Assembly: GCA_030603665.1 (NCBI GenBank)
Contig: JAUVXJ010000007.1
Span: 1 to 64,000, forward strand
DNA length: 64,000 bases
Direction: 5' to 3'
DNA from: Chloroflexota bacterium
GTDB taxonomy: Bacteria > Chloroflexota > Anaerolineae > UBA7937 > B3-Chlor
Shown here: piece after piece, positions 1 through 64,000 of the stretch
How positions within the stretch are numbered: position 1 is the stretch's first letter
How the letters are laid out: each line of letters starts with the position of its first letter
Position numbers and translations under genes: made by a program
Notes under the pieces: model-generated
Told to the model about the DNA's origin: nothing
Databases searched by the model: none
What the model saw: only the letters and a program-made list of their open reading frames with translations

Positions 1-365
<365 letters not shown>

Positions 366-440
366 TTCACTCAAACTTTGGAGCCCCTAGCCCTATTGGC
401 TTCCTACCACTCTTCGGTTGTTAAGGTCCGTGATATTCTA

Positions 441-469
441 AGTATAACACAACTTCCGCACTCTGTCAA
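441..469 (-). promoter_or_regulatory. rRNA promoter P2 (TTGACA-17-TATACT)
   Basis: On the minus strand a perfect -35 (TTGACA, complement 464-469) is followed after 17 nt by TATACT (complement 441-446). It lies about 75 bp before the mature 16S 5' end, a usual distance for an rRNA promoter. It is one of two near-identical copies. Confidence 0.85.
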
Positions 470-504
470 GTGAATCGAGGAGTATCTCCCTCGGTTTCGG
501 AAAT

Positions 505-533
505 AGTATAGCAGATATTCTGCAGCTTGTCAA
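505..533 (-). promoter_or_regulatory. rRNA promoter P1 (TTGACA-17-TATACT)
   Basis: This is a second copy of the same promoter architecture: TTGACA (complement 528-533), a 17-nt spacer and TATACT (complement 505-510), 64 bp upstream of P2. Tandem strong promoters are typical of rRNA operons. Apart from these two promoters I see no gene between 366 and 691. Confidence 0.85.
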
Positions 534-691
534 GTATCCCCAGCCATCCGCCCTCAAACCTGTCCCGTCCTCGCTGGGAGTCCGTGGTCAACGGCGCACC
601 GAGCTGTTGCCAAGAGCACACACCCGGAACCACAAACCCGTATGATGGTGCGAAGTTGGCAGCTGCCTCACCCCCCCGCCCTTGCTCCACC

Positions 692-1342
692 CTAGCCAGC
701 GGAGGCCACGAAAACCATCATCAGGTAGATAGCCCAATGGATGACCACGGAAGGCAACACCGATCTGCTCTCCAGGTCAATGTACCCGAAGGCAGCCCCC
801 CCGAATATCGTACTCAGTGTCTCCAGCTCGGGCTTGCCTAGATGCATGATGGCGAAGGGGATGGCCTGGATCCAGATCGCCAGGGAGCCGAAGCGATCTT
901 TCAAGCCGAAGAGCATGAAGCCTCGGAAGATGAACTCCCAGCTGAACATGTACACACCCAGCCGCAGGGCAAACTCGATCATCCCGTGCAAGTCGCGCTC
1001 CTCGAAGAAACCCAGCCGGTAGTAAGAGCTGAACTCCTCCAGCCGCGCCAGACCTGCGATCACCACCGCCATAAGAAGGATGCCAACAATGGAGAAGAGT
1101 GCGCCCTTCTTCCAGTTCCCCAGACTCAGGCCATAGCGTCGTGGGTCCTCTCTGAAGACGAGCACCACTATGCCCAGCGGGATCAGGCAGTAGAACACCA
1201 AAGATGAAAGCGTAGCGTCCCCAAGGAGCGTATGGTAGTGGCTCGCCATGAGGAGTAGTGTGGAGCTAATCAGAACTATCGCCGCTTTCAGGTCAGATCT
1301 GTTCCGCGTCACTCTCTTCAACCAGTTCACACAATCATCCAT
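692..1342 (-). CDS. CPBP-family intramembrane glutamic protease
   Basis: A 216-aa multi-pass membrane protein of the CPBP (Abi, CaaX protease and bacteriocin-processing) family. Motif 1 is WEFIFR, which keeps one of the two glutamates of the usual EExxxR. Motif 2 is FAIMH and motif 3 is HWAIY, supplying the family's conserved histidines. About six hydrophobic segments are visible. In other bacteria these enzymes cleave prenylated or small peptide substrates in the membrane; the substrate here is unknown. It sits 45 bp downstream of the glycosyltransferase on the same strand and is probably cotranscribed with it. The start is ATG at 1342, without a clear Shine-Dalgarno. Confidence 0.8.
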   Translation of the reverse strand: MDDCVNWLKRVTRNRSDLKAAIVLISSTLLLMASHYHTLLGDATLSSLVFYCLIPLGIVVLVFREDPRRYGLSLGNWKKGALFSIVGILLMAVVIAGLARLEEFSSYYRLGFFEERDLHGMIEFALRLGVYMFSWEFIFRGFMLFGLKDRFGSLAIWIQAIPFAIMHLGKPELETLSTIFGGAAFGYIDLESRSVLPSVVIHWAIYLMMVFVASAG

Positions 1343-1387
1343 CCGGACAGCCCCAACCCACCCTCACTCTCCAGAAGTCCACGGATC

Positions 1388-2803
1388 CTAGTACGTGAAG
1401 CGCGCCAAGTTCCCCCCCGGAGAGAACAGCAGCCGAAGTTTGTCCAAGTCGCTGATCAGTTCGTGCGACCAATTCACCAGCAACAGTGCGACCACCACTG
1501 TCGTCAGCACGACGCGCCATCTGGTGGATCTCCTCAGCGCCTCGTCCGCCGAGCTGAAGTCGCTCCTCACACGTGACCAGATCATAGCCCCGTGGGCGGC
1601 GAAGACGGCCAGCATGGGCACCATGACCAGATGGAAACGAGGCTCGGCCATGATCACGACGTGGATACCGACCAGATAGGCAAATAGAAGATAGACCAGC
1701 GCCCTATCTCTGGTCAGATCGCTGAGCACCATGCCCGGTACACTCAGAAGCAGAACGACCACCCAGGGTAAGCAGATCACCAGGAAGATCGGCGCCAGGC
1801 TTTGAGACGGCAGCTCTCCCAAGAAGTTGTTGGAATAGAAGTACAAGAGCACCCTCTTGTCCAGGCGCATGAAGTGCGACAGTTTGCTCAGCAGCAACCA
1901 TGCCGCGCGAGCCGGGTCCTCTCTAGCGAACTGCAGGCCTTCCTTCATGCCCAGTTCATCCGCCGTCTTCTCCGTCTCCAGACTGGGCGCATCGAACGCC
2001 CCAACCCGTTGAAGAAAAGCCACAGCGATGTCGGAATCAAAGGTGCCACTCCCCTCTGGGTGGTATCCCAAGTATAGGTTGAAGCCCAGGCTGGATTCCA
2101 CGAACACCGGTCTACTGTACAGCAACGAGTTCCTGATGCTCCATGGGATCGTGAGCGCCAGCACCGGCAGCAAGATCAACAGCCAGTTCTTGATCGCTTC
2201 CCGCTTTGAGGCAGTGTAGTACCACATCCAGGGCAAGATCAGCGCCAGCAAACCACCAATGACAGAACGTGTGAGAATGGTCAGGCCAAGAAGGACCCCC
2301 GACAGCATGTACTGCAACCCGCTGGATGTCTCAGCTGCTCTCATCAGGCAAAGCGCTGTCAGAGGCACCAGAAGGAAGAAGAGGTTCTCCGTGGCCAACC
2401 CCAATGGGTAGAGAAGGAACATGGGATACAAAGCCACCACCCAGGAAGCTATCACACTTGCCTGCTGGTCGAACAGCCTTCTGCCCACGGCGTAGGTCAA
2501 GACGGGCAGCAGGGAACCCAGTAGTGCCTGAGCGATCCTTGCCGCTGCGAAGCTCCGACCGAAGGGCGTGTAGATGACGGCCAGAAACAGGGGGTACAGG
2601 GGAGCTCTCGCCGCCGTAGGGATGCCCCCGTACCAGGTGAACCCCTGCCCGAGCCTGATGCTCTCGGCCAGAGCGTCGTACTGGAACATGTCATCAAGAG
2701 CAATGCCGAGGTCGATGGTCAGTAGAACGAGGATTAGTCGCAGCGTGAGCGCAACCAAGAAGACGGCAGCCATGCACTTGAGGTCATGTCGTTCCCACCC
2801 CAT
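1388..2803 (-). CDS. GT-C membrane glycosyltransferase (ArnT/PMT-like)
   Basis: About 471 aa with many transmembrane segments. The first periplasmic loop holds the acidic pair of the PMT_2/GT39-GT83 class (DDMFQYDALAESI, near residue 40), followed by the RAPLYPLFLA segment typical of this family. Such enzymes transfer a sugar from a polyprenyl-phosphate donor to a protein or lipid on the outer face of the membrane; donor and acceptor cannot be read from sequence. ATG at 2803 is preferred over the in-frame TTG at 2812 because an extended -10 box (complement 2812-2817) would start transcription almost at that ATG, giving a leaderless mRNA. Confidence 0.8.
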   Translation of the reverse strand: MGWERHDLKCMAAVFLVALTLRLILVLLTIDLGIALDDMFQYDALAESIRLGQGFTWYGGIPTAARAPLYPLFLAVIYTPFGRSFAAARIAQALLGSLLPVLTYAVGRRLFDQQASVIASWVVALYPMFLLYPLGLATENLFFLLVPLTALCLMRAAETSSGLQYMLSGVLLGLTILTRSVIGGLLALILPWMWYYTASKREAIKNWLLILLPVLALTIPWSIRNSLLYSRPVFVESSLGFNLYLGYHPEGSGTFDSDIAVAFLQRVGAFDAPSLETEKTADELGMKEGLQFAREDPARAAWLLLSKLSHFMRLDKRVLLYFYSNNFLGELPSQSLAPIFLVICLPWVVVLLLSVPGMVLSDLTRDRALVYLLFAYLVGIHVVIMAEPRFHLVMVPMLAVFAAHGAMIWSRVRSDFSSADEALRRSTRWRVVLTTVVVALLLVNWSHELISDLDKLRLLFSPGGNLARFTY

Positions 2804-2811
2804 GGCAGGCA

Positions 2812-2820
2812 ATTATAGCA
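2812..2820 (-). promoter_or_regulatory. extended -10 promoter of the glycosyltransferase
   Basis: On the minus strand TGCTATAAT is an extended -10 (TGn plus a perfect TATAAT). No good -35 is found at 16-18 nt, as expected for extended -10 promoters. The predicted start site is within a few bases of the ATG at 2803, which implies a leaderless transcript. Confidence 0.55.
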
Positions 2821-3164
2821 CGTGGAGGCTGACGCGCCAGCGGTCAAAGACGTGAACACAGATCAACAGTCCCGATCACACCTGGGGTATGTTGCCGGTG
2901 GCCGCGGTCAGCAGCACGTTCCCCGTAGACCGGCGATGGAAGACCAACCAAGAGGAGGATGAGCAGCAATCGGAGATCTCGACCATCGACGTCCATCTTC
3001 AGTCGCCGACCCCGCAGCGGCCGACCCTGCCCCGCCGGTGCCGCATGCCAGCCCCTTTCATGCTGCCGATTCTACGGTGAGTGAGCCCTGGGTCTTGACT
3101 CGCTGCATGCCCCAAGGCACCGGACGAAGAGAAGCCTGGCACCCGCACCAGAGTGAACCTACTG
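2821..3164. other. intergenic, nothing recognised
   Basis: The stretch lies between the start of the glycosyltransferase and the end of the glycyl radical enzyme gene. I see no supported ORF, no terminator with a T-run and no repeat. Confidence 0.5.
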
Positions 3165-5531
3165 TCAGAAGACTTGATGCTCGGTGCGCGCGATGATCTC
3201 GTCCTGTAACGCTCTTCCTATGTCGCAGAAGTAGTCGCTGTACCCAGCCACTCGAACGATGAGGTCCCGGTGCTCTTCGGGGTGTTCTTGCGCTGCTCGT
3301 AGCGTGCGAGCGTCCACAACGTTGAATTGAACGTGATGACCATCCAGCTTGAAATAGGTCCTTATCAGGCTGACGAACTTGTCCAGACTCTCCTCATCCC
3401 CCAGCAGTTGCGGCGAGAATTTCTGGTTGAGTAGCGTGCCTCCAGTGCGGACGTGGTCCATCTTGGCCACCGATTTGATAACGGCGGTGGGACCTCGCCG
3501 GTCCGCTCCCTGTACAGGGGAAACGCCCTCAGAGAGAGGCTTGCCCGCCTTTCGCCCGTCGGGCGTGGCTCCCACCACCGATCCAAAGTACACATGGACG
3601 GTGGTCGGCAAGAGATTGACGTGGTACCTCCCGCCCCTCATGTTCTTTCGCCCATCGATGGCATCGAAGTAGGCGTCGAACACGGCTACCATCAGGTCAT
3701 CAGCGTAGTCGTCGTCGTTCCCGTACTTCGGCGTCTTGTTCAACAGCATCTGAAGCAGCCTCTCGTGTCCCCGGAAGTCATCTCTCAACATGGCCAGCAG
3801 TTCTTCCATGCTCAGGGCCTGTCTATCGAAGGCGTGCCATCGGATCGCGGTCAAGGCATCTGCCATGGTACCTATGCCTACGCCCTGTATGTACGTCGTG
3901 TTGTAGCGTGCACCCCCGTCGTGGTAGTCCCTGCCTCTAGCGATGCAATCATCGATCAACAGGGAGAGGAAAGGCACTGGCAGGTACTTGGCATACAACC
4001 TCTCGATGACGTTGTTGCCCCGCACTTTGATCTCGACGAAATGGTTCAACTGTCTGTTGTAGGCTGCAAAGAGCTCCTCGAAACTGCCAAACTGGGTGGG
4101 ATCGCCTGTCTGGAGTCCGACGCTCCGGCCAGTCCGCAGATCTACCCCGCCGTTAAGGGTGATCTCCAGCACCTTGGGCATGTTGAGGTAGCCCGACAGG
4201 TTGTAGTTCTCCTTTCCAAACGCGCCAGTCTCCACGCAGCCACTGGTGCCACCATCCCGGGCGTCCAGGATGGACTTTCCGACTCGGAGCATCTCCTGGA
4301 CCACCACATCGCTGTTGAAAACCGAAGGCTGTCCAAAGCCGGCGCGAATGACCTCAGCAGCGCGTTTCAGGAACCTGTCCGGGCTCTTCTTGCTAACGTG
4401 AACGGAAGAGCTTGGCTGCAGCAACCGCATCTCCTCCACCACGTCCAAGATCAAGTATGTGACGTCGTTGACCCCGTGGGAGCCATCCCCTCTCAAACCG
4501 CCCAGGTTGATCTGAGCGAAATCGTTGTAGGTGTTACTCTCAGCCGCAGTGACTCCAACCTTAGGCGGGGCAGGCTGGTTGTTGAATTTGATCCACAGGC
4601 ACTGGAGAAGCTCTTCGGCCTGCGAGAGAGTGAGTGTTCCCACCTCTAGCCCCTGGACATAGAAGGGGTACAAGTGCTGGTCCAACCTGCCAGGTGAGAA
4701 CGCATCCCACGGGTTGAGTTCCGTGGTTACGCCCAGGTGAACGAACCAGTAATACTGCAGCGCCTCCCAGAGGTCGCGTGGCGCGTGCGCCGGGACATGA
4801 GAGCATGTCTGAGCTATGCGCTCCAGTTCTGCCTTTCTTCGAGGATCGCTCTCTTCCAGCGCCAACCCTTGAGCCTTCTTCGCGTGGCGCTGCGCGAAAT
4901 GGATCAAGGCGTCCGCACAGATGTCCATGGCCCTGAGCTGCTCTTGCTTGTCATAGGCCTCTGCATCGTTCAGGAAGTCGAGATCATCCAGGCTCTGCCG
5001 GATGTCTCCCTTGAAGTCCACCATGCCTTTGCGGTAGATCTTGCCATCAAGCGCTGTATGCCCGGGGGAGCGCTGCTCCATGAACTCGGTGAAAACCCCA
5101 GCTTCATACGCAGCTTTCCACTGCGGCGCCATTTCCTGGAAGATGAGGTCCCGTATCGTCTTTCCACGCCAGAACGGGATGATCGTCTGTTCTTGAACCT
5201 CGCGGGACTCCGGAGAGACCTGGAAGGATACGTTGTCTCTGGACTCTAGGATGTCCAGGTCTTCCAGGCTGTGACAGCAGATCTCAGGGTAGGTCGGTGC
5301 CGCTCTTGGGGCGTGGCCCTTCTCGCCCACGATCAGTTCGTCATCGCCGATGTAGACGGTTTTGTGTTCCATCAAGTACTTGAAAGCCAGTGCACGGCGA
5401 ATCGGTGCGGAGACCGGCCCCGTGTCCTGCTTGTAGAACTTGGTGGTGAGCTGCGCACGCTCAATAGACAAGGTGGACGGGGACTCCAGGCTCCGCTGCC
5501 TCAACCGATCAACACGCTCACTCACGGGCAT
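3165..5531 (-). CDS. hypD: glycyl radical enzyme, trans-4-hydroxy-L-proline dehydratase type
   Basis: 788 aa, the full length of the pyruvate formate-lyase-like glycyl radical family. The thiyl cysteine is C432 in SGCVETG, with general base E434; the glycyl radical is G763 in RVAGYSDYF. Residues I recall as active-site positions in Clostridioides difficile HypD (H160, D278, S334, F340, C434, E436, Y450, T645, G765) all align here at a constant offset of minus two (H158, D276, S332, F338, C432, E434, Y448, T643, G763). This favours dehydration of trans-4-hydroxy-L-proline to pyrroline-5-carboxylate over choline, glycerol or isethionate chemistry. The enzyme is cytoplasmic and oxygen-sensitive. 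It starts at ATG 5531, 4 bp after its activase. No proC is in view. Confidence 0.85.
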   Translation of the reverse strand: MPVSERVDRLRQRSLESPSTLSIERAQLTTKFYKQDTGPVSAPIRRALAFKYLMEHKTVYIGDDELIVGEKGHAPRAAPTYPEICCHSLEDLDILESRDNVSFQVSPESREVQEQTIIPFWRGKTIRDLIFQEMAPQWKAAYEAGVFTEFMEQRSPGHTALDGKIYRKGMVDFKGDIRQSLDDLDFLNDAEAYDKQEQLRAMDICADALIHFAQRHAKKAQGLALEESDPRRKAELERIAQTCSHVPAHAPRDLWEALQYYWFVHLGVTTELNPWDAFSPGRLDQHLYPFYVQGLEVGTLTLSQAEELLQCLWIKFNNQPAPPKVGVTAAESNTYNDFAQINLGGLRGDGSHGVNDVTYLILDVVEEMRLLQPSSSVHVSKKSPDRFLKRAAEVIRAGFGQPSVFNSDVVVQEMLRVGKSILDARDGGTSGCVETGAFGKENYNLSGYLNMPKVLEITLNGGVDLRTGRSVGLQTGDPTQFGSFEELFAAYNRQLNHFVEIKVRGNNVIERLYAKYLPVPFLSLLIDDCIARGRDYHDGGARYNTTYIQGVGIGTMADALTAIRWHAFDRQALSMEELLAMLRDDFRGHERLLQMLLNKTPKYGNDDDYADDLMVAVFDAYFDAIDGRKNMRGGRYHVNLLPTTVHVYFGSVVGATPDGRKAGKPLSEGVSPVQGADRRGPTAVIKSVAKMDHVRTGGTLLNQKFSPQLLGDEESLDKFVSLIRTYFKLDGHHVQFNVVDARTLRAAQEHPEEHRDLIVRVAGYSDYFCDIGRALQDEIIARTEHQVF

Positions 5532-5535
5532 GACA

Positions 5536-6603
5536 TCAACCTCCGATCGTCACCGTCAAACCGAACCCACGAATTACCTGAGCTAGTTCATTCATTCGCT
5601 GAGCTGAAGCTGAGCGCACCTCGTCGAGGGGGTAATTCATGTTCAGACGCCTGTACTTGTCAATAGCCGTGTCGTGATACGCCAAGAGATCGACACGATG
5701 CAGAGCGGGCAAGGCTGCCGCAAATGCGCCAATCCGGCCCATGTTGTCGGCGTCATCGTTGGTGCCCGGAATCACGGGCACGCGAAGCCTAATGTCATGA
5801 CCGGCTTGGGAGAGACTCTGGAGATTCTCCAGGATTGCCTGGTTGGAGACGCCAGTCAGCTCTCTATGTCTGGAGTCATCCATCAACTTCAGATCGTACA
5901 GGAATAGGTCCGTGTGCTTCCGAATCATGTCCAGCTCATCCCACTCGCCAGAGCCACAGGTGTCCAGAGCGGAGTGGATCCCCCTGTTTGCACAGGACTT
6001 GAGGACCGCAAGCAGGAATCCCGGCTGAAGCAGCGGCTCCCCACCTGAGAAGGTGACTCCGCCACCGGACTCGTCGTAGAATGCCTGGTCACGCTCTATC
6101 TCCGCTACCAGCTCGTCGACGGTCATCTCCTGGCCGGCCAGTTCGCGTGTCTCCGAGTAGCAGACCTCGACACATGCGCCGCAGGCGGTACACAGTCGTC
6201 TATCGGTGACAGTGAGATTGCCGTCCATAGAGATGGCGCTACTGGGGCAAGCAGCCAGGCAGGCGCCACACCCGATGCACCGGTTACCCCGGACCACCAG
6301 TTCGGGCCGCGGGGCCTGGCCCTCAGGGTTATGACACCACTGACACCGCAGCGGACACCCTTTGAGGAAGACCGTGGTGCGAATGCCAGGTCCATCGTGA
6401 ATGGCGAACCGCTTGATGTCAAAGACAATACCCTTGGCCACTAGAGCCACACCTCTCGAGTTGCACACCACCCGGGCATGCCGAGGGCATTCGCAGCAGC
6501 CCTGTTTGGTTCCTGCTCCAGGCTCAAAGTCCCATAGGGGAGCAGCCTGACCAGAAGGGACTAGGGCGATCGGCCGAACTCTGCATGTTCCCGGCGCATC
6601 CAC
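5536..6603 (-). CDS. glycyl radical enzyme activating protein (radical SAM)
   Basis: This enzyme installs the glycyl radical on the adjacent HypD-like protein by reductive cleavage of SAM. The radical SAM cluster motif is CPLRCQWC, followed by two ferredoxin-type clusters (CIGCGACLAACP and CTACGACVEVC) and the GGEP motif. The longest form starts at GTG 6603 (355 aa) and carries an N-terminal extension with CCECPRHARVVC. A shorter form from GTG 6441 (about 302 aa, the usual family length) has a good Shine-Dalgarno (AGAGGT, complement 6451-6456). Both starts are possible. The extension looks coding because it resembles the CxxCPxxC ribbon of other radical SAM proteins, and a promoter lies upstream of 6603. 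Confidence 0.85.
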   Translation of the reverse strand: MDAPGTCRVRPIALVPSGQAAPLWDFEPGAGTKQGCCECPRHARVVCNSRGVALVAKGIVFDIKRFAIHDGPGIRTTVFLKGCPLRCQWCHNPEGQAPRPELVVRGNRCIGCGACLAACPSSAISMDGNLTVTDRRLCTACGACVEVCYSETRELAGQEMTVDELVAEIERDQAFYDESGGGVTFSGGEPLLQPGFLLAVLKSCANRGIHSALDTCGSGEWDELDMIRKHTDLFLYDLKLMDDSRHRELTGVSNQAILENLQSLSQAGHDIRLRVPVIPGTNDDADNMGRIGAFAAALPALHRVDLLAYHDTAIDKYRRLNMNYPLDEVRSASAQRMNELAQVIRGFGLTVTIGG

Positions 6604-6674
6604 CCTCCTCGCGCCACTGGCCCGTTCGAGATCTTACCCCAGCAGTTCACGCCCTCAGTCTCGAATGGTGCAGC

Positions 6675-6704
6675 AATATAACCGCTTCTCAGTGCACGAT
6701 GCAA
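6675..6704 (-). promoter_or_regulatory. candidate promoter for the activase-hypD operon
   Basis: On the minus strand TTGCAT (complement 6699-6704) is followed after 18 nt by TATATT (complement 6675-6680). The predicted RNA start, about 6668, precedes the GTG at 6603 by some 65 nt. Confidence 0.5.
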
Positions 6705-6785
6705 GTTCGACGAACCCGTGCAATACGCTCCAGATCCCTCTGCGAGCGCTCTGCTCGAACGGAGCGCCCCTGCTGCGGAGTCACC

Positions 6786-6829
6786 GCCTGTACGAATGTA
6801 CTAACGCGAACCTAGACGTTCGTACAGGC
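6786..6829. repeat. 14-bp inverted repeat between divergent promoters
   Basis: The arms GCCTGTACGAATGT (6786-6799) and ACGTTCGTACAGGC (6816-6829) are complementary at 13 of 14 positions around a 16-nt loop. The element lies between the minus promoter at 6675-6704 and a plus-strand extended -10 at 6871-6879. It could be an operator for a dimeric regulator or an RNA hairpin. There is no T-run on either side, so a terminator is less likely. Confidence 0.6.
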
Positions 6830-6870
6830 TGCAAACTGAACGAATGTCTGATGTGCTGGCATAGAGAATC

Positions 6871-6879
6871 TGGTATACT
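6871..6879 (+). promoter_or_regulatory. extended -10 promoter upstream of the secreted beta-helix gene
   Basis: TGGTATACT is an extended -10 box without a convincing -35. It would give a leader of about 200 nt before the GTG at 7092. Confidence 0.4.
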
Positions 6880-7091
6880 GGGAACAACCTCGTACAAGGT
6901 CCAGCCTATGAGACGCATCGAGTACGTGTGCACAGAAGGCGCGAGAGACAGGAAGACATCCGCCCGACGGGATGCCTGGAGGATGGCTCGACCGAACTCA
7001 TTACCCACCTTCTCCAGCACTCGCCGTACGGTTTCTTAGGCAAGCTGGAGTACAAGAAGCGCTCTTGACACGTCTGTTTGAGGAGGGCCTC

Positions 7092-10000
7092 GTGAGACCG
7101 AGAAGACACCTGCCACTAGGAGCGTTGCGTTGGAGACAGGTCGGAACCATGTGCCTTTTCTGCGTCTTGATGCTGGCGACGGCCTTGGGGCCGCAGGTTG
7201 CGGCCTCTCCGCTGCCAACCTCAGCCGTCGATCCAACAGCATCTGCTCCTGCGGCGCCAGCCCAGGCTTCGGCAATCACCCTGATCGTGCAGGAGTATGA
7301 TGGGGGTCCGGTCATCCCCGAGTTCACCTACCTGGTGAATGAAGACAACACGGGCGACCCCTTCGATCCGGATCCCTATAACCACCCTGCACTCCACCAC
7401 ATGGCGAGCCACAGCCCCATTGTGGGCGCGGGCGACGAGACAACCGCCAGCTTCAGCCTGCCAGACGGAAGGTACCTTATCTCCGTCCGAGCTGACGGAT
7501 ACAAGCTGGGGGGAAGGCACCTCAGATTGCCTGCCGACGGGGGATCGGTGGTCATAGAACTGGTGGACCTTGTATCCGACCCGCTGCCGCTATCGCGGTT
7601 GGTGGTCTACGCTTTCGAAGACACCGTCCCACTGAACAGTGCCCCGGATCCTCTTGAGACAGGACTGCAAGGCTTTCGAGTTCACGTCCACGACACGGTT
7701 GGCGAGGTCACTGTAGACTGGTTCGGCAACCCTATCTGCACCGAGTACGACGGCACTGGGGCAAGCACGCCCCTGGGCGATCCCATTCCCGGCACGGGCG
7801 GAGAGTGTCTCACAGACACTGACGGCAACGGAGTAGTTGAGAACCTCCCTTACGGCAAGTATGAGGTGGTTGTCCTCCCTCCCGATGGCTCGGGATGGAT
7901 CCAGAGCAGTACGCTCGAAGAAGGCACGCGATTTGTGGCCGCCATGCTGGAGGAAGGCAGCGACGGGCTTGGGCCCCGCCACCTGGGAGCACAGGGTGCC
8001 AACGAAGATCTGCTCACGGCATTCTGGTATGGCTACGCACAACCCGCGTCCTGGGCCAGCCCGGGAACTGGGACCATCATGGGCGCTGCATACAATGCCA
8101 TCGGATGGCCCCCCTTCGATCAGATAGTGGTGGACACCGACGAACCGGTGGATCGGCCATGGGTGGCCGTGAACGCCATCGGAGCCACAGACGAGCTAGC
8201 CTACATGGCGCAGGGCAACCCGGACGGAAGCTTCTTGATCCCCGACGTCCCCGCCGGGGTTTACCAATTGGCCATCTGGGACGAGCCACTTGACTACATC
8301 ATCTCGTTCTTCACGGTGCAGGTTGCGGCGGGAGAGACGGTGGACATGGGTAACCTGGCGGTGCCGCGGTGGAGGGGCTGGATCTCGGGAGAGGTCTTCG
8401 TGGACCACGATCGCGACAGCATCAAGGACCCGGGAGAAGAGGGCATCCCCGGCATCGATCTGACCACTCGTTTCCGGGACGGCAGCATCCAGCAGACCAG
8501 CCTCACAGACCACATGGGGTACTACGAGTTCCCAGAGAACATAGCCCCCTTGGGCAAGTTCGTGGTGACCGAGGTTGGTTTTGGCCGCTTCGCTCGTACC
8601 GGCGCGTCCGTTCACGACGACCACGACCCGAACATCGTCACCGCGCTGCCTGATGAGTTCGGCGGGGGACTTCTGGCCAGCCAGCTTACCTGGGAGTCCC
8701 GGCGAAGTATCATCGACTGGGGCAAGTTGCCCTACGGTCCCAACGAGAACGGTGGCATCTCCGGCATGGTCCTCTACGCCACTACTCGCAACGAGTTCAA
8801 CGCCAGGAATGCACTGGCGGAGCCCTACGAGCCGGGCATCCCCGGCGTGACCGTGCGCCTCTGGGGCCTTGGTCCGGATGCGGAGCCCAATACCGCGGAC
8901 GACGTCCTTCTAAACGAGATTACGACCGACGCGTGGGAGCACCCCACTGCGGCCAACGGAAACGCGTGCGACCTCCTAGACGCCAACGGCAATCCGCTGC
9001 CCGACCCTATCGGGGTGGGACCAAACTGCATCGAGGTACCTATGGTGGCCAACGAGACCCACGATGGGGCTTACGATGGCGGCTATGCCTTCGAGAGCTA
9101 CTGGTTTCCTTACTTCGGGGCACCGGCAGCGCTGGAGATGGAAGGCTTGCCACCCGGGGACTACGTGGTCGAGGTGGTCGAGCCGGAGTTTTATCAGATC
9201 CTCAAGGAGGAGGACCTCAATACTCTCGAGGGAAACGAACTGGTGCCAGCCATCCCACCGCCTCCCTGTGTGGGCGACCTGCATCTGGCCGACGTGCCCG
9301 ACGAGTACGGCAGCCCGTACGATGGCGAGATGATGCCCCTCTGCGACAAGCGGCTGGTCACGTTGCACCAGGGTCAGAACGCTGGGGCCGAGTTCTTCCT
9401 CTTCACCGACCTGTCACAGGTGGATCGCCCTGGCGAGCATTGGTCCTCCGCCGAGGCTGTACCCATCCCCGGCCGCTTCTTCGGATTGGTGGAAGACGAC
9501 CTAGTGGTGAATACGGACCCGAACTCCGTCACCTTCGGCGAGAAGAGGGGCGTACCCTTCCTTCCCATCGGCGTTCGCGATTTCACAGGACGCTTGATCA
9601 CAACCGTTCAAACCGACGAGGTTGGCTACTTCGAGGTGCTGCTTCCCTCCACCTTCCAGGCCAACTGTCCTACCCCGTCTGGGGTCTGCCCTGGCATGTA
9701 CTTTCAAGTCACTAACGATCCTGGCGAGGTAAGCGACCCGAACGTCAACTTCAACGGTGGTTACATGACAGCGATTACCACCTGGGATGTATGGCCGGGG
9801 AAGATGACGCCCACCGACACACCCAGCATTCCGCTCGCCGCGGCCAATTGCGCTCCGCTGCACGGTGATGATCCTATCGCCGAGCCAGGCACCTTTCCCC
9901 CCGAGATCTATGCGGTGTCCCAGCCCTATGGGAGCCCTGGCGATGCCTTCGCCATAACCGGTCCGCGCTTCGGTCCGATCCGGGGCAGCGGCCAGGTGAC

Positions 10001-11801
10001 CATTGATGGCGTGCCGCTGGAGGTGACTTCCTGGTCGGACTTTGCACTGAGCGTGAAGCTGCCACTCGGTCTTGCCACGGGCCCAGGCCAGCTATTGGTG
10101 ACCACAGCGGATGGGCAGACTAGCCTTCCCGGACTGACCTTCCACGTTGTGGGGGCGGGCTACAACCCTCCCATGCTCACCGTGGATGACGATGGCCCGG
10201 CGGACTATGCCACGGTCCAGGCAGCCATCGATGCTGCATCTCCCGGCGCTCTGATTGTGGTCAAGCCGGGGACCTATCGCGAGAACGTGATCATGCACCA
10301 GGCCGTCAAGTTGCAGGGTTATGGTCAAGGCGGACTGCTGGGGACAGATGACCCCCGGACCCTCATCGAGGGCAGCGTGATAGACGGGAGATACTACCGA
10401 GTACAGTCCGCCGACTGGGAGACCCTTCTCGCTGGACTCAGCTTTGACGGAAACCAGGCCGTTCCGGGCGGGGCGTGCATCACTGTTGTGGCGAGCGACG
10501 CCGAGTTCACGAGCGGTTTTCCGCCCTCCATAGACGGTTTCCGCATAACCTCTGGCCGGGCCGGAATCGGCGGCGGCGGCATCCACGTCAACGGTTATGC
10601 TCGCTACTTGGAGATTAGCAACAACTACATTGAGGAGAACGGCAGCCTTCTGGCTGGCGGGATAAGTCTAGGCCAGCCGTATGTGGGGAACAACGAGAAT
10701 GACTTCGTCGACATTCATCACAACCGCATCGTGGGCAACGGGGGCAGGACCGCTGGGGGTGGCATCGGGATCTTCAATGGCGGTGACAACTATCAGATCA
10801 GCCACAACCGCATGTGCGGCAACTACTCGGCCCAGTACGGTGGGGGCATAGCCCACTTTGGCCTAAGCCACGATGGCCACATACACCACAACATGATCTA
10901 CTACAACGACTCCTTCGACGAGGGGGGGGGAGTAATGATCGCTGGTGAGCTTTCCTCCGATCCCGCAGGAAGCACCGGCTCTGGCGCAGTCGACCTCAGC
11001 CACAACCTCATTCAGGCCAACCTGGCCAACGACGACGGTGGGGGAATTCGGCTGCTCCAGCCTCTCGACCACGCCATCTCGATCAGCAACAACATGATCG
11101 TCAACAACGTCTCAACCGACCTGGGAGGTGGCATCTCCCTGGACGATGCCTCGGACGTGGTCATCGTAAACAACACAGTAGCCGGCAACCAGACCACGGC
11201 CACCGCCGAGGACAGCGACGGGCTGGCGCACGCAGCTGGGCTGATGTCCGAGGCCTACAGCCAACCCTTCACCGACTACCTCGTCGCCACGTATAGTTCG
11301 GCAGCACCAGGTTTTCCCGACCCAGTGTTGTTCAACAACATCTTCTGGGAGAACGAGGCATATACCTGGGATGGTGCGGCACTGGCGCTGGACAGCACCT
11401 TCGACATGGAGGTCTTCGGCACGCCGGCTCCGTCGTACTTCAGCCCGGTGTACTCCTTGCTGAGCGTGCCCTACGGTGGAGGCGATCCTTCTAACATCGT
11501 AGGGAGCGACCCGCTGTTCGTGTCGCCAGCGGCCTTTGGCCTCACCGCCGTGCCCTTCCGCGCTGACCCGAATTTCATCACTGTGCTGATGGGCAGGCCA
11601 CTCACACTGCCGGGCGACTATCACCTTACTTTCATCTCACCGGCGATTGACGAAGGAACGGCCAGCCACTCCAGCGTGAATGCACCGCCTGACGATTTTG
11701 ACGACCAGTCACGACCTCAGGGCCCAGAGTACGACATGGGTGCCGACGAGCTCTTCATCATCAACCAGTTCTTGCCGCTGGGAATGTATCTGCCGCAGTA
11801 G
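7092..11801 (+). CDS. large secreted protein: Cna/SdrD-like repeats, IPT/TIG domain, right-handed beta-helix
   Basis: About 1569 aa. GTG 7092 is chosen because it has a strong Shine-Dalgarno (AGGAGG, 7081-7086) and opens directly into a signal peptide (about residues 1-38: basic start, hydrophobic stretch, then AAS). The N-terminal third has carboxypeptidase-regulatory and SdrD-B-like beta-sandwich units (for example ISGEVFVDHDRDSIKDPGEE near residue 430 and a second copy near 553). An IPT/TIG-like unit lies at about 935-1022. From about 1027 a pectin-lyase-type beta-helix starts (DYATVQAAIDAASPGALIVV), with N-rich PbH1 repeats such as ISNNYIEENG and DIHHNRIVGNGG. The C-terminus ends FLPLGMYLPQ. 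It is probably a cell-surface adhesin or carbohydrate-active scaffold; no catalytic site is identified. The multicopper oxidase genes follow with no terminator between. Confidence 0.8.
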   Translation: MRPRRHLPLGALRWRQVGTMCLFCVLMLATALGPQVAASPLPTSAVDPTASAPAAPAQASAITLIVQEYDGGPVIPEFTYLVNEDNTGDPFDPDPYNHPALHHMASHSPIVGAGDETTASFSLPDGRYLISVRADGYKLGGRHLRLPADGGSVVIELVDLVSDPLPLSRLVVYAFEDTVPLNSAPDPLETGLQGFRVHVHDTVGEVTVDWFGNPICTEYDGTGASTPLGDPIPGTGGECLTDTDGNGVVENLPYGKYEVVVLPPDGSGWIQSSTLEEGTRFVAAMLEEGSDGLGPRHLGAQGANEDLLTAFWYGYAQPASWASPGTGTIMGAAYNAIGWPPFDQIVVDTDEPVDRPWVAVNAIGATDELAYMAQGNPDGSFLIPDVPAGVYQLAIWDEPLDYIISFFTVQVAAGETVDMGNLAVPRWRGWISGEVFVDHDRDSIKDPGEEGIPGIDLTTRFRDGSIQQTSLTDHMGYYEFPENIAPLGKFVVTEVGFGRFARTGASVHDDHDPNIVTALPDEFGGGLLASQLTWESRRSIIDWGKLPYGPNENGGISGMVLYATTRNEFNARNALAEPYEPGIPGVTVRLWGLGPDAEPNTADDVLLNEITTDAWEHPTAANGNACDLLDANGNPLPDPIGVGPNCIEVPMVANETHDGAYDGGYAFESYWFPYFGAPAALEMEGLPPGDYVVEVVEPEFYQILKEEDLNTLEGNELVPAIPPPPCVGDLHLADVPDEYGSPYDGEMMPLCDKRLVTLHQGQNAGAEFFLFTDLSQVDRPGEHWSSAEAVPIPGRFFGLVEDDLVVNTDPNSVTFGEKRGVPFLPIGVRDFTGRLITTVQTDEVGYFEVLLPSTFQANCPTPSGVCPGMYFQVTNDPGEVSDPNVNFNGGYMTAITTWDVWPGKMTPTDTPSIPLAAANCAPLHGDDPIAEPGTFPPEIYAVSQPYGSPGDAFAITGPRFGPIRGSGQVTIDGVPLEVTSWSDFALSVKLPLGLATGPGQLLVTTADGQTSLPGLTFHVVGAGYNPPMLTVDDDGPADYATVQAAIDAASPGALIVVKPGTYRENVIMHQAVKLQGYGQGGLLGTDDPRTLIEGSVIDGRYYRVQSADWETLLAGLSFDGNQAVPGGACITVVASDAEFTSGFPPSIDGFRITSGRAGIGGGGIHVNGYARYLEISNNYIEENGSLLAGGISLGQPYVGNNENDFVDIHHNRIVGNGGRTAGGGIGIFNGGDNYQISHNRMCGNYSAQYGGGIAHFGLSHDGHIHHNMIYYNDSFDEGGGVMIAGELSSDPAGSTGSGAVDLSHNLIQANLANDDGGGIRLLQPLDHAISISNNMIVNNVSTDLGGGISLDDASDVVIVNNTVAGNQTTATAEDSDGLAHAAGLMSEAYSQPFTDYLVATYSSAAPGFPDPVLFNNIFWENEAYTWDGAALALDSTFDMEVFGTPAPSYFSPVYSLLSVPYGGGDPSNIVGSDPLFVSPAAFGLTAVPFRADPNFITVLMGRPLTLPGDYHLTFISPAIDEGTASHSSVNAPPDDFDDQSRPQGPEYDMGADELFIINQFLPLGMYLPQ

Positions 11802-11906
11802 CTAGGAGAATGGCGTGGCCGGGTCTGCCTCATCGGCGGCGAGGACCGCCCATCCAGCGAGGAAGTCTTCCCGGACTGGCAACAGAGAAGCAGGAGGACG
11901 AACACA

Positions 11907-13250
11907 ATGGAACATGACCGGGTTACCAGGAAACTGAGGCGACGCGATTTTCTGACGCTGGCCGGCGGGAGTGCGCTAACGGTGCTCGCTGGCGGCGCCC
12001 TCTACAAGACTCTCGGCGAGCCGGGCACATCCTTGGCCGCCCCAGCCCCTGCGCCAGCCAGCATTGGGCCAGATGTGCAGATACACCTGGCGGTGACAGA
12101 CGGCTATGCCTCGCTCCCCGGGCGGGTAGGCGACCAGACCCTCTACGTCTTCGGGTTCATGGAAGTGCCCTGGGCCAGCACTCCGCAAGACCTGGCCTCC
12201 ACGTACAAGGGAAACGTGCAGATAGTCTCACCCATCATCGCTCTGGATGAGGGCCAGGAGTTCCATCTCAAGCTATCCAACCTGGGTCTGGCGGTGCGCC
12301 CCGACCTTGACGACGCGCACACCGTTCATTGGCACGGGTTCCCCAACGTGATCGCCGTCTTCGATGGGGTGCCCATGCAATCGTTCGCGGTGCCTGTTGG
12401 TAAGAGCTTCACCTACGCGTACGTGACACGCGACCCGGGCACCTTCATCTACCATTGCCACTTCGAGGACGTGGAACATGTTCAGATGTTGATGATCGGT
12501 TCTGTCTACGTCCGACCCGTGCAGAATGAGGGGAACGGCGGTAGCATTCCCAAGGCCAGGCTGGCAGGGGGCGCCTCGTCCGCGCCCCTCGGATACACCT
12601 ACAACGACGGACTGCCGCCAACCGATCCCCTGTCCACAGCTTACGATCGCGAGTTCTCCTTGCTGCTGACGGAGATAGACGAGCGGCCCCACGATCTTCT
12701 GGAGGCCGTGCAAGAATTCGTATGGGCCTACTACGAGCCACAGTATTGGACCATCAACGGGCGGGCCTACCCGGACACCGTAAAGCCCAACAACGATCCG
12801 TCCCTGCCCCATCAGCCCATATCTTCCCTGGTCCAAGCCAACGCAGGTGATCGCGTCCTACTGCGCCTGGCTCACCTTGGTTATCAGCAGCACGCCATGG
12901 AGGTGGTGGGCATCCCCCTGAAGGTCGTGGGCCACGATGCGAACCTCCTGCGCGGGCCAGGAGGCGCCGACCTTTCCTACTGGACAAACGTCGTGTACGT
13001 TGCACCGTCCACCACTCGCGATTGCCTGTTCACGGCGCCTGCCTTTGACGCTGGTGCACCCGTGGAGTCGGATGCCTATGGAGACTACAACGTCTACTGG
13101 CTCCAGAACAGGAACTACAACCGTCAAACCAACAATGGCCAGCCCGGCCTGGGCGGGATGGTCAGCGAGGTTCGGGTCTATAACGGCGGGCTGCCGGCTC
13201 AGACTGCGGGCCACCAGACCTTTCCATTGCTTTCGCCGCCATTTCCGTAG
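11907..13250 (+). CDS. two-domain multicopper oxidase homologue A (copper ligands only in domain 1)
   Basis: 447 aa with a twin-arginine signal (RRRDFLTLAGG, residues about 11-21) and a strong Shine-Dalgarno (AGGAGG). Domain 1 keeps a full HxxHxHG motif (H138, H141, H143) and an HCH motif (H183, C184, H185) with downstream H191 and M194/M196. That is a complete type 1 copper site plus four histidines of a trinuclear site. Domain 2 has lost the matching ligands: the HPFHLHG position reads QHAMEVVG and the HxH position reads NRN. Single-chain two-domain oxidases need ligands from both domains, so this protein alone should bind only type 1 copper, or pair with a partner. Gene B, 74 bp downstream, carries the missing half. 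Confidence 0.85.
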   Translation: MEHDRVTRKLRRRDFLTLAGGSALTVLAGGALYKTLGEPGTSLAAPAPAPASIGPDVQIHLAVTDGYASLPGRVGDQTLYVFGFMEVPWASTPQDLASTYKGNVQIVSPIIALDEGQEFHLKLSNLGLAVRPDLDDAHTVHWHGFPNVIAVFDGVPMQSFAVPVGKSFTYAYVTRDPGTFIYHCHFEDVEHVQMLMIGSVYVRPVQNEGNGGSIPKARLAGGASSAPLGYTYNDGLPPTDPLSTAYDREFSLLLTEIDERPHDLLEAVQEFVWAYYEPQYWTINGRAYPDTVKPNNDPSLPHQPISSLVQANAGDRVLLRLAHLGYQQHAMEVVGIPLKVVGHDANLLRGPGGADLSYWTNVVYVAPSTTRDCLFTAPAFDAGAPVESDAYGDYNVYWLQNRNYNRQTNNGQPGLGGMVSEVRVYNGGLPAQTAGHQTFPLLSPPFP

Positions 13251-13324
13251 ACTAGACTCTGACCTCGCCGTGCGGCCTCGGGGCTCGGGGAGCCTAGCCG
13301 CTCGATTGAAAGGGGAAGGGCAGC

Positions 13325-14599
13325 ATGTCCAACAAAGGAAGAACACTGATCAGGATGGGCCTGTTGGGGTTGACTTGTGGGATCATACTGTGCGCCGGGC
13401 CCGCCTCTGCTAGATTTCGGCAGGCGCAGGTGACCATTGGTCAGGGACCCAGCAGCGTGGTCTGCACCAATGGGCCCAGTTTCAACCTGCGAGCCACCGA
13501 CGGCCATATCTCTGTGCCCGACGGCAACAGCATCTACATGTGGACCTTTGCCGAAGTCGGGGGCCCGTTCCAGGTGCCCAGTCCCGTGCTGTGCGTTGAC
13601 GAGGGGGCTACGGTGACTGTGAACCTGACCAACGAATTGGCGGAGCCGGTGTCCATAATCTTCCCGGGTCACGTGGGAGTGAACACGACGGGCGGCACCC
13701 CCGGACTGTTTACGGCGGAAGCGCCTCCGGCAGGAAGTGTGACATACAGTTTCGTGGCCAGCGAGCCGGGCACCTACCTTTACGAGAGCGGCACGGAGCC
13801 CCGAAAGCAGATAGAGATGGGGCTCCACGGAGCTCTGATCGTGAGGCCGTCCTTGGGTGCCAACTACGCCTACAATGATGCTGCAACTGAGTTCGATCCG
13901 GGGCGTGAGTACTTGATGCTGTTGCACGACATCGATCACAATCTTCACCAAGCAGTGGAGTGGGGCGAGCCCTACGATTACACCACCACTCGGGACTACT
14001 ACTGGACGATCAATGGGCGTGCCTTCCCCGACACCCTCGCGCCGAACTCCGTGGCCTGGCTCCCCGCGCAGCCCTATAGTGCGCTCCTCGTCGTTGAACC
14101 GTACGACGCCACAACGAACCCTCTCCCCATCCTGCTGCGCTATCTGAACGCTGGACTTCAGAACCACCCGTTCCATCTTCACGGGAACTATACCAGGATC
14201 ATTGCTCAAGACGGACGCCTGCTAAGAGGTTCCGGCAGTGAAGATACTTCTTACCAATCCTTCACTCAGACCATCGGCTCCGGCCAAACATACGACGTCT
14301 TCATGCGCTGGACCGACGTGGACGGCTGGGCAACGCAGTCAACGCCCATCCCCGTGGACATTCCGGACCTGACCAACCTGTTCTTCCACAATGCTATGAC
14401 CACGTGGAGCGGTGAGGTGCCGCTCGGCGAACAGGGCGACGTCCCTGTGGGTGTGACCGTGCATAACATATGTGGGGAGTATTACCTCATCGCTCACAGC
14501 CACGCCCTGAACGAGATCCAGAATTTCGACGAAGGTATGGGCGGGATGACCACCTTCCTGAGAGTCGATCCGCCGGGCGGATGTATGCCGGTGCCATAG
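13325..14599 (+). CDS. multicopper oxidase homologue B (copper ligands only in domain 2)
   Basis: 424 aa with a Sec signal peptide (cleavage near PASA-RF). Its fold follows homologue A (paired cupredoxin domains, shared segments such as YYWTINGRAFPDT). Domain 1 has lost all copper ligands: EPVSIIFPGH replaces the HxxHxHG segment and YESGTEPRKQIEMG replaces the HCH loop. Domain 2 keeps NHPFHLHG (H281, H284, H286) and AHSHALNE (H391, H393), which are exactly the trinuclear-site ligands missing from A. Serine replaces the type 1 cysteine. The gene is in line with A and C, 74 and 53 bp apart, with an SD-like GGGGAAGGG before the ATG. It is inferred to be a structural partner of A rather than an independent oxidase. 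Confidence 0.85.
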   Translation: MSNKGRTLIRMGLLGLTCGIILCAGPASARFRQAQVTIGQGPSSVVCTNGPSFNLRATDGHISVPDGNSIYMWTFAEVGGPFQVPSPVLCVDEGATVTVNLTNELAEPVSIIFPGHVGVNTTGGTPGLFTAEAPPAGSVTYSFVASEPGTYLYESGTEPRKQIEMGLHGALIVRPSLGANYAYNDAATEFDPGREYLMLLHDIDHNLHQAVEWGEPYDYTTTRDYYWTINGRAFPDTLAPNSVAWLPAQPYSALLVVEPYDATTNPLPILLRYLNAGLQNHPFHLHGNYTRIIAQDGRLLRGSGSEDTSYQSFTQTIGSGQTYDVFMRWTDVDGWATQSTPIPVDIPDLTNLFFHNAMTTWSGEVPLGEQGDVPVGVTVHNICGEYYLIAHSHALNEIQNFDEGMGGMTTFLRVDPPGGCMPVP

Positions 14600-14652
14600 C
14601 GTTTGTGCGTCGAGTAGGCAAGAGGACTTATGGCATTGCAGGAGATGGATTA

Positions 14653-15714
14653 ATGAGAGCAAGAGCTACGACTATCATCGGGCTGGGGCTCATCTTTGCT
14701 GCCATGGCGCTGCTGCTCATCGCTGTGCCGGCGCTGGCCGAACCCCAATCGAATCCTGCCGAAGCTCGTCAAGCGGAACCTGTCCGAGCTGCGCCTCTGG
14801 GGGCTACCGTCTCGGTAGACTTGTGCGCAAAGGCCGGCACCCTCACGCTGCCCGACAGTACGGTCGTGGACACGTGGGGCTTCGCCATCAAACCTGCTTC
14901 GGTGGCTTGCACTGACGTCTCCGTGCAAGCGCAGGTGCCAGGACCCTTGTTGGAGTTCACCGCTGGGGACAGTATCAGCATCACGCTTCACAACGCCCTT
15001 GCCGAGCAGGCCTCCATAGTCTTCCCCGGTCAGGACCTGATGCCGGACCATGTGGGCGCAGCGCCCGGAGGCAGCGTCGCATACTCATTCACCGTCGATG
15101 AGCCTGGCACGTATCTGTACGAGAGCGGTACTTTCTCCGATACCACGGCCGCTGTTCAAGTAGCTATGGGGCTCTACGGCCCACTGGTTGTGCGACCCAC
15201 GACCGCAGGACAGGCGTACGGCACGCCTGCCAGCGCCTACGATCGAGAGGCCGTGCTCGTTCTCAGCGAAATCGATCCGGATCTGCACGCGAACCCGACT
15301 ACTTTCAATCTCTTGGACTACTCGCCCCAGTACTGGCTGATAAGTGGAAAGGCCTATCCCGAGACGGATCCGATTCTGGCCCTGCCAGAGGAACGCGTAC
15401 TGCTTCGCTACGTAAATGCGGGTTTGTGGAACCATACGCTGACTGTGCTGGGAATGCACCAGACCGTCATCGCGGTGGATGCGTACGTGAAGAACTACCC
15501 GCATGAGGCCGTGTCTCTGATCATCCCCTCCGGTCAGACCTGGGACAGCATCGCCACCCTCCCTGCGGGTGCGCCGTTCGGGACCAGCTTCCCTCTATAC
15601 AGCCGGAATCTGTTCTTGTCGAATGAGAATACCTTTCCTGGCGGGATGATGACTTTCATCACGTATGATCCAACTCTGCTGCCATATCGAAACTACTTGG
15701 GGCTGGGTATGTAG
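14653..15714 (+). CDS. multicopper oxidase homologue C (no copper ligands)
   Basis: 353 aa from ATG 14653 (SD GGAGATGG), with a Sec signal peptide (hydrophobic core then PALA-EP). It aligns with homologues A and B through both cupredoxin domains (TWGFAI..., GTYLYESG, YWLISGKAYPETD, LRYVNAGLWNH). The ligand positions are gone in both domains: EQASIVFPGQ for HxxHxHG, YESGTFSDTT for HCH, NHTLTVLG for HPFHLHG and YSRNLFLSN for the HxH loop. It is therefore a non-catalytic paralogue, perhaps structural. A strong hairpin follows it and probably ends the transcript. Confidence 0.85.
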   Translation: MRARATTIIGLGLIFAAMALLLIAVPALAEPQSNPAEARQAEPVRAAPLGATVSVDLCAKAGTLTLPDSTVVDTWGFAIKPASVACTDVSVQAQVPGPLLEFTAGDSISITLHNALAEQASIVFPGQDLMPDHVGAAPGGSVAYSFTVDEPGTYLYESGTFSDTTAAVQVAMGLYGPLVVRPTTAGQAYGTPASAYDREAVLVLSEIDPDLHANPTTFNLLDYSPQYWLISGKAYPETDPILALPEERVLLRYVNAGLWNHTLTVLGMHQTVIAVDAYVKNYPHEAVSLIIPSGQTWDSIATLPAGAPFGTSFPLYSRNLFLSNENTFPGGMMTFITYDPTLLPYRNYLGLGM

Positions 15715-15812
15715 AACTACACTGCTCCTTAGATGACGGGCACCTTCGGGCGCGTGCGTCCCAGACAGCGGGGAGCCCTGCGCAAGGTGCGCAAATGCTG
15801 ATGGCATTTGAG

Positions 15813-15854
15813 GGCCGCATCGAGGCCAAGGCCGGACCGAGCCTCGATGCGGCC
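15813..15854 (+). terminator. 14-bp perfect hairpin, likely terminator of the copper-oxidase operon
   Basis: GGCCGCATCGAGGC (15813-15826) and GCCTCGATGCGGCC (15841-15854) form a perfect 14-bp stem with a 14-nt loop. It is followed by TTGTGGTTC, a poor T-run, so termination efficiency is uncertain. It separates homologue C from the subtilase gene. Confidence 0.65.
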
Positions 15855-15928
15855 TTGTGGTTCAGTACAAGGGGCCACTACGTCAGCGTATGCCGGACAG
15901 TCGGTCAACTGACAAGGAAGTGCCTGGC

Positions 15929-17413
15929 GTGAAACGAGCCGTCGTGGCGGGGGTAGTCCTTAGTGTGGTAACCGTAGTGGCTGTCAGCAGAGCCCACGCC
16001 GAGCGCTCCCTCTCTCAGATCCGGGCGGTCCCGCCAACGACGATGGGCCTCACGAATCCCAGGGACACCGATCAGAGTGCAATCAGAGAGCGGCAGGCCC
16101 AGGAACCGGCACAGACAGAGGCCATGATCACCGTCATCGTGACCCTCAAGGAGCAGGCGAATCTGACCATGGTACCCAGGCTCGGCAGGGCCGCGCGCAT
16201 GCGCAGCGTGGTGAGGACCCTCCAGGCAACGGCCGCCGCCACGCAAGAGGATATCATAGCCCATCTCGATCTGCGGCGCTCTGAGGGTCGGGTTGCCGGG
16301 GTCACCTCGTTCTGGATCTTCAACGGGCTGGCGGTGACTGCAACTCCGGACGCCATCGAAGAACTGAAGGCACGGACTGAAGTGCTCAGCGTAACCCCAG
16401 ACAGGAGGATCGACGCGCCACCGCCTCTCCGAACACAGCTACTCCTCGGCCCGTCTGCGGCCGAACCGAACCTGTCCGTAGTGGGCGCGCCGGTGCTCTG
16501 GCAGTTGGGATATCGGGGCCAGGGGATCGTAGTCGCCAACATGGACACCGGGGTTGACGTCAACCATTCGGACCTTTCTGCCCAATGGCGCGGCGGAGAC
16601 AACAGCTGGTTCGATCCAAATGGTCAACACCCTCTAACCCCGGTCGATGTCCACGGCCATGGAACGTGGACCATGGGGGCCATGGTGGGTGGGGACGCCA
16701 GCGGCTCTGCGGTGGGGATCGCGCCAGAGGCCCAGTGGATAGCCGTCAAGATCTTCAATGATCAGGGCTGGACTACCTCGAGCAAAGTGCACCAAGGTTT
16801 CCAGTGGCTCTTGGACCCTGACGGGAATCCTGGCACTGCAGATGCTCCCCACGTGGTCAGCAACTCCTGGACTTTCTCCAGTCCAGGGTGCGACCTGTCC
16901 TTTCAGCTTGATCTTCAGGCCTTGCGCGCGGCGGGAATCCTGCCGGTGTTCGCAGCGGGTAACTTCGGGCCCGCCAGCGGATCCAGCGCCAGCCCTGGAA
17001 ACAACCCGGAGGCTCTTGCGGTCGGAGCCACTAACAACAGTGATGGTACATATCTGTACAGCAGCAGGGGACCGTCAGCGTGTGACGAACCGGCCACCAT
17101 CTTTCCAGAGATCGTAGCACCCGGGGTCGCCATTCGCACCACAGACCTTTTCGGTACCTACTACTCGGCAACGGGAACCTCTCTAGCGGCCCCCCACGTC
17201 GCCGGGGCCATCGCTCTGCTGTTGTGCGCAAACCCTTCCTTGAGCGTGGACCGACAGGAGGCGATCCTAATGGATTCTTCCTTGGATCTAGGCATGCTGG
17301 GTCCTGACAACCACTTCGGACACGGGCGTCTCAACGTGCTGCGGGCCTACGCGCTGCTTCTGCCCTATCGGCTCTATTTCCCGGCCACATCTAGGGCTGG
17401 CTCTGGATCGTGA
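15929..17413 (+). CDS. secreted subtilisin-like serine protease (S8)
   Basis: About 494 aa from GTG 15929, chosen because AAGGAAG lies 8 nt upstream and the protein then starts at a clean signal peptide (VKRAVVAGVVLSVV, cleavage near AHA-E). The in-frame ATG at 15890 is possible; the GTG at 15857 touches the upstream hairpin and is unlikely. An inhibitor-I9-like propeptide (about residues 50-150) precedes the S8 domain. The triad is D206 (NMDTGVD), H244 (GHGTWTMG) and S418 (GTSLAAPHVAG). The C-terminal tail LLPYRLYFPATSR resembles the short YxP-type C-terminal segment often seen on secreted Chloroflexota proteins. Expected role: extracellular protein degradation, which could supply amino acids such as hydroxyproline to the HypD system. 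Confidence 0.9.
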   Translation: MKRAVVAGVVLSVVTVVAVSRAHAERSLSQIRAVPPTTMGLTNPRDTDQSAIRERQAQEPAQTEAMITVIVTLKEQANLTMVPRLGRAARMRSVVRTLQATAAATQEDIIAHLDLRRSEGRVAGVTSFWIFNGLAVTATPDAIEELKARTEVLSVTPDRRIDAPPPLRTQLLLGPSAAEPNLSVVGAPVLWQLGYRGQGIVVANMDTGVDVNHSDLSAQWRGGDNSWFDPNGQHPLTPVDVHGHGTWTMGAMVGGDASGSAVGIAPEAQWIAVKIFNDQGWTTSSKVHQGFQWLLDPDGNPGTADAPHVVSNSWTFSSPGCDLSFQLDLQALRAAGILPVFAAGNFGPASGSSASPGNNPEALAVGATNNSDGTYLYSSRGPSACDEPATIFPEIVAPGVAIRTTDLFGTYYSATGTSLAAPHVAGAIALLLCANPSLSVDRQEAILMDSSLDLGMLGPDNHFGHGRLNVLRAYALLLPYRLYFPATSRAGSGS

Positions 17414-17681
17414 GAAGCTGAGCCTGTCCGCCCGCGTCGGAAGATCGCGCTGTCTAGCGCCTTAACGGTCGCCGCCCCGCTGGTCAGGGCGGAAGTCCGA
17501 ATGGTGACAAGGTAGTGTACGGCACTAGCCAGGGCCTCTACTGCGATACCATCGTCACGGCAATCCCGCTGCGGTGGAAAGGACAAACGGGATTCCTACC
17601 ATACTCAGCACTCAGGCATCCTGTTTCTGGGCCGTAATTGGGTCAGACGACGAATAATCAGACGACAAAAGGAGGAAAGTC

Positions 17682-19127
17682 ATGTATAGGAAAGCAGCAG
17701 TAACCCTTGTGGTCGCCCTCGTCGGAATGGCAATAGCTGTTGCGTGTGCCCCTGCAGCACCTCCGCCCGCTCCCACTCCGACAGAGGCGCCGATGGAAAC
17801 GCCGACCACAGCGCCAACGAATACTCCGGCGCCAGAGGCCACGGAGACGCCTATGTCAGAGCCCACGGCTACAACGGCGCCGGCCGTGCCTATGATGACC
17901 GTGGAACTACAACTAGAGGCGGATGGCTTCAATTCACCAGTGGCTCTCGCCACCCCTGAGGACGGAACAGGACGGCTCTTTATTGTGGATCGACTTGGGC
18001 TGATCCACGTTCTCACGTCAGAAGGGACTTTGCTGGAGGAACCCTTCCTGGATGTGCGGGACAGAATGGTCGAGTTGCGGGAGCGTTTCGATGAGCGCGG
18101 ACTCCTCGGCCTTGCTTTTCACCCCGATTTCGAGGAGAACGGCCGCTTCTATGTCTACTACAGCGCTCCGCTGCGTGAGGAAGCTTCCCAGAGTTGGGAT
18201 CACACCGCGCACATATCTGAGTTCGCAGTGGGACGGGACAACCCCAACAGGGCTGATCCCAACTCGGAGCGCGTACTGCTAATGGTCGATGAGCCGCAGT
18301 TCAACCACGATGGGGGACAAGTCCTCTTCGGTCCCGACGGGTACCTGTATATCTCGTTCGGGGATGGTGGAGGTGCGAATGATACCGCCACTGGCCACGG
18401 GCTCAATGGCAATGGCCAGGACCCCTCGACACTTCTAGGCAGTGTTCTGCGCGTAGATGTGGACGGTGGTGACCCGTACGGCATCCCATCCGACAATCCC
18501 TTCGTTGACAGCGACGATGGGGCAGGTGAGGTCTTCGCCTATGGGCTGCGGAATCCCTGGCGCATGTCCTTCGACGCTGGTGGTGAGCAGGAGCTGTTCG
18601 TCGCGGACGTAGGGCAGAACCTGTGGGAGGAAGTGAATATTGTCACCAACGGCGGTAACTATGGGTGGTATGTCAAGGAAGGCACCCATTGCTTCGATCA
18701 TCACAACCCCGATGTGTCGCCAGAAGAGTGTTCGGATACGGGTCTGAATGGGGAGCCTCTCATAGGTCCCATCATCGAATACGGGCACCCTGATGTGCCA
18801 GGCGGCATTGGCACCACCGTCATAGGCGGCTTCGTCTACAGGGGCGCCGCGCTGCCTGAGTTGCAGGGACGGTACGTCTTTGGTGACTGGAGCACCAACT
18901 TCGGCATGCCCGATGGGACGCTCTTGGTAGGGTCCGCTCCCAATTCCGAGGGAGAGCTGTGGTCCATTGCCGAGCTCCCGATCACGAACACCGAGGACGG
19001 GAGGCCTCACCTCTTTGTTCTCGGGTTTGGCCAGGACGCTGAGAAGGAGTTGTATGTCTTGACCACCGATATAACCGGCCCAACGGGGACGACAGGCAAG
19101 GTCTGGAAGATAGTGCCTGCTATGTGA
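17682..19127 (+). CDS. lipoprotein, PQQ-type glucose/sorbosone dehydrogenase-like beta-propeller
   Basis: 481 aa with a strong Shine-Dalgarno (AGGAGG) and a lipobox (AVAC) after a short hydrophobic segment. A Pro/Thr-rich linker (about residues 26-70) leads to a GSDH/HHIP-type six-bladed propeller. Signature segments are RLFIVDRLGLIHVL, GLLGLAFHPDFEENGRFYVYY, FNHDGGQVLFGPDGYLYIS, YGLRNPWRMSFD and DVGQNLWEEVN. Soluble PQQ sugar dehydrogenases share this fold and the NHxGG histidine, but many family members have no proven activity, so the substrate is open. It is probably transcribed alone. Confidence 0.85.
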   Translation: MYRKAAVTLVVALVGMAIAVACAPAAPPPAPTPTEAPMETPTTAPTNTPAPEATETPMSEPTATTAPAVPMMTVELQLEADGFNSPVALATPEDGTGRLFIVDRLGLIHVLTSEGTLLEEPFLDVRDRMVELRERFDERGLLGLAFHPDFEENGRFYVYYSAPLREEASQSWDHTAHISEFAVGRDNPNRADPNSERVLLMVDEPQFNHDGGQVLFGPDGYLYISFGDGGGANDTATGHGLNGNGQDPSTLLGSVLRVDVDGGDPYGIPSDNPFVDSDDGAGEVFAYGLRNPWRMSFDAGGEQELFVADVGQNLWEEVNIVTNGGNYGWYVKEGTHCFDHHNPDVSPEECSDTGLNGEPLIGPIIEYGHPDVPGGIGTTVIGGFVYRGAALPELQGRYVFGDWSTNFGMPDGTLLVGSAPNSEGELWSIAELPITNTEDGRPHLFVLGFGQDAEKELYVLTTDITGPTGTTGKVWKIVPAM

Positions 19128-19280
19128 GAATCATAGTGTAGGCTCGGAGATGGCTGATGCGCGGGCATGGGGGCAACATATCGCACCAAGTGTGACCTTT
19201 GCTCTCCGTCTTGCGCACCAGCCATCTGATCCAGAATGCCTTCCGATATCGATTGGCGAGAGGCCGTCCCTAGGCTCATA

Positions 19281-19321
19281 AACCACCACGGTCGTACGAC
19301 GATAGCGTGGCCGTGGTGGTT
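19281..19321. repeat. 11-bp perfect inverted repeat (hairpin)
   Basis: AACCACCACGG (19281-19291) and CCGTGGTGGTT (19311-19321) pair perfectly around a 19-nt loop. There is no T-run. It lies about 150 bp after the propeller lipoprotein and may act as a factor-assisted terminator or RNA stabiliser. Confidence 0.55.
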
Positions 19322-19573
19322 CCGACATCGGCGGTTTGCGGATCGTAGGGGCATGTAACTCCTCGCTGATCCAAACGGAAGGTGGGCCAGCCAGGATGGT
19401 CCCTGAGAACCAAACCCGGGAGTTGAGCGTGGACATTGGCTCTTGCCCGCATCTCTTGGCTAGGGACTGATGTTCTTGTGGCGCAAGACCGCCAGACCAT
19501 CAGCGTTTGGATAGGCCCACGACCGACGTCAATGCGAATCTCCGTACTCTCGTCCGAAGTTCGGTGAGAAAGC

Positions 19574-19602
19574 TTGTGCTTCTGAACCACGAGCGTTATG
19601 AT
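19574..19602 (+). promoter_or_regulatory. promoter TTGTGC-17-TATGAT
   Basis: TTGTGC (19574-19579), a 17-nt spacer and TATGAT (19597-19602) place the RNA start near 19609, about 40 nt before the methyltransferase start. It may drive the whole 19.6-26.8 kb series. Confidence 0.55.
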
Positions 19603-19649
19603 GGGAGTTACTGGCGCGAGAGCGCTGGAAGAGAAACGTAGGTGAGCCA

Positions 19650-20501
19650 GTGCCCAGAAGGTCGCAAGGTTCTTCGAGACATGACCCTATCCCATCAGTT
19701 ACCGACACACCTAGTGCCTCCCTTGCTGCCTTCGACGCCAAAGCCGAGGCGTGGGAAGAATACTTGGCCTCGCCCCTCGGCCGATTGCGGATAGAGTTGA
19801 GTCTCGACTATCTGAATGAGCATCTAGACTCATTGCCCGGCGATTTGAGGGTTCTGGATGCAGGGGGGGGAACTGGAAGCTATGCCATACCGCTAGCCAA
19901 GCGGGGGTACCGGGTCTGCCTGCTGGATTTCTCATCGCGGATGCTAGCCATCGCTCGGGAGAAGATCGAGCGTCTCGATGCCAGCCTTGTGGAGCGAATA
20001 GAGTTGCGTCAAGCATCTGTGAGGGAGATCGGCGGGCTCTTCCAACCACAGGATTTCGATCTCATCTTGTGCCACACGCTGTTAGAGTATGTGCCGGACC
20101 CACTGGATCTTATCCGAGTTCTAGCCGGTGTACTGAAGCCCGGGGGGCTGATCTCCCTTCTGTTGACCAATCCCTACGCCGACACAGTGCGTTGTGCGCT
20201 TGTCAAACAGGATCTTCGGCAGGCGTATTCGGCCTTGGGTGGATCGGTCTCTTCAGCGGATTTGTTCGGGTTGTCGCGCCGCATCTCACCCATGAAGCTC
20301 GTAGACCAAACGATGGCTGAGATTGGAATCAAGGCGCTGGCGCGATACGGAGTCCGCACTCTTGCCGATTATCTGCCGTCGGAGAGACTGGCAGACGCTG
20401 GGTTCTTCAGCCAGTTGCTGGAATTGGAGACCGCTATAGGACGTCTCCATCCCTACAAGCTGATCGCTCGCTATACCCAAGTAGTGGGAATGAGGACTTA
20501 G
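19650..20501 (+). CDS. class I SAM methyltransferase, CmoM-like
   Basis: 283 aa starting at GTG 19650, with AGGTGA close upstream. The Rossmann SAM-binding motif is VLDAGGGTGSYAIPLAKRG, followed by the acidic motif LLDFS and the HTLLEYVPDP motif. The C-terminal features (YGVRTLADYL, LLELE, PYKLIARYTQV) match the pattern I recall for E. coli CmoM/SmtA, the tRNA 5-carboxymethoxyuridine methyltransferase. That assignment is by remembered similarity. The neighbouring radical SAM genes make another small-molecule methylation possible. It leads a run of same-strand genes with gaps of about 60 bp. Confidence 0.7.
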   Translation: MPRRSQGSSRHDPIPSVTDTPSASLAAFDAKAEAWEEYLASPLGRLRIELSLDYLNEHLDSLPGDLRVLDAGGGTGSYAIPLAKRGYRVCLLDFSSRMLAIAREKIERLDASLVERIELRQASVREIGGLFQPQDFDLILCHTLLEYVPDPLDLIRVLAGVLKPGGLISLLLTNPYADTVRCALVKQDLRQAYSALGGSVSSADLFGLSRRISPMKLVDQTMAEIGIKALARYGVRTLADYLPSERLADAGFFSQLLELETAIGRLHPYKLIARYTQVVGMRT

Positions 20502-20563
20502 ACGTTATCAAGCATGCAAGCTTCGATGAGGCTGTGGACTTCTGCAGTCGATAGGAGAGAACA

Positions 20564-21547
20564 ATGAGCCTGTCAGTTGGCGTGGGCCTGACAAACGACT
20601 GCAATCTGGCTTGCGCCCATTGCTACCGCCCGATGGATCAGGTCTACCATCTTACGCTGGAACAGATCATGACTGTCTGTGACCATCTCCCGGTCCACGC
20701 TGTGGGCATGGGCACAGGAGAAAACGGTCTGCATCCCCAGTTTCTGCGGATTGTAGAGTATCTGCAAGAGCGGGGGGTTAAGTTAACCATGGCCTCCAAC
20801 GGTTACAGCCTGAACACTATCCCCGATGAGTGGTTGCAGGCTTTCCATGACGTGGAGGTGTCCATTGATTTTCCCACGGAGGGGGAGCATGACTTCTTTC
20901 GGGGCGTAGGCAACTGGAAGGATGTCCATGCGGCCATGGAACGGTGCCGTAGATTCGGTATACCGGCGTCAATCCTGAGCACTCTCATGAACGTCAATTA
21001 TGACAAGCTGGAGGGGTTGGTCCAGCTGGCCCGCTCTCTGGGGGCCAACCTGCGGGTGAACGTCTATCAGCCTGTGGGAACCGACGAATTCTGCCTGACC
21101 TATGAACAGTTCTGGGAAGGCTATCGATCGCTCTTTGCGTCAGCACGACTGGTGAGTTGCAGCGAACCGGTTGTACGGGCCGTGCTTGGGCTGGGACCGG
21201 CTGTCTCTCCGTGCGGGAGACAAAGTGTCCGCATTACTCCGCAGGGGTGGGTGATTCCCTGTGTCTACTGGCCGGGCGGATCTCTCACCGTCGAGGACGT
21301 GCCGAGTCTGGGAATGGCCATCCTGGACACTTCGGAGTTCCAGGCTGCCCGCCAGGTGCCTCCCTCTGTGCAGGATTGCCCTTGTCTAGGAGGATGTGCG
21401 AGCCGTCGGGCGTTGTCAGGCAACCTGGACCAGCACGACGTGTATTGCCCCTGGGTGCGGGAGGAGGAGATTGAACTCGATGTCGAACTCGCACCTGAGA
21501 GGGAACTACTCCGAGCCTCGAACGTTTGCACAACGATAGTTGTGTGA
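20564..21547 (+). CDS. radical SAM protein with SPASM-like C-terminus
   Basis: 327 aa with a good Shine-Dalgarno (AGGAGAG). The radical SAM cluster motif is CNLACAHC (residues about 14-21). The C-terminal region has the SPASM/twitch-type pattern CGRQSVRITPQGWVIPCVYW, then CPCLGGC and YCPW. Such proteins modify peptides or act on small molecules; the substrate is unknown. The protein ends in VCTTIVV after an acidic stretch, an unusual tail. No obvious precursor peptide gene lies next to it. Cytoplasmic, probably cotranscribed with the CmoM-like and GT2-radical SAM genes. Confidence 0.8.
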   Translation: MSLSVGVGLTNDCNLACAHCYRPMDQVYHLTLEQIMTVCDHLPVHAVGMGTGENGLHPQFLRIVEYLQERGVKLTMASNGYSLNTIPDEWLQAFHDVEVSIDFPTEGEHDFFRGVGNWKDVHAAMERCRRFGIPASILSTLMNVNYDKLEGLVQLARSLGANLRVNVYQPVGTDEFCLTYEQFWEGYRSLFASARLVSCSEPVVRAVLGLGPAVSPCGRQSVRITPQGWVIPCVYWPGGSLTVEDVPSLGMAILDTSEFQAARQVPPSVQDCPCLGGCASRRALSGNLDQHDVYCPWVREEEIELDVELAPERELLRASNVCTTIVV

Positions 21548-21606
21548 ATGCCCGGGTAAGGGTACTGAAGGCATTCCCGATGCGAGGCATCTAATATGGG
21601 GTTGAG

Positions 21607-23295
21607 ATGAAGACTGCCGTCATCATACCCGCTCTGAACGAAGAGGAATCCATACCTCATGTCATGGCTGGTGTGCCTGAGGATCTAGTGCACGACGTCA
21701 TCGTGGTGGACAACGGTTCGTCAGACCGCACGGCAGACGTGGCGCAAATGGCAGGGGCCCGGGTGATAACGGAAGAGCGCCGCGGATACGGCTACGCCTG
21801 CGCTGCGGGCGTAGCTGCCGCCGATGATGAAGCCGACGTTCTGGTATTCCTTGACGGCGACGGGAGTGACGATGCCACCCAGATCGGGGAACTGCTGGAG
21901 CCCATCGAGCGCGGCGATGCTGACTTGGTGCTCGGGTCACGAGTCCTGGACTCAAGGGCGGAGGGGATTCTGCTACCCCACCAGCGGTTGGGCAATGCGA
22001 TCGTGACCAGCCTGGTGCGTCTGCTCTATCGTCAACGGCTCACCGATCTGCCACCATTCAAGGCTATACGGCGTGCCGTCCAGACGGACTTGGACATGTG
22101 CGAAATGACCTACGGCTGGACCGTAGAGATGATTGTCAAATGTGCTAGGCGAGGGTATCGCATAGTTGAGATTCCGGTGGCTTCGCGCCCGCGCATCGCC
22201 GGACAGTCGAAGGTGAGCGGGACGGTCAAAGGGACGACCTTGGCTGCCTATCACCTGCTGGGCACCACGCTGAAGCATGCCCGCAGGCATGGGGCAGCGA
22301 TCCGAAACCCCGTTGCCAAAGAGTTACCACGAAACCTCTACGTGGAAGTGACCAATCGATGTAATTCGCGGTGTGAGACTTGTATACGAACCTTCGAATC
22401 ACTGGAGCCAATTCGCGATATGACATTCGCTGAGTTCAAACATCTTGTGGATGAGTTTCCTCTACTTGACCGTGTAATCCTACATGGCATTGGCGAGCCA
22501 TTGCTGAATTCCGAACTGGTATCCATGATCCGCTACATCAAGAAGCAGCATCCTTCTAGTTCTGTGCTGTTTAACTCAAATGCTATTCTGCTGAGCGAAG
22601 ACTGGCAGCACCAGTTGATCGACGCTGGGTTGGACGAACTCCGAGTCTCTCTTGATGCCGCAACAGCTCTTACATACAGCAGAATACGGGGCCTCGACGC
22701 CTTTGATACGGTCGTTGATAACCTGCGACACTTTTCAACACTGCTCCGGAGTGCTGAAGGACCTAATCTTTCTCTTTGGGTAACTGCAACTCACCAGAAT
22801 ATCCATGAACTGCCTGAACTGGTCGATCTTGCCGCCGAACTGGGAATCTATGAAGTCTATCTGCAAAGACTGGTGCTCTTCGATCGTGGTCTGGCACGGC
22901 CAGAGCAATCACTCTATGGGTCGGTGGGCACTGAAGCCGAAGCGGCTCTAGCTGACGCCACCGAACGTGCCACTAACCATGCTGTCAGCCTATCCGCTTC
23001 AGGACTGAAGTCGCCTCGATCAAGCCTTCAGGAGCAGAGCCACGATCTCAAGCCCTGGTCGGAGTGTTACCGTCCGTGGACGACGACTTACGTCACCGCC
23101 AACGGCAATGTCTTGCCCTGCTGCATCTCACCTTTTGCCACCAATGACTATGCCAGCCTGATCCTGGGCAACGCCTTCGAGACCGCCTTTGACAAGATCT
23201 GGAACAGTGCCAAGTGCATTGATCGCAGAGCGGCGATACAAAGGGAGCGGCCATTCGACCCCTGCGATCAGTGCGGCGTGTATTGGAGTCTGTAG
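21607..23295 (+). CDS. fusion of GT2 glycosyltransferase and radical SAM/SPASM protein
   Basis: 562 aa in one uninterrupted frame. Residues about 1-230 are a dolichyl-phosphate-mannose-synthase-like GT2 domain (VIIPALNEEESI, VVDNGSSDRT, FLDGDGSDD), without the usual C-terminal membrane helices. From about 240 a radical SAM domain begins (LYVEVTNRCNSRCETC, then HGIGEPLLN), ending in a SPASM-like part (VTANGNVLPCCISPFA and CDQC). Codon usage and style look continuous, and there is no internal stop or obvious reinitiation site. A sugar transfer coupled to a radical modification on the same target is the simplest reading, but this is inference. I do not recall this pairing as a standard architecture. 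Confidence 0.85.
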   Translation: MKTAVIIPALNEEESIPHVMAGVPEDLVHDVIVVDNGSSDRTADVAQMAGARVITEERRGYGYACAAGVAAADDEADVLVFLDGDGSDDATQIGELLEPIERGDADLVLGSRVLDSRAEGILLPHQRLGNAIVTSLVRLLYRQRLTDLPPFKAIRRAVQTDLDMCEMTYGWTVEMIVKCARRGYRIVEIPVASRPRIAGQSKVSGTVKGTTLAAYHLLGTTLKHARRHGAAIRNPVAKELPRNLYVEVTNRCNSRCETCIRTFESLEPIRDMTFAEFKHLVDEFPLLDRVILHGIGEPLLNSELVSMIRYIKKQHPSSSVLFNSNAILLSEDWQHQLIDAGLDELRVSLDAATALTYSRIRGLDAFDTVVDNLRHFSTLLRSAEGPNLSLWVTATHQNIHELPELVDLAAELGIYEVYLQRLVLFDRGLARPEQSLYGSVGTEAEAALADATERATNHAVSLSASGLKSPRSSLQEQSHDLKPWSECYRPWTTTYVTANGNVLPCCISPFATNDYASLILGNAFETAFDKIWNSAKCIDRRAAIQRERPFDPCDQCGVYWSL

Positions 23296-23364
23296 CGACT
23301 GTTGGTAGTAGTCCAGATCGTTCAACGCTCCTTCAAGGTTCTGAGATTGTTGAGGAGAGGATTG

Positions 23365-24828
23365 ATGAAGAGAATCCTGATGCAACTTAGGGCGTTGGGT
23401 ATCGCGCTGTTGGTCCCCTTGCTTCTGCTTGCAGCCTGCGGACCGTCCGCCGAGCCCGCTCCCACAGATGTCTCAGTCATATCAAGCCCAACCTCTATGG
23501 GGCCGACTCCCCAGCCGCCTGGTGAGACGCCGTCGGGGACCGTTGCACCAACAGAGCCTCCGTCTGGATTACCGACCCCGTTGTCTACCACCTCGCTACC
23601 GGAGACGCCTGATCCCGCCGTCGGGCAACAATTGTGGGCCGAGCAGCCGTGCATGTCTTGCCACGGGCCCAATGCCGAGGGAAACGTAGGCCCCAAGCTA
23701 GCGGGCACTGGCCTGAGCTTCGATCAGGTTTTGCTTCGAGTCCGCACCGGGGCACCACCAATGCCAGCCTTCAGTGAAAGTGAAATCAGCAATCTGGAGG
23801 TGCGGCACATCCACGCCTGGCTACAAAGCATCGGCCAACGCGCACCCTCACCAACAGAAGGTTCCAGCGGCCTACCGCCCACCGACGCACTGCTGGCGAT
23901 GTGGCAGCACGTCAACGACATGAAGGTGAAGTCGGACTTCGCCAAGGACTTGCCGGAGCGCCAGGCGTCGGACGATGCCGGACGGCTCTCTATTCTGAAG
24001 CAGTATGCTGGGGAGGCCATTGAGCAAGGACAGGCGGCCATCAATCAGGCTAACCAAGCTTTGAGCGACATCCCCGATGAGGGAGTGAAGACGATCATCC
24101 GGGAGGTCATCGACTACACCAACGAGGTGCTCGCTCACGGCAATGCGGCGCTGTCCCGGGATTCCTTCGACAGCGCGTGGCCAGAGGCGGCAGAGATGGT
24201 GCGCATATCCCGACTAGACGCCTGGCCTCTAGCCACACAGTCGGTCCGGGACGTTGGTATGGCGGGCACGGTGCGGGTCCTAGTGACCGACCCGGGGGGC
24301 AGCCCCATCAACGGCGCCTTCGTCACCGTGCTGACCGCGCACACCCCGGTAGGTGTAGGCACGGACAGCGCTGGGCGAGTAACGATTCCCAACGTGGCCG
24401 CGGTGCCCGCGTTGCAGGTGAAAGCCTACGACGAGGGTCTGGTCTATCATGAGGTGCACGTCAACCTCTCACCAGGGAGCGTGGCGGAAGCCAGTATTAC
24501 GCTTCCAACACCTAGTTCCGCAGGTCAAATCCCTTCAGTCGCGGGCGCTGCTATCCAGCCCTCCTTGGGCGCCGGCAACGCCACGGTGACCTTCAGGGTC
24601 ACGGCCACAGATCCTCAGGGAAGGCTGAACCTAGCGGAAGACCAGATCTTCGCCCTCAATCCGGACCTGGGTCTGGCCTACATACTGCTACACGCCGGCG
24701 GCGACCAGTACAGCAGGCAGCTGACGCTGCCCAATCTATCGTCGGGTGTCCATACCTGGTACTTCTTTGCCGTTGATCACCAGTGCAACACGAGCAACAT
24801 ACTGACGGCCACTTATACTGCGAGCTAG
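23365..24828 (+). CDS. cytochrome c lipoprotein with carboxypeptidase-regulatory-like domain
   Basis: 487 aa from ATG 23365, where a lipoprotein signal with lipobox LAAC begins. A Pro/Thr-rich linker precedes a class I cytochrome c domain (CMSCH haem motif near residue 95, candidate axial Met in PPMPAF). It is followed by a helical segment (about 170-290), a carboxypeptidase-regulatory-like beta domain (GTVRVLVTDPGGSPINGAFV) and a C-terminal Ig-like domain. It acts outside the membrane as an electron carrier. Together with the next two lipoproteins (gaps 9 and 6 bp) it forms a tight extracytoplasmic redox cluster. Confidence 0.85.
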   Translation: MKRILMQLRALGIALLVPLLLLAACGPSAEPAPTDVSVISSPTSMGPTPQPPGETPSGTVAPTEPPSGLPTPLSTTSLPETPDPAVGQQLWAEQPCMSCHGPNAEGNVGPKLAGTGLSFDQVLLRVRTGAPPMPAFSESEISNLEVRHIHAWLQSIGQRAPSPTEGSSGLPPTDALLAMWQHVNDMKVKSDFAKDLPERQASDDAGRLSILKQYAGEAIEQGQAAINQANQALSDIPDEGVKTIIREVIDYTNEVLAHGNAALSRDSFDSAWPEAAEMVRISRLDAWPLATQSVRDVGMAGTVRVLVTDPGGSPINGAFVTVLTAHTPVGVGTDSAGRVTIPNVAAVPALQVKAYDEGLVYHEVHVNLSPGSVAEASITLPTPSSAGQIPSVAGAAIQPSLGAGNATVTFRVTATDPQGRLNLAEDQIFALNPDLGLAYILLHAGGDQYSRQLTLPNLSSGVHTWYFFAVDHQCNTSNILTATYTAS

Positions 24829-24837
24829 GGAAGTCGC

Positions 24838-25632
24838 ATGTCTAGCGCAGACGCATTGAAATGCCTCGGCGGAGCCTTGGTGGCCTATCGGGCGGGTCGT
24901 TTCACCCTCGCCTGCGTGCTGCTACTCTTGGCCGGAGTCCTGGTTGGGTGCTCTGCCGAAGGCTCTGCGGCCAGCGGGGTCGTTGAGACTTCCCCGCCGC
25001 CAACCCGGCCGACCCAGGTCATGGGCACAGCCGAAGGCTTGCCTAGCGATGCTCCGCCACGCCTTGTTTCACGTAGGGTGGACGCGGCACCTACTGTGGA
25101 CGGGGACCTCGACGCTCGGTGGCAGAATGCCGCTCCCCTAGAACTGCCGCTCATCCTGGGCGCGGGCGGAGAAGAGGTCGCCCTCCCACTGGAATTGCGT
25201 TCAGTCCACACCGATCAGCTGGTCTGCTTTGCGGCCCAATGGAGTGACCAGCCACCTTCCGGCCATAGGGACACTACCTTCAACAAGCTGACCATGCACT
25301 GGCGAATCCCGCCGCCGCAGGGGACCAGTACTGGACACCTAGACTGCACCGTGGTCTGTCACACCGCCTTCGCAGACGGTCGGGGCCGGATCTCCTACAT
25401 GATTGCCGAGACCATCCCCCAGGGTAGTGCTGCGCCCCTGCAATCGGCTGGCCGGTGGGAGTCGGGTATTTGGACGATTGAGTGGTGCCGCCCTCTACAC
25501 AGCGATAATCCCTACGACCTCCAGTTCACGGCTCTCGACGTCCTCTATCCTTTTCGGATGAAGGTCTTCGAGAGAGTTGAGGGACGCCGAGACCCCGTGT
25601 CGGGGTTCGCCTTGCTGGCTTTCGATACCTAG
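24838..25632 (+). CDS. lipoprotein with ethylbenzene-dehydrogenase-type haem-binding domain
   Basis: 264 aa with an N-terminal hydrophobic segment ending in a lipobox (VLVGC). The remainder fits the EB_dh (DOMON-like) fold: RVDAAPTVDGDLDARWQNA at the start, then VHTDQLVCFAAQWSD and WESGIWTIEWCRPL. In the complex-iron-sulfur molybdoenzyme family this domain is the haem-b gamma subunit that passes electrons to periplasmic carriers. Here no molybdoenzyme catalytic subunit is adjacent, so it more likely relays electrons to or from the neighbouring cytochrome c. A CTVVCHT segment is present but is not a CxxCH haem c motif. Confidence 0.7.
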   Translation: MSSADALKCLGGALVAYRAGRFTLACVLLLLAGVLVGCSAEGSAASGVVETSPPPTRPTQVMGTAEGLPSDAPPRLVSRRVDAAPTVDGDLDARWQNAAPLELPLILGAGGEEVALPLELRSVHTDQLVCFAAQWSDQPPSGHRDTTFNKLTMHWRIPPPQGTSTGHLDCTVVCHTAFADGRGRISYMIAETIPQGSAAPLQSAGRWESGIWTIEWCRPLHSDNPYDLQFTALDVLYPFRMKVFERVEGRRDPVSGFALLAFDT

Positions 25633-25638
25633 GAGAGC

Positions 25639-26763
25639 ATGATGACAAAGCAATGGAGTCTGTGCGCATTTGCCATTCTCCTTTTCTTGGCGGCCTGCTC
25701 GCCTTCCGCGTTGCCTGCACTTCAAGAGACGGCACCGGTGCCCCCCCCGACGGAACAGGTGCCGCTCACCCCCACAGGGGCCGTAACGGCCTCGACGACA
25801 GCGCCTCCGTTGCCCAGGGAGACGGCCGCCGCTACCGCGGTGCGTCAGGCGACGCCGCCCCCCGTACTCCCTGCTCCCGAGCCCGAACCAGGCTATCCCA
25901 ATGGGCAGTTGTTGGTGGACACCCCCTGGCTGGCAGCGCACTTGGCCGACGCTGATGTGCGGGTCGTAGACGTGCGCTCGGTTGAGAGCTATCGCGCTGG
26001 CCACGTACCATCTGCAGTAAGCATTACCCTGGAGGATATCGCTTCCAACATCAATAGCATATCGCTGGAATTCGATGGCCAGAAGGTGGCCACTACACTG
26101 GAGGGTGCGGGCATCGCTCCGGAGAGCACGGTGGTCATCTACGATGATCTGGGGATGATGAGTGCCGCTCGCCTCTTTTGGACGCTAGAGTATGTTGGGC
26201 ATACGGACGTGCGGGTCGTCAACGGTGGGTGGAACGCCTGGGTGGCTGACGGAAGGACCATCGACACCACCGTCCCGTCTCCGAGCCCCAGCACGTATCC
26301 GATCAGCACCGATCCCAGCAAGATCGCCGACATTGAGTACATCTTGGAGCACCTTGGCGATCCATTCGTCGTCCTGCTCGATGCGCGATCGCGCGAGGAG
26401 TACACTGGAGAGGTGACCTACTCGCGGCGGGGAGGACACATCCCCGGGGCCGTCAATCTCGTATGGCTTGAAGCCCTTGCGGGGGGCGATACCGTCACCG
26501 TGGTCAATCCACGGTGGCAGCAGGAGCTCACCGATCCCGACGTGGAAGTCTTCAAGCCCGCGAGCGAGTTGGAGCAGCTGCTAGTGGGAAAGGGCATAAC
26601 ACCAGATAAGGAGATAATCACCTATTGTCAGACGCTGTGGAGGGGAGCGCACGCCTACTTCCTGTTGAGGCTTATGGGCCACCAAGACGTGCGGGGTTAC
26701 GATGGATCCTGGGCGGAATGGGGAAACCGTCCCGACCTCCCCATCGAGACGGGTGGTGGATGA
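25639..26763 (+). CDS. tandem rhodanese-domain lipoprotein (thiosulfate sulfurtransferase-like)
   Basis: 374 aa with lipobox LAAC, then a Pro/Thr-rich linker and two rhodanese domains. The N-terminal domain (VRVVDVRSVESYRAGHVPSA) has Asp at the catalytic position (VIYDDLGMM) and is inactive. The C-terminal domain (VVLLDARSREEY) keeps the persulfide cysteine in ITYCQTLWRG. This is the usual arrangement of 3-mercaptopyruvate or thiosulfate sulfurtransferases, but surface-anchored. It is 6 bp downstream of the haem lipoprotein, suggesting sulfur transfer linked to extracytoplasmic electron transport. A 7-bp hairpin (26800-26817) follows the stop without a T-run. Confidence 0.85.
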   Translation: MMTKQWSLCAFAILLFLAACSPSALPALQETAPVPPPTEQVPLTPTGAVTASTTAPPLPRETAAATAVRQATPPPVLPAPEPEPGYPNGQLLVDTPWLAAHLADADVRVVDVRSVESYRAGHVPSAVSITLEDIASNINSISLEFDGQKVATTLEGAGIAPESTVVIYDDLGMMSAARLFWTLEYVGHTDVRVVNGGWNAWVADGRTIDTTVPSPSPSTYPISTDPSKIADIEYILEHLGDPFVVLLDARSREEYTGEVTYSRRGGHIPGAVNLVWLEALAGGDTVTVVNPRWQQELTDPDVEVFKPASELEQLLVGKGITPDKEIITYCQTLWRGAHAYFLLRLMGHQDVRGYDGSWAEWGNRPDLPIETGGG

Positions 26764-26877
26764 AGGGCCTCGCTGCCTCCCTCCAGACGGCACGTGGACC
26801 CAATCGTTTCCGATTGGCGGCATACCTGCGTGCCCACCGGTAGGTTAGCAGCACCATTTCATCCATGTTCGTAACCG

Positions 26878-28941
26878 ATGGCCCCGATGCTTGAAAACGC
26901 TGGATCGCAGGAGGATGGAAGGGGCTGGGCGGAACCGGTCCACCATCTCAAGAAGGGCCTCTTCGCCAGATGCTGCGGGCGTTCTGCGGTGGCTGCGCTC
27001 GTCGTGTACCTCGCTGTATCCCTGTACATAGTTCTCTTCTCCTGGTTGTCTATCCTGCGCCATGAGACCTTTCTGTCGAACGCCATGGACCTCGGCTACA
27101 CCGATCAGGTCCTGTGGAACACAATCCACGGCCGCTTCATGCGCTTCTCCACTTTGCAGAACGCCCTCATCGACCTCCCCCTCGATCAAATGCGCAGAAC
27201 GGACACTCTATTGGCCTACCACGTGGAACCCATCCTCGTTCCCATTTCCTTGATCTACCTGGTCTATGACAGTCCCGTGGCGCTACTTGTGCTGCAAAGC
27301 GTAGCCCTCGGCCTGGGGGCTGTGCCTGCGTTCTGGCTGGCCCGGGACCATTTGAAAAGTGAGTTCGCCGGCGTGGTCTTCGCTCTGGCCTACCTGTTGG
27401 CCCCGGCGGTGGAGGGGGCGAACCTGTCGGATTTCCACGCCGTGTCCTTCACCCCAGCACTTCTTCTCTTCGCCTTCTACTTCTTGCGGGCGGGCCGCAC
27501 GGCGCCCTTCCTTGCCTGTATCGGCGTGGCGATGCTGGTCAAAGAAGACGTCTCTCTACTTGTTGTGACTCTCGGACTGTACGTCTTCTTCCGGCTAGGG
27601 AGAAGGAGGACAGGGACAGTCACAGTACTGCTGGGGCTGTCTTGGCTCCTCATCTGTACCCAGGTGATCGTACCTCACTATAGCGGCATGACCCTGTCCC
27701 CGTTTCTCGATCGCCTCTACGTCTTCGGGCCATCGCTGAGAGAATCGGCGCTCAACGTGGTACGCGATCCCCTCATGCTGGTTCGCTGGCTTGGGCAACG
27801 CCAGATCTTGGTCTACCTCCTCGGACTGCTCTCCACCACCGGCTTCATGTCTCTGTTCGCTCCCCTGATTCTCGCTCTGAGCGCCCCCATTGTGGCCATG
27901 AATGTCTTCAGCACGTGGAGCTGGACCTACTCCGAAGGCGCCCACTACTCAGCATCCATCGTTCCTTTCCTCCTCGTGTCGGGCATCTATGGCGTGGGCT
28001 TCCTTGCCCAACTGTGCGAGAGGTGGTGTGGCCTCCGCAGGGCACTGGGCGTGCGGGCGTTTGCTATGCTGGTCTTGCTCATCAGCAGTGTACATCATTA
28101 CCTGATCGGCGCATCACCCCTGGCCAGGACCTTCTACCCACCGCAGGTCACCAATCATCACCGGCTGGCCGAAGAGATCATGAGGCTGATCCCCGTCGAT
28201 GCGGCGCTTTCGGCGCAGACAGGTCTCTATCCTCACGTGGCCCATCGGGAGAAGGCCTACTTCTTTCCAGCCGTAAATGACGCCGAGTACGTGTTCCTGG
28301 ACGTCACGGGATCGTCGTATCCGTTGACCGTGAAACAGCAATTCGGGGAGATAGGGAGACTGCTCGAATCCGAGCGGTTTGGGGTGCTGGAGGCGCGAGA
28401 CGGCTACCTTCTCCTCCAAAGGGGGCGGTCGGCAGGAACGCCGGGCGAACTCCCACTGGGTTTCTACTCCTTCGCATTGGCCGACGCTCGAGCGGTGCCC
28501 CACCCCATGGCGGTAAGCTTCGGCGATGTCTTGGAATTGGTGGGATACGACTACTCTTTGCTCAACGTGGTGAATGCTCACTCTCTGCCTGCGACGGTCG
28601 TGACCTATTGGAGGGCGCTGCGACCCATGGATTCGGACTACCGCTTCGCCTTCTTCTTCACTAGTCAGGACGGAGCAATCGTGGGTGAATACACCGGTGA
28701 ATTGGCTGGCGCGCTCTGGTACCCCACCAGTGCCTGGGAGGGGGGCGACATCGTCAGGCTGGAGACTCCCGTCCTAGCAGTAGGTACCCTGCAAGACGTC
28801 CTAGTGGGGGTGACCCTGCCGGGGGCAGATGCCTGGTCGGTGGATGGACGCTTGAGACCGATTCGGGACAAGCAACAGATCGAGCTGGTGGACGAGGAGA
28901 GCTTGCTGAGGCTGTTTAGTTTTTCAGAGGTGAGGAGGTAG
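26878..28941 (+). CDS. DUF2079 polytopic membrane protein
   Basis: 687 aa. A short soluble start is followed by about ten or more membrane segments and a soluble C-terminal domain (from about residue 430). Family features are HETFLSNAMDLGYTDQVLWN near the first loop, YHVEPILVPISLIYL and LVKEDVSLLV. DUF2079 proteins belong to the GT-C-like glycosyltransferase superfamily; no substrate is established. The C-terminal beta-rich region (VVTYWRALRPMDSDYRFAFF) is often seen attached to such proteins. The next gene starts 4 bp after the stop. Confidence 0.75.
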   Translation: MAPMLENAGSQEDGRGWAEPVHHLKKGLFARCCGRSAVAALVVYLAVSLYIVLFSWLSILRHETFLSNAMDLGYTDQVLWNTIHGRFMRFSTLQNALIDLPLDQMRRTDTLLAYHVEPILVPISLIYLVYDSPVALLVLQSVALGLGAVPAFWLARDHLKSEFAGVVFALAYLLAPAVEGANLSDFHAVSFTPALLLFAFYFLRAGRTAPFLACIGVAMLVKEDVSLLVVTLGLYVFFRLGRRRTGTVTVLLGLSWLLICTQVIVPHYSGMTLSPFLDRLYVFGPSLRESALNVVRDPLMLVRWLGQRQILVYLLGLLSTTGFMSLFAPLILALSAPIVAMNVFSTWSWTYSEGAHYSASIVPFLLVSGIYGVGFLAQLCERWCGLRRALGVRAFAMLVLLISSVHHYLIGASPLARTFYPPQVTNHHRLAEEIMRLIPVDAALSAQTGLYPHVAHREKAYFFPAVNDAEYVFLDVTGSSYPLTVKQQFGEIGRLLESERFGVLEARDGYLLLQRGRSAGTPGELPLGFYSFALADARAVPHPMAVSFGDVLELVGYDYSLLNVVNAHSLPATVVTYWRALRPMDSDYRFAFFFTSQDGAIVGEYTGELAGALWYPTSAWEGGDIVRLETPVLAVGTLQDVLVGVTLPGADAWSVDGRLRPIRDKQQIELVDEESLLRLFSFSEVRR

Positions 28942-28945
28942 GGGC

Positions 28946-29656
28946 GTGGGCGAGCCCACACCAAGCGTCGAGAAATCGACCGTGCGTCGCGCATTGATAG
29001 TCATGGCCAAAGAGCCAAAGGTGGGGAACACCAAGACCAGGCTCTCTCCACCACTGAGCAAGGAGGAAGCGAACGGCCTCTATCGATGCTTCCTGATGGA
29101 CACCTTTGAGCTCATGAAACAGGTGGAGGACGCCCAACCTGTGGTGGCGCACTGGCCAGCCGGAGCAGAGCATGTCTTCAGGGCCCTCGCACCGGACGGT
29201 TTCCGCTTCGCACCGCAAGAGGGCACAGACCTGGGTGAGCGGCTGGAGCACGCGCTGGCGCGCTGCCTGAAGGATGGCTATCAGCAGGTGGTGGCGGTGG
29301 ATAGCGACAGCCCGACGCTACCCTTATCCTACCTGAGGGAGGCCTTCTCGGCCTTGGACGACACCGAGGTAGATGTGGCTCTGGGGCCTTGTGACGACGG
29401 TGGCTACTACCTGATCGGGATGAAATCGCCTCATCCTCTTCTTTTCCAGGGGATGGAGATGAGCACTCCCACAGTGGCTGCAGATACTCTCAAGCGAGGG
29501 AAGCAAAGTGGACTGCGCGTTCTTTGCCTTCCCACCTGGTACGACGTGGACACGGCCCAGGACTTGGAGCGCCTAATTACCGAGCTGGGATCGCACGGTG
29601 AGGAAGGGGCGCGTTGTACCAGAAGGTTTCTCTCTGAGCTGCGGGGAGGTCTGTAA
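28946..29656 (+). CDS. TIGR04282/DUF2064 GT-A type nucleotidyl- or glycosyltransferase
   Basis: 236 aa starting at GTG 28946 with a strong GAGGAGG Shine-Dalgarno inside the end of the upstream gene. Family motifs: ALIVMAKEPKVGNTKTRLSP near the N-terminus, VVAVDSDSPTLP (the acidic metal-binding motif), and ALGPCDDGGYYLIGM. This family includes proteins named arsenosugar-biosynthesis glycosyltransferases, but the name is inherited and biochemistry is thin. The translational coupling suggests shared function with the DUF2079 protein, perhaps glycan assembly. Confidence 0.8.
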   Translation: MGEPTPSVEKSTVRRALIVMAKEPKVGNTKTRLSPPLSKEEANGLYRCFLMDTFELMKQVEDAQPVVAHWPAGAEHVFRALAPDGFRFAPQEGTDLGERLEHALARCLKDGYQQVVAVDSDSPTLPLSYLREAFSALDDTEVDVALGPCDDGGYYLIGMKSPHPLLFQGMEMSTPTVAADTLKRGKQSGLRVLCLPTWYDVDTAQDLERLITELGSHGEEGARCTRRFLSELRGGL

Positions 29657-29713
29657 CCCACCCGCGCGGACCCGCACCGGGCCAGCAATGCGGCCCAGCT
29701 TGCCTCATCGGCG

Positions 29714-29890
29714 TTACAGAAGGTGGACCCGTCCTCTGGGGCCACTCCACTGCATTCGGGTTCCCCACACGCCGCTCTGCACTTGAGCTGGCTCGCTGCT
29801 GTTGCGCATCTCCGGATAGGTGGTCATCAACTGAAGTCGTGGCTTGTCCCTGGTCATGGCGTTAACTCCCCTGCGGGCCAAGTCTGCCAT
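29714..29890 (-). CDS. possible small protein, 58 aa
   Basis: A short minus-strand frame from ATG 29890, with a good Shine-Dalgarno (AAGGAG, 5 nt spacing), encodes a basic peptide beginning MADLARRGVNAMTRDK. The frame stays open upstream to 30016 without a better start. No family is recognised and it may be fortuitous. Apart from this frame and the promoter at 30010-30038 I see nothing in 29657-30131. Confidence 0.2.
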   Translation of the reverse strand: MADLARRGVNAMTRDKPRLQLMTTYPEMRNSSEPAQVQSGVWGTRMQWSGPRGRVHLL

Positions 29891-30009
29891 AGTCGCTCCT
29901 TCTGACGGATACCGTATTTCCACCACCCTCTCACCAGCGGAGTACCAGACTTGGCCACTATCCTTGTCACTACCTGGTGACGATCTCTTGGCGCAGACAC
30001 TCGCCATTC

Positions 30010-30038
30010 TTGACACAGCACCATCTTTAGAGTAGCAT
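30010..30038 (+). promoter_or_regulatory. promoter of the inositol-lipid operon (TTGACA-17-TAGCAT)
   Basis: A perfect -35 TTGACA (30010-30015) is followed after 17 nt by TAGCAT (30033-30038). The RNA start near 30045 gives a leader of about 87 nt to the ATG at 30132. No other promoter of this quality is seen before the end of the six-gene series at 35590. Confidence 0.7.
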
Positions 30039-30131
30039 TAGAGGTTGGCCCCAGGGGAGACTGGCGGCACCGAGGGAGAAGAACTGGGCTCTCCAACTGA
30101 GCCGGTAATTGATATGGGGGTGCGAGCGTAG

Positions 30132-31253
30132 ATGACGGAAGAAGAAGACAAGAAAGACAAGGCCAAGAAGACCCCAAGAGAGGACAAGAAGGTCCGGGTC
30201 GCGATCGTCGGTGTGGGCAACTGTGCCTCGGCGTTTGTGCAGGGGGTCCTTCACTACAAAGACGCCAAGAAGAACGACATCGTACCCGGCATCATGCACG
30301 TCAACCTCGGGGGCTATCATATCCAAGACATCGAGTTCACTGCCGCCTTCGACATTGACGCCAACAAAGTGGGGAAGGACCTCTCCGAGGCGATCTTCGC
30401 CTACCCGAACAACACGTACGAGTTCTGCGAGGTCCCCAACCTTGGAGTGCCCGTCCACCGCGGCATGACTCACGACGGATTGGGCAAGTATCTCAAGCAG
30501 ATCATCAAGAAGGCCCCGGGCAAGACCGCAGACATCGTGCGCATCTTGCAGGAGACCAAGACCGACGTGGTGGTGAGCTACCTTCCCGTTGGCAGCGAGA
30601 TGGCCACGAAATGGTACGTGGAGCAGGTGTTGGCGGCTGGGTGTGGTTTCGTCAACTGCATCCCGGTGTTCATTGGCCGCGAAGAATACTGGCAGACCCG
30701 GTTCAAAGAGCACAATCTGCCCATGATCGGCGATGACATCAAGTCCCAGGTGGGAGCCACGATTGTGCATCGCGTCTTGACGAGACTGTTCCGTGATCGG
30801 GGGGTCATTCTGGAACGCACCAGCCAGTTGAACGTGGGCGGAAACATGGACTTCTGGAATATGCTGGAGCGCGCTCGGCTGGAGTCGAAGAAGATTTCCA
30901 AGACTGGGGCTGTGACCTCGCAGCTGGATTACGACATCGGTGAGGACAACATCCACATTGGCCCCAGCGACTATGTCTCCTGGCTCACTGACCGCAAGTG
31001 GGCCCACATCCGCCTCGAGGGGAAAAGCTTTGGCGACGTCCCGCTCAACATTGAACTCAAACTGGAGGTCTGGGACTCACCCAATTCGGCTGGCGTGGTG
31101 ATTGATGCGGTGCGGTGCTGCAAGATAGGGTTGGATAGAGGCCTGAGCGGAACGCTGGCGGGCCCCTCCGCCTATTTTATGAAGACGCCTCCAGTGCAGT
31201 ACACAGACGACGAAGCGCACAAGATGGTGGAGGACTTCATCAGGGGGAAGTAG
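30132..31253 (+). CDS. ino1: inositol-3-phosphate synthase
   Basis: 373 aa of the short prokaryotic (actinobacterial/archaeal) type. After a charged N-terminal tail the NAD-binding motif is [16 protein letters not shown], followed by the family segments [40 protein letters not shown] and [13 protein letters not shown]. It converts glucose 6-phosphate to 1D-myo-inositol 3-phosphate in the cytoplasm. It is the first gene of a run whose other members fit phosphatidylinositol and PIM assembly, so the product is probably consumed by the phosphatidyltransferase at 34964. Confidence 0.93.
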
Positions 31254-31303
31254 GTCCTGCAACGAAGCGTGGCTCGTGAACACCCACCATCAATGAGACC
31301 CGC

Positions 31304-32182
31304 ATGATCGCCTACGCGCTGGTTTTGTGCCTGGTATTCCTCACCCAGCACCTCCCGTTGAGATTCAGCTACGCAGTTGCCGCTGTGGTTGGCGACTTGG
31401 CATATGTCTTCTGGCCCAGGGGCAGAAGCAACGTGATCGACAACCTGCGCTACGTGCTGGGACCTGAAGCCACGGACGCGGAGATCCGGTCCACGGCCAG
31501 ACGCTCCTTTCGAAACTACTTGAGGCTGCTGGTAGATTTTGCACGCGGCAGCAATGCGGACCCATCAGCTGTGGAAAGGAGGCTGAAAGCATCGGGTTGG
31601 GAGCACCTTGACGAGGCCTTCGCGCACGGAAAGGGAGTGCTCATGGTGGGAAGCCACCTGGGGAGCTGGGAGATCGCCGGCACAGTACTTGCTGGTCGCG
31701 GCTATCGTGTCAGCGCCGTGTCTGAGACCCTAGGCAATGAGAGAATCAACCGCATGGCGATTGATTCTCGTGCGGCACAGGGGATAGAACTCATCCCTAT
31801 GGAGTATGCCCTCAAGCGTGTGTTCGCCGCACTCCGGAGGAACGAAGCGGTGGGTCTTGTCACTGACCGTCCGTTGACATCGGACAGGGGAGTACCTGTG
31901 GAGTTCTTCGGTCAGCGAATCGCTTGGCCCAGTGGACCGGCGGTATTGGCTCTGCGTACTGGTGCGAAGATAATCACTGGGTACCTGGTGCGCAACGAAA
32001 GGAACGACTATATCGGCGAGATATTCCCTCCGCTGGAGTTCAAGACCACCGACGACCACGAATCCGACGTCCGGCGTATCACCCAGCAACTCGTGCGCAT
32101 CCAGGAAGACGTGATCAGACGCTATCCCGATCAGTGGTTCATGTTCAGGCGCATGTGGCCCAGGGAGTCTGATTCGCCATGA
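31304..32182 (+). CDS. LpxL/HtrB-family acyltransferase (PIM acyltransferase-like)
   Basis: 292 aa. An N-terminal membrane anchor (LVLCLVFLTQHLPLRF) precedes the catalytic HxxxxE motif in GSHLGSWE (near residue 115). The same superfamily contains lipid A acyltransferases and mycobacterial PatA, which acylates phosphatidylinositol mannosides. With no lipid A genes nearby but inositol-lipid genes on both sides, the PatA role is more likely. The stop overlaps the start of the second acyltransferase by 4 bp (ATGA). Confidence 0.8.
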   Translation: MIAYALVLCLVFLTQHLPLRFSYAVAAVVGDLAYVFWPRGRSNVIDNLRYVLGPEATDAEIRSTARRSFRNYLRLLVDFARGSNADPSAVERRLKASGWEHLDEAFAHGKGVLMVGSHLGSWEIAGTVLAGRGYRVSAVSETLGNERINRMAIDSRAAQGIELIPMEYALKRVFAALRRNEAVGLVTDRPLTSDRGVPVEFFGQRIAWPSGPAVLALRTGAKIITGYLVRNERNDYIGEIFPPLEFKTTDDHESDVRRITQQLVRIQEDVIRRYPDQWFMFRRMWPRESDSP

Positions 32183-33066
32183 GCCAGTCGGAGCTCTCTT
32201 ACTATTTCTATCGACTCTTCGGCTCTCTCGCCCCACTGGTCCCTCGTCGCCTTGGCTACTGGATTGCTGGCAAGATAGGTTATGCCGCTTACTTTCTCAA
32301 CCCATCCGGGTCAGCGGTGCTCAGAGAGAATCTGTCTCATGTTCTGGGTCAGGAGGCAGATGCTGCCACCCTCAGAGCTACAGCCATGCAGGCCTATGGC
32401 AACCTGGCCAAGAGTTACTTCGATCTCTTCTGCAATCATTCGCTCAGCGAGGAAGAAGCGGGCGCTCTCGTCTCGATCCGAGGAGTGCACCACGCCGAGG
32501 CAGCCCTCCTGAAGGACCGAGGTCTGGTATTGACATCCGCACATTTCGGCCCCCTCGAATCTGGCTGGCAGATAGGTCCACTTCTGGATCTGACCATAAC
32601 TGCGCCGGCGGAACATCTCAAGCCTGAAAGGCTCTATCAATACGTCTGCAAGCTTAGAGCTAGCAGCTGGATGAAACTCATTCCCGTCGACGGCCCACTA
32701 CTGGGTCTTGTTCGTGCCTTGCGGCGGGGGCAGGCCGTGGCGGTGGCCGCCGACCGGGACATCACGGGCAGTGGGATTGTCGTTGACTTCTTCGACGCCC
32801 CAGCGCGGCTTCCCGATGGACATGTTCAGCTGGCACTGCGGACAGGAGCTGAGCTACTCACCATGTTCGCCCTGCGACAGGCTGACGATAGACCCATCGT
32901 ACAGGTGGAGGCTCCGCTGGACCTGGAACGGACGGGCAACCTTGAGCGGGATGTACAAGTCAACGTGCAGAAGGTCGTGGCTCGAATGGAGGATTGGATC
33001 CGGCGCTACCCTGAACAGTGGCCGATGTTCTACCCCATTTGGCGAGACGGCGAGTATGGAAGCTGA
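32179..33066 (+). CDS. second LpxL/HtrB-family acyltransferase
   Basis: 295 aa, homologous to the upstream acyltransferase. The catalytic motif is SAHFGPLE (HxxxxE), with RRYPEQWPMFYPIW at the end as is usual for this family. Two acyltransferases in tandem suggest that the final lipid carries two extra acyl chains, or that they act on different positions. Translation is coupled on both sides: ATGA overlap with the previous gene and an 11-bp overlap with the PHP gene. Confidence 0.8.
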   Translation: MSQSELSYYFYRLFGSLAPLVPRRLGYWIAGKIGYAAYFLNPSGSAVLRENLSHVLGQEADAATLRATAMQAYGNLAKSYFDLFCNHSLSEEEAGALVSIRGVHHAEAALLKDRGLVLTSAHFGPLESGWQIGPLLDLTITAPAEHLKPERLYQYVCKLRASSWMKLIPVDGPLLGLVRALRRGQAVAVAADRDITGSGIVVDFFDAPARLPDGHVQLALRTGAELLTMFALRQADDRPIVQVEAPLDLERTGNLERDVQVNVQKVVARMEDWIRRYPEQWPMFYPIWRDGEYGS

Positions 33067-33826
33067 CACCAAGACAGGCAAGGCGGACTTGCACATACAT
33101 AGCGGGGCCGGGGATGGTGTCGCGGCCGTAGCCGACATCCTGGAGTATGTTGAACACGAGACGGACCTGGATCTGATCGCCATCACCGATCACGACATGC
33201 TTCTCGGTGCCCTGGAGGCGAGAGAATTGGCCGCCAGGCAGCAGTACCGTTTCGAGATCATGGTCGGGATGGAGATCACCACGCTGGAGGGACACCTCCT
33301 CGCCTACGACTTGGAGCGACCCATCCGCATGCTGATGCCCTTGGCTCGCACGATCCGGCTGATCCACGAGCAGGGAGGATTCTGCGTGGTTCCTCACCCC
33401 ATGAGCTGGCTTACGCGCAGCATCGGCTATCGCGGCTTGCGACGGATTGCAGAAGAAGAGCGTGATGATGTCACGGTCGAGGGTCTCGAGGTCCTCAACC
33501 CCACACTGGCTGGTCGCGTGATCTATGAGAAAGTACTGACCATGAATCATAGCAGGTGGCACCTCGCCGAAGTGGGAGGGAGCGATGCCCACTCCCTGGA
33601 GTTCATAGGATCTGGTCATACTCTGTTCCCGGGCAAGAGCGCAGATGACTTTCGGCGAGCACTCAAGGAGAGGACCACCCAGGCCGGAGGGCGATTCCTG
33701 GACCTGGAGGATCATCGCCGGTTGATGTCCATCGCTGGCGAGCAGATGCTCAGGAGCCTGGTGATCATGCCTGGCCAACATGTGAAGCGAGCGATAGACT
33801 CCGCTCGAAAAGGCCAGCAAGTATGA
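33056..33826 (+). CDS. PHP-domain metal-dependent phosphoesterase-like protein
   Basis: About 256 aa from ATG 33056, inside the end of the preceding gene. PHP metal motifs are DLHIHS (residues about 11-16), ITDHD, HPMSW and GGSDAHS. Members hydrolyse phosphoesters of nucleotides, sugars or histidinol phosphate. Its position between an acyltransferase and a PimA-like enzyme suggests dephosphorylation of an inositol- or sugar-phosphate intermediate, for example phosphatidylinositol phosphate or inositol phosphate. That is inference only. It overlaps the next gene by 4 bp. Confidence 0.8.
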   Translation: MEADTKTGKADLHIHSGAGDGVAAVADILEYVEHETDLDLIAITDHDMLLGALEARELAARQQYRFEIMVGMEITTLEGHLLAYDLERPIRMLMPLARTIRLIHEQGGFCVVPHPMSWLTRSIGYRGLRRIAEEERDDVTVEGLEVLNPTLAGRVIYEKVLTMNHSRWHLAEVGGSDAHSLEFIGSGHTLFPGKSADDFRRALKERTTQAGGRFLDLEDHRRLMSIAGEQMLRSLVIMPGQHVKRAIDSARKGQQV

Positions 33827-34962
33827 GGATCGCCCTTGTATCTCCGTACGATTTCCCCTACCCTGGCGGAGTCACCCAACACATACAATATCTGGACAAG
33901 CACTTCAGGGAGCTGGGCCACCAGGTCAAGATCATCGCTCCCTGCGGTGGAGACGAGCCGGAAAACCTGGCCGACAACGTGGTGGTCACCACCGCCAGGC
34001 TCATCTCTATACCCTTCGCCGGATCCAAGGCTCGCATCCCCTACTCACCGGCTGTCAACTGGAGGGTCAAGAGGGCGCTACACGCGGAGGATTTCGATAT
34101 CCTCCATGCCCACGAGCCGATGACCTTGCCTGTACCTGTGATGGCCCTGACACACTCCCGCGCGGTCAACGTAGGTACGTTCCACGCCTACCGCGAGAGC
34201 CACCTCATCTACAAGTACGGAAGAAGGGTCTTTCAACCATTCTTCGACAAGCTTCACGGCAAGATCGCTGTTTCTGAGGCAGCCAAAGACACCGTGGCCC
34301 GCTATTTCGGCGGGGAGTTTGTCATCATCCCCAACGGCATAGATGCTGAGCGCTTCGGCGGTGAGCAGGTACAGCCCCTGGAGCAGTACGAAGATGGAAG
34401 GCCAAACATCCTCTTCGTGGGCCGCTTGGAGCCACGCAAGGGGTTCCGCTACCTGCTGCGAGCCTTCCCCCATGTCAAGAAGGAGTTCCCGCAAGCACGG
34501 CTCATTGTCGTGGGCGCCTACGAGAGGGAGGAAGTAGCGAGCCACCTCCGCTATGTGCGCGAACACCATCTCACGGGAGTGAAGTTCGTGGGTCGCGTTT
34601 CAGACGAGGACCTGCCTCGCTACTACCGCAGCTGCCACGTCTTTTGCGCTCCATCCACGGGCTTCGAGAGTTTCGGCATCGTTCTCTTGGAAGCAATGGC
34701 TGCTGGGAAACCCGCGGTCGCCTCCAACATCCCCGGCTATCGTGATCTCCTAGATGATGGTAGGGAGGGTTTCCTCGCACAGCCGAAGGATGAAAGATCG
34801 CTGGCCAAGGCCCTCATTCGCATACTGAGGGACCCCGCCATGCAGCGCGACATGGGCGACCGCGGCCGACTCAAGGCGCAACAGTACTCCTGGAGACAGG
34901 TAGCTCTGAGGGTTCTCGAGTTCTACGAGGAACTGCTGGACAGAAAGCGGAGTCTGGTCTGA
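33823..34962 (+). CDS. pimA: GT4 glycosyltransferase, PimA-like phosphatidylinositol mannosyltransferase
   Basis: 379 aa with the GT-B fold. It opens RIALVSPYDFPYPGGVTQHI, close to the MRIGMICPYSFDVPGGVQSH I recall for Mycobacterium PimA. The C-terminal donor domain has FVGRLEPRKGFRYLL and the E-x7-E motif GFESFGIVLLEAMAAGKP. PimA transfers mannose from GDP-mannose to phosphatidylinositol at the inner face of the membrane. The operon supplies the inositol, the phosphatidyltransferase and the acyltransferases, which supports this specificity. Assignment within GT4 rests on context plus N-terminal resemblance. Confidence 0.82.
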   Translation: MRIALVSPYDFPYPGGVTQHIQYLDKHFRELGHQVKIIAPCGGDEPENLADNVVVTTARLISIPFAGSKARIPYSPAVNWRVKRALHAEDFDILHAHEPMTLPVPVMALTHSRAVNVGTFHAYRESHLIYKYGRRVFQPFFDKLHGKIAVSEAAKDTVARYFGGEFVIIPNGIDAERFGGEQVQPLEQYEDGRPNILFVGRLEPRKGFRYLLRAFPHVKKEFPQARLIVVGAYEREEVASHLRYVREHHLTGVKFVGRVSDEDLPRYYRSCHVFCAPSTGFESFGIVLLEAMAAGKPAVASNIPGYRDLLDDGREGFLAQPKDERSLAKALIRILRDPAMQRDMGDRGRLKAQQYSWRQVALRVLEFYEELLDRKRSLV

Positions 34963-34963
34963 G

Positions 34964-35590
34964 ATGGGTCCCACAGCTCAGGAACCGACTTCACAAGATC
35001 CACGAGACGCTCTTCGCGCACGAACCAGGGGTCTGCTGGAATTCGTCGTCCGTCCTCTTGCCCGAGCAGGTGTCTCGCCTAACGTCCTGACCGTGGTTGG
35101 CTTCCTGGCCATGGTGGGCGTGGCCTGGGTGCTGGCTCTTGGCCACCAGAGACTGGCAGGACTGCTGATCATCTTCGTGGGCCTCTTCGACGCGCTGGAC
35201 GGTGCCCTGGCGAGGATGACGGGAAAAGCTAGCGCGTTCGGGGCCTTTCTCGATTCAACGCTGGATCGTTTCGCGGAGATCGCCCTCTACTTGGGGCTCC
35301 TCTATCTGTACAGGGGAGATACCTTGGCAACGGTGCTGGTCTACCTGACCATCACCGGCTCCCTCATGGTCAGCTACACGCGGGCTCGCGCCGAGGGCCT
35401 GGGTCTGGAGTGCAAGGTGGGGCTGTTCACCCGCCTGGAGCGCCTGGCCGTTCTCATCGTGGGCCTCATCCTGACCAGGACCCTCTGGGCCCTGGTCGTT
35501 CTCGCGATCTTCAGTAATCTGACAGCGCTGCAGAGGATGTGGCACGTCCGCGGTGCAGCGGCGGAGGAAAGCGGCGAGCGTCCTCACTAG
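34964..35590 (+). CDS. pgsA: CDP-alcohol phosphatidyltransferase (phosphatidylinositol-phosphate synthase-like)
   Basis: 208 aa with about six membrane segments. The catalytic signature D-x2-D-G-x2-A-R-x8-G-x3-D-x3-D is present as DALDGALARMTGKASAFG followed by AFLDSTLD. The family makes phosphatidylglycerol phosphate, archaetidylinositol phosphate or phosphatidylinositol phosphate from CDP-diacylglycerol. Location one base after pimA and in an ino1 operon points to an inositol acceptor. It ends in a 4-bp convergent overlap with the DUF6504 gene on the other strand. Confidence 0.85.
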   Translation: MGPTAQEPTSQDPRDALRARTRGLLEFVVRPLARAGVSPNVLTVVGFLAMVGVAWVLALGHQRLAGLLIIFVGLFDALDGALARMTGKASAFGAFLDSTLDRFAEIALYLGLLYLYRGDTLATVLVYLTITGSLMVSYTRARAEGLGLECKVGLFTRLERLAVLIVGLILTRTLWALVVLAIFSNLTALQRMWHVRGAAAEESGERPH

Positions 35591-35958
35591 GGCTGATCCT
35601 GCCCAGTCATCCTGCGGGACAAGATCCACTGGCCTCTCGATTCTCGTCCCTTGGGCGCCCGGTCATAGTAGATCTCGAAGACCTCTCCACTGGCAGCGCG
35701 CACGCGGTAGTAGTCCCGGCCCACACCCCATGAGCCCTGCCTCTCACCGCTCTTAACCCAGTAGCTTCCCCGCTCCTTCTTATAGAAAGCTTTGGTCTTC
35801 CCCCGCTTGCGGTAGTCGTGCCACTCCATCAGCAACTCAGCGATACCGTACTCGCGACCTCGCCAGATGAAGGAGGAGGGCACTCCCGGCTTCTTCTCCA
35901 GGATGGGTTCCTGGTCGAAGCGAACCTCAATCTCGTCAGCGTAGAATTCCATCGGCAT
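35587..35958 (-). CDS. DUF6504 family protein
   Basis: About 123 aa from ATG 35958; GTG 35982 is an alternative. The protein is a small basic beta-rich domain (VPSSFIWRGREYGIAELL, then YYRVRAASGEVFEIYYDR) matching the DUF6504 pattern I recall, in which a WRG/YYDR core is conserved. Function is unknown. It lies 34 bp downstream of the AlkD-like gene in the same direction, so an association with DNA repair is possible but unproven. Confidence 0.65.
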   Translation of the reverse strand: MPMEFYADEIEVRFDQEPILEKKPGVPSSFIWRGREYGIAELLMEWHDYRKRGKTKAFYKKERGSYWVKSGERQGSWGVGRDYYRVRAASGEVFEIYYDRAPKGRESRGQWILSRRMTGQDQP

Positions 35959-35992
35959 GTCTTGCTGGCCTGCTTTCCACACTCATCGCGGA

Positions 35993-36853
35993 TCACGCCG
36001 GCCGCAGGGCCTTGATCGCGCTGGCCACGCTCCGCTGGGATTTGGGATCCACCACCATCAGCCAATTCTCGTAGATGGGCAGCAGCTCCTTGAACTGGGG
36101 CAGGAACTTCTTGGTCATGCTGCGCATCGCATCGCACAGCACCGATATGGAAGCCGCGTCCGTCCTGTGGGCCTGACTCTTGACGAAAGCGGCGACCGCC
36201 TCCGGATCCCCTCGCGCTCCCATGCGGACGGCGAAGCTGACCGCCCTCCTCACATCCTGGTCCTCATCGCCCAGCGCTGGTTCCACCATACGCAGGCACG
36301 TCTCCGTGTACGCTCTGTGTTTCATGGGCAAGCGGGCGATCACCGTGATACCCGCTCTCCGCACCCACTTGTTGGGATCTTCGACCAAGCGCTCCAGCAT
36401 GACCACGTATGTCTCCGGTTCTCGGCGGACCACTGGCTCCAGAGGTCTCATGGCCAGTTGATCGCAGTCCTCCCAGGTCAGGCAGGTCCGTGCCATCTGC
36501 TCTGTCGCCGGTATCACCCTGTCCGGCGCCGCCAATTCCATCGGCCCCACGAAAGTACTGGCCACGAGACGCCCTTCCCGCCCGTATTGGTCCCAGAGAA
36601 GCCTGGCCAGAGGCAGGAACTCGTCCACACGTTTGCGGGCAGCATGGCCGATCTCCTTGCCTATCTCACTCAAGGCTGGGACGGGAACCCCCAGGGCCTT
36701 GATTTCCTCGCGGACCTCAGCCTTGATCAGAGCGACGACGCCTTCGGTGGCCGGCACCTGCGACCAAAGCGCTTCCAGGGCCTCAGCCATGTCGCCGAGG
36801 CATCGTGGCTCGTATGCAGCCACAATTCGTCGGGTCTCCTCTTTCAGTTCCAC
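35993..36853 (-). CDS. DNA alkylation repair protein, AlkD-like HEAT repeat
   Basis: About 286 aa. GTG 36853 is preferred because a very strong Shine-Dalgarno (AGGAGGGGGG, complement 36861-36870) precedes it; an upstream ATG at 36904 lies almost on the transcription start. The protein is all-helical HEAT-like. It has the AlkD-family segments REIKALGVPVPALSEIGKEI, LARLLWDQYGREGRLVAS and LTWEDCDQLA, then a VRRAGITVIARLP repeat. AlkD glycosylases remove bulky cationic alkylpurines without flipping the base. The catalytic Asp and Trp cannot be confirmed by eye, so repair activity is probable rather than certain. Confidence 0.75.
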   Translation of the reverse strand: MELKEETRRIVAAYEPRCLGDMAEALEALWSQVPATEGVVALIKAEVREEIKALGVPVPALSEIGKEIGHAARKRVDEFLPLARLLWDQYGREGRLVASTFVGPMELAAPDRVIPATEQMARTCLTWEDCDQLAMRPLEPVVRREPETYVVMLERLVEDPNKWVRRAGITVIARLPMKHRAYTETCLRMVEPALGDEDQDVRRAVSFAVRMGARGDPEAVAAFVKSQAHRTDAASISVLCDAMRSMTKKFLPQFKELLPIYENWLMVVDPKSQRSVASAIKALRPA

Positions 36854-36918
36854 CTTCGCTCCCCCCTCCTCGGCTCCAACCACCGCTAGCCGCTTCCAGT
36901 GCATCGAACGCCTGTTCT

Positions 36919-36947
36919 ATGATAGCAGGGGGCCGAAAGTCTGTTAA
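36919..36947 (-). promoter_or_regulatory. promoter TTAACA-17-TATCAT for the AlkD-like gene
   Basis: On the minus strand TTAACA (complement 36942-36947), a 17-nt spacer and TATCAT (complement 36919-36924). The RNA start near 36912 gives about 59 nt of leader to the GTG at 36853. Confidence 0.6.
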
Positions 36948-37070
36948 GCTGCCACCGGAGACCGGCTACGCCGTCTACACTAGTTAGCAAACGGCCGAGC
37001 GCGGCGGGTGCGCCCGGCCATTGCCAGTGCCAAAAACATGACTCGCATCCAGGACGGGATCCGTGCCCCC

Positions 37071-38804
37071 TCAATTCACTCTCTTCTCAGCGACGGCCTC
37101 CTGAGCCATGGCGATGAACTCCTCCACCGATCGCGCTCCAAGGTTCTCCTCAGTCCTCAGGCGAACCGCCACCGCCCCGGCTTCCATCTCCCGATCTCCC
37201 ACCACCAGCATGTAAGGGATCTTCTGCAGCTGGGCGTCGCGGATCTTGGCCTGCATCCTCTCCCCGCGGGCATCCACCTCGGCGCGCAACCCTGCCGCGC
37301 GGAGCTGCGCTTCCACTCCCCTGGCGTACTCAACGTGGCGGTCGGTAATGGGGATCACTTTCGCCTGAACCGGCGCCAGCCACACGGGGAAAGCGCCTCC
37401 ATAGTGCTCGATCAGGATTCCCAGGAAGCGCTCCAGCGAGCCCAAGAGTGCCCTGTGCACCAGATAAGGCCGCGCCTCCCGGCCATCGTCCCCGATGAAG
37501 GTCAAGTCGAAGCGCTCAGCCAGGTTGAAGTCGAACTGGATGGTGGTGCACTGCCAGAGCCGCCCCAGAGCATCCTTGATGCTGATGTCTATCTTGGGCC
37601 CATAGAAAGCCCCGGCCCCTTCGTCCACCTCGTATGGTAGGCCTTCCTTCTCCAGCGCCTGGCGCAGGGCTTCCTCGGCCTGCTCCCACCTCTCTGGCTC
37701 ACCCACGTACTTCTCCGGGCGCGTGGAGAGATAGATCTCGTACTCATCGAAGCCGAAGCTGCGCCAGATGAAGAGGCTGAAGGCCAAAACCCGGTCTATC
37801 TCCTCGTCTATCTGATCGGGCGCACAGAAGACGTGAGCGTCATCCTGCGTAAAGCCACGGACCCGCATCAGGCCATGCAAGACCCCACTGCGCTCAAAGC
37901 GATACACGGTGCCCAGCTCAGCCCAGCGCAAGGGAAGCTCGCGATAGCTGCGCAGCCTATTCTTGTACATATTGATGTGGAAGGGACAGTTCATGGGCTT
38001 GAGGAAGTACTCCTGGCCCTCTATGTCCATCGGCGAGTACATCAACTCTCGATAGAAATCAAGATGCCCGCTATCCTCCCACAACTGCGCACGGCCGATG
38101 TGTGGCGAGTAGACCACATCGTAGCCCGCCCTGTAGTGCTCCTGCCTCCAGAAATCCTCTATTACGGTGCGGATCATGCCGCCCTTGGGATGCCAATGCA
38201 CCAGACCTGCGCCGGCTTCCTCGTGCACGCTGTACAGCTCCAGCTCCCTTCCCAACCGGCGGTGATCCCGCTTCTCGAGTTCCTCTAGTTTGTCAAGATA
38301 TGCCTTGAGGTCTTTGCGTGAAGACCAGGCCGTGCCGTAGATACGCTGTAGCATGGGCCGTTTCTCGTCGCCCCTCCAGTAGGCCCCGGCTACCTTCAGC
38401 AGCTTGAACGCCTTCGGGCCCAGCTGCCCGCTATTCTCGATGTGCGGGCCCCGACACAAATCCGTGAACTCACCTTGCGTATAGACGGAGATCACCTCAT
38501 CCTCGGGCATCTCAGCGATGAGCTCCAGCTTGTACGGCTGATCGGCGAACACTTCCTCCGCCTCATCGCGAGAGATCTCCCTTCGCTCGAAGGGGTGGCG
38601 CGCCTTGATGATCTCTCTCATGCGGCCTTCGATAGTCTCCAGATCTTCAGGCGTCAAAGGCCGAGGCAGATCAAAGTCGTAGTAGAACCCGTTCTCTATG
38701 GACGGTCCTATGGCGAACTTGGCACCTGGAAACTGGTGCAATACCGACTCCGCCATGATGTGTGAGGCCGAATGCCTCAGTTTCTCCAACTTCTCTTCCG
38801 ACAT
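37071..38804 (-). CDS. thrS: threonyl-tRNA synthetase (TGS-less)
   Basis: About 577 aa from ATG 38804 with an AGGAGAGG Shine-Dalgarno. It begins directly at the second editing/additional domain (KLEKLRHSASHIMAESVLHQ, with the HxxxH zinc-like motif), so the N-terminal TGS domain of long ThrRS (about 60 aa) is absent. Class II motifs follow: motif 2 TVYRFERSGVLHGLMRVRGF, zinc ligands in PMNCPFH, and motif 3 LVHRALLGSLERF. The anticodon-binding domain closes the protein. It is the second gene behind a T-box leader whose specifier is a threonine codon, so expression should rise when tRNA-Thr is uncharged. Confidence 0.95.
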   Translation of the reverse strand: MSEEKLEKLRHSASHIMAESVLHQFPGAKFAIGPSIENGFYYDFDLPRPLTPEDLETIEGRMREIIKARHPFERREISRDEAEEVFADQPYKLELIAEMPEDEVISVYTQGEFTDLCRGPHIENSGQLGPKAFKLLKVAGAYWRGDEKRPMLQRIYGTAWSSRKDLKAYLDKLEELEKRDHRRLGRELELYSVHEEAGAGLVHWHPKGGMIRTVIEDFWRQEHYRAGYDVVYSPHIGRAQLWEDSGHLDFYRELMYSPMDIEGQEYFLKPMNCPFHINMYKNRLRSYRELPLRWAELGTVYRFERSGVLHGLMRVRGFTQDDAHVFCAPDQIDEEIDRVLAFSLFIWRSFGFDEYEIYLSTRPEKYVGEPERWEQAEEALRQALEKEGLPYEVDEGAGAFYGPKIDISIKDALGRLWQCTTIQFDFNLAERFDLTFIGDDGREARPYLVHRALLGSLERFLGILIEHYGGAFPVWLAPVQAKVIPITDRHVEYARGVEAQLRAAGLRAEVDARGERMQAKIRDAQLQKIPYMLVVGDREMEAGAVAVRLRTEENLGARSVEEFIAMAQEAVAEKRVN

Positions 38805-38876
38805 GATCACCTCTCCTTATCGACACCAATACAGTCGTCTCCGCCAGGCTCCTGCGGCAGAATCTGCCCGCTCGCG

Positions 38877-39818
38877 CTAGCCACTGCCGCCGCCACTGGG
38901 CACCTGCGCTGTCGACTCGGGGTCCAAGCCTCTTGCCTGCGCAAACCTGGTCAATACAACGCCCCCCAACACAATCCCTGCACCGACTGCCTGCAAAGCC
39001 GTGAGCCTCTCTCCCAAGGCGGTCAGGGCTATTAGTATCGCCACAGGAGGTATCAGGTTGTTATAGATGACCGTTCTGCTGGCCCCTATCTCTCCGATAC
39101 TCTTGAACCAGATGACGTAGGCTACGGTAGCCGCTGGCACTACGCTGAAGGCCAGAGCCAGCCACGTTACCGGAGACAAATGCGACCACTCCTGTGCCGC
39201 CATCTCCGGCACAGAGACAATCACAAGAAACAGACTCCCGCACAGCATCGACACACTCATCATCCTCAGAGCCGAGTACTTCGCCAAGAGCCGCCTGGAC
39301 AGCACTGCGCTCGCGCCCGACAGGGCGGCGGCGATGAGGGTCATCGCATCCCCGCGCACGCTACTCCAGGCCAACTGAAAGCCGGTGCCGCCACCTCGAA
39401 TCGCCAGCGCCACTCCGATGAAGGACAACGACATGCCTACAATCTGCAAGGGTACGATCCTCTCCTGCCCTGAGGCCGCCGCGAACATGGCTGTCCACGC
39501 GGGGATGGTCGCTAGCATCAGAGAGGAGTTCGAGGCCGTGGTGTACTTCAACCCGACAGTAAAGAACACCTGATAAGCTCCAATTGCTGTCAGGCCCACC
39601 AGCAGGGTCCTCACCCAGTCCTCCCTCCTGATCGCAGGCTTACCTTCCGCGACCCACGCCCAGACCAGGAGTATGGCCGAGGCGGCGGCGAAGCGAACAG
39701 AGGCCAAGGCCAAGGGTCCTATCTCGCGCAAAGCATACTTGACCACGCTGAAACTGGCTGCCCAGATCACCACCACGGACAGCACGAGCAGATCAGTCCG
39801 GCTTAGCCGTCCTCTCAT
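38877..39818 (-). CDS. EamA/DMT-family transporter, predicted threonine or related amino-acid transporter
   Basis: 313 aa with ten hydrophobic segments in two EamA repeats (VIWAASFSVVKYALREIGPL in the first, SGASAVLSRRLLAKYSA in the second). Members export or import amino acids, nucleosides and other metabolites. The gene is the first after the threonine T-box and 72 bp upstream of thrS. Control by uncharged tRNA-Thr argues that it moves threonine or a precursor into the cell, although many EamA proteins are exporters. Specificity is inferred only from regulation. Confidence 0.85.
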   Translation of the reverse strand: MRGRLSRTDLLVLSVVVIWAASFSVVKYALREIGPLALASVRFAAASAILLVWAWVAEGKPAIRREDWVRTLLVGLTAIGAYQVFFTVGLKYTTASNSSLMLATIPAWTAMFAAASGQERIVPLQIVGMSLSFIGVALAIRGGGTGFQLAWSSVRGDAMTLIAAALSGASAVLSRRLLAKYSALRMMSVSMLCGSLFLVIVSVPEMAAQEWSHLSPVTWLALAFSVVPAATVAYVIWFKSIGEIGASRTVIYNNLIPPVAILIALTALGERLTALQAVGAGIVLGGVVLTRFAQARGLDPESTAQVPSGGGSG

Positions 39819-39833
39819 CCGCCAATCTCTCCC

Positions 39834-40092
39834 TTACAAACAACAACCTCTCGCCATCTGGGGCGAGAGGTTTCCCGCGGTTCCACCCAATTTCGGCGAC
39901 AGTCTCCCACCGCCCTCGTCTTGGCCAATAACGGACGCCTCCGAGGCACCATACTCGGGGCAACTCTGTGCCCTTTTCCGGAGCCAGGCTCCCGGGTGGT
40001 TTTCCCTGAGGCCTCCCGTTGGGGGGGCTTCCAGTCACTAACCCCCTCCTCCCTGCCGACAAACCCTCAGGTACTCGTCCCGTTCATCGCCT
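39834..40092 (-). promoter_or_regulatory. T-box riboswitch, threonine specifier (ACC)
   Basis: On the minus strand the T-box core GGGTGGAACCGCGG (complement 39875-39888) is followed by the terminator hairpin CCTCTCGCC/GGCGAGAGG (39847-39870) and TTGTTGTTTG. Upstream, Stem I can be drawn: CCTGAGG (complement 40065-40071) pairs with CCTCAGG (complement 40005-40011), and CGGG (40079-40082) pairs with CCCG below. The AGTA of the S-turn sits at 40072-40075. The opposite side of this loop reads GAAA-ACC-A, giving ACC (complement 39998-40000), a threonine codon, as specifier. This matches thrS downstream. Mechanism: transcriptional antitermination when uncharged tRNA-Thr binds. Confidence 0.9.
39836..39870 (-). 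terminator. T-box regulatory terminator
   Basis: A 9-bp GC-rich stem (complement 39862-39870 with 39847-39855), a 6-nt loop and a T-rich tail on the minus strand. It is mutually exclusive with the antiterminator formed by the T-box core just upstream. Confidence 0.85.
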
Positions 40093-40106
40093 TTCGATTT
40101 ATGAAG

Positions 40107-40125
40107 GCCGGCATCGAGCGCCGGC
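40107..40125. terminator. short GC hairpin between tRNA-Val and the T-box
   Basis: GCCGGC (40107-40112) pairs with GCCGGC (40120-40125) around a 7-nt loop, 10 bases past the tRNA 3' end on the minus strand. No T-run follows. It may be a weak terminator or a processing element for the tRNA. Confidence 0.45.
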
Positions 40126-40134
40126 GTTTCTCAG

Positions 40135-40208
<74 letters not shown>

Positions 40209-40219
40209 AAGTCGTTCTC

Positions 40220-40248
40220 ATTATAGCACCGAAGTGGTCCAGTGGCAA
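40220..40248 (-). promoter_or_regulatory. promoter TTGCCA-17-TATAAT for tRNA-Val (and possibly the T-box operon)
   Basis: On the minus strand TTGCCA (complement 40243-40248), a 17-nt spacer ending in TGC, and TATAAT (complement 40220-40225). The RNA start near 40213 is 5 nt before the mature tRNA. I find no separate promoter between the tRNA and the T-box. Confidence 0.75.
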
Positions 40249-40452
40249 GTGGCTTTCTGCGGGGACCAGGTCATGCGTCTCGCGCAGAGGTGCGTGGGCT
40301 TGACTTCGGGCTACGCCCGTCGGATACTCTGAGCGGAACCGATCCGGCGCGGTCGGGCCAGGAGAGAGGCACGCGTTGGACCGGAGTTCACTAATCCAGC
40401 GTGTCAGAGGTGGCGGCGCTTCGCTCCTCGAACATCTTTCGGAGGTCACCAA

Positions 40453-41601
40453 ATGGAGGCACTAGTCAAGGCAGACGTATTCCCGGCAACTCAGCAGTAC
40501 ACCTATCTAAACGCGGCATCCGTCGCCCCGATGTCAAAGATGACAGCGAAGGCCACCCTCGACTGGCAGGAGGATCTGGCTCTCCGCGGTACGGTCCACT
40601 TCGACGAGGAGGCCGAGACCAGAGTCTTCGACTCGCTGCGCGAGGTGGGGGCTCGTCTACTGGGAGCGCGCCCAGACGAGATCGCCGGCGCTTCCAACGC
40701 CTCCGAATCGCTGTGCTCCATGGCTTGGGCACTGAGTCCAGGACCGGAGCAGAACGTAGTGAGTTCCCGGATCGAGTTCCCCAGTGTGGTTTATCCGTGG
40801 CTGAGAGTGGCGCGCACTACCGGCTGCCAGGTGCGCCTCACCAAGGATGAGAATCACGTCATCAATCCCGACGAGCTACTTGGCCTCATCGATGACCGGA
40901 CCTCGGCGGTCTGCATCAGCCACGTCCAGTATTCCACAGGACAACGCCTGGATCTGAGAGCGCTGGCCGATGTGGCCCACCGACATGGAGCGCTCCTCAT
41001 CGTCGATGCGACCCAATCCGCGGGCGCGGTGCCCATCGACGTGGTCGCTGACGACGTGGACATCCTGGTGACATCAGGGTACAAGTGGCTCTGCGGACCC
41101 TTCGGCGCCGCCATGATGTTCGTGCGCCGTGAACTCCACGACGATTTGGAACCGGGCCTGGTGGGCTGGCGGAGCACCTCGACGGTCTTCGATTTCCAGG
41201 CCGACGCACTTGAGTGGGCACCAAGCGCCAGTCGCTTCGAATTCGGCACCCTAGCCTACGGCTGTACCATCGGCATGATGACAGCCATTGAGCACCTGCT
41301 GGAGATCGGCATAGACCAGATCCACAGCTACAACCTGGCGCTCGCCGGGCAATTGACGGAAGGCCTCGCTAGCCAGGGTGCTGAGTTCGTGACACCGGCG
41401 ATGGACGATTTGCGGTCTTCTATCGTCACCGCTCGCTTCCCTGGGCACGACCAGGCCCGAGTTGCGCAGCTTCTAAACGAAGAGGGAGTGGTGGTCTCGC
41501 CGCGCATCGGTGCAGTGCGATTCGCACCGCACGTCTACAATACCGCGGGAGACATCGCGCGCGCTCTTGACGTCCTGAAGGACATACTGGAAAGGAACTG
41601 A
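40453..41601 (+). CDS. class V aminotransferase / cysteine desulfurase-fold PLP enzyme
   Basis: 382 aa with a GGAGG Shine-Dalgarno. Fold-type I PLP motifs: YLNAASVAPMS near the N-terminus, GASNASESLCSMAWAL (phosphate loop), LIVDATQSAGAVPID with the PLP-binding Asp, and the Schiff-base lysine in TSGYKWLCGP. The overall layout resembles isopenicillin-N epimerase/selenocysteine-lyase-like members of class V. Substrate is not predictable. It converges on the ThDP enzyme gene across a 94-bp gap and appears to be a single-gene unit. Confidence 0.85.
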   Translation: MEALVKADVFPATQQYTYLNAASVAPMSKMTAKATLDWQEDLALRGTVHFDEEAETRVFDSLREVGARLLGARPDEIAGASNASESLCSMAWALSPGPEQNVVSSRIEFPSVVYPWLRVARTTGCQVRLTKDENHVINPDELLGLIDDRTSAVCISHVQYSTGQRLDLRALADVAHRHGALLIVDATQSAGAVPIDVVADDVDILVTSGYKWLCGPFGAAMMFVRRELHDDLEPGLVGWRSTSTVFDFQADALEWAPSASRFEFGTLAYGCTIGMMTAIEHLLEIGIDQIHSYNLALAGQLTEGLASQGAEFVTPAMDDLRSSIVTARFPGHDQARVAQLLNEEGVVVSPRIGAVRFAPHVYNTAGDIARALDVLKDILERN

Positions 41602-41695
41602 GCCGAGGGCTTCCTCCCCTAGGCGATGCTCTCGCCGGGGTGGGATGGCGATTTGCACAGCGACAGGTCGGCCTTCCGCATGGCTGGAGCGCGAC

Positions 41696-43381
41696 TCACG
41701 CCTGTCTGCCCTTCAGCCACTCCGCAGGTGCTGGATGGGGGAAGTCGTACCCGCAGATTACATCCACGATGACGGGAGCATCGGATTCCAGCGCTCTGTT
41801 CAGCGCAGCTTTCAGCTCTGACGCCTGCTCGACCCTGATGCCCACGGCTCCGAAGCTTTCTGCAAACTTCACGAAATCCGGACTCCTCAGCTCGGTGCCG
41901 ATGGTGCGCCCATAGTCCTGCGACTGAAGTGCGTGTATCATCCCATACCGGCTGTCGTTGAGAATCACGATCACGACGTTGGTCCCCGCCTCCAGGGCGG
42001 TGCCAAAGTCGCCGCACGACATCAAGAAGGCACCATCCCCCGTGATGCCCACCACCTGCCTATCCGGATAGGCCAGCTTGGCGGCGATGGACCCCGGCAC
42101 TGCGAAGCCCATGGCTCCCCACTTGCCCGGGCCCACGAAGGTCTGCCTGCCGTGCAGGTCAAAGAACCAGGATGCCCACACGCCATGGTTTCCGATGTCT
42201 CCCACGACCAGTGCATCGTCGTCAAGGAGGGAAACAAGCTCCTTCAGAGCCAGGCCGAAATGTAAGGGCCTCTGGCCACGCCATTCTTCCACCTGCTGAT
42301 CTAAGCCAGTTCGCAACAACTCCTTGGACTCCATGATCTGCTGCACGGCCCAGGTGCTGGGCGTCCCCTTGTTCTCGCTCAGTCGGTCCGCAAGCGTCGA
42401 CAGCAGTGCCTTGTTGTCGACTGAGGCACTAATGGTGGCCTGGTCCGAAAGGTCCTCCTCCCCGGCCGGCGTCAGATAGGCGTAGGCTGCAGGCGCGTGC
42501 TGATCCAGGATTTCGGCAGCCGCTGTGCCAGCGCGCATGCCCACCACCAGGAATGCGTCTGCCTTCTGCAGGAGCTGAAAGGGGAGCGGATTGTGCGGAA
42601 AGGTATCAAGAGAACCGACGGAGAGCGCATGGTGAGCCGGGACGACACCAAGGCCGTTGCGTGGACAAGTGACGGCAGCCCCCAGCAACTCGGCAAGCGC
42701 GATCAATTCAGTCTCAGCGCCCGACCCCCGCACACCGACACCTGCGCAGATCATGGGTCGTTCAGCGTTGAGCAGCATCTCTGCCAGCCGGTCCACGATG
42801 CCTTCATCCAGCGCATTTGCGGCGGTCGATCTCTTCGCATAGCCCCAGACCTCTGCAGGCGGCTCCTGCAGCAGATCATCAGGCAGATCGATGTGGACAG
42901 GTCCCGGCCGCCCACTGGTAGCGATGGAAAAGGCCTCTGCTATGATCCTGGGGATGTCCTCCGCTTCATCTACGCGCACGGACCACTTAGTGACATCGCC
43001 GAAAGCTCGATGCAGGAAGTCCGCACTATCAAGGCCATGAAAGACACCTTTCTTCGCCTGCCTGGCCACGGTCCCCGAGATATGGATCACAGGCGATGCC
43101 GCAGCATACGCCTGTGCCACCCCCGTCATGGAGTTCGTGGCCCCGGGCCCCGCGGTGACCAGGCACACCCCCGGCCCTCCAGTGAGCCTTCCATACATGT
43201 CTGCCATCAGGGCAGCGTTGTTCTCGTGCTTGCAGATTAGGTATCTGATCTCCGGGGCATCGATCAGTGCATCGCAGATGGCGTGAATGTGCGAGCCCGC
43301 CAAGCCGAAGACGGTGTCTACTTCCTCTGCCTTCAACGCTTCGACCACTGCCTGACCCGCGCTCTTCTTCGCTCTTCCCAT
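41696..43381 (-). CDS. thiamine-diphosphate enzyme, acetolactate synthase large-subunit-like
   Basis: 561 aa from ATG 43381 with an AGAGGT Shine-Dalgarno; the open frame extends further up but without homology. The ThDP-activating glutamate is in LICKHENNAALMADMYGR. The C-terminal ThDP/Mg motif is GDGAFLMSCGDFGTALEAG, ending in LND. A central FAD/NAD-like domain (PMICAGVGVRGSGAETELI) is present. The family includes acetolactate synthase, sulfoacetaldehyde acetyltransferase, benzoylformate decarboxylase and others. No ilvN neighbour exists, so a catabolic 2-oxoacid decarboxylase or ligase is more likely than branched-chain amino acid synthesis. Confidence 0.85.
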   Translation of the reverse strand: MGRAKKSAGQAVVEALKAEEVDTVFGLAGSHIHAICDALIDAPEIRYLICKHENNAALMADMYGRLTGGPGVCLVTAGPGATNSMTGVAQAYAAASPVIHISGTVARQAKKGVFHGLDSADFLHRAFGDVTKWSVRVDEAEDIPRIIAEAFSIATSGRPGPVHIDLPDDLLQEPPAEVWGYAKRSTAANALDEGIVDRLAEMLLNAERPMICAGVGVRGSGAETELIALAELLGAAVTCPRNGLGVVPAHHALSVGSLDTFPHNPLPFQLLQKADAFLVVGMRAGTAAAEILDQHAPAAYAYLTPAGEEDLSDQATISASVDNKALLSTLADRLSENKGTPSTWAVQQIMESKELLRTGLDQQVEEWRGQRPLHFGLALKELVSLLDDDALVVGDIGNHGVWASWFFDLHGRQTFVGPGKWGAMGFAVPGSIAAKLAYPDRQVVGITGDGAFLMSCGDFGTALEAGTNVVIVILNDSRYGMIHALQSQDYGRTIGTELRSPDFVKFAESFGAVGIRVEQASELKAALNRALESDAPVIVDVICGYDFPHPAPAEWLKGRQA

Positions 43382-43808
43382 GATCACCTCTTGGCACAAT
43401 GGAGTTTGCGTAGAACGACTATCGCTATCCTGGGCAAGAGGGCACTTGACCCCTCCATTCAGCGGTGCTGCCTGCACCGATGCTTTGCCCGCGACTACCG
43501 TGGCAGCAACCCTCGGACAGAGTAGCACAATCTATGCCGGAATACGAGTTGCATGGTCAACGCATCAGGCGAAGATTGGTGTTCGGGCCCATCAGGAGGC
43601 CTGCTACGCCAAGCCGCGCTGCCGCCGTCAGTCCCCGGGGTTCAGAGGTCACTTGTGATGGTGCAGTGGCCACCCAACCATCAACACAGCTCGGTCATCA
43701 AACAAGGAGGATACCAACGGGACGGGGCAATCCGGATCGGCCTCTGGGGGCGGAAGCAGTACGTCCGCACCGGGGAGGAAGCTGGCCGCTGCTGACCCGC
43801 TCGAAGAG
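43382..43808. other. intergenic, no gene recognised
   Basis: The stretch lies between the start of the ThDP enzyme gene and the end of the kinase gene. A weak minus-strand promoter-like pair (TTGACC, complement 43555-43560, with CATAGA 18 nt later) may serve the ThDP gene. An AAGGAGG at about 43704 on the plus strand is not followed by a usable start codon. Confidence 0.4.
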
Positions 43809-45365
43809 TCAGTCCTGCGATTCGAGCCTTGTGGAGACCTCGTGCATCAGATCCTTGAGCTGAGGATAGCTCGCCACGTACTTCTGGAAGTAGAAGTCAT
43901 ACACCTCCTTCATGGAAGGGTCGGGCTCAACTTTGGTCTCGACTCGCACCATCTGCTCCGCCGCTTCAGCCAGGCTCGAATAGTGGCCAGAACCCACGGC
44001 GGCACAGATGGCGGAGCCCAGCGTCATCGCCTCCTGGACCTCTGGGATGAAGATGGGGAGTTGACACACATCGGCATGGATCTGCATCCAGAGCTCGCTC
44101 TTGGTGCCCCCGCCACATGCGTACATCTCCGTGCACTCGAAGCCAGCGTTTGCCAGATCCTCCAGGATGTGGCGCGTTCCGTAGGCCGTCCCTTCGTAGA
44201 TCGCCCTGAAGACGTGAGCCCTGCTATGCTTCAGGCTGAGGCCCCACACCACACCCCTCGCCAGCGGGTCTCTCAGCGGAGATCGGTTGCCCTGCCAGTA
44301 GTCGAGCAGCACCAGACCCTCGGACCCTGGAGGTATAGCCGAGGCATCCTTGTCCAGGATCTCATACGCGCTTGTGTCTCGCTCCGATGCTTCCAGCTGC
44401 TCGCGGTAGGCGAATTGATCAACGAACCACTTGACAATGGACCCTGTCGAAACCTGGCCCCCTTCCAGTATCCACAGCCCAGGGACGACAGCGTCTGGAT
44501 ATGGTCCCCACGACATGGAGTCAAAGAGCGCTTCCTCACTTACAGCCAGGTGACACGTCGACGAGCCAGTGATTAGCGCAAGGCGGCCAGGCCGGAGCGT
44601 GTCTAGGCCGATGCTACCGGCGTACGCGTCTATGGCTCCCTGGATCACCTGAGTAGTCGGGGAAAGGCCCAACGTCTCGGCTACTGACGGCAACAGCGGA
44701 CCCACGGCCTCAGCCACCGGCAATATCTCCGCAGGCCACCTATCGTGGAGATCCTCCACCCCCAGTTGGCGCAGGAGATCCGGCGACCATCCACCCTCCG
44801 GCGTGGCATAGTTCCATTTGCAGGTGACGTTGTTCATGCAGCCCACCCAGCGTCCCGTGAGCTTGTAGTTGAGCCAGTCGATACTCTCTACGATCTTGTC
44901 GGCCTGCCCGTACACCTCTGGCTCGTTCTCCTTAATCCACATCGCCTTAGGAATCATCCACTCCGGCGACTCTATGTTACCCACATACCTCAGAATGGGG
45001 TCGTGGGTGGCGGTCACCCGGTTCGCCTGATCGTGAGCGCGAACGTCCATCCACAGCAGGGCAGGTCGGAGAGGTTCACCTCCGGCGTCGATTGCCACCA
45101 CCGTGCACGAAGCGTTGTCCAGGCTCAGCGCGACAATCTCCGAAGGTTCTACACCACTTCTCTTCACGCACTCGCGGACGGTAGTCACCAGTGCATCCCA
45201 CCACTGCCCTGGGTCTTGCTCCGCCCAACCGGGTCTGGGATGCCGCACTGGATACTCGCGAGTGACAAAGACCAGTGGCCGCCCCTCGAGGTCGAACAGG
45301 CCCGCCCGAAGGCTCTGTGTGCCAATATCGATACCGAAAACGTACGGCGGTGTGGGATCCGTCAT
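43809..45365 (-). CDS. FGGY-family carbohydrate kinase
   Basis: About 518 aa. ATG 45365 is preferred (AGGAG 6 nt upstream) over ATG 45371, which abuts the Shine-Dalgarno. The N-terminal ATPase fold motif is FGIDIGTQSLRAGLFD. The substrate domain has ALSLDNASCTVVAID, and the C-terminal ATP site has YACGGGTKSELWMQIHADV followed by EAMTLGSAICAAVG. FGGY kinases phosphorylate sugars or polyols such as ribulose, xylulose or glycerol. The sequence looks nearer to the ribulokinase/YpCarbK side than to glycerol kinase. No sugar isomerase or transporter is adjacent, so the substrate is open. Confidence 0.88.
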   Translation of the reverse strand: MTDPTPPYVFGIDIGTQSLRAGLFDLEGRPLVFVTREYPVRHPRPGWAEQDPGQWWDALVTTVRECVKRSGVEPSEIVALSLDNASCTVVAIDAGGEPLRPALLWMDVRAHDQANRVTATHDPILRYVGNIESPEWMIPKAMWIKENEPEVYGQADKIVESIDWLNYKLTGRWVGCMNNVTCKWNYATPEGGWSPDLLRQLGVEDLHDRWPAEILPVAEAVGPLLPSVAETLGLSPTTQVIQGAIDAYAGSIGLDTLRPGRLALITGSSTCHLAVSEEALFDSMSWGPYPDAVVPGLWILEGGQVSTGSIVKWFVDQFAYREQLEASERDTSAYEILDKDASAIPPGSEGLVLLDYWQGNRSPLRDPLARGVVWGLSLKHSRAHVFRAIYEGTAYGTRHILEDLANAGFECTEMYACGGGTKSELWMQIHADVCQLPIFIPEVQEAMTLGSAICAAVGSGHYSSLAEAAEQMVRVETKVEPDPSMKEVYDFYFQKYVASYPQLKDLMHEVSTRLESQD

Positions 45366-45496
45366 CTCCATCTCCTCAGGAGTTCAGTTGTGCCGCCAAA
45401 CCGTCCAGGGTCGAGCACGGCGAGGTGAGCAGGCTAAGAAGGCTTGGAGTACTCCATCCCATTGGCGTCGAAGACCCGATAGCCAATGTCCAGGTG

Positions 45497-46615
45497 ATGA
45501 GCCATCTCCACGAGGGGTGGCAGGTAGTCCCCATAAGCGAAGCCCAGGCGGTCGAGGCCTGGCGCGCCAAGGCCGATCCCAAAGTGGTCATAGACTATGG
45601 ACTACACGTATCTGTCACAGACGTCAGAGAGGACATCCTGTCTGAAATGGAAGACGTAGTGAGGCATGGCGTCTCCAGTTTCGAGTGCTATCTGGCCTAC
45701 CCGGAAAGGCTCAGAGACGACGAGTTGCTCCAGGTGCTTATGAGAGCGAAAGACACAGGGGCACTGGTCAACGTCCACTGCGAGAACGGGTGGCTGGTGG
45801 ACTTCATGACCAGGAAGCTCCTTGCGGAGGGAAAGACAGGACCCAGATGGCATCCACGGAGCCGGCCCGCTGCCTTCGAGGAAGAGGCCACTCAGCGTGC
45901 CGTGATGCTGGCCTCCATCGCCAATGCATCGCTGTATGTAGTGCACCTCACCTGCGCGGGTGCCCTGGAAGCGACGAGAAGGGCACGCGATGCCGGCCAG
46001 CCCGTGCTGGTGGAGACCTGCCCCAAATCCTTGCTGCTAGACGTGGACAGGTATGAAGAGCCTGGCTTCAACGGAGCCAAGTATGTGATCTCGCCTCCGC
46101 TGCGCGAGGCGCCGAACTTGGATGCCCTCTGGAGAGGGATCGCCACCGGCGATGTGGACACCATCGGCACCGACCACTGTCCCTTTGACCTGGTGGGACA
46201 AAAGGACCTCGGCCGGGACGATTTCAGCAAGATCCCCAACGGAATGCCTGCCGTGGAAACGAGACTGCCTTTGCCATATCACGAGGGTGTGAACAGCGGC
46301 CGTATCACTCTCAACAGATTCGTGGAACTCGTGGCCACGAAGCCTGCGCAGCTGTTTGGTCTGTTCCCTCAGAAGGGCACGATAGCCGTAGGGTCTGATG
46401 CAGACCTGGTCGTCTGGGATCCCAACAAGGAGATGGCCCTGACTGTTGACAACCTGCACATGAACGTGGACTACAGCCCTTACGAGCACATCACCGTAAG
46501 AGGGTACCCGGAGTTGGTCCTCGCCAGGGGAAAGGTCATCGTCCAGGACAACCATTTCGTGGGGGAGCGGGGCTGGGGGCGTTTTCTGGAAAGGCGACCC
46601 TTCAGCCTTAGCTAG
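45497..46615 (+). pseudogene. N-terminally truncated dihydropyrimidinase/hydantoinase-like amidohydrolase
   Basis: Homology begins about at residue 110 of a normal hydantoinase (VPISEAQAVEAWRAKADPKV, VIDYGLHVSVTD). It runs to the usual C-terminus, about 370 codons without a stop. The missing N-terminal part contains the first metal-binding HxH. The segment that normally carries the carboxylated lysine (SFKxxMAY) reads SFECYLAY, so that lysine is replaced. The later ligands remain: VHCEN, VVHLT and IGTDHCPF. No N-terminal part is found in other frames upstream, where the sequence is antisense to the kinase start. It probably lost activity through a deletion at the kinase boundary; a divergent functional protein is the alternative. 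Confidence 0.65.
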
Positions 46616-46616
46616 G

Positions 46617-47564
46617 CTAGTCGTCCAGAGGCGGTAGCGGATGCAGGTCGCAGGTCCTTCCGGCCTTCATCACCTGGCCGGGCAGGACCTCACCGATTGC
46701 CTCTTCCCAAACTCGGGCCGTCGTGATCAGGGCAGGCAGATCAATACCCGTCTCGATCCCCATCTCGTGCAGCATGTGCACCATGTCCTCGGTGGGCACG
46801 TTGCCTGTCGCTCCCGGAGCGAAGGGACAGCCCCCGAGACCAGCGATGGAAGCATCGAAGATGGTGATGCCCTCTGCGAGAGCCACCACGAGGTTGGCCG
46901 AGCCAGCTCCTCTCGTGTTGTGGAAATGAGCTACCCACTGTAGACCAGGCATCTCATCCAGACAAGCGCCTACGACCTTGCTCACCTGAACCGGGTTGGC
47001 CATCCCGGTCGTGTCACACAATGCTATCTCCATGACCCCCAGTTCCTGCAGCCGATGGCATACTCTCAACACCTGGCTGACTGGAACATCGCCCTCGAAG
47101 GGACAGCCAAAGGAGGTCGCCAGACTTGCCCTTACCGACACGCCGGCTTCCCTGGCCAGATCGAAGATACGCACGAACCCCTCAAGAGACTCGTCGATGG
47201 ATCGACGCACGTTGCTGCGGTTGTGACTCTCGCTGGCAGACACGATAACGTCCAACATGTCGACCTGTGCATCCACTGCTCGCTCGGCACCCTTCATGTT
47301 GGGTACCATGGCCATGCACACGCAGACATTCCGATTGATGCCCGCCAGCACCTCTGCGGCGTCCCTCAATTGCGGCACGAATCTGGGGTGGACAAAAGAC
47401 GTCACTTCCATGCGTCGTATGCCTGCGGCGATTAGTGCATCGATCAACTCGACCTTCTTCTCGGTAGGCACGAACTCCTGGATGATCTGGAGCCCATCCC
47501 GGGGGCCCACCTCCACCATTTCCACGGTGGAGGGCAAGTTCGAAATCCAACTGTCCTTGGCCAT
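46617..47564 (-). CDS. HMG-CoA lyase-family carbon-carbon lyase
   Basis: About 315 aa from ATG 47564; GTG 47579 is an alternative. It is a DRE-TIM metallolyase with VEVGPRDGLQ (catalytic Arg-Asp), SFVHPRFVPQL, the metal ligands in HFHNTRG and the catalytic cysteine in GLGGCPFAPGATGN. Family enzymes cleave 3-hydroxy-3-methylglutaryl-CoA or related 3-hydroxyacyl-CoAs. It is the last gene of a seven-gene operon, after a SucCD-type ligase. A malyl-type CoA thioester (for example citramalyl-CoA or dimethylmalyl-CoA) cleaved to pyruvate plus an acyl-CoA is a consistent substrate. That specificity is inferred from the operon. Confidence 0.88.
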   Translation of the reverse strand: MAKDSWISNLPSTVEMVEVGPRDGLQIIQEFVPTEKKVELIDALIAAGIRRMEVTSFVHPRFVPQLRDAAEVLAGINRNVCVCMAMVPNMKGAERAVDAQVDMLDVIVSASESHNRSNVRRSIDESLEGFVRIFDLAREAGVSVRASLATSFGCPFEGDVPVSQVLRVCHRLQELGVMEIALCDTTGMANPVQVSKVVGACLDEMPGLQWVAHFHNTRGAGSANLVVALAEGITIFDASIAGLGGCPFAPGATGNVPTEDMVHMLHEMGIETGIDLPALITTARVWEEAIGEVLPGQVMKAGRTCDLHPLPPLDD

Positions 47565-47583
47565 TCCCAGCCCCGTCACCTCT

Positions 47584-48501
47584 CTACTTCCCGCCAGACC
47601 TGCGGTACTCGGCCAGAACCTTCACCGCCACATTGCCGATCTTGCCGAAGTGGTCCACCATGTGAGCTCCGGCGCCCCGCAGCGCCTCGACCTTGCCCTG
47701 TGCTGTACCTCTGCCTCGGGATACGATCGCGCCCGCGTGTCCGAAACGCACGTCTGATCGAGCGTACCGGCCGGACACGTAGCCAACAAAGGGCTTGGTG
47801 AATCCACCCTCCTTGATGAACTCAGCCGCATCCTCTTCCACGCTGGTGCCGATCTCACCGAAGAAGGCCACCATCTCTGTATCGTCGTCCTGCTGGAACT
47901 CAGTCAGGAGATCGATCAGGGTAGTGCCGACGAATGCATCTCCGCCCATTCCAATGGCAGTGCTCTGCCCCAGGCCCGCCCTGTTTAGATAGTAGGCCAG
48001 CGTCGTGGTGTTGCCACCACTTCTGGAGATCACTCCAACGGGACCGGGCTGGAAGAACTCCTTAGCCAGGTCTGAGCGACCGCCGATCATACCCACGAGA
48101 CACTTACCCGGGCTGACCAGGCCTATGGTGTTGGGTCCAATGACCCGTGTACTGCCCCGCCTGGCATAGGCGATCACCTCCAGCATGTCCTGCTGGGGCA
48201 CCCTCTCGGGATGGAGGGTAATGACCCCCATGCCTGCGTCTATGGCTTCGAAAGCCGCGGTCTTCGCGGCTCGAGCGGGCACAAAGATCGAGCTGACCGT
48301 GATCCCAGGGTGACGCTCCTTGGCCTCCTCCAGGCTGTTGTATACGGGCACGTCTTCAACGATGCTGCCTCCCCTCCCCGGGGTTACACCCGCCACCACC
48401 TTCGTGCCGTATTCCTTCATCAAGCGCACGCGGATTTGCGCTTCTCGGCCTGTGATGCCCTGCACCAGGACCTCGGTGTTCTCATCAATCAGAATCGCCA
48501 T
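47584..48501 (-). CDS. sucD: succinate-CoA ligase alpha-subunit family protein (CoA-binding)
   Basis: 305 aa. ATG 48501 has GGGAGG 5 nt upstream and overlaps the preceding stop by one base. The CoA-binding Rossmann start is [20 protein letters not shown], followed by [11 protein letters not shown] and [14 protein letters not shown]. The phosphohistidine is in [10 protein letters not shown] near residue 245. It works as a pair with the ATP-grasp subunit at 48821. In this operon the acid activated is probably a hydroxydicarboxylate such as citramalate or dimethylmalate rather than succinate itself. Unusually, the gene for a small Cys-rich protein separates the two subunits. Confidence 0.88.
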
Positions 48502-48824
48502 CACGCCTCCCTCAGGTAGGTAGGTGTTGCTGTCAGGTCCTCAAGGTACTCATCCAGTTTGGGGAGGGGCAACGTAATGACGATGGCCTTCTTGCCATAC
48601 AGCTCACAGTCCAACTCGCAAGCCAGATCCTCAGTGCAGGCCCCACGCTTCACCTCTTCAAGAGTAGGTTTGAGGGCGGGCACGCCATCCTTCAACTCCA
48701 GAATCTGCCCCATCCCTGTGCTGTTGCATATCTTCACGCAGGCCTTGGTCTCACAAGCCCTGCACTTGTCTAGATCTATCCTGATGGTCCCACCGGAGCG
48801 GACCTCGAATTCCAGCACACTCAT
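48501..48824 (-). CDS. small Cys-rich ferredoxin-like protein between the two CoA-ligase subunits
   Basis: 107 aa. One ferredoxin-like motif is visible ([14 protein letters not shown]-x2-C-x4-C-x3-C), and a second Cys group follows ([11 protein letters not shown]). The spacing is not that of a standard 2[4Fe-4S] ferredoxin. The rest is a small alpha/beta domain ([20 protein letters not shown] at the start, [20 protein letters not shown] at the end). It overlaps sucC by 4 bp and meets sucD at the stop/start, so it is translated in step with both subunits. A third ligase subunit or an iron-sulfur redox sensor is suggested; no function is established. Confidence 0.7.
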
Positions 48825-50095
48825 TCAAAGCCTCCCGTCTCACTCTTCCACTCCTTATAGAGGGCGTCGAAGATCTCGGCGGCTTCAATCTCAGCCGTAT
48901 CCCTGCCCAGAACCCTGGTCCAGCGCCCGTCGCTGATTCCGTGTTGCTTGAAGAGATCTATCGCCACGTCATCCCAGGCACCCCGGAAGACAAGCACGCA
49001 CGGTATGTTCGGCTGCCCCCCAGAGGCCGGATACAGTTCCTTGAAGGCCTTGATGATGCCCCTGGCGGTGTTGTCCAGCTGTTGGCTCGACACGCAAGAG
49101 ACAAACACATAACCCTCGATCTGCGGCTGTGACATGATCACCTTGGTGATGCGGTACAGCTTCGAGCCAACCGGGTTGCCGGAACTGTCGCAGAAATTGA
49201 TGGGATAGTATCCGAGGGGAATCAGCTCGTCCATGGTGGTCAGGCTCGTCCCCGCTCCCACGCAGTCAAATCCCACCGGCACCTTGCCCTCGCCCCTGGC
49301 ATAGGATGCGTCTGGATCAATCTGCACGAAGTGGACGGAGCCACGGTGGTCGTTCTTGTCTATGGTGCCGGCAGTAATCTCCAAGGCGGTCGCAGCTCTC
49401 TCTCCGGCCTCCTCCGCCACTTCGATGTCCAGAGCGGTCTGTCTCGCGAGCGCGTCGTCGTCAACGTCCACCCTTGCATCGACAGCCACCGCGCCATCCG
49501 CCGTCAGTGCCAAGGGGTTTATCTCCGCCAGTTTGCAGTCATACTCCCTGTACACACGGTACAGGTTCGTGTAGATGTTAGCGGTCGCGAACATCCGCCG
49601 ACTATCCAGCGGCCAACCTCTCCGGAGAAGGTTCAGAGCGTCGTAGTAAAAAAAGCCGCGTAGGATGTCGATGGGCATTGTGTAGACGGCCGATGCCTCC
49701 GCCTCAGCGGTCTCCTCGATGTTCACTCCACCTCTAAGGGAGAATATGGCCACCGGTTGCCGCGTCGAAGGGTCAGCCGTGACTGCTACATACAGCTCCG
49801 CTTCGACGTCCGCCTTCTTCTCGATCAGCAGCTCATTGACCAGCGCTCCGTTGATCCGCTTCGCCAACAACTCATCCACGGCGCGAGCCAGGGAGTCTCG
49901 ATCTTCTGCGAAGAGGATTGCGCCAGCCTTGCCTCTTCCACCCGCATGAACCTGAGCCTTGACCACGACCGGGAAGCCCAGTTCATCACCGATACCAATG
50001 GCCTCGTCCGCGTTCTGTACCACTCTGCCCGCGGGGACCGGAATCCCCATCCGTCGGAACAAGGCCTTGCCTTGATGTTCCAGTAGTCTGGCCAT
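48821..50095 (-). CDS. sucC: succinate-CoA ligase beta-subunit family protein (ATP-grasp)
   Basis: 424 aa. ATP-grasp features: LLEHQGKALFRRMGIPVPAG at the N-terminus, FPVVVKAQVHAGGRGKAGA (nucleotide-binding lysine and glycine loop) and LAEINPLAL (metal ligands). The C-terminal ligase domain continues to the usual end. It forms the acid-thiol ligase with the SucD-type protein. Located 16 bp after the PrpF-like gene in the operon order hydratase, isomerase, ligase, lyase. It is diverged from housekeeping SucC in several segments, in keeping with another acid substrate. Confidence 0.87.
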   Translation of the reverse strand: MARLLEHQGKALFRRMGIPVPAGRVVQNADEAIGIGDELGFPVVVKAQVHAGGRGKAGAILFAEDRDSLARAVDELLAKRINGALVNELLIEKKADVEAELYVAVTADPSTRQPVAIFSLRGGVNIEETAEAEASAVYTMPIDILRGFFYYDALNLLRRGWPLDSRRMFATANIYTNLYRVYREYDCKLAEINPLALTADGAVAVDARVDVDDDALARQTALDIEVAEEAGERAATALEITAGTIDKNDHRGSVHFVQIDPDASYARGEGKVPVGFDCVGAGTSLTTMDELIPLGYYPINFCDSSGNPVGSKLYRITKVIMSQPQIEGYVFVSCVSSQQLDNTARGIIKAFKELYPASGGQPNIPCVLVFRGAWDDVAIDLFKQHGISDGRWTRVLGRDTAEIEAAEIFDALYKEWKSETGGFE

Positions 50096-50111
50096 CCAGT
50101 AACCTCCTGGG

Positions 50112-51272
50112 TCACTCTACAAAGATGTGCTCCGGGACGAAGATGTGACCTTCCATGATTCGACGCGCCGTCCGCCCTACCGCTGCGCGTCGCAGGACCG
50201 GCTCGGAACTCCCAACGTCAACCTCTGCTTCCACATCAACAACGCCCGAGGGATGTCCGATGCGCACAACATGCGGCCCGGGCGACAAGTCCGCCACCTC
50301 TTGTACGATGGTCCCGGGAATCATGGCTGCGGCCCCAGTACACACAGTACCTGTAATGGGATATGCCTTGTGCATTCTCAGCATGAACAATAACCGCGAG
50401 ACGAAATCCACCTGACTCGAACTCACCGCTTCTCCACTGCCAAAGCTCACGTACCCTTGCGACGGCCCCACCAGAGCGATGAAGGGCACGTAAGGACTCG
50501 AACCAGCGGCGTCGCGCCAATCTTCGACCATCCCCACCAGTTTCGCGGCGTGCCCGCGCACTCTCTCCATGGTATCGAGGAGCTGGGTATCGGCGTCTAT
50601 GTCGGCCGGGGACTCAGTGCCCTGTAAGCCAAATCGTGACGCGTATAGAAAGACGACCGGGTTGCCAGCATCGACAATCGAGACCTCCACCTCTCCGACC
50701 CCCTCCACGTCCAGCGTGTCTCTCGCACTACCGGTGGGCAGGATCTGGCCCGTCACAGCGCCCGCCGTATCCGAGAAGTCCAATCCGATCTTGGCACCGG
50801 TACCCGGCACGCCATCTATGCGGTAATCTCCGGCCACCACAGCCTCGCCGTCGCTCACCGGGATCTGAGCTACGATGATGCTGTGGGTGTTGGTCTGGTG
50901 AATCCTCACGGTGGTGGTCGGCTCCACATCGTCCACTAGACCCTCGTCTATAGCGAAAGGCCCCACCCCCGCCGAGATGTTGCCGCAGTTGCCCACAAAG
51001 TCCACGTAGGGTGCGGTGATGCTGACCTGTCCGAAGGTGTAATCTACATCTGCGTCTTCGCGGGTCGGCGGGCCGATGATAGCCAGCTTGCTGGTCAACG
51101 CATCGGCACCCCCAATCCCGTCTATCTGCCTGATGTCTGGACTGCCATACATGGCGAGGATCACCCTGTCCATCAGAGCAGGGTCCTTGGGTAGTTCATC
51201 CCTCATCACATACAGGCCCCTGCTGGTCCCGCCTCGCATCAGCACACAACGTATGCTTCGCTGCTGTGGCAT
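50112..51272 (-). CDS. PrpF/methylitaconate isomerase-family protein
   Basis: 386 aa with two diaminopimelate-epimerase-like halves. Typical motifs: RCVLMRGGTSRGLYV near the start, QIDGIGGADALTSKLAII, and FVGNCGNISAGVGPFAIDEG with the catalytic cysteine region. Family members move a double bond in tricarboxylic or dicarboxylic acids: aconitate isomerase PrpF, 3-methylitaconate delta-isomerase Mii, 4-oxalomesaconate tautomerase. Placed directly after an aconitase-type hydratase, it should set up the substrate for hydration. Which acid is used cannot be decided from sequence alone. Confidence 0.87.
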   Translation of the reverse strand: MPQQRSIRCVLMRGGTSRGLYVMRDELPKDPALMDRVILAMYGSPDIRQIDGIGGADALTSKLAIIGPPTREDADVDYTFGQVSITAPYVDFVGNCGNISAGVGPFAIDEGLVDDVEPTTTVRIHQTNTHSIIVAQIPVSDGEAVVAGDYRIDGVPGTGAKIGLDFSDTAGAVTGQILPTGSARDTLDVEGVGEVEVSIVDAGNPVVFLYASRFGLQGTESPADIDADTQLLDTMERVRGHAAKLVGMVEDWRDAAGSSPYVPFIALVGPSQGYVSFGSGEAVSSSQVDFVSRLLFMLRMHKAYPITGTVCTGAAAMIPGTIVQEVADLSPGPHVVRIGHPSGVVDVEAEVDVGSSEPVLRRAAVGRTARRIMEGHIFVPEHIFVE

Positions 51273-51277
51273 CTTCG

Positions 51278-51799
51278 CTATCTCCTTACTTCAGCTCCCC
51301 TGGCCCCCGACAATTGCCTTCGCACGTACGCCGTCAAATCGCCAGCGGCGATTATCTCCTGCAGGAACGGGGGCAACGGTTTGAAATCAAACACCACGCC
51401 CTTGGAGATATTCTCGATCTTGCCTGCCACCGGGTCTATGCAGACCTCATCGCCGACCTCGATGCCCTCCACAGCGCTGGGGCAGTCCAGCGGCAACAAC
51501 CCCAGATTGATACAGTTTCTGAAGAAGATGCGCGCAAATGAACTGGCCACTATGCAGGAGACGCCCATCGCTTTCAGAGCTACGACAGCATGTTCCCGGG
51601 AACTGCCACACCCGAAGTTTTCTCCGGCCACGATCACGTCACCTTGGGCAAAGCCCTCTGCCAGTTCAGGGTACGCACCCTCGAAGCAGTGTCTCCCCAG
51701 CTCCTCGGGATCAGTCAGACTCAGATACCGGCCAGCTATGATCTGGTCGGTGTCCACGTTATCGCCGACTTGCCAAGCTTTTCCCCGCAGCGTGCTCAA
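51278..51799 (-). CDS. aconitase-family hydratase small subunit (LeuD/DmdB-like)
   Basis: 173 aa. The start is TTG 51799: a GGAGG lies 7 nt upstream and the TTG overlaps the large-subunit stop (TTGA), giving translational coupling. The swivelling-domain motifs are [13 protein letters not shown] and [13 protein letters not shown]. Length and sequence fit 3-isopropylmalate dehydratase, homoaconitase or 2,3-dimethylmaleate hydratase small subunits. In this operon a hydratase of an isomerised unsaturated dicarboxylate is more likely than leucine synthesis, since no leuA or leuB is present. Confidence 0.88.
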
Positions 51800-53067
51800 T
51801 CCACAACCTCCCCGGGGTGAGCTATGCGGCCGACCACTGCAGAAGCGGCAGCTACGGCAGGAGAAGCCAGGTAGACCTCGCTCTCTGGGTGCCCCATGCG
51901 TCCCACGAAATTGCGGTTGGTGGTGGATACTGCTCTCTCGCCCGTCGCCAGGAGCCCCATATGCCCGCCGAAGCAGGGCCCGCAAGTCGGAGTGCTAACC
52001 GCGCCCCCGACCCCCGCGAAGACTTCCAGCAATCCTTCCTTCATAGCTTGAAGATATATCTTCTGTGTGGCCGGGATGACGATCAGCCGGACCCCCCTCG
52101 CCACCTGCCTGCCCCGCAGTATTTCCGCCGCCACTCGCAGGTCCTCCAACCGCCCGTTGGTGCAGGAGCCAATAAACACGGCATCTATCGTCACCTCGCC
52201 TGCCTCCCGAGCCGGTCTGACGTTGTCAGGGGAAAAGGGGAAAGCCACCTGCGGTTGTAGCCCTTCGCACGCGAACTCCAACGTGGCTGCATACCGCGCG
52301 TCGTGATCGCTGCGAAGAGCCTCGTAGGGCCGGGAGGTCCTACCCAGCAGGTACTCCTCGGTCTTGGTACCAGGAGCGATGATTCCGTTCTTAGCCCCCG
52401 CTTCGACAGCCATATTGCACATCGTGAAGCGGTCACTCATGGCCAGGTCGTCTATTGTCGGACCACAGAACTCCATGGCTTCATAGAGGGCACCTGCGAC
52501 GCCAAGCCTGCCCAGCGTGTGCAGTATGAGGTCCTTGCCAGTTACCCATCTTCCTAACTTGCCGTGGTAGTTCAGTCGTAGCGACTCTGGGACCCTGAGC
52601 CAGGTCTCGCCCAGGGCCATGGCCGCCGCAATGTCGGTGCTGCCCATGCCCGTAGCGAAAGCGCCCAGAGCACCATAGGTGGTGGTGTGGGAGTCAGCAC
52701 CCAGGATCACGGTTCCCGGGAGAACCAACCCCTCCTCGGGTAACAAAGCATGGCAGACACCTGACTGACCGCAACCTGGTTCGAAGTAGTGTACCAGGCC
52801 CTGGGCTCGTGCGAAGTCCCTCACCATCTTGATCCGATCGGCGGCGGCGTTGTTGGACGCAGGCGCGAAGTGATCGCTGACTGCGACCACTTTCTCAGGG
52901 TCGAAGACCCCCGCTGCCCCCATGCGCTCGAACTCCAGAATGCCCAAGGGCAGCGTCACGTCGTGACCCATGACCAGATCGACCTTCACCCGGACGATGT
53001 CGCCGGGTGCGACAGCCTCCAGACCAGCAGCCCTCGCAAGTATCTTCTCGGTGATAGTCAAGCCCAT
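51796..53067 (-). CDS. aconitase-family hydratase large subunit (LeuC/DmdA-like)
   Basis: 423 aa, the length of the short archaeal/clostridial LeuC type. It opens with [20 protein letters not shown]. The [4Fe-4S] ligands are in [12 protein letters not shown] and [11 protein letters not shown], and [20 protein letters not shown] carries substrate-site histidine and aspartate. The enzyme adds or removes water on an unsaturated dicarboxylate and is oxygen-labile. It is the first gene of the operon, behind a consensus promoter and a structured leader of about 210 nt. Confidence 0.88.
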
Positions 53068-53186
53068 GGAGACTACTGTTCACTCCTGTTTGGATGGTCC
53101 GATCAAGACTCTTCTGGCCATGGCGATCCCACAGCCGAGCAACTGTGGCCAAGGAGCCACCTCAGGCGAGAGATCCTGGTCCGCTC

Positions 53187-53258
53187 AGTGCAGCCGGCTG
53201 GGCTTGCTCCGCCAGCCGGCCACCCCACACTGTTCCTCCGTACGGCCCCCACTGCACT
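53187..53258 (-). promoter_or_regulatory. structured 5' leader of the hydratase operon
   Basis: On the minus strand an outer 7-bp pairing (complement 53252-53258 with 53187-53193) encloses a 9-bp perfect hairpin (GCCGGCTGG at complement 53212-53220 with CCAGCCGGC at complement 53193-53201), the two sharing base 53193. A further small hairpin (CCACAG/CTGTGG) lies nearer the gene. I do not recognise a known riboswitch class. It could be a new cis-regulatory RNA or ordinary leader structure. Confidence 0.4.
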
Positions 53259-53285
53259 AATGACAGCGTCACGCCCCGATCTCCA

Positions 53286-53313
53286 ATTATACCTCTTTCT
53301 CCTCCGTTGTCAA
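53286..53313 (-). promoter_or_regulatory. consensus promoter TTGACA-16-TATAAT of the hydratase operon
   Basis: On the minus strand a perfect -35 (complement 53308-53313), a 16-nt spacer and a perfect -10 (complement 53286-53291). The RNA start near 53279 gives a leader of about 210 nt to the ATG at 53067. Confidence 0.85.
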
Positions 53314-53380
53314 GCGTCCGTTGTGCGATGCGGGACATGATTACAATTACCGCAAAGACGTTCGCCAGGAAACGACATTG

Positions 53381-53409
53381 TTCAGTCTATTGAGACAGCG
53401 TTGTACAAT
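53381..53409 (+). promoter_or_regulatory. upstream copy of the duplicated promoter (TTCAGT-17-TACAAT)
   Basis: TTCAGT (53381-53386), a 17-nt spacer and TACAAT (53404-53409). The 20 bases up to the -10 (53390-53409) match those of the downstream promoter (53432-53451) at 17 positions, exactly 42 bp apart. It is weaker than the downstream copy and may be a second promoter or one half of a repeated regulator site. Confidence 0.5.
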
Positions 53410-53422
53410 GGACACTGAGAAC

Positions 53423-53451
53423 TTGACATTGTTGAGACGTCGTTGTATAAT
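53423..53451 (+). promoter_or_regulatory. perfect consensus promoter TTGACA-17-TATAAT of the carbamoyltransferase operon
   Basis: TTGACA (53423-53428), 17 nt, TATAAT (53446-53451). The RNA start near 53458 gives a leader of about 220 nt. A fully consensus promoter usually needs a repressor to be useful. The IclR protein encoded as the second gene is the obvious candidate, acting on the repeated sequence that overlaps the spacer. Confidence 0.85.
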
Positions 53452-53618
53452 CTAGCAAGATTGGTGTACGCCAGTGTTTGTCCTTCTTCCCAAGAAGAGA
53501 CCTACAGAGACCAGTTTCTCGTGCGAGGAACGGCGCTTGGCAGCCGTTGTCCCACCTTGTGCCGTCGGCCCAACTCTCCTCTCACTGCCGAGCGCCGAAC
53601 GAGTAGCGTGGCCCCCAG

Positions 53619-53655
53619 GTTGGGCGCCGCCCCGAGGGGCCTCGCTGGCCCCAAC
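53619..53655 (+). promoter_or_regulatory. hairpin in the leader of the carbamoyltransferase operon
   Basis: GTTGGG (53619-53624) pairs with CCCAAC (53650-53655), enclosing a GC-rich inner hairpin (GCCC-CGAG-GGGC at 53629-53640). It lies just before the ribosome-binding site AGAGGG, so it could influence translation. No T-run follows. Confidence 0.4.
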
Positions 53656-53681
53656 TTCTGTAACGAGAGGGATGATATCTA

Positions 53682-54728
53682 ATGAAGACTGACTCATTGA
53701 GAGGAAGAGACTTCCTCACTACTGCTGACTTCAGCCGAGAAGAGATCCAGACCATCATCGATGTAGCCCTGGATCTGAAGATGCGCTTCGCGGTCCGTGA
53801 GCCTCACAGGCTGCTACAGGATATGACGCTTTTTATGATCTTCTACGGCATGTCGCTGCGCACCAGGAACAGCTTTGAGGCTGGCATGACCCAACTCGGA
53901 GGACATGCTCACTACCTCTCCCCGGGCGAGATCTATACGCCCGCGCTGGATGACGAGCTTCGAGAGTACAGAACGGAGAGCGTGGCGGACGTCGCTCGCG
54001 TGCTCAGTCGCATGGGTCATGGCATCGCCATTCGTTGCTTCGGGCAAGCTGTAAACTGGGTCTACGGCGCGGGCCAGGCTGTCTTGGACGGATTCGCCAA
54101 ATGGTCAGACATCCCCGTCATTAACATGGAATCGGACATGTACCATCCATGCCAGGGGATGGCCGATATCCTGACCATGAAGGAGAAGCTTGGGCAGCTG
54201 GACGGCAAGAAGTTCGTGATGAGCTGGGCCTACTCGCCTCGCTCCCAGAAGCCGCTCAGTGTTGCCCACAGCGCCCTGCTGGTCACCAGCCAGATGGGCA
54301 TGGACGTAACCGTCGCCTATCCAGAAGGCTTCGACCTCGACCCCATGGTAATGGAAAAGGTACAGGCTAACGCGGATAGGTACGGCCGCTCCGTCGAGAT
54401 CGCCCACGACATGAAGGAAGCCGTTCGCGGGGCAGATGTCGTCTATGCCAAGAACTGGACCTCGCGCCACTTCTTCCCACCGGAGACCGACGCTCCCCAG
54501 CCCGAGGAGGTTCAGAAGCTCTTCGAGGAGAACCGACACTGGATGTGCGACGAAGACACTATGAAGCTGGCCAACAGCAACGCTTCCTACATGCACTGCC
54601 TTCCCGCCGACCGCAACTTCGAGGTCACCAGTGCAGTCATGGATGGGCCTCAGTCGGCCGTCTTTGACCAGGCCGAGAACCGTTTGCACGCACAGAAAGC
54701 TATCATGGCCCTCACCATGGGGGGCTAG
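53682..54728 (+). CDS. carbamoyltransferase of the knotted YgeW/N-acetylornithine type
   Basis: 348 aa. Carbamoyl-phosphate motifs are MSLRTRNSFE (SxRTR), HPCQGMADILT and HCLPADRN. Segments WAYSPRSQKPLSVAHSALLV and YAKNW resemble YgeW and knotted acetyl/succinyl-ornithine transcarbamylases more than anabolic ArgF. In anaerobic purine and ureide breakdown such an enzyme releases carbamoyl phosphate, which carbamate kinase uses to make ATP. Being the first gene of a nucleobase-type catabolic operon supports this degradative direction. No carbamate kinase is in the window. The upstream promoter is a perfect consensus. Confidence 0.85.
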   Translation: MKTDSLRGRDFLTTADFSREEIQTIIDVALDLKMRFAVREPHRLLQDMTLFMIFYGMSLRTRNSFEAGMTQLGGHAHYLSPGEIYTPALDDELREYRTESVADVARVLSRMGHGIAIRCFGQAVNWVYGAGQAVLDGFAKWSDIPVINMESDMYHPCQGMADILTMKEKLGQLDGKKFVMSWAYSPRSQKPLSVAHSALLVTSQMGMDVTVAYPEGFDLDPMVMEKVQANADRYGRSVEIAHDMKEAVRGADVVYAKNWTSRHFFPPETDAPQPEEVQKLFEENRHWMCDEDTMKLANSNASYMHCLPADRNFEVTSAVMDGPQSAVFDQAENRLHAQKAIMALTMGG

Positions 54729-54769
54729 AAAACGCCACTACCCGTTGATGAAAGGGAGGATTGCCTAAC

Positions 54770-55531
54770 ATGCCGATCCAATCCGTGAACAGAGCCATTT
54801 CGATACTCAACGCCTTCAGTATCAACGAGCCCCAGTTGGGCGTGACCGAATTGAGTCACAGGCTTGGTCTCCACAAGAGCACCGTCCACCGTCTGCTCGC
54901 TTCTCTGCAGAAGGGCGGTTTGGTGGAGCGGGACCCACGCAACCGCAAGTACAGTCTGGGCATACGGCTGATAGAGCTTGCCGGGACGATGCTCAACAGC
55001 CGCAACGTTCCACAAGTAGTGCGCCCGTACCTGCACTACCTGGCGGACGCCGCTGAGGAGCTCACCTATCTCGCCTATCTCGTGGGGGATGAGGTGCTCA
55101 ACGTAGAACAGATACCCGGCCCTCACCTGGTACAGTCGGTAGGCTGGCAAGGCAGACGCACTCCCTTGCACAGCACTTCCGCTGGCAAGATCTTCCTGGC
55201 CTACATGCCGGAGAAGGAGCTGGAGCGAGTGCTTGAGAAGGGGCTGTCTGGAACAACCTCCAAGACCATCACCGATCCAGCCGACCTGAGATATGAGTTG
55301 GAGCGGGTGCGCGAACAGGGCTACGCCACGTCATTTGAGGAACTGGAGGAGGGCACCAACGCCATCGCCGTGCCCATCACCAGCCCCAATGACGAGGTAA
55401 TCGCAGCCATCGGCGTGGTTGGACCCTCCTATCGCTTCACGCCAGAGAGATCCATGAGCCACCTGGACGTGATCAGGAGCGTGGCCAGAGAGGTCTCCCA
55501 CCGGTTGGGCAATTCCCTGTTCAAGCCCTAA
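54770..55531 (+). CDS. IclR-family transcriptional regulator
   Basis: 253 aa from ATG 54770 (AGGGAGG 10 nt upstream). The N-terminal winged helix is VTELSHRLGLHKSTVHRLLA (about residues 25-45), with wing KGGLVERDPRNRKYSLG. The IclR effector domain follows (RPYLHYLADAAEEL, GRRTPLHSTSAGK, EEGTNAIAVPI). IclR proteins control aromatic, allantoin and acetate catabolism, as repressors or activators. This one probably governs the divergent promoters at 53286-53451 in response to an intermediate of the pathway. Confidence 0.92.
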   Translation: MPIQSVNRAISILNAFSINEPQLGVTELSHRLGLHKSTVHRLLASLQKGGLVERDPRNRKYSLGIRLIELAGTMLNSRNVPQVVRPYLHYLADAAEELTYLAYLVGDEVLNVEQIPGPHLVQSVGWQGRRTPLHSTSAGKIFLAYMPEKELERVLEKGLSGTTSKTITDPADLRYELERVREQGYATSFEELEEGTNAIAVPITSPNDEVIAAIGVVGPSYRFTPERSMSHLDVIRSVAREVSHRLGNSLFKP

Positions 55532-55561
55532 GCGCCCGGCTCTTCCGACGAGAAGCTTCAA

Positions 55562-56905
55562 ATGGCTCGATCCTTGTCATCCGCTTCGCCCTTTATCCCA
55601 AGCGCGAAGAAAGGAAAAGCCAAGGTGCGGGTAGCAGGAAGATACGCCATCACCATGGGCCCAAGAGGCGTGGTGGCGGATCCCATCATCGAGATAGAGG
55701 GCAATCGTATCAAGAGCATCGATAGTCAGCCTGGCTCACAGGCAGACTTCTGGGTCGACGGCATCATACTGCCGGGCCTGATCAGTACCCACACTCATCT
55801 CCATGGTCTCGTGGCCTACGGTCACCCCGTTCCGCCTCCGGCCGGCTTCTGGCCTTTTCTCAAGGAATGGTGGTGGCCCTTGGTGGAGGATGTGCTCACG
55901 GCGGAGGACGTGGAGAGCCTGGCGGCCTATGCAGCGCTCCTGCACGTGAAATCGGGATACACATGCTTCTGTGACGTCATGGAGGCACCTTATGCAGAGG
56001 CTGGCTTCATGATGCGAGAGGCCGCGGCCATCGACGCGACCGGCGCTCGGGCGTTCGTGTCTAATGAAGCGACCGAGCGAGCCGGCCCGGAGATTGCTCA
56101 GAAGCTTCTCGAAGAGAACGCTGCCCTGCTGGATCTATCGGGTCGCGTGCAGGGTTTGATGAGCGTGCACACCACCTTCTCCTGCAGCGGAGACTTCATA
56201 CGCAAGGCCAAAGAGACAGCGCGCGACAAAGACGCGCTTTTCCAACTCCATCTGTCCGAGGGGACCTACCACGTCCAGGATACTCAGGAGCGATTCGGCA
56301 AGAGGCCGGTTCCCTATCTGGATGACCTGGGAGTGCTGGACGAGATGACCATCGCCTCTCAGAGCGTACATCTCACGGAAGATGAGATAGAGACTCTGGC
56401 AGCGAGGGAGGTCAACGTCTCCCACAATCCCATCTCCAACATGGAGATTGGCACAGGCGCCGCGCCGGTTGCACAGATGTTGGAGCGCGGAGTGAACGTC
56501 ACTCTAGGTGACGATGGGTTCGTCAGAGCGTTCGACCCCTTCATCAACATGAGCACCACCTTTTTGTTGCACGCCTTGACAACAGGGGGTGGCCACGTGG
56601 GCACCCAGGATGTGCTCGCCTTCTTGACCACCAATGCCGCCCGCGCACTGCGGTTGGAGGCCGGTTCTATTGAGGAAGGCAATCTGGCCGACTTGGTGCT
56701 GCTGGAGGATAGCTCCCCTGCCCCCCTGGGCCCTGAGAACGCCATATACCACACGGTACTTGGCGCAGCGTCAGGCGATGTGAGGGCCGTCATCGTGGAC
56801 GGACAAGTGGTCATATACAGGGGTGTGGCGCAGTTGGTGGATGAGGAGCAACTCAAGCACAGATCGATGGACACCATTCATAGACTCTGGAAAGGGAGTG
56901 CATAG
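55562..56905 (+). CDS. SsnA-like amidohydrolase (nucleobase/guanine deaminase superfamily)
   Basis: 447 aa. Metal ligands of the amidohydrolase superfamily are visible: STHTHLHG (HxH), QLHLSEG, SVHLTEDE and the aspartate in TLGDDGF. SHNPISNMEIGTGAAPV matches the HNPxSN pattern of SsnA, AtzA and guanine deaminase-like enzymes. The chemistry is usually hydrolytic deamination or ring opening of an N-heterocycle. In E. coli, ssnA lies in the ygeW-ygfK-xdhD purine region, which parallels the present operon. Substrate is not certain; a cyclic imide or enamide is also possible. Confidence 0.85.
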   Translation: MARSLSSASPFIPSAKKGKAKVRVAGRYAITMGPRGVVADPIIEIEGNRIKSIDSQPGSQADFWVDGIILPGLISTHTHLHGLVAYGHPVPPPAGFWPFLKEWWWPLVEDVLTAEDVESLAAYAALLHVKSGYTCFCDVMEAPYAEAGFMMREAAAIDATGARAFVSNEATERAGPEIAQKLLEENAALLDLSGRVQGLMSVHTTFSCSGDFIRKAKETARDKDALFQLHLSEGTYHVQDTQERFGKRPVPYLDDLGVLDEMTIASQSVHLTEDEIETLAAREVNVSHNPISNMEIGTGAAPVAQMLERGVNVTLGDDGFVRAFDPFINMSTTFLLHALTTGGGHVGTQDVLAFLTTNAARALRLEAGSIEEGNLADLVLLEDSSPAPLGPENAIYHTVLGAASGDVRAVIVDGQVVIYRGVAQLVDEEQLKHRSMDTIHRLWKGSA

Positions 56906-56935
56906 ACCCAACGCGAGAGCAAGGAGACCTTACGC

Positions 56936-58309
56936 ATGAGTGGAAGGACGACCGCTGCACGGCTCTCCCCGGAGGAGAGGGTGAAGGGCTTCGAGGAAAT
57001 TGAAAGAACTCTGACGCCTGTGCAAGCGACTATCGAGGCCTCCCGTTGCCTGATGTGCGAAGATGCCCCGTGCAACAAGGGGTGTCCAGCAGGAATAGAT
57101 ATCCGCAGTTTCATCCGCAAGATCAGATTCAATAACATTTGGGGCGGGATCAGAATACTGAGAGAGGCGAATATCTTCTCAGGCGTGTGTGGGAGGGTGT
57201 GTCCCACTGACGCGCTGTGCGAGGAGCAATGTCGAAGCCAGGTACTGACGGAGCCTATCAACATCGGCGCTTTGCAGAGGTTCCTCACCGACTTCGAGGC
57301 AGACCTTGGGGCGAGGAAGAGAGTTGCCGCCGAGAAGCTTCCCCACAAGGTAGCCATCGTTGGCAGCGGTCCAGCCGGACTGGCGGCAGCCAACGAACTG
57401 GCCCTGCTTGGGTATGCGGTCACCGTCTTCGAGGCGTCATCCCGTCTGGGAGGGGCCATGACCGCTGCCATCCCATCTTTCAAGCTGCCCAACAGCGTTG
57501 TCGAGGCCGAGATAGATCTGATCAGTGAGCTGGGCGTCGAGTTCAAGCCGGATACTCCGCTCAACGATGACCTGACCATAGATGATCTCTTCGAGCGAGG
57601 ATACGAGGCTGTCTTCATCGCTGTTGGTCTTGGCAAACCCTTTCCACTTGAAATAGAGGGTGAAAACCTCCAGGGTGTCTATTCGGCAATGGAATTGCTG
57701 GCGGCGGCTAAGGGACTGCACGGATCACAATCGACGAAGGTAGGCAAGAACGTCATCGTCATCGGCGGCGGGAGTGTGGCCGTGAACGCCGCCACCTCAG
57801 CTCTCCGTTTGGGCGCTGAGCGAGCGACCCTCGTCTGCCTTGAGGCACCGGATGAGATGCCAGCTTTCTCCGAGGACGTGGAGTTGGCCTGGAGGGAAGG
57901 CGTGGAATTCCTGACCAGGGTGCGGCCTGTCAGATTCCTCCACAACGGCAAGGACGGCGTCGCCGGAGTGGAAGGCGTTCGCATTGACTGGAAAGAGCCC
58001 GGCGAGTTCGTCCCCGAGAACGCGGTGGACGTGGAAGGTTCCATGCTCACGCTTCCGTGCGACAATGTGATCGTCGCCATCGGGCAAGGCCCTGACGACA
58101 ACGCCATCATGCAGTTCCAGAGCCTGAAGACCAACGTCCGTGGATACCTGCTCGTGGATGAGGACACTCTGATGACTTCCCGACCCGGGGTGTTCGCGGG
58201 CGGAGACGTGCTGCACAACCCCATCTCCCGTACCGTCGTTCAAGCTGTGGCCTACGGAAAACACGCAGCCCACTCCATCCACGACTACCTGAATGGAACC
58301 AATCAGTAG
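56936..58309 (+). CDS. GltD/PreT-like FAD- and NAD(P)H-binding iron-sulfur oxidoreductase subunit
   Basis: 457 aa with an AAGGAGA Shine-Dalgarno. The N-terminal Fer4_20-type iron-sulfur domain has RCLMCEDAPCNKGCPAGID and GVCGRVCPTDALCEEQC. The FAD motif is VAIVGSGPAGLAAANELALL and the NAD(P) motif IVIGGGSVAVNAATSA; GVFAGGDVLHNP closes the FAD site. In dihydropyrimidine dehydrogenase PreTA this subunit takes electrons from NAD(P)H and hands them to PreA. The PreA-like gene follows directly, with start and stop 10 bp apart, so a PreTA-type heteromer is expected. Confidence 0.9.
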   Translation: MSGRTTAARLSPEERVKGFEEIERTLTPVQATIEASRCLMCEDAPCNKGCPAGIDIRSFIRKIRFNNIWGGIRILREANIFSGVCGRVCPTDALCEEQCRSQVLTEPINIGALQRFLTDFEADLGARKRVAAEKLPHKVAIVGSGPAGLAAANELALLGYAVTVFEASSRLGGAMTAAIPSFKLPNSVVEAEIDLISELGVEFKPDTPLNDDLTIDDLFERGYEAVFIAVGLGKPFPLEIEGENLQGVYSAMELLAAAKGLHGSQSTKVGKNVIVIGGGSVAVNAATSALRLGAERATLVCLEAPDEMPAFSEDVELAWREGVEFLTRVRPVRFLHNGKDGVAGVEGVRIDWKEPGEFVPENAVDVEGSMLTLPCDNVIVAIGQGPDDNAIMQFQSLKTNVRGYLLVDEDTLMTSRPGVFAGGDVLHNPISRTVVQAVAYGKHAAHSIHDYLNGTNQ

Positions 58310-58319
58310 AGGGAGTTGG

Positions 58320-59534
58320 ATGATGTATCAGGAACCCGAAGTAGACCTGTCAGTGGAGTACTGTGGCATCCGGTTCGAGAACCCTTTCGTTCTCTCCTCC
58401 GCGCCGCCGTCGGACAGCTACGAGATGGTCAAGAGGGCGTTTGACGCCGGCTGGGCTGGAGCCATCATGAAGACCACCTCGGTTGAGAGCTACCAGGTCG
58501 ACATTAGTTACCCCATCATGACCAGCATGGACTACGAGGAGAAGAAAGGGGTAGCTCTGGGCAACATAGACAACATCTCCGAATGGCATATGGACGTCAT
58601 GGAGGATGCGGTCCGTAGATTGAAGGACGAATTCCCCACGAAAGTGGTGGGCCTGAGCCTGTGGGGCACCACCAACAGGGATCACTGGGAGGAACTGACC
58701 AAGCGTTCCGTGGATGTGGGAGCCGATCTGGTGGAGGTGAGCATGTCCTGTCCCACCGATTCCCCCTTTGCCAGAGCATCGTTGATGGTTGGCCAGGTCC
58801 CGGATGACGTCAAGCGAGTACTCGGTTGGGTGAAGGAACGCTCCGGCAAGATGCCGGTAGTCGCCAAGCTGACGTCGCAGGTGACGGATATAGCGGAGAT
58901 CGTCGAGGCCGTGGAGGAAGCAGGTGGCGACGGCGTGTGTGCCAGCGACACGGTCCATGGATTGCTGGGGATAGACCTCGACACATTCATCCCCAATCCG
59001 AGCATTAACGGCAAGTCGACGTTCTGCGGTGTGAGCGGACCAGTGGTCAAGCCCATCACCCTCAGGACGCTGGCCATGATCGCCAAAGGCTCGGGCATCC
59101 CCTTGGCAGCGAGCGGCGGAGCAACCACCTGGCAGGACTGTGCTGAATACATGCTCGTTGGTGCGTCTACCGTGCAATTCTGCACCGCGGTCATGCATTA
59201 TGGTTATGACATCGTTGAAGACCTCCAAGAGGGTCTAGCGTACTTCCTGGAGCACAAGGGCTTGAAGAGCTCAAAGGATCTCGTGGGCAAGGCCTTGCCT
59301 AACATCGTCGCCCACGGCGATCTGCTGGTCAAGAAGGATGTCGTGACCAGCATTGACGAGGCGATCTGCACCAAGTGCGGCATGTGCTACTACGCCTGTC
59401 GCGACGGTGGACACCAAGCCTACGAACTGGCCGAAGACGGACTACCCAAACCAGACCCGGACAAATGCTACGGCTGCGCGCTGTGCGTGGAAATCTGCCC
59501 TGTGGAGTGCATCTCCCTCGTTCCCAGACGCTAG
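58320..59534 (+). CDS. PreA-like dihydropyrimidine/dihydroorotate dehydrogenase with C-terminal 2[4Fe-4S] ferredoxin
   Basis: 404 aa from ATG 58320 (AGAGGGAG upstream). The FMN-binding TIM barrel begins FENPFVLSSAPPSDS. The active-site region VEVSMSCPTDSP keeps a cysteine but departs from the usual NFSCPH of PreA. The C-terminal ferredoxin has CTKCGMCYYAC and CYGCALCVEICP. With the PreT-like subunit it should reduce (or oxidise) a C=C bond in a pyrimidine-like ring. The changed active-site segment makes a non-uracil substrate plausible. Confidence 0.88.
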   Translation: MMYQEPEVDLSVEYCGIRFENPFVLSSAPPSDSYEMVKRAFDAGWAGAIMKTTSVESYQVDISYPIMTSMDYEEKKGVALGNIDNISEWHMDVMEDAVRRLKDEFPTKVVGLSLWGTTNRDHWEELTKRSVDVGADLVEVSMSCPTDSPFARASLMVGQVPDDVKRVLGWVKERSGKMPVVAKLTSQVTDIAEIVEAVEEAGGDGVCASDTVHGLLGIDLDTFIPNPSINGKSTFCGVSGPVVKPITLRTLAMIAKGSGIPLAASGGATTWQDCAEYMLVGASTVQFCTAVMHYGYDIVEDLQEGLAYFLEHKGLKSSKDLVGKALPNIVAHGDLLVKKDVVTSIDEAICTKCGMCYYACRDGGHQAYELAEDGLPKPDPDKCYGCALCVEICPVECISLVPRR

Positions 59535-59572
59535 CTAAGGGAATGAACTCCTTGGCACCTGCGAGAGAAGCT

Positions 59573-62341
59573 ATGCCTGAGATGGAACTGAACCTCACCG
59601 TCAACGGAGAATCCATGGTGGCGCACGCGCCGCCAGAGATGAACTTGCTGACCTTCCTGAGGGAAAGGCTGAGGCTCACCGGGGCAAAGAATGGCTGCTC
59701 CGAAGGGACTTGCGGCGCATGCACGGTCCTCGTCGATGGTCAGCCGGTACGATCTTGCCGGAGGAAGATGAAGGATCTAGACGGCAGCGCGGTAACCACC
59801 ATCGAGGGCCTTCCCATTGACGGCAAGCCGCACCCCCTTCAGAAGGCCTTTGCCCGTCACGGTGCACCCCAGTGTGGATTCTGCACTCCGGGCATGATAC
59901 TCACCGCGAAGGCCTTGCTGGATGAGAATCCAAACCCCACCCGTGAGGAGATGAAGCGTGCCCTGAATCCCGTGCTCTGCCGATGCGGATCCTACCCAGC
60001 CATCTTTCGGGCCATTGAGGACGCCTCCAGGGAAACGGCTGGCGCCGGAGCGCCGAAACCAGTCATCACGGTCGATGTCGTGGGCGCAGTGGTGGAGAAG
60101 AAGGATGCGCTGGACAAGGCACTGGGCACCCTGAAGTACGGGGCCGACATGGTGCCCGACGGCGTCCTCTGGGGCAAGGCGCTGTGGAGCGCCCATCCCC
60201 ATGCAGCCATACTGAGTATCGACACCACGACGGCAGAGATGATGCCAGGAGTTCACACCGTTCTCACGGCCAAGGACGTTCCCGGCGACAACGTCTACGG
60301 GCCCATGGTCCGTGACGCTCAAGTCATGGCCATGAATAAGGTTCGCTTCGTGGGCGAACCCGTGGTGGTCGTCTTTGCCGAGACCGAGGAGCAGGCAGAG
60401 GCTGCCAGAGATGCCTGCCAGATGGAATATCGGCCTCTGCCAGGCGTCTTCACCCCTGAGCAAGCCCTCACACCGGACGCACCTCAGATCCACCCCGAGG
60501 GCAACATTCATCACGTAGCTCAGGTACGGAGGGGTGACACTGAAAAGGGCTTCCGCGAAGCGCACGCAGTCGTGGAGGGGACGTATACCACGCCGTTCAT
60601 AGAGCATGCCTACCTGGAGCCGGAAGCTGGCCTGGCTGAGCCCACCGAAGGCGGCGGTGTGAAGGTAATGATGAACACCCAGTACCCCTTCGGTGATCAA
60701 AGGCAGATAGCAGACGCCCTGGGCGTCGATGCCGAGAAGGTACACGTCGTGCAGATACCGGGGGGCGGCGCCTTCGGAGCCAAGAACGACATCACGTTGC
60801 AGATCATGCTCGCCATGGGCGCCTTGAGCACGGGCAAACCCGTGAAGATGGTCCTCACTCGCGGTGAGTCGCTGCGAGTCCATGTGAAGAAGCACGCCGT
60901 CGCGGCCCACTACAGGATGGGGGCCACCAAGGACGGCAAACTCGTGGCCTTGCAAGCAGAGCTGCTCCTCGACACGGGAGCTTACGGCTCTTGGGGCATC
61001 GAGGTTACAGAACAGGCGACAGTCTTTTCCACCGGCCCCTACGACATTCCCAACGTACACGTCGATTCCACTGCCGTGTACACCAATAACATCCCTTGCG
61101 GGGCGATGCGCGGTTTTGGTATTAACCAGGTGACCTTCGCCGTGGAGTCTCAGCTAGACGAGCTAGCTGAGAAGCTGGATATGGACCCGTTCGCCATCAG
61201 GCGCATCAACGCCATGAGGCCGGGTTCCACCACCAGCACGGGACAGGTACTGGGCTCCAGCGTCGGTATGCTGGAGACTCTGGAAGTCGTGGAGAAGGAA
61301 CTCGCTGCCCTGCCGCCTGTCGATTCCGAAGGGCGAAAGATCGGTGTAGGGGTGGCCTCGTGTTTCAAGAACGTAGGGCTGGGCCTTGGGGCCAATGACG
61401 TGGGTCGCGCCACGGTCGAACTGCTGCCAGATGGCAGGGTGCTGGTCCAGGTCGCCGCCTGCGAAGTGGGCCAGGGTTCTATGACCGTTGCAGCTCAAAT
61501 GGCTGCTCAGGTGCTGCACCTCCCGTACGATTCGGTTGAAGTCATGTACGGCGACACAGGCGGCCCTCTCGACACCGGGCCCACCTGCGCGTCTCGAACC
61601 ACGTTCGTTACGGGAAACGCAGTGGTCGCTGCGAGTGAGAGATTGAAGGACCTGCTTTCAGACTACGTGGCCGAGGAGTACGAGGTTCCCCGTGAGAAGC
61701 TTGAGTTCGGTGGAGGAGCCTTCGTTGACACCACAACAGGCGACCAGTTGCTCAGTCTGGCCGAGCTGGCGGAGAAGGCACAGGAGCGGGGACAGGCCTT
61801 CAGCGGCCAGGGCCAGTACACCGTGCCCAAGACCTACATGACCGCCGCAGCCCTGACGGAGAAGAAACCGGACGACTACACCAACTACATCGCCTTCGGG
61901 TTCGGCACCCAGGCCGCGCGAGTAGCGGTGGATGAGAGAACCGGCGCCGTCGAGGTATTGGATGTCGTGGCCTGCCACGACGTCGGCAAGGCCATCAACC
62001 CTCAGAATGTGCGACTCCAGATCGAGGGCAGCGTGATGATGGGGATGGGATACGCCCTCTCCGAGGAGTTCAAGATGGAAGAGGGCTGGAACGCAACGGA
62101 CACCTTGGGCAAATGCGGAGTCCCTCGCTCTCGGCAGACGCCCAACGTCGTCGCTTCTGTAGTCGAGGCGGCCGATCCCAATGGGCCTTTTGGGGCCAAA
62201 GGCCTGGGTGAGATTGCGTCACTGCCCACGGCCCCCGCCATCCTCAACGCCATCCACGATGCGACGGGAGTGCGCATCTACGATCTGCCCGCAAGGAAAT
62301 CGCGGGTCCTTGAGTCTCTAAAGGAGACTGCGGACCGCTAA
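59573..62341 (+). CDS. XdhD-like fused molybdenum hydroxylase (2Fe-2S plus Mo-binding domains)
   Basis: About 922 aa; ATG 59573 is the likely start, with 59543 and 59582 as alternatives. The plant-type 2Fe-2S cluster is CSEGTCGACTVLVDG, the second cluster is CGFCTPGM and CRCGSY. The xanthine-dehydrogenase Mo domain follows with PGGGAFGAKNDI, AMRGFGINQ and the catalytic glutamate in AKGLGEIASLP. This two-domain fusion without an FAD part matches E. coli XdhD. No separate FAD subunit is found in the window, so electrons must leave by another carrier, possibly the PreT/PreA proteins. The substrate is probably an N-heterocycle hydroxylated next to nitrogen. Confidence 0.92.
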   Translation: MPEMELNLTVNGESMVAHAPPEMNLLTFLRERLRLTGAKNGCSEGTCGACTVLVDGQPVRSCRRKMKDLDGSAVTTIEGLPIDGKPHPLQKAFARHGAPQCGFCTPGMILTAKALLDENPNPTREEMKRALNPVLCRCGSYPAIFRAIEDASRETAGAGAPKPVITVDVVGAVVEKKDALDKALGTLKYGADMVPDGVLWGKALWSAHPHAAILSIDTTTAEMMPGVHTVLTAKDVPGDNVYGPMVRDAQVMAMNKVRFVGEPVVVVFAETEEQAEAARDACQMEYRPLPGVFTPEQALTPDAPQIHPEGNIHHVAQVRRGDTEKGFREAHAVVEGTYTTPFIEHAYLEPEAGLAEPTEGGGVKVMMNTQYPFGDQRQIADALGVDAEKVHVVQIPGGGAFGAKNDITLQIMLAMGALSTGKPVKMVLTRGESLRVHVKKHAVAAHYRMGATKDGKLVALQAELLLDTGAYGSWGIEVTEQATVFSTGPYDIPNVHVDSTAVYTNNIPCGAMRGFGINQVTFAVESQLDELAEKLDMDPFAIRRINAMRPGSTTSTGQVLGSSVGMLETLEVVEKELAALPPVDSEGRKIGVGVASCFKNVGLGLGANDVGRATVELLPDGRVLVQVAACEVGQGSMTVAAQMAAQVLHLPYDSVEVMYGDTGGPLDTGPTCASRTTFVTGNAVVAASERLKDLLSDYVAEEYEVPREKLEFGGGAFVDTTTGDQLLSLAELAEKAQERGQAFSGQGQYTVPKTYMTAAALTEKKPDDYTNYIAFGFGTQAARVAVDERTGAVEVLDVVACHDVGKAINPQNVRLQIEGSVMMGMGYALSEEFKMEEGWNATDTLGKCGVPRSRQTPNVVASVVEAADPNGPFGAKGLGEIASLPTAPAILNAIHDATGVRIYDLPARKSRVLESLKETADR

Positions 62342-62404
62342 AGCAAGTTTGGGGCCGGCTTCGCGTCCCGCATGAGCCGAAGCCCAGACGAAGGAGAGCA
62401 GATC

Positions 62405-63571
62405 ATGAGTGAGGTTGACCTGAAGACCCGCATCGGTAGCCTGGAACTGGAGAACCCGTTCATTCTGGGAGCCGGTCCTCCTGGCATCACTGGGGAATCT
62501 CTCAAGAGGTTCGCTGCCACGAAACCCGGGGCGGTGGTCACCAAATCGATTGGCGTCAAGCCATCGCCCGGCCAGAAGTTGAGCCTAACACGCAGCGCCC
62601 TCAGCGAAGACACGCTGGTGCTGACCGATCCCTGGTCGTTCAAGACCTTTGAACAGTGGGTAGAGAAGGAGATCGGCGTTGCACAGGAAGGCGGGGTGCC
62701 CGTGATCATCAGCCTCCAGGCCGTCACGGACACTCCCGCTGATGACATCAAGCGCATGGCTGGCCGTGCAGAGGAGGCGGGTGTGGCGGCCATCGAGCTA
62801 TCCGCCTTTGGCTCTGCGCCCAACGTGGTAACGGGCGAGGGCATCGGGGCGGTGCAAGACGCGAGGCGCACCTATGCCGTGGCCAAGGCCGCCAAGGAGT
62901 CTGTGAGCGTCCCTGTTATAGTGAAGCTGCTGCCAGAGCCTTCGAACCTGGAGGACCTGGTGAAGGCGGCTGAGGATGCCGGCGCAGACGCCATCGCCTC
63001 CAGAGACACCATCTTCCCCGCCATCGGTTTCGACATCTACAGCAGAGAACCTGCCCTGGCCCGTAACATCGGCACCTGGATGCCCGAGCTATCCGGCCGG
63101 TCCATCAAAGAGGTGGCGCTGGGCTACGTGGTGGAGATACTCCGGCGCACGGAGTTGCCCATCATCGGCCTGGGGGGAGTCGCTAGTTGGCAGGACGCGG
63201 CAGAGATGGTTATCGCCGGAGCCACCGGCATTGGGGTCTGCACTGCCGCCATGACTCACGGACCCGACATCTTCACACAGCTCAAGAAGGGTCTGGCGGC
63301 GTACCTCCAGGACCAGAACGTCACCTTGGACGATCTCCGAGGGACCGGACTGGAAGGCATGGAGAGAGTCAACAAGCGCGGTCTGGCTGACTTGTTGGTG
63401 GAGATTGATGCCGACGAGTGTACGCTGTGCGGGACCTGCTCCACCGTATGTCAGGTGCAGGCGCCTCAGGAGCGAGAGGAGGCTTACTGGATAGACCCGG
63501 TCATCTGTGTGAGGTGCGGCTTCTGCGTGCACTACTGTCCTGTCGAGTGCATCGAGGTCAAGGAGCTATAG
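62405..63571 (+). CDS. second PreA-like flavoprotein with C-terminal 2[4Fe-4S] ferredoxin
   Basis: 388 aa from ATG 62405 (AAGGAGAG upstream). Like the gene at 58320 it joins a DHOD/PreA-type FMN barrel (LENPFILGAGPPGITGE, IGLGGVASWQDAAEMVIAGA) to a ferredoxin (CTLCGTCSTVC and CVRCGFCVHYCP). The two proteins are only distantly alike: here the active-site segment reads AIELSAFGSAP, with no SCP cysteine. Loss of that proton-donor cysteine suggests a different reaction or a role as an electron-transfer partner. Two such enzymes in one operon imply two reduction steps or a paired complex. Confidence 0.85.
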   Translation: MSEVDLKTRIGSLELENPFILGAGPPGITGESLKRFAATKPGAVVTKSIGVKPSPGQKLSLTRSALSEDTLVLTDPWSFKTFEQWVEKEIGVAQEGGVPVIISLQAVTDTPADDIKRMAGRAEEAGVAAIELSAFGSAPNVVTGEGIGAVQDARRTYAVAKAAKESVSVPVIVKLLPEPSNLEDLVKAAEDAGADAIASRDTIFPAIGFDIYSREPALARNIGTWMPELSGRSIKEVALGYVVEILRRTELPIIGLGGVASWQDAAEMVIAGATGIGVCTAAMTHGPDIFTQLKKGLAAYLQDQNVTLDDLRGTGLEGMERVNKRGLADLLVEIDADECTLCGTCSTVCQVQAPQEREEAYWIDPVICVRCGFCVHYCPVECIEVKEL

Positions 63572-63592
63572 CGAACCGGGGAGGAAAACTAC

Positions 63593-64000
63593 GTGAGCAA
63601 AGTCAAGATCGCCGTGGTACAACCGAAATCCTATCTGCGCTACGCTGCGGGTCGCGTGCTTGATGATCCCACCGCCCCCGAGGAGCAGAACCTCGCCCTG
63701 GCCTTCGACTACATAGAGGAAGCCACGGGCAACGGAGCGCAGTTGGTGTCTTTCCCAGAGCTGTATCCCGGACCTTCGCCAGGATCGGACGCGCTAGACT
63801 ACGACGCCGTCGTGGGCGGGATGCGGCGGAAGGCCAACGAGCAGGGTGTGTATGTACTCTTCGGCGGAGCAAAGCAGGAGGCCCAAGGCTTCTACAACCT
63901 CTATCACCTGGCAGACCCCCACAAGGACAGCCTCTTCACATACGAGAAGATAGTTCCGGCCATGAACGAAGAGACGATGTTCAGGGGCAATGAGCCAGGC
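63593..64000 (+). CDS. carbon-nitrogen hydrolase (nitrilase superfamily), 3' end outside window
   Basis: 136 codons from GTG 63593 with a GGAGG Shine-Dalgarno, open to the window edge. It starts VKIAVVQPKSYLRYA. The catalytic glutamate is in LVSFPELYPGP and the catalytic lysine in TYEKIVPAM; the cysteine would lie beyond the window. The superfamily includes beta-ureidopropionase, N-carbamoyl-D-amino-acid amidohydrolase and omega-amidase. After ring reduction and opening, hydrolysis of an N-carbamoyl or amide intermediate would fit the operon. Confidence 0.85.
   Translation, partial: MSKVKIAVVQPKSYLRYAAGRVLDDPTAPEEQNLALAFDYIEEATGNGAQLVSFPELYPGPSPGSDALDYDAVVGGMRRKANEQGVYVLFGGAKQEAQGFYNLYHLADPHKDSLFTYEKIVPAMNEETMFRGNEPG

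Follow-up and report, generated by a model that had tools for sequence, protein, structure and literature searches.

Three consecutive plus-strand genes in the window, the whole 64,000-nucleotide stretch of Chloroflexota DNA analysed here, encode two-domain multicopper-oxidase paralogues (A, B and C) among which the copper ligands of one oxidase are divided. In two-domain multicopper oxidases, the domain 1 and domain 2 halves of the trinuclear site meet between subunits. A, B and C are very probably the subunits of an asymmetric, hetero-oligomeric enzyme of this kind, with one trinuclear copper site at each A-B interface. Its assembly, 1:1:1 stoichiometry, copper occupancy and O2 reduction are what we infer from the sequences.

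The open reading frames and motifs of the three proteins match the sequence as an earlier note on this DNA had described them, and its assignment of a Tat signal to A and Sec signals to B and C also holds in the window (Table 1). The twin-arginine signal at the start of A reads RRRDFL. A, B and C match Cu-oxidase_3 (PF07732) with 44.8, 50.8 and 45 bits, respectively (gathering score 21), and are the only PF07732 matches found in this genome; none of the three satisfies a curated NCBIfam model. The genes for A and B sit in different reading frames, and a natural fusion of the two was not encountered. The start codon of C (ATG, 14653) lies 54 nt past the stop codon of B. A longer C frame, from 14470, overlaps B and was rejected as an artefact of that overlap.

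Table 1 Coordinates of the A-B-C cluster and its ligand motifs in the window.
Feature	Position	Strand	Description
Giant secreted protein gene	6972..11801	+	1609 aa; SdrD_B, carboxypeptidase-regulatory-like, TIG, right-handed beta-helix
Protein A gene	11907..13250	+	447 aa, Tat signal, two cupredoxin domains
HTVHWHG codons of A (H138, H141, H143)	12318..12338	+	
HCHFEDVEHVQMLM codons of A (H183 to M196)	12453..12494	+	
Protein B gene	13325..14599	+	424 aa, Sec signal
HPFHLHG codons of B	14165..14185	+	H281 not conserved; H284, H286 invariant but for one case
HSH codons of B (H391, H393)	14495..14503	+	
Protein C gene	14653..15714	+	~353 aa, Sec signal, two-domain paralogue, no ligands

Domain 1 of A carries a type 1 site (H138, C184, H191 and M196) together with four trinuclear histidines (H141, H143, H183 and H185), and D153, the aspartate of the DGxP motif, is also strictly kept. 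Its domain 2 is without ligands, the motif positions reading HAMEVVG and NRN. Domain 1 of B, which reads SIIFPG and YESG, is likewise without ligands, and domain 2 of B holds four trinuclear histidines (H284, H286, H391 and H393). When ligand columns are tabulated, type 1 ligands are present in A alone and missing from B and C. The eight trinuclear histidines are distributed as four in A, four in B and none in C instead of lying on one polypeptide, and the complete ligand set of an oxidase is found in none of the three subunits. The mating ligands were not found in A domain 2 or B domain 1 anywhere in the tabulated homologue set, nor were any found in C.

This is the partition that the earlier note had proposed, and it is confirmed. 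The note had also listed H281 of B as a ligand, which is not needed: this position is histidine in 43 of 81 homologues, which fits a type-1-equivalent position that is dispensable in a type-C domain 2, and the HxH pair suffices. For the axial methionine it had named both M194 and M196. M196 is retained as the axial ligand and M194 is dropped, since some A proteins have Leu at the latter position and B has Met there as well.

We asked how far gene order and ligand split are shared. GTDB species contigs were scanned with an alignment of A, giving 80 loci in Chloroflexota, Actinomycetota and Bacillota, and two loci from sampled genomes completed a set of 82. The order A-B-C on one strand, with the third gene counted by position, was observed in 74 of the 82; the remainder comprise five A-B loci and two with A alone, most of them near contig ends, and one with a broken third gene. 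The earlier note had proposed looking for genomes that share both the A-B-C order and the ligand split, and both were recovered in Chloroflexota, Actinomycetota, Bacillota and Burkholderiales, at least four phyla. Pseudogene decay of A, B and C was considered and ruled out, since their reading frames are open and the conservation extends across phyla.

The nine positions checked in A (H138, H141, H143, D153, H183, C184, H185, H191 and M196) are all kept in 110 of 113 distinct A proteins, although conservation of A in the contig-scan loci arises partly by selection, the scan patterns themselves containing A ligands. Profile searches of whole genomes involve no such selection of A by ligand motif. 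B was gathered by synteny, and the search pattern therefore does not account for its conservation. All four histidines of B are kept in 109 of 112 distinct proteins; one of the other three has H286D, and two read HH-- and are unscored at the second pair through a truncated ORF or alignment failure (the Cupriavidus B does contain WHSH). With about three true exceptions among these 113 A and 112 B proteins, the ligand split is not due to chance. Among 396 genomes of the window's class, the profile search found A in 30 and B in 29; 29 of the A-positive genomes are exactly the B-positive ones, and the 30th holds an intact single-gene enzyme. B-anchored searches showed that A adjoins B in Actinomycetota and Bacillota too.

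If the trinuclear site is shared, damage to one partner is expected to be accompanied by damage to the other. In one genome (G1103, locus L224), A and C are present and B is absent. Its A reads HTIYWEG and HCYFETVEH, having lost H141, H143, H185 and D153 and kept the type 1 set (H138, C184, H191 and M196) intact. The loss of shared-site ligands from A where B is absent is as a split site predicts. In a second genome (G244, loci L221 and L228), A reads LTIQWRG and HCRLGSVEY and is without H138, H141, H143, H185 and H191, and its B carries the H286D change. A third case (L082) departs from this pattern: H183 of A is replaced by Leu as a lone change beside an intact B. Other loci flagged as degenerate by regular-expression scans proved to be mostly pattern failures, and reading the alignment columns left only G244 and G1103 as genuine.

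In a maximum-likelihood tree, A, B and C each form a single clade (SH-aLRT 100, 96 and 92, respectively), with B and C as sister clades. The Bacillota and the mixed Chloroflexota/Actinomycetota groups show much the same arrangement within the three clades, pairwise distances of A and of B are strongly correlated (Spearman 0.79), and C evolves away faster than either. Single-gene relatives of the same sequence family, with the full ligand set on each chain (L026, L139/L151, L145 and L181-L187), stand outside any A-B-C set where their context is visible (L151, L229 and L230). L026, which is cut at its start with the first HxH unreadable, L139 and L145 fall outside the three paralogue clades; the similar Bacillota enzymes L181-L187, of which L185 is partly degenerate, were left out of the tree. 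Given the single clades and the intact single-gene outgroup, duplication with complementary ligand loss explains the split. On the sequences, two duplications followed by complementary loss, predating the present distribution, would fit best. The intact outgroup and the coupled degeneration of A and B point in the same direction as the hetero-oligomer reading.

Structure models were obtained for A and B with AlphaFold (pLDDT 82.8 and 78.4). In Foldseek comparisons, 3g5w (the Nitrosomonas europaea blue copper oxidase) and 2zwn (a metagenomic two-domain laccase) rank first for both models, and structures of the copper nitrite reductase NirK are also among the matches. The two-domain assignment of C comes from its Cu-oxidase_3 match and alignment only. 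With phmmer, HTVHWHG and HCH..EH of A align to HTIHWHG and HCH..EH of 3g5w, and HPFHLHG of B aligns to its HAIHTHG. The type-C enzymes 3g5w and 2zwn thus resemble the cluster in their motifs, in the type 1 ligands of domain 1 and in the spread of trinuclear ligands over domains 1 and 2. However, they carry all ligands on one polypeptide, whereas in A and B the halves lie in separate genes, accompanied by a third, ligand-free gene. Low confidence was seen in the A model at loops 147-157 (including D153) and 189-191 (including H191), and in the B model over the stretch 340-382. Such loops are expected if a partner is needed, and equally if the alignments are shallow.

Inter-protein mutual information placed 28 of the top 50 pairs between A domain 1 and B domain 2, and without Bacillota this domain pair still accounted for 26 of 50, where permutation gave a mean of 2.6. 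The leading sites fall in the DGVP loop of A and directly after HSH of B. In a phylogenetic test, the strongest pairs reflect about two independent changes, and covariation was therefore down-weighted and is supportive at most. A ring would also predict A-C and B-C contacts, for which no domain-pair enrichment was found.

These observations suggest the following scheme. A single-gene, presumably homotrimeric type-C ancestor would have undergone two duplications and complementary ligand loss, giving A, B and C. In the resulting ring, domain 1 of A would face domain 2 of B, and this interface, with four histidines from each protein, would hold the sole trinuclear copper site, the other two ring interfaces being structural. 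The type 1 copper of A would lie beside the trinuclear site, accept electrons from the substrate and serve reduction of O2 at the A-B interface. By analogy with the family, a metal ion or a phenol is a candidate substrate. Conserved gene content and the three-fold architecture of the parent fold make C most likely the third ring member.

Directly upstream of A, 72 of 75 testable loci have an ORF of at least 1000 aa, which in the window encodes the giant protein. Cupriavidus metallidurans and Paraburkholderia have A followed by B and then by C fused to a giant protein of this kind, a fusion that ties the giant protein to the system; the beta-helix/SdrD protein may be a surface-attached or scaffold partner. 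In 32 loci (cluster c2), the gene after C encodes a protein of ~166 aa with a single membrane segment, and CopC and CopC-CopD copper genes lie downstream in others (cluster c5, 20 loci). A subtilase gene takes this place, or is present as well, in the window and at L025 and L027. Outside Bacillota, A has a twin-arginine motif in 66 of 67 loci; in the 15 Bacillota loci it never does, and the Bacillota B, C and giant proteins inspected mostly begin without a clear signal peptide. The proposal that assembly takes place outside the cell thus stands for the window, where A bears a Tat signal and B and C bear Sec signals; it does not extend to the Bacillota versions. The Bacillota hosts include known spore-formers, and by analogy with CotA or Mnx a spore-coat role of the Bacillota A-B-C proteins is a lead.

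The same data can be read without a shared site, with A as a type 1 electron carrier whose domain 1 histidines are vestigial and B as a separate copper chaperone or store in one pathway. The A of G1103 keeps its type 1 site without the trinuclear half, so one genome at least may get by with a type-1-only A. Nevertheless, if the domain 1 histidines of A were vestigial, they would not persist in 110 of 113 A proteins alongside the mating four in B, and A loses its trinuclear histidines in just those cases where B is absent or damaged, so we regard separate roles as improbable. Still harder to sustain is a copper nitrite-reductase-like system in place of an O2-reducing oxidase. NirK is a two-domain trimer with interfacial copper, its structures are among the structural matches, and several hosts of the cluster are anaerobes. 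However, the type 2 copper of NirK has three histidine ligands, whereas the cluster keeps eight histidines in four HxH motifs, as for a trinuclear site. A, B and C score 18.6, 34.7 and 22.9 bits with TIGR02376 against a cut-off of 296.3, and the top structural matches are O2-reducing type-C oxidases. We consider this reading very unlikely.

A more serious competitor accepts the A-B split site and places C outside the ring. The complex would then be a trimer (ABB or AAB) or a hexamer of A and B, and C would act elsewhere, for example as a link to the giant protein. Its fusion to that protein in Cupriavidus and Paraburkholderia, the missing covariation signal for A-C and B-C contacts and the faster divergence of C all agree with such an arrangement. 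On the other hand, C nearly always directly follows B and keeps both cupredoxin domains, the parent fold is three-fold, and A stays with C even where B has been lost. We think a complex without C the less likely arrangement. Returning to the A-B-C ring, we lean, on balance, towards a widespread class of obligate heterotrimeric multicopper oxidases in which one of three trinuclear sites is kept. These enzymes would form surface complexes with the giant beta-helix protein that are secreted in most phyla and, in Bacillota, signal-peptide-free and possibly associated with the spore coat.

The six-domain ceruloplasmin is likewise asymmetric, keeping one trinuclear site in a three-fold arrangement, although it does so within one polypeptide and has the ligand types in other domains. 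Two-domain laccases are mostly active as homotrimers (PMC10707984). The Mnx complex (MnxEFG) of Bacillus, which is active on spores, is a multicopper oxidase that needs other gene products; MnxG is its only oxidase, MnxE and MnxF resemble no characterised protein, and MnxG has been held to be the only characterised multicopper oxidase requiring accessory proteins for overexpression (PMC5622069). In Mnx-type complexes, one subunit has a complete oxidase site, in contrast to the A-B-C cluster, which has no such subunit. We found no description of a split or heterotrimeric multicopper oxidase in the open-access literature.

Database annotation judges each chain alone, and A, B and C consequently look degenerate or hypothetical; in Paraburkholderia they are annotated as three 'hypothetical proteins'. 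To our knowledge, multicopper oxidases are conventionally treated as having the whole ligand set in one chain. The occurrence of the split in at least four phyla makes it very probable that the enzyme works only once the different proteins have assembled. If this is true, the split site represents an overlooked oxidase family, a natural parallel to the asymmetry of ceruloplasmin, and a clear case in which a homomer became an obligate heteromer through complementary loss.

Division of copper ligands between the two-domain multicopper-oxidase paralogues A (type 1 site and domain-1 half of the trinuclear site) and B (domain-2 half) is expected to tie A to B. One genome, G1103, carries A paired with the ligand-free C and lacks B (L224, 7616-9688). 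This A retains the type 1 set and has lost its trinuclear ligands, and judged by its residues is a natural single-site derivative. At another locus, A carries Leu at H183 beside an intact B (L082, 17-1339), which may reflect either a sequencing error or an altered site. A Bacillota single-gene relative (L185, 1309-2730) has likewise lost some of its ligands, reading HTVHILGG and YHCFAEASEH.

Flanking genes recur across A-B-C loci, including a conserved protein of ~166 aa with one membrane segment, whose L028 copy had no match in Pfam or NCBIfam. Next to the intact single-gene homologue in L026, a protein at 3608-4300 ends in much the same way.

Genes flanking A-B-C sets
Feature	Location	Locus	Coordinates
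Subtilase, inhibitor I9 propeptide	3' of C	window	15857-17413
Subtilase	downstream	L025	765-2270
Subtilase	downstream	L027	13403-15004
~166-aa protein	3' of C	L024	4595-5086
~166-aa protein	3' of C	L028	14407-14967
~166-aa protein	3' of C	L029	14531-15028
Giant SdrD_B/TIG/beta-helix protein	5' of A	window	6972-11801
Giant SdrD_B/TIG/beta-helix protein		L153	11695-19026
Giant SdrD_B/TIG/beta-helix protein		L154	20745-28916

The giant protein is fused to C in Burkholderiales, and its beta-helix part only weakly resembles NosD (29.7 bits against a cut-off of 300). In Bacillota, clear signal peptides are mostly missing from the three paralogues and their giant neighbour (L048, L051, L060, L061, L067, L085, L103); there, these four proteins could possibly form a spore-coat complex.
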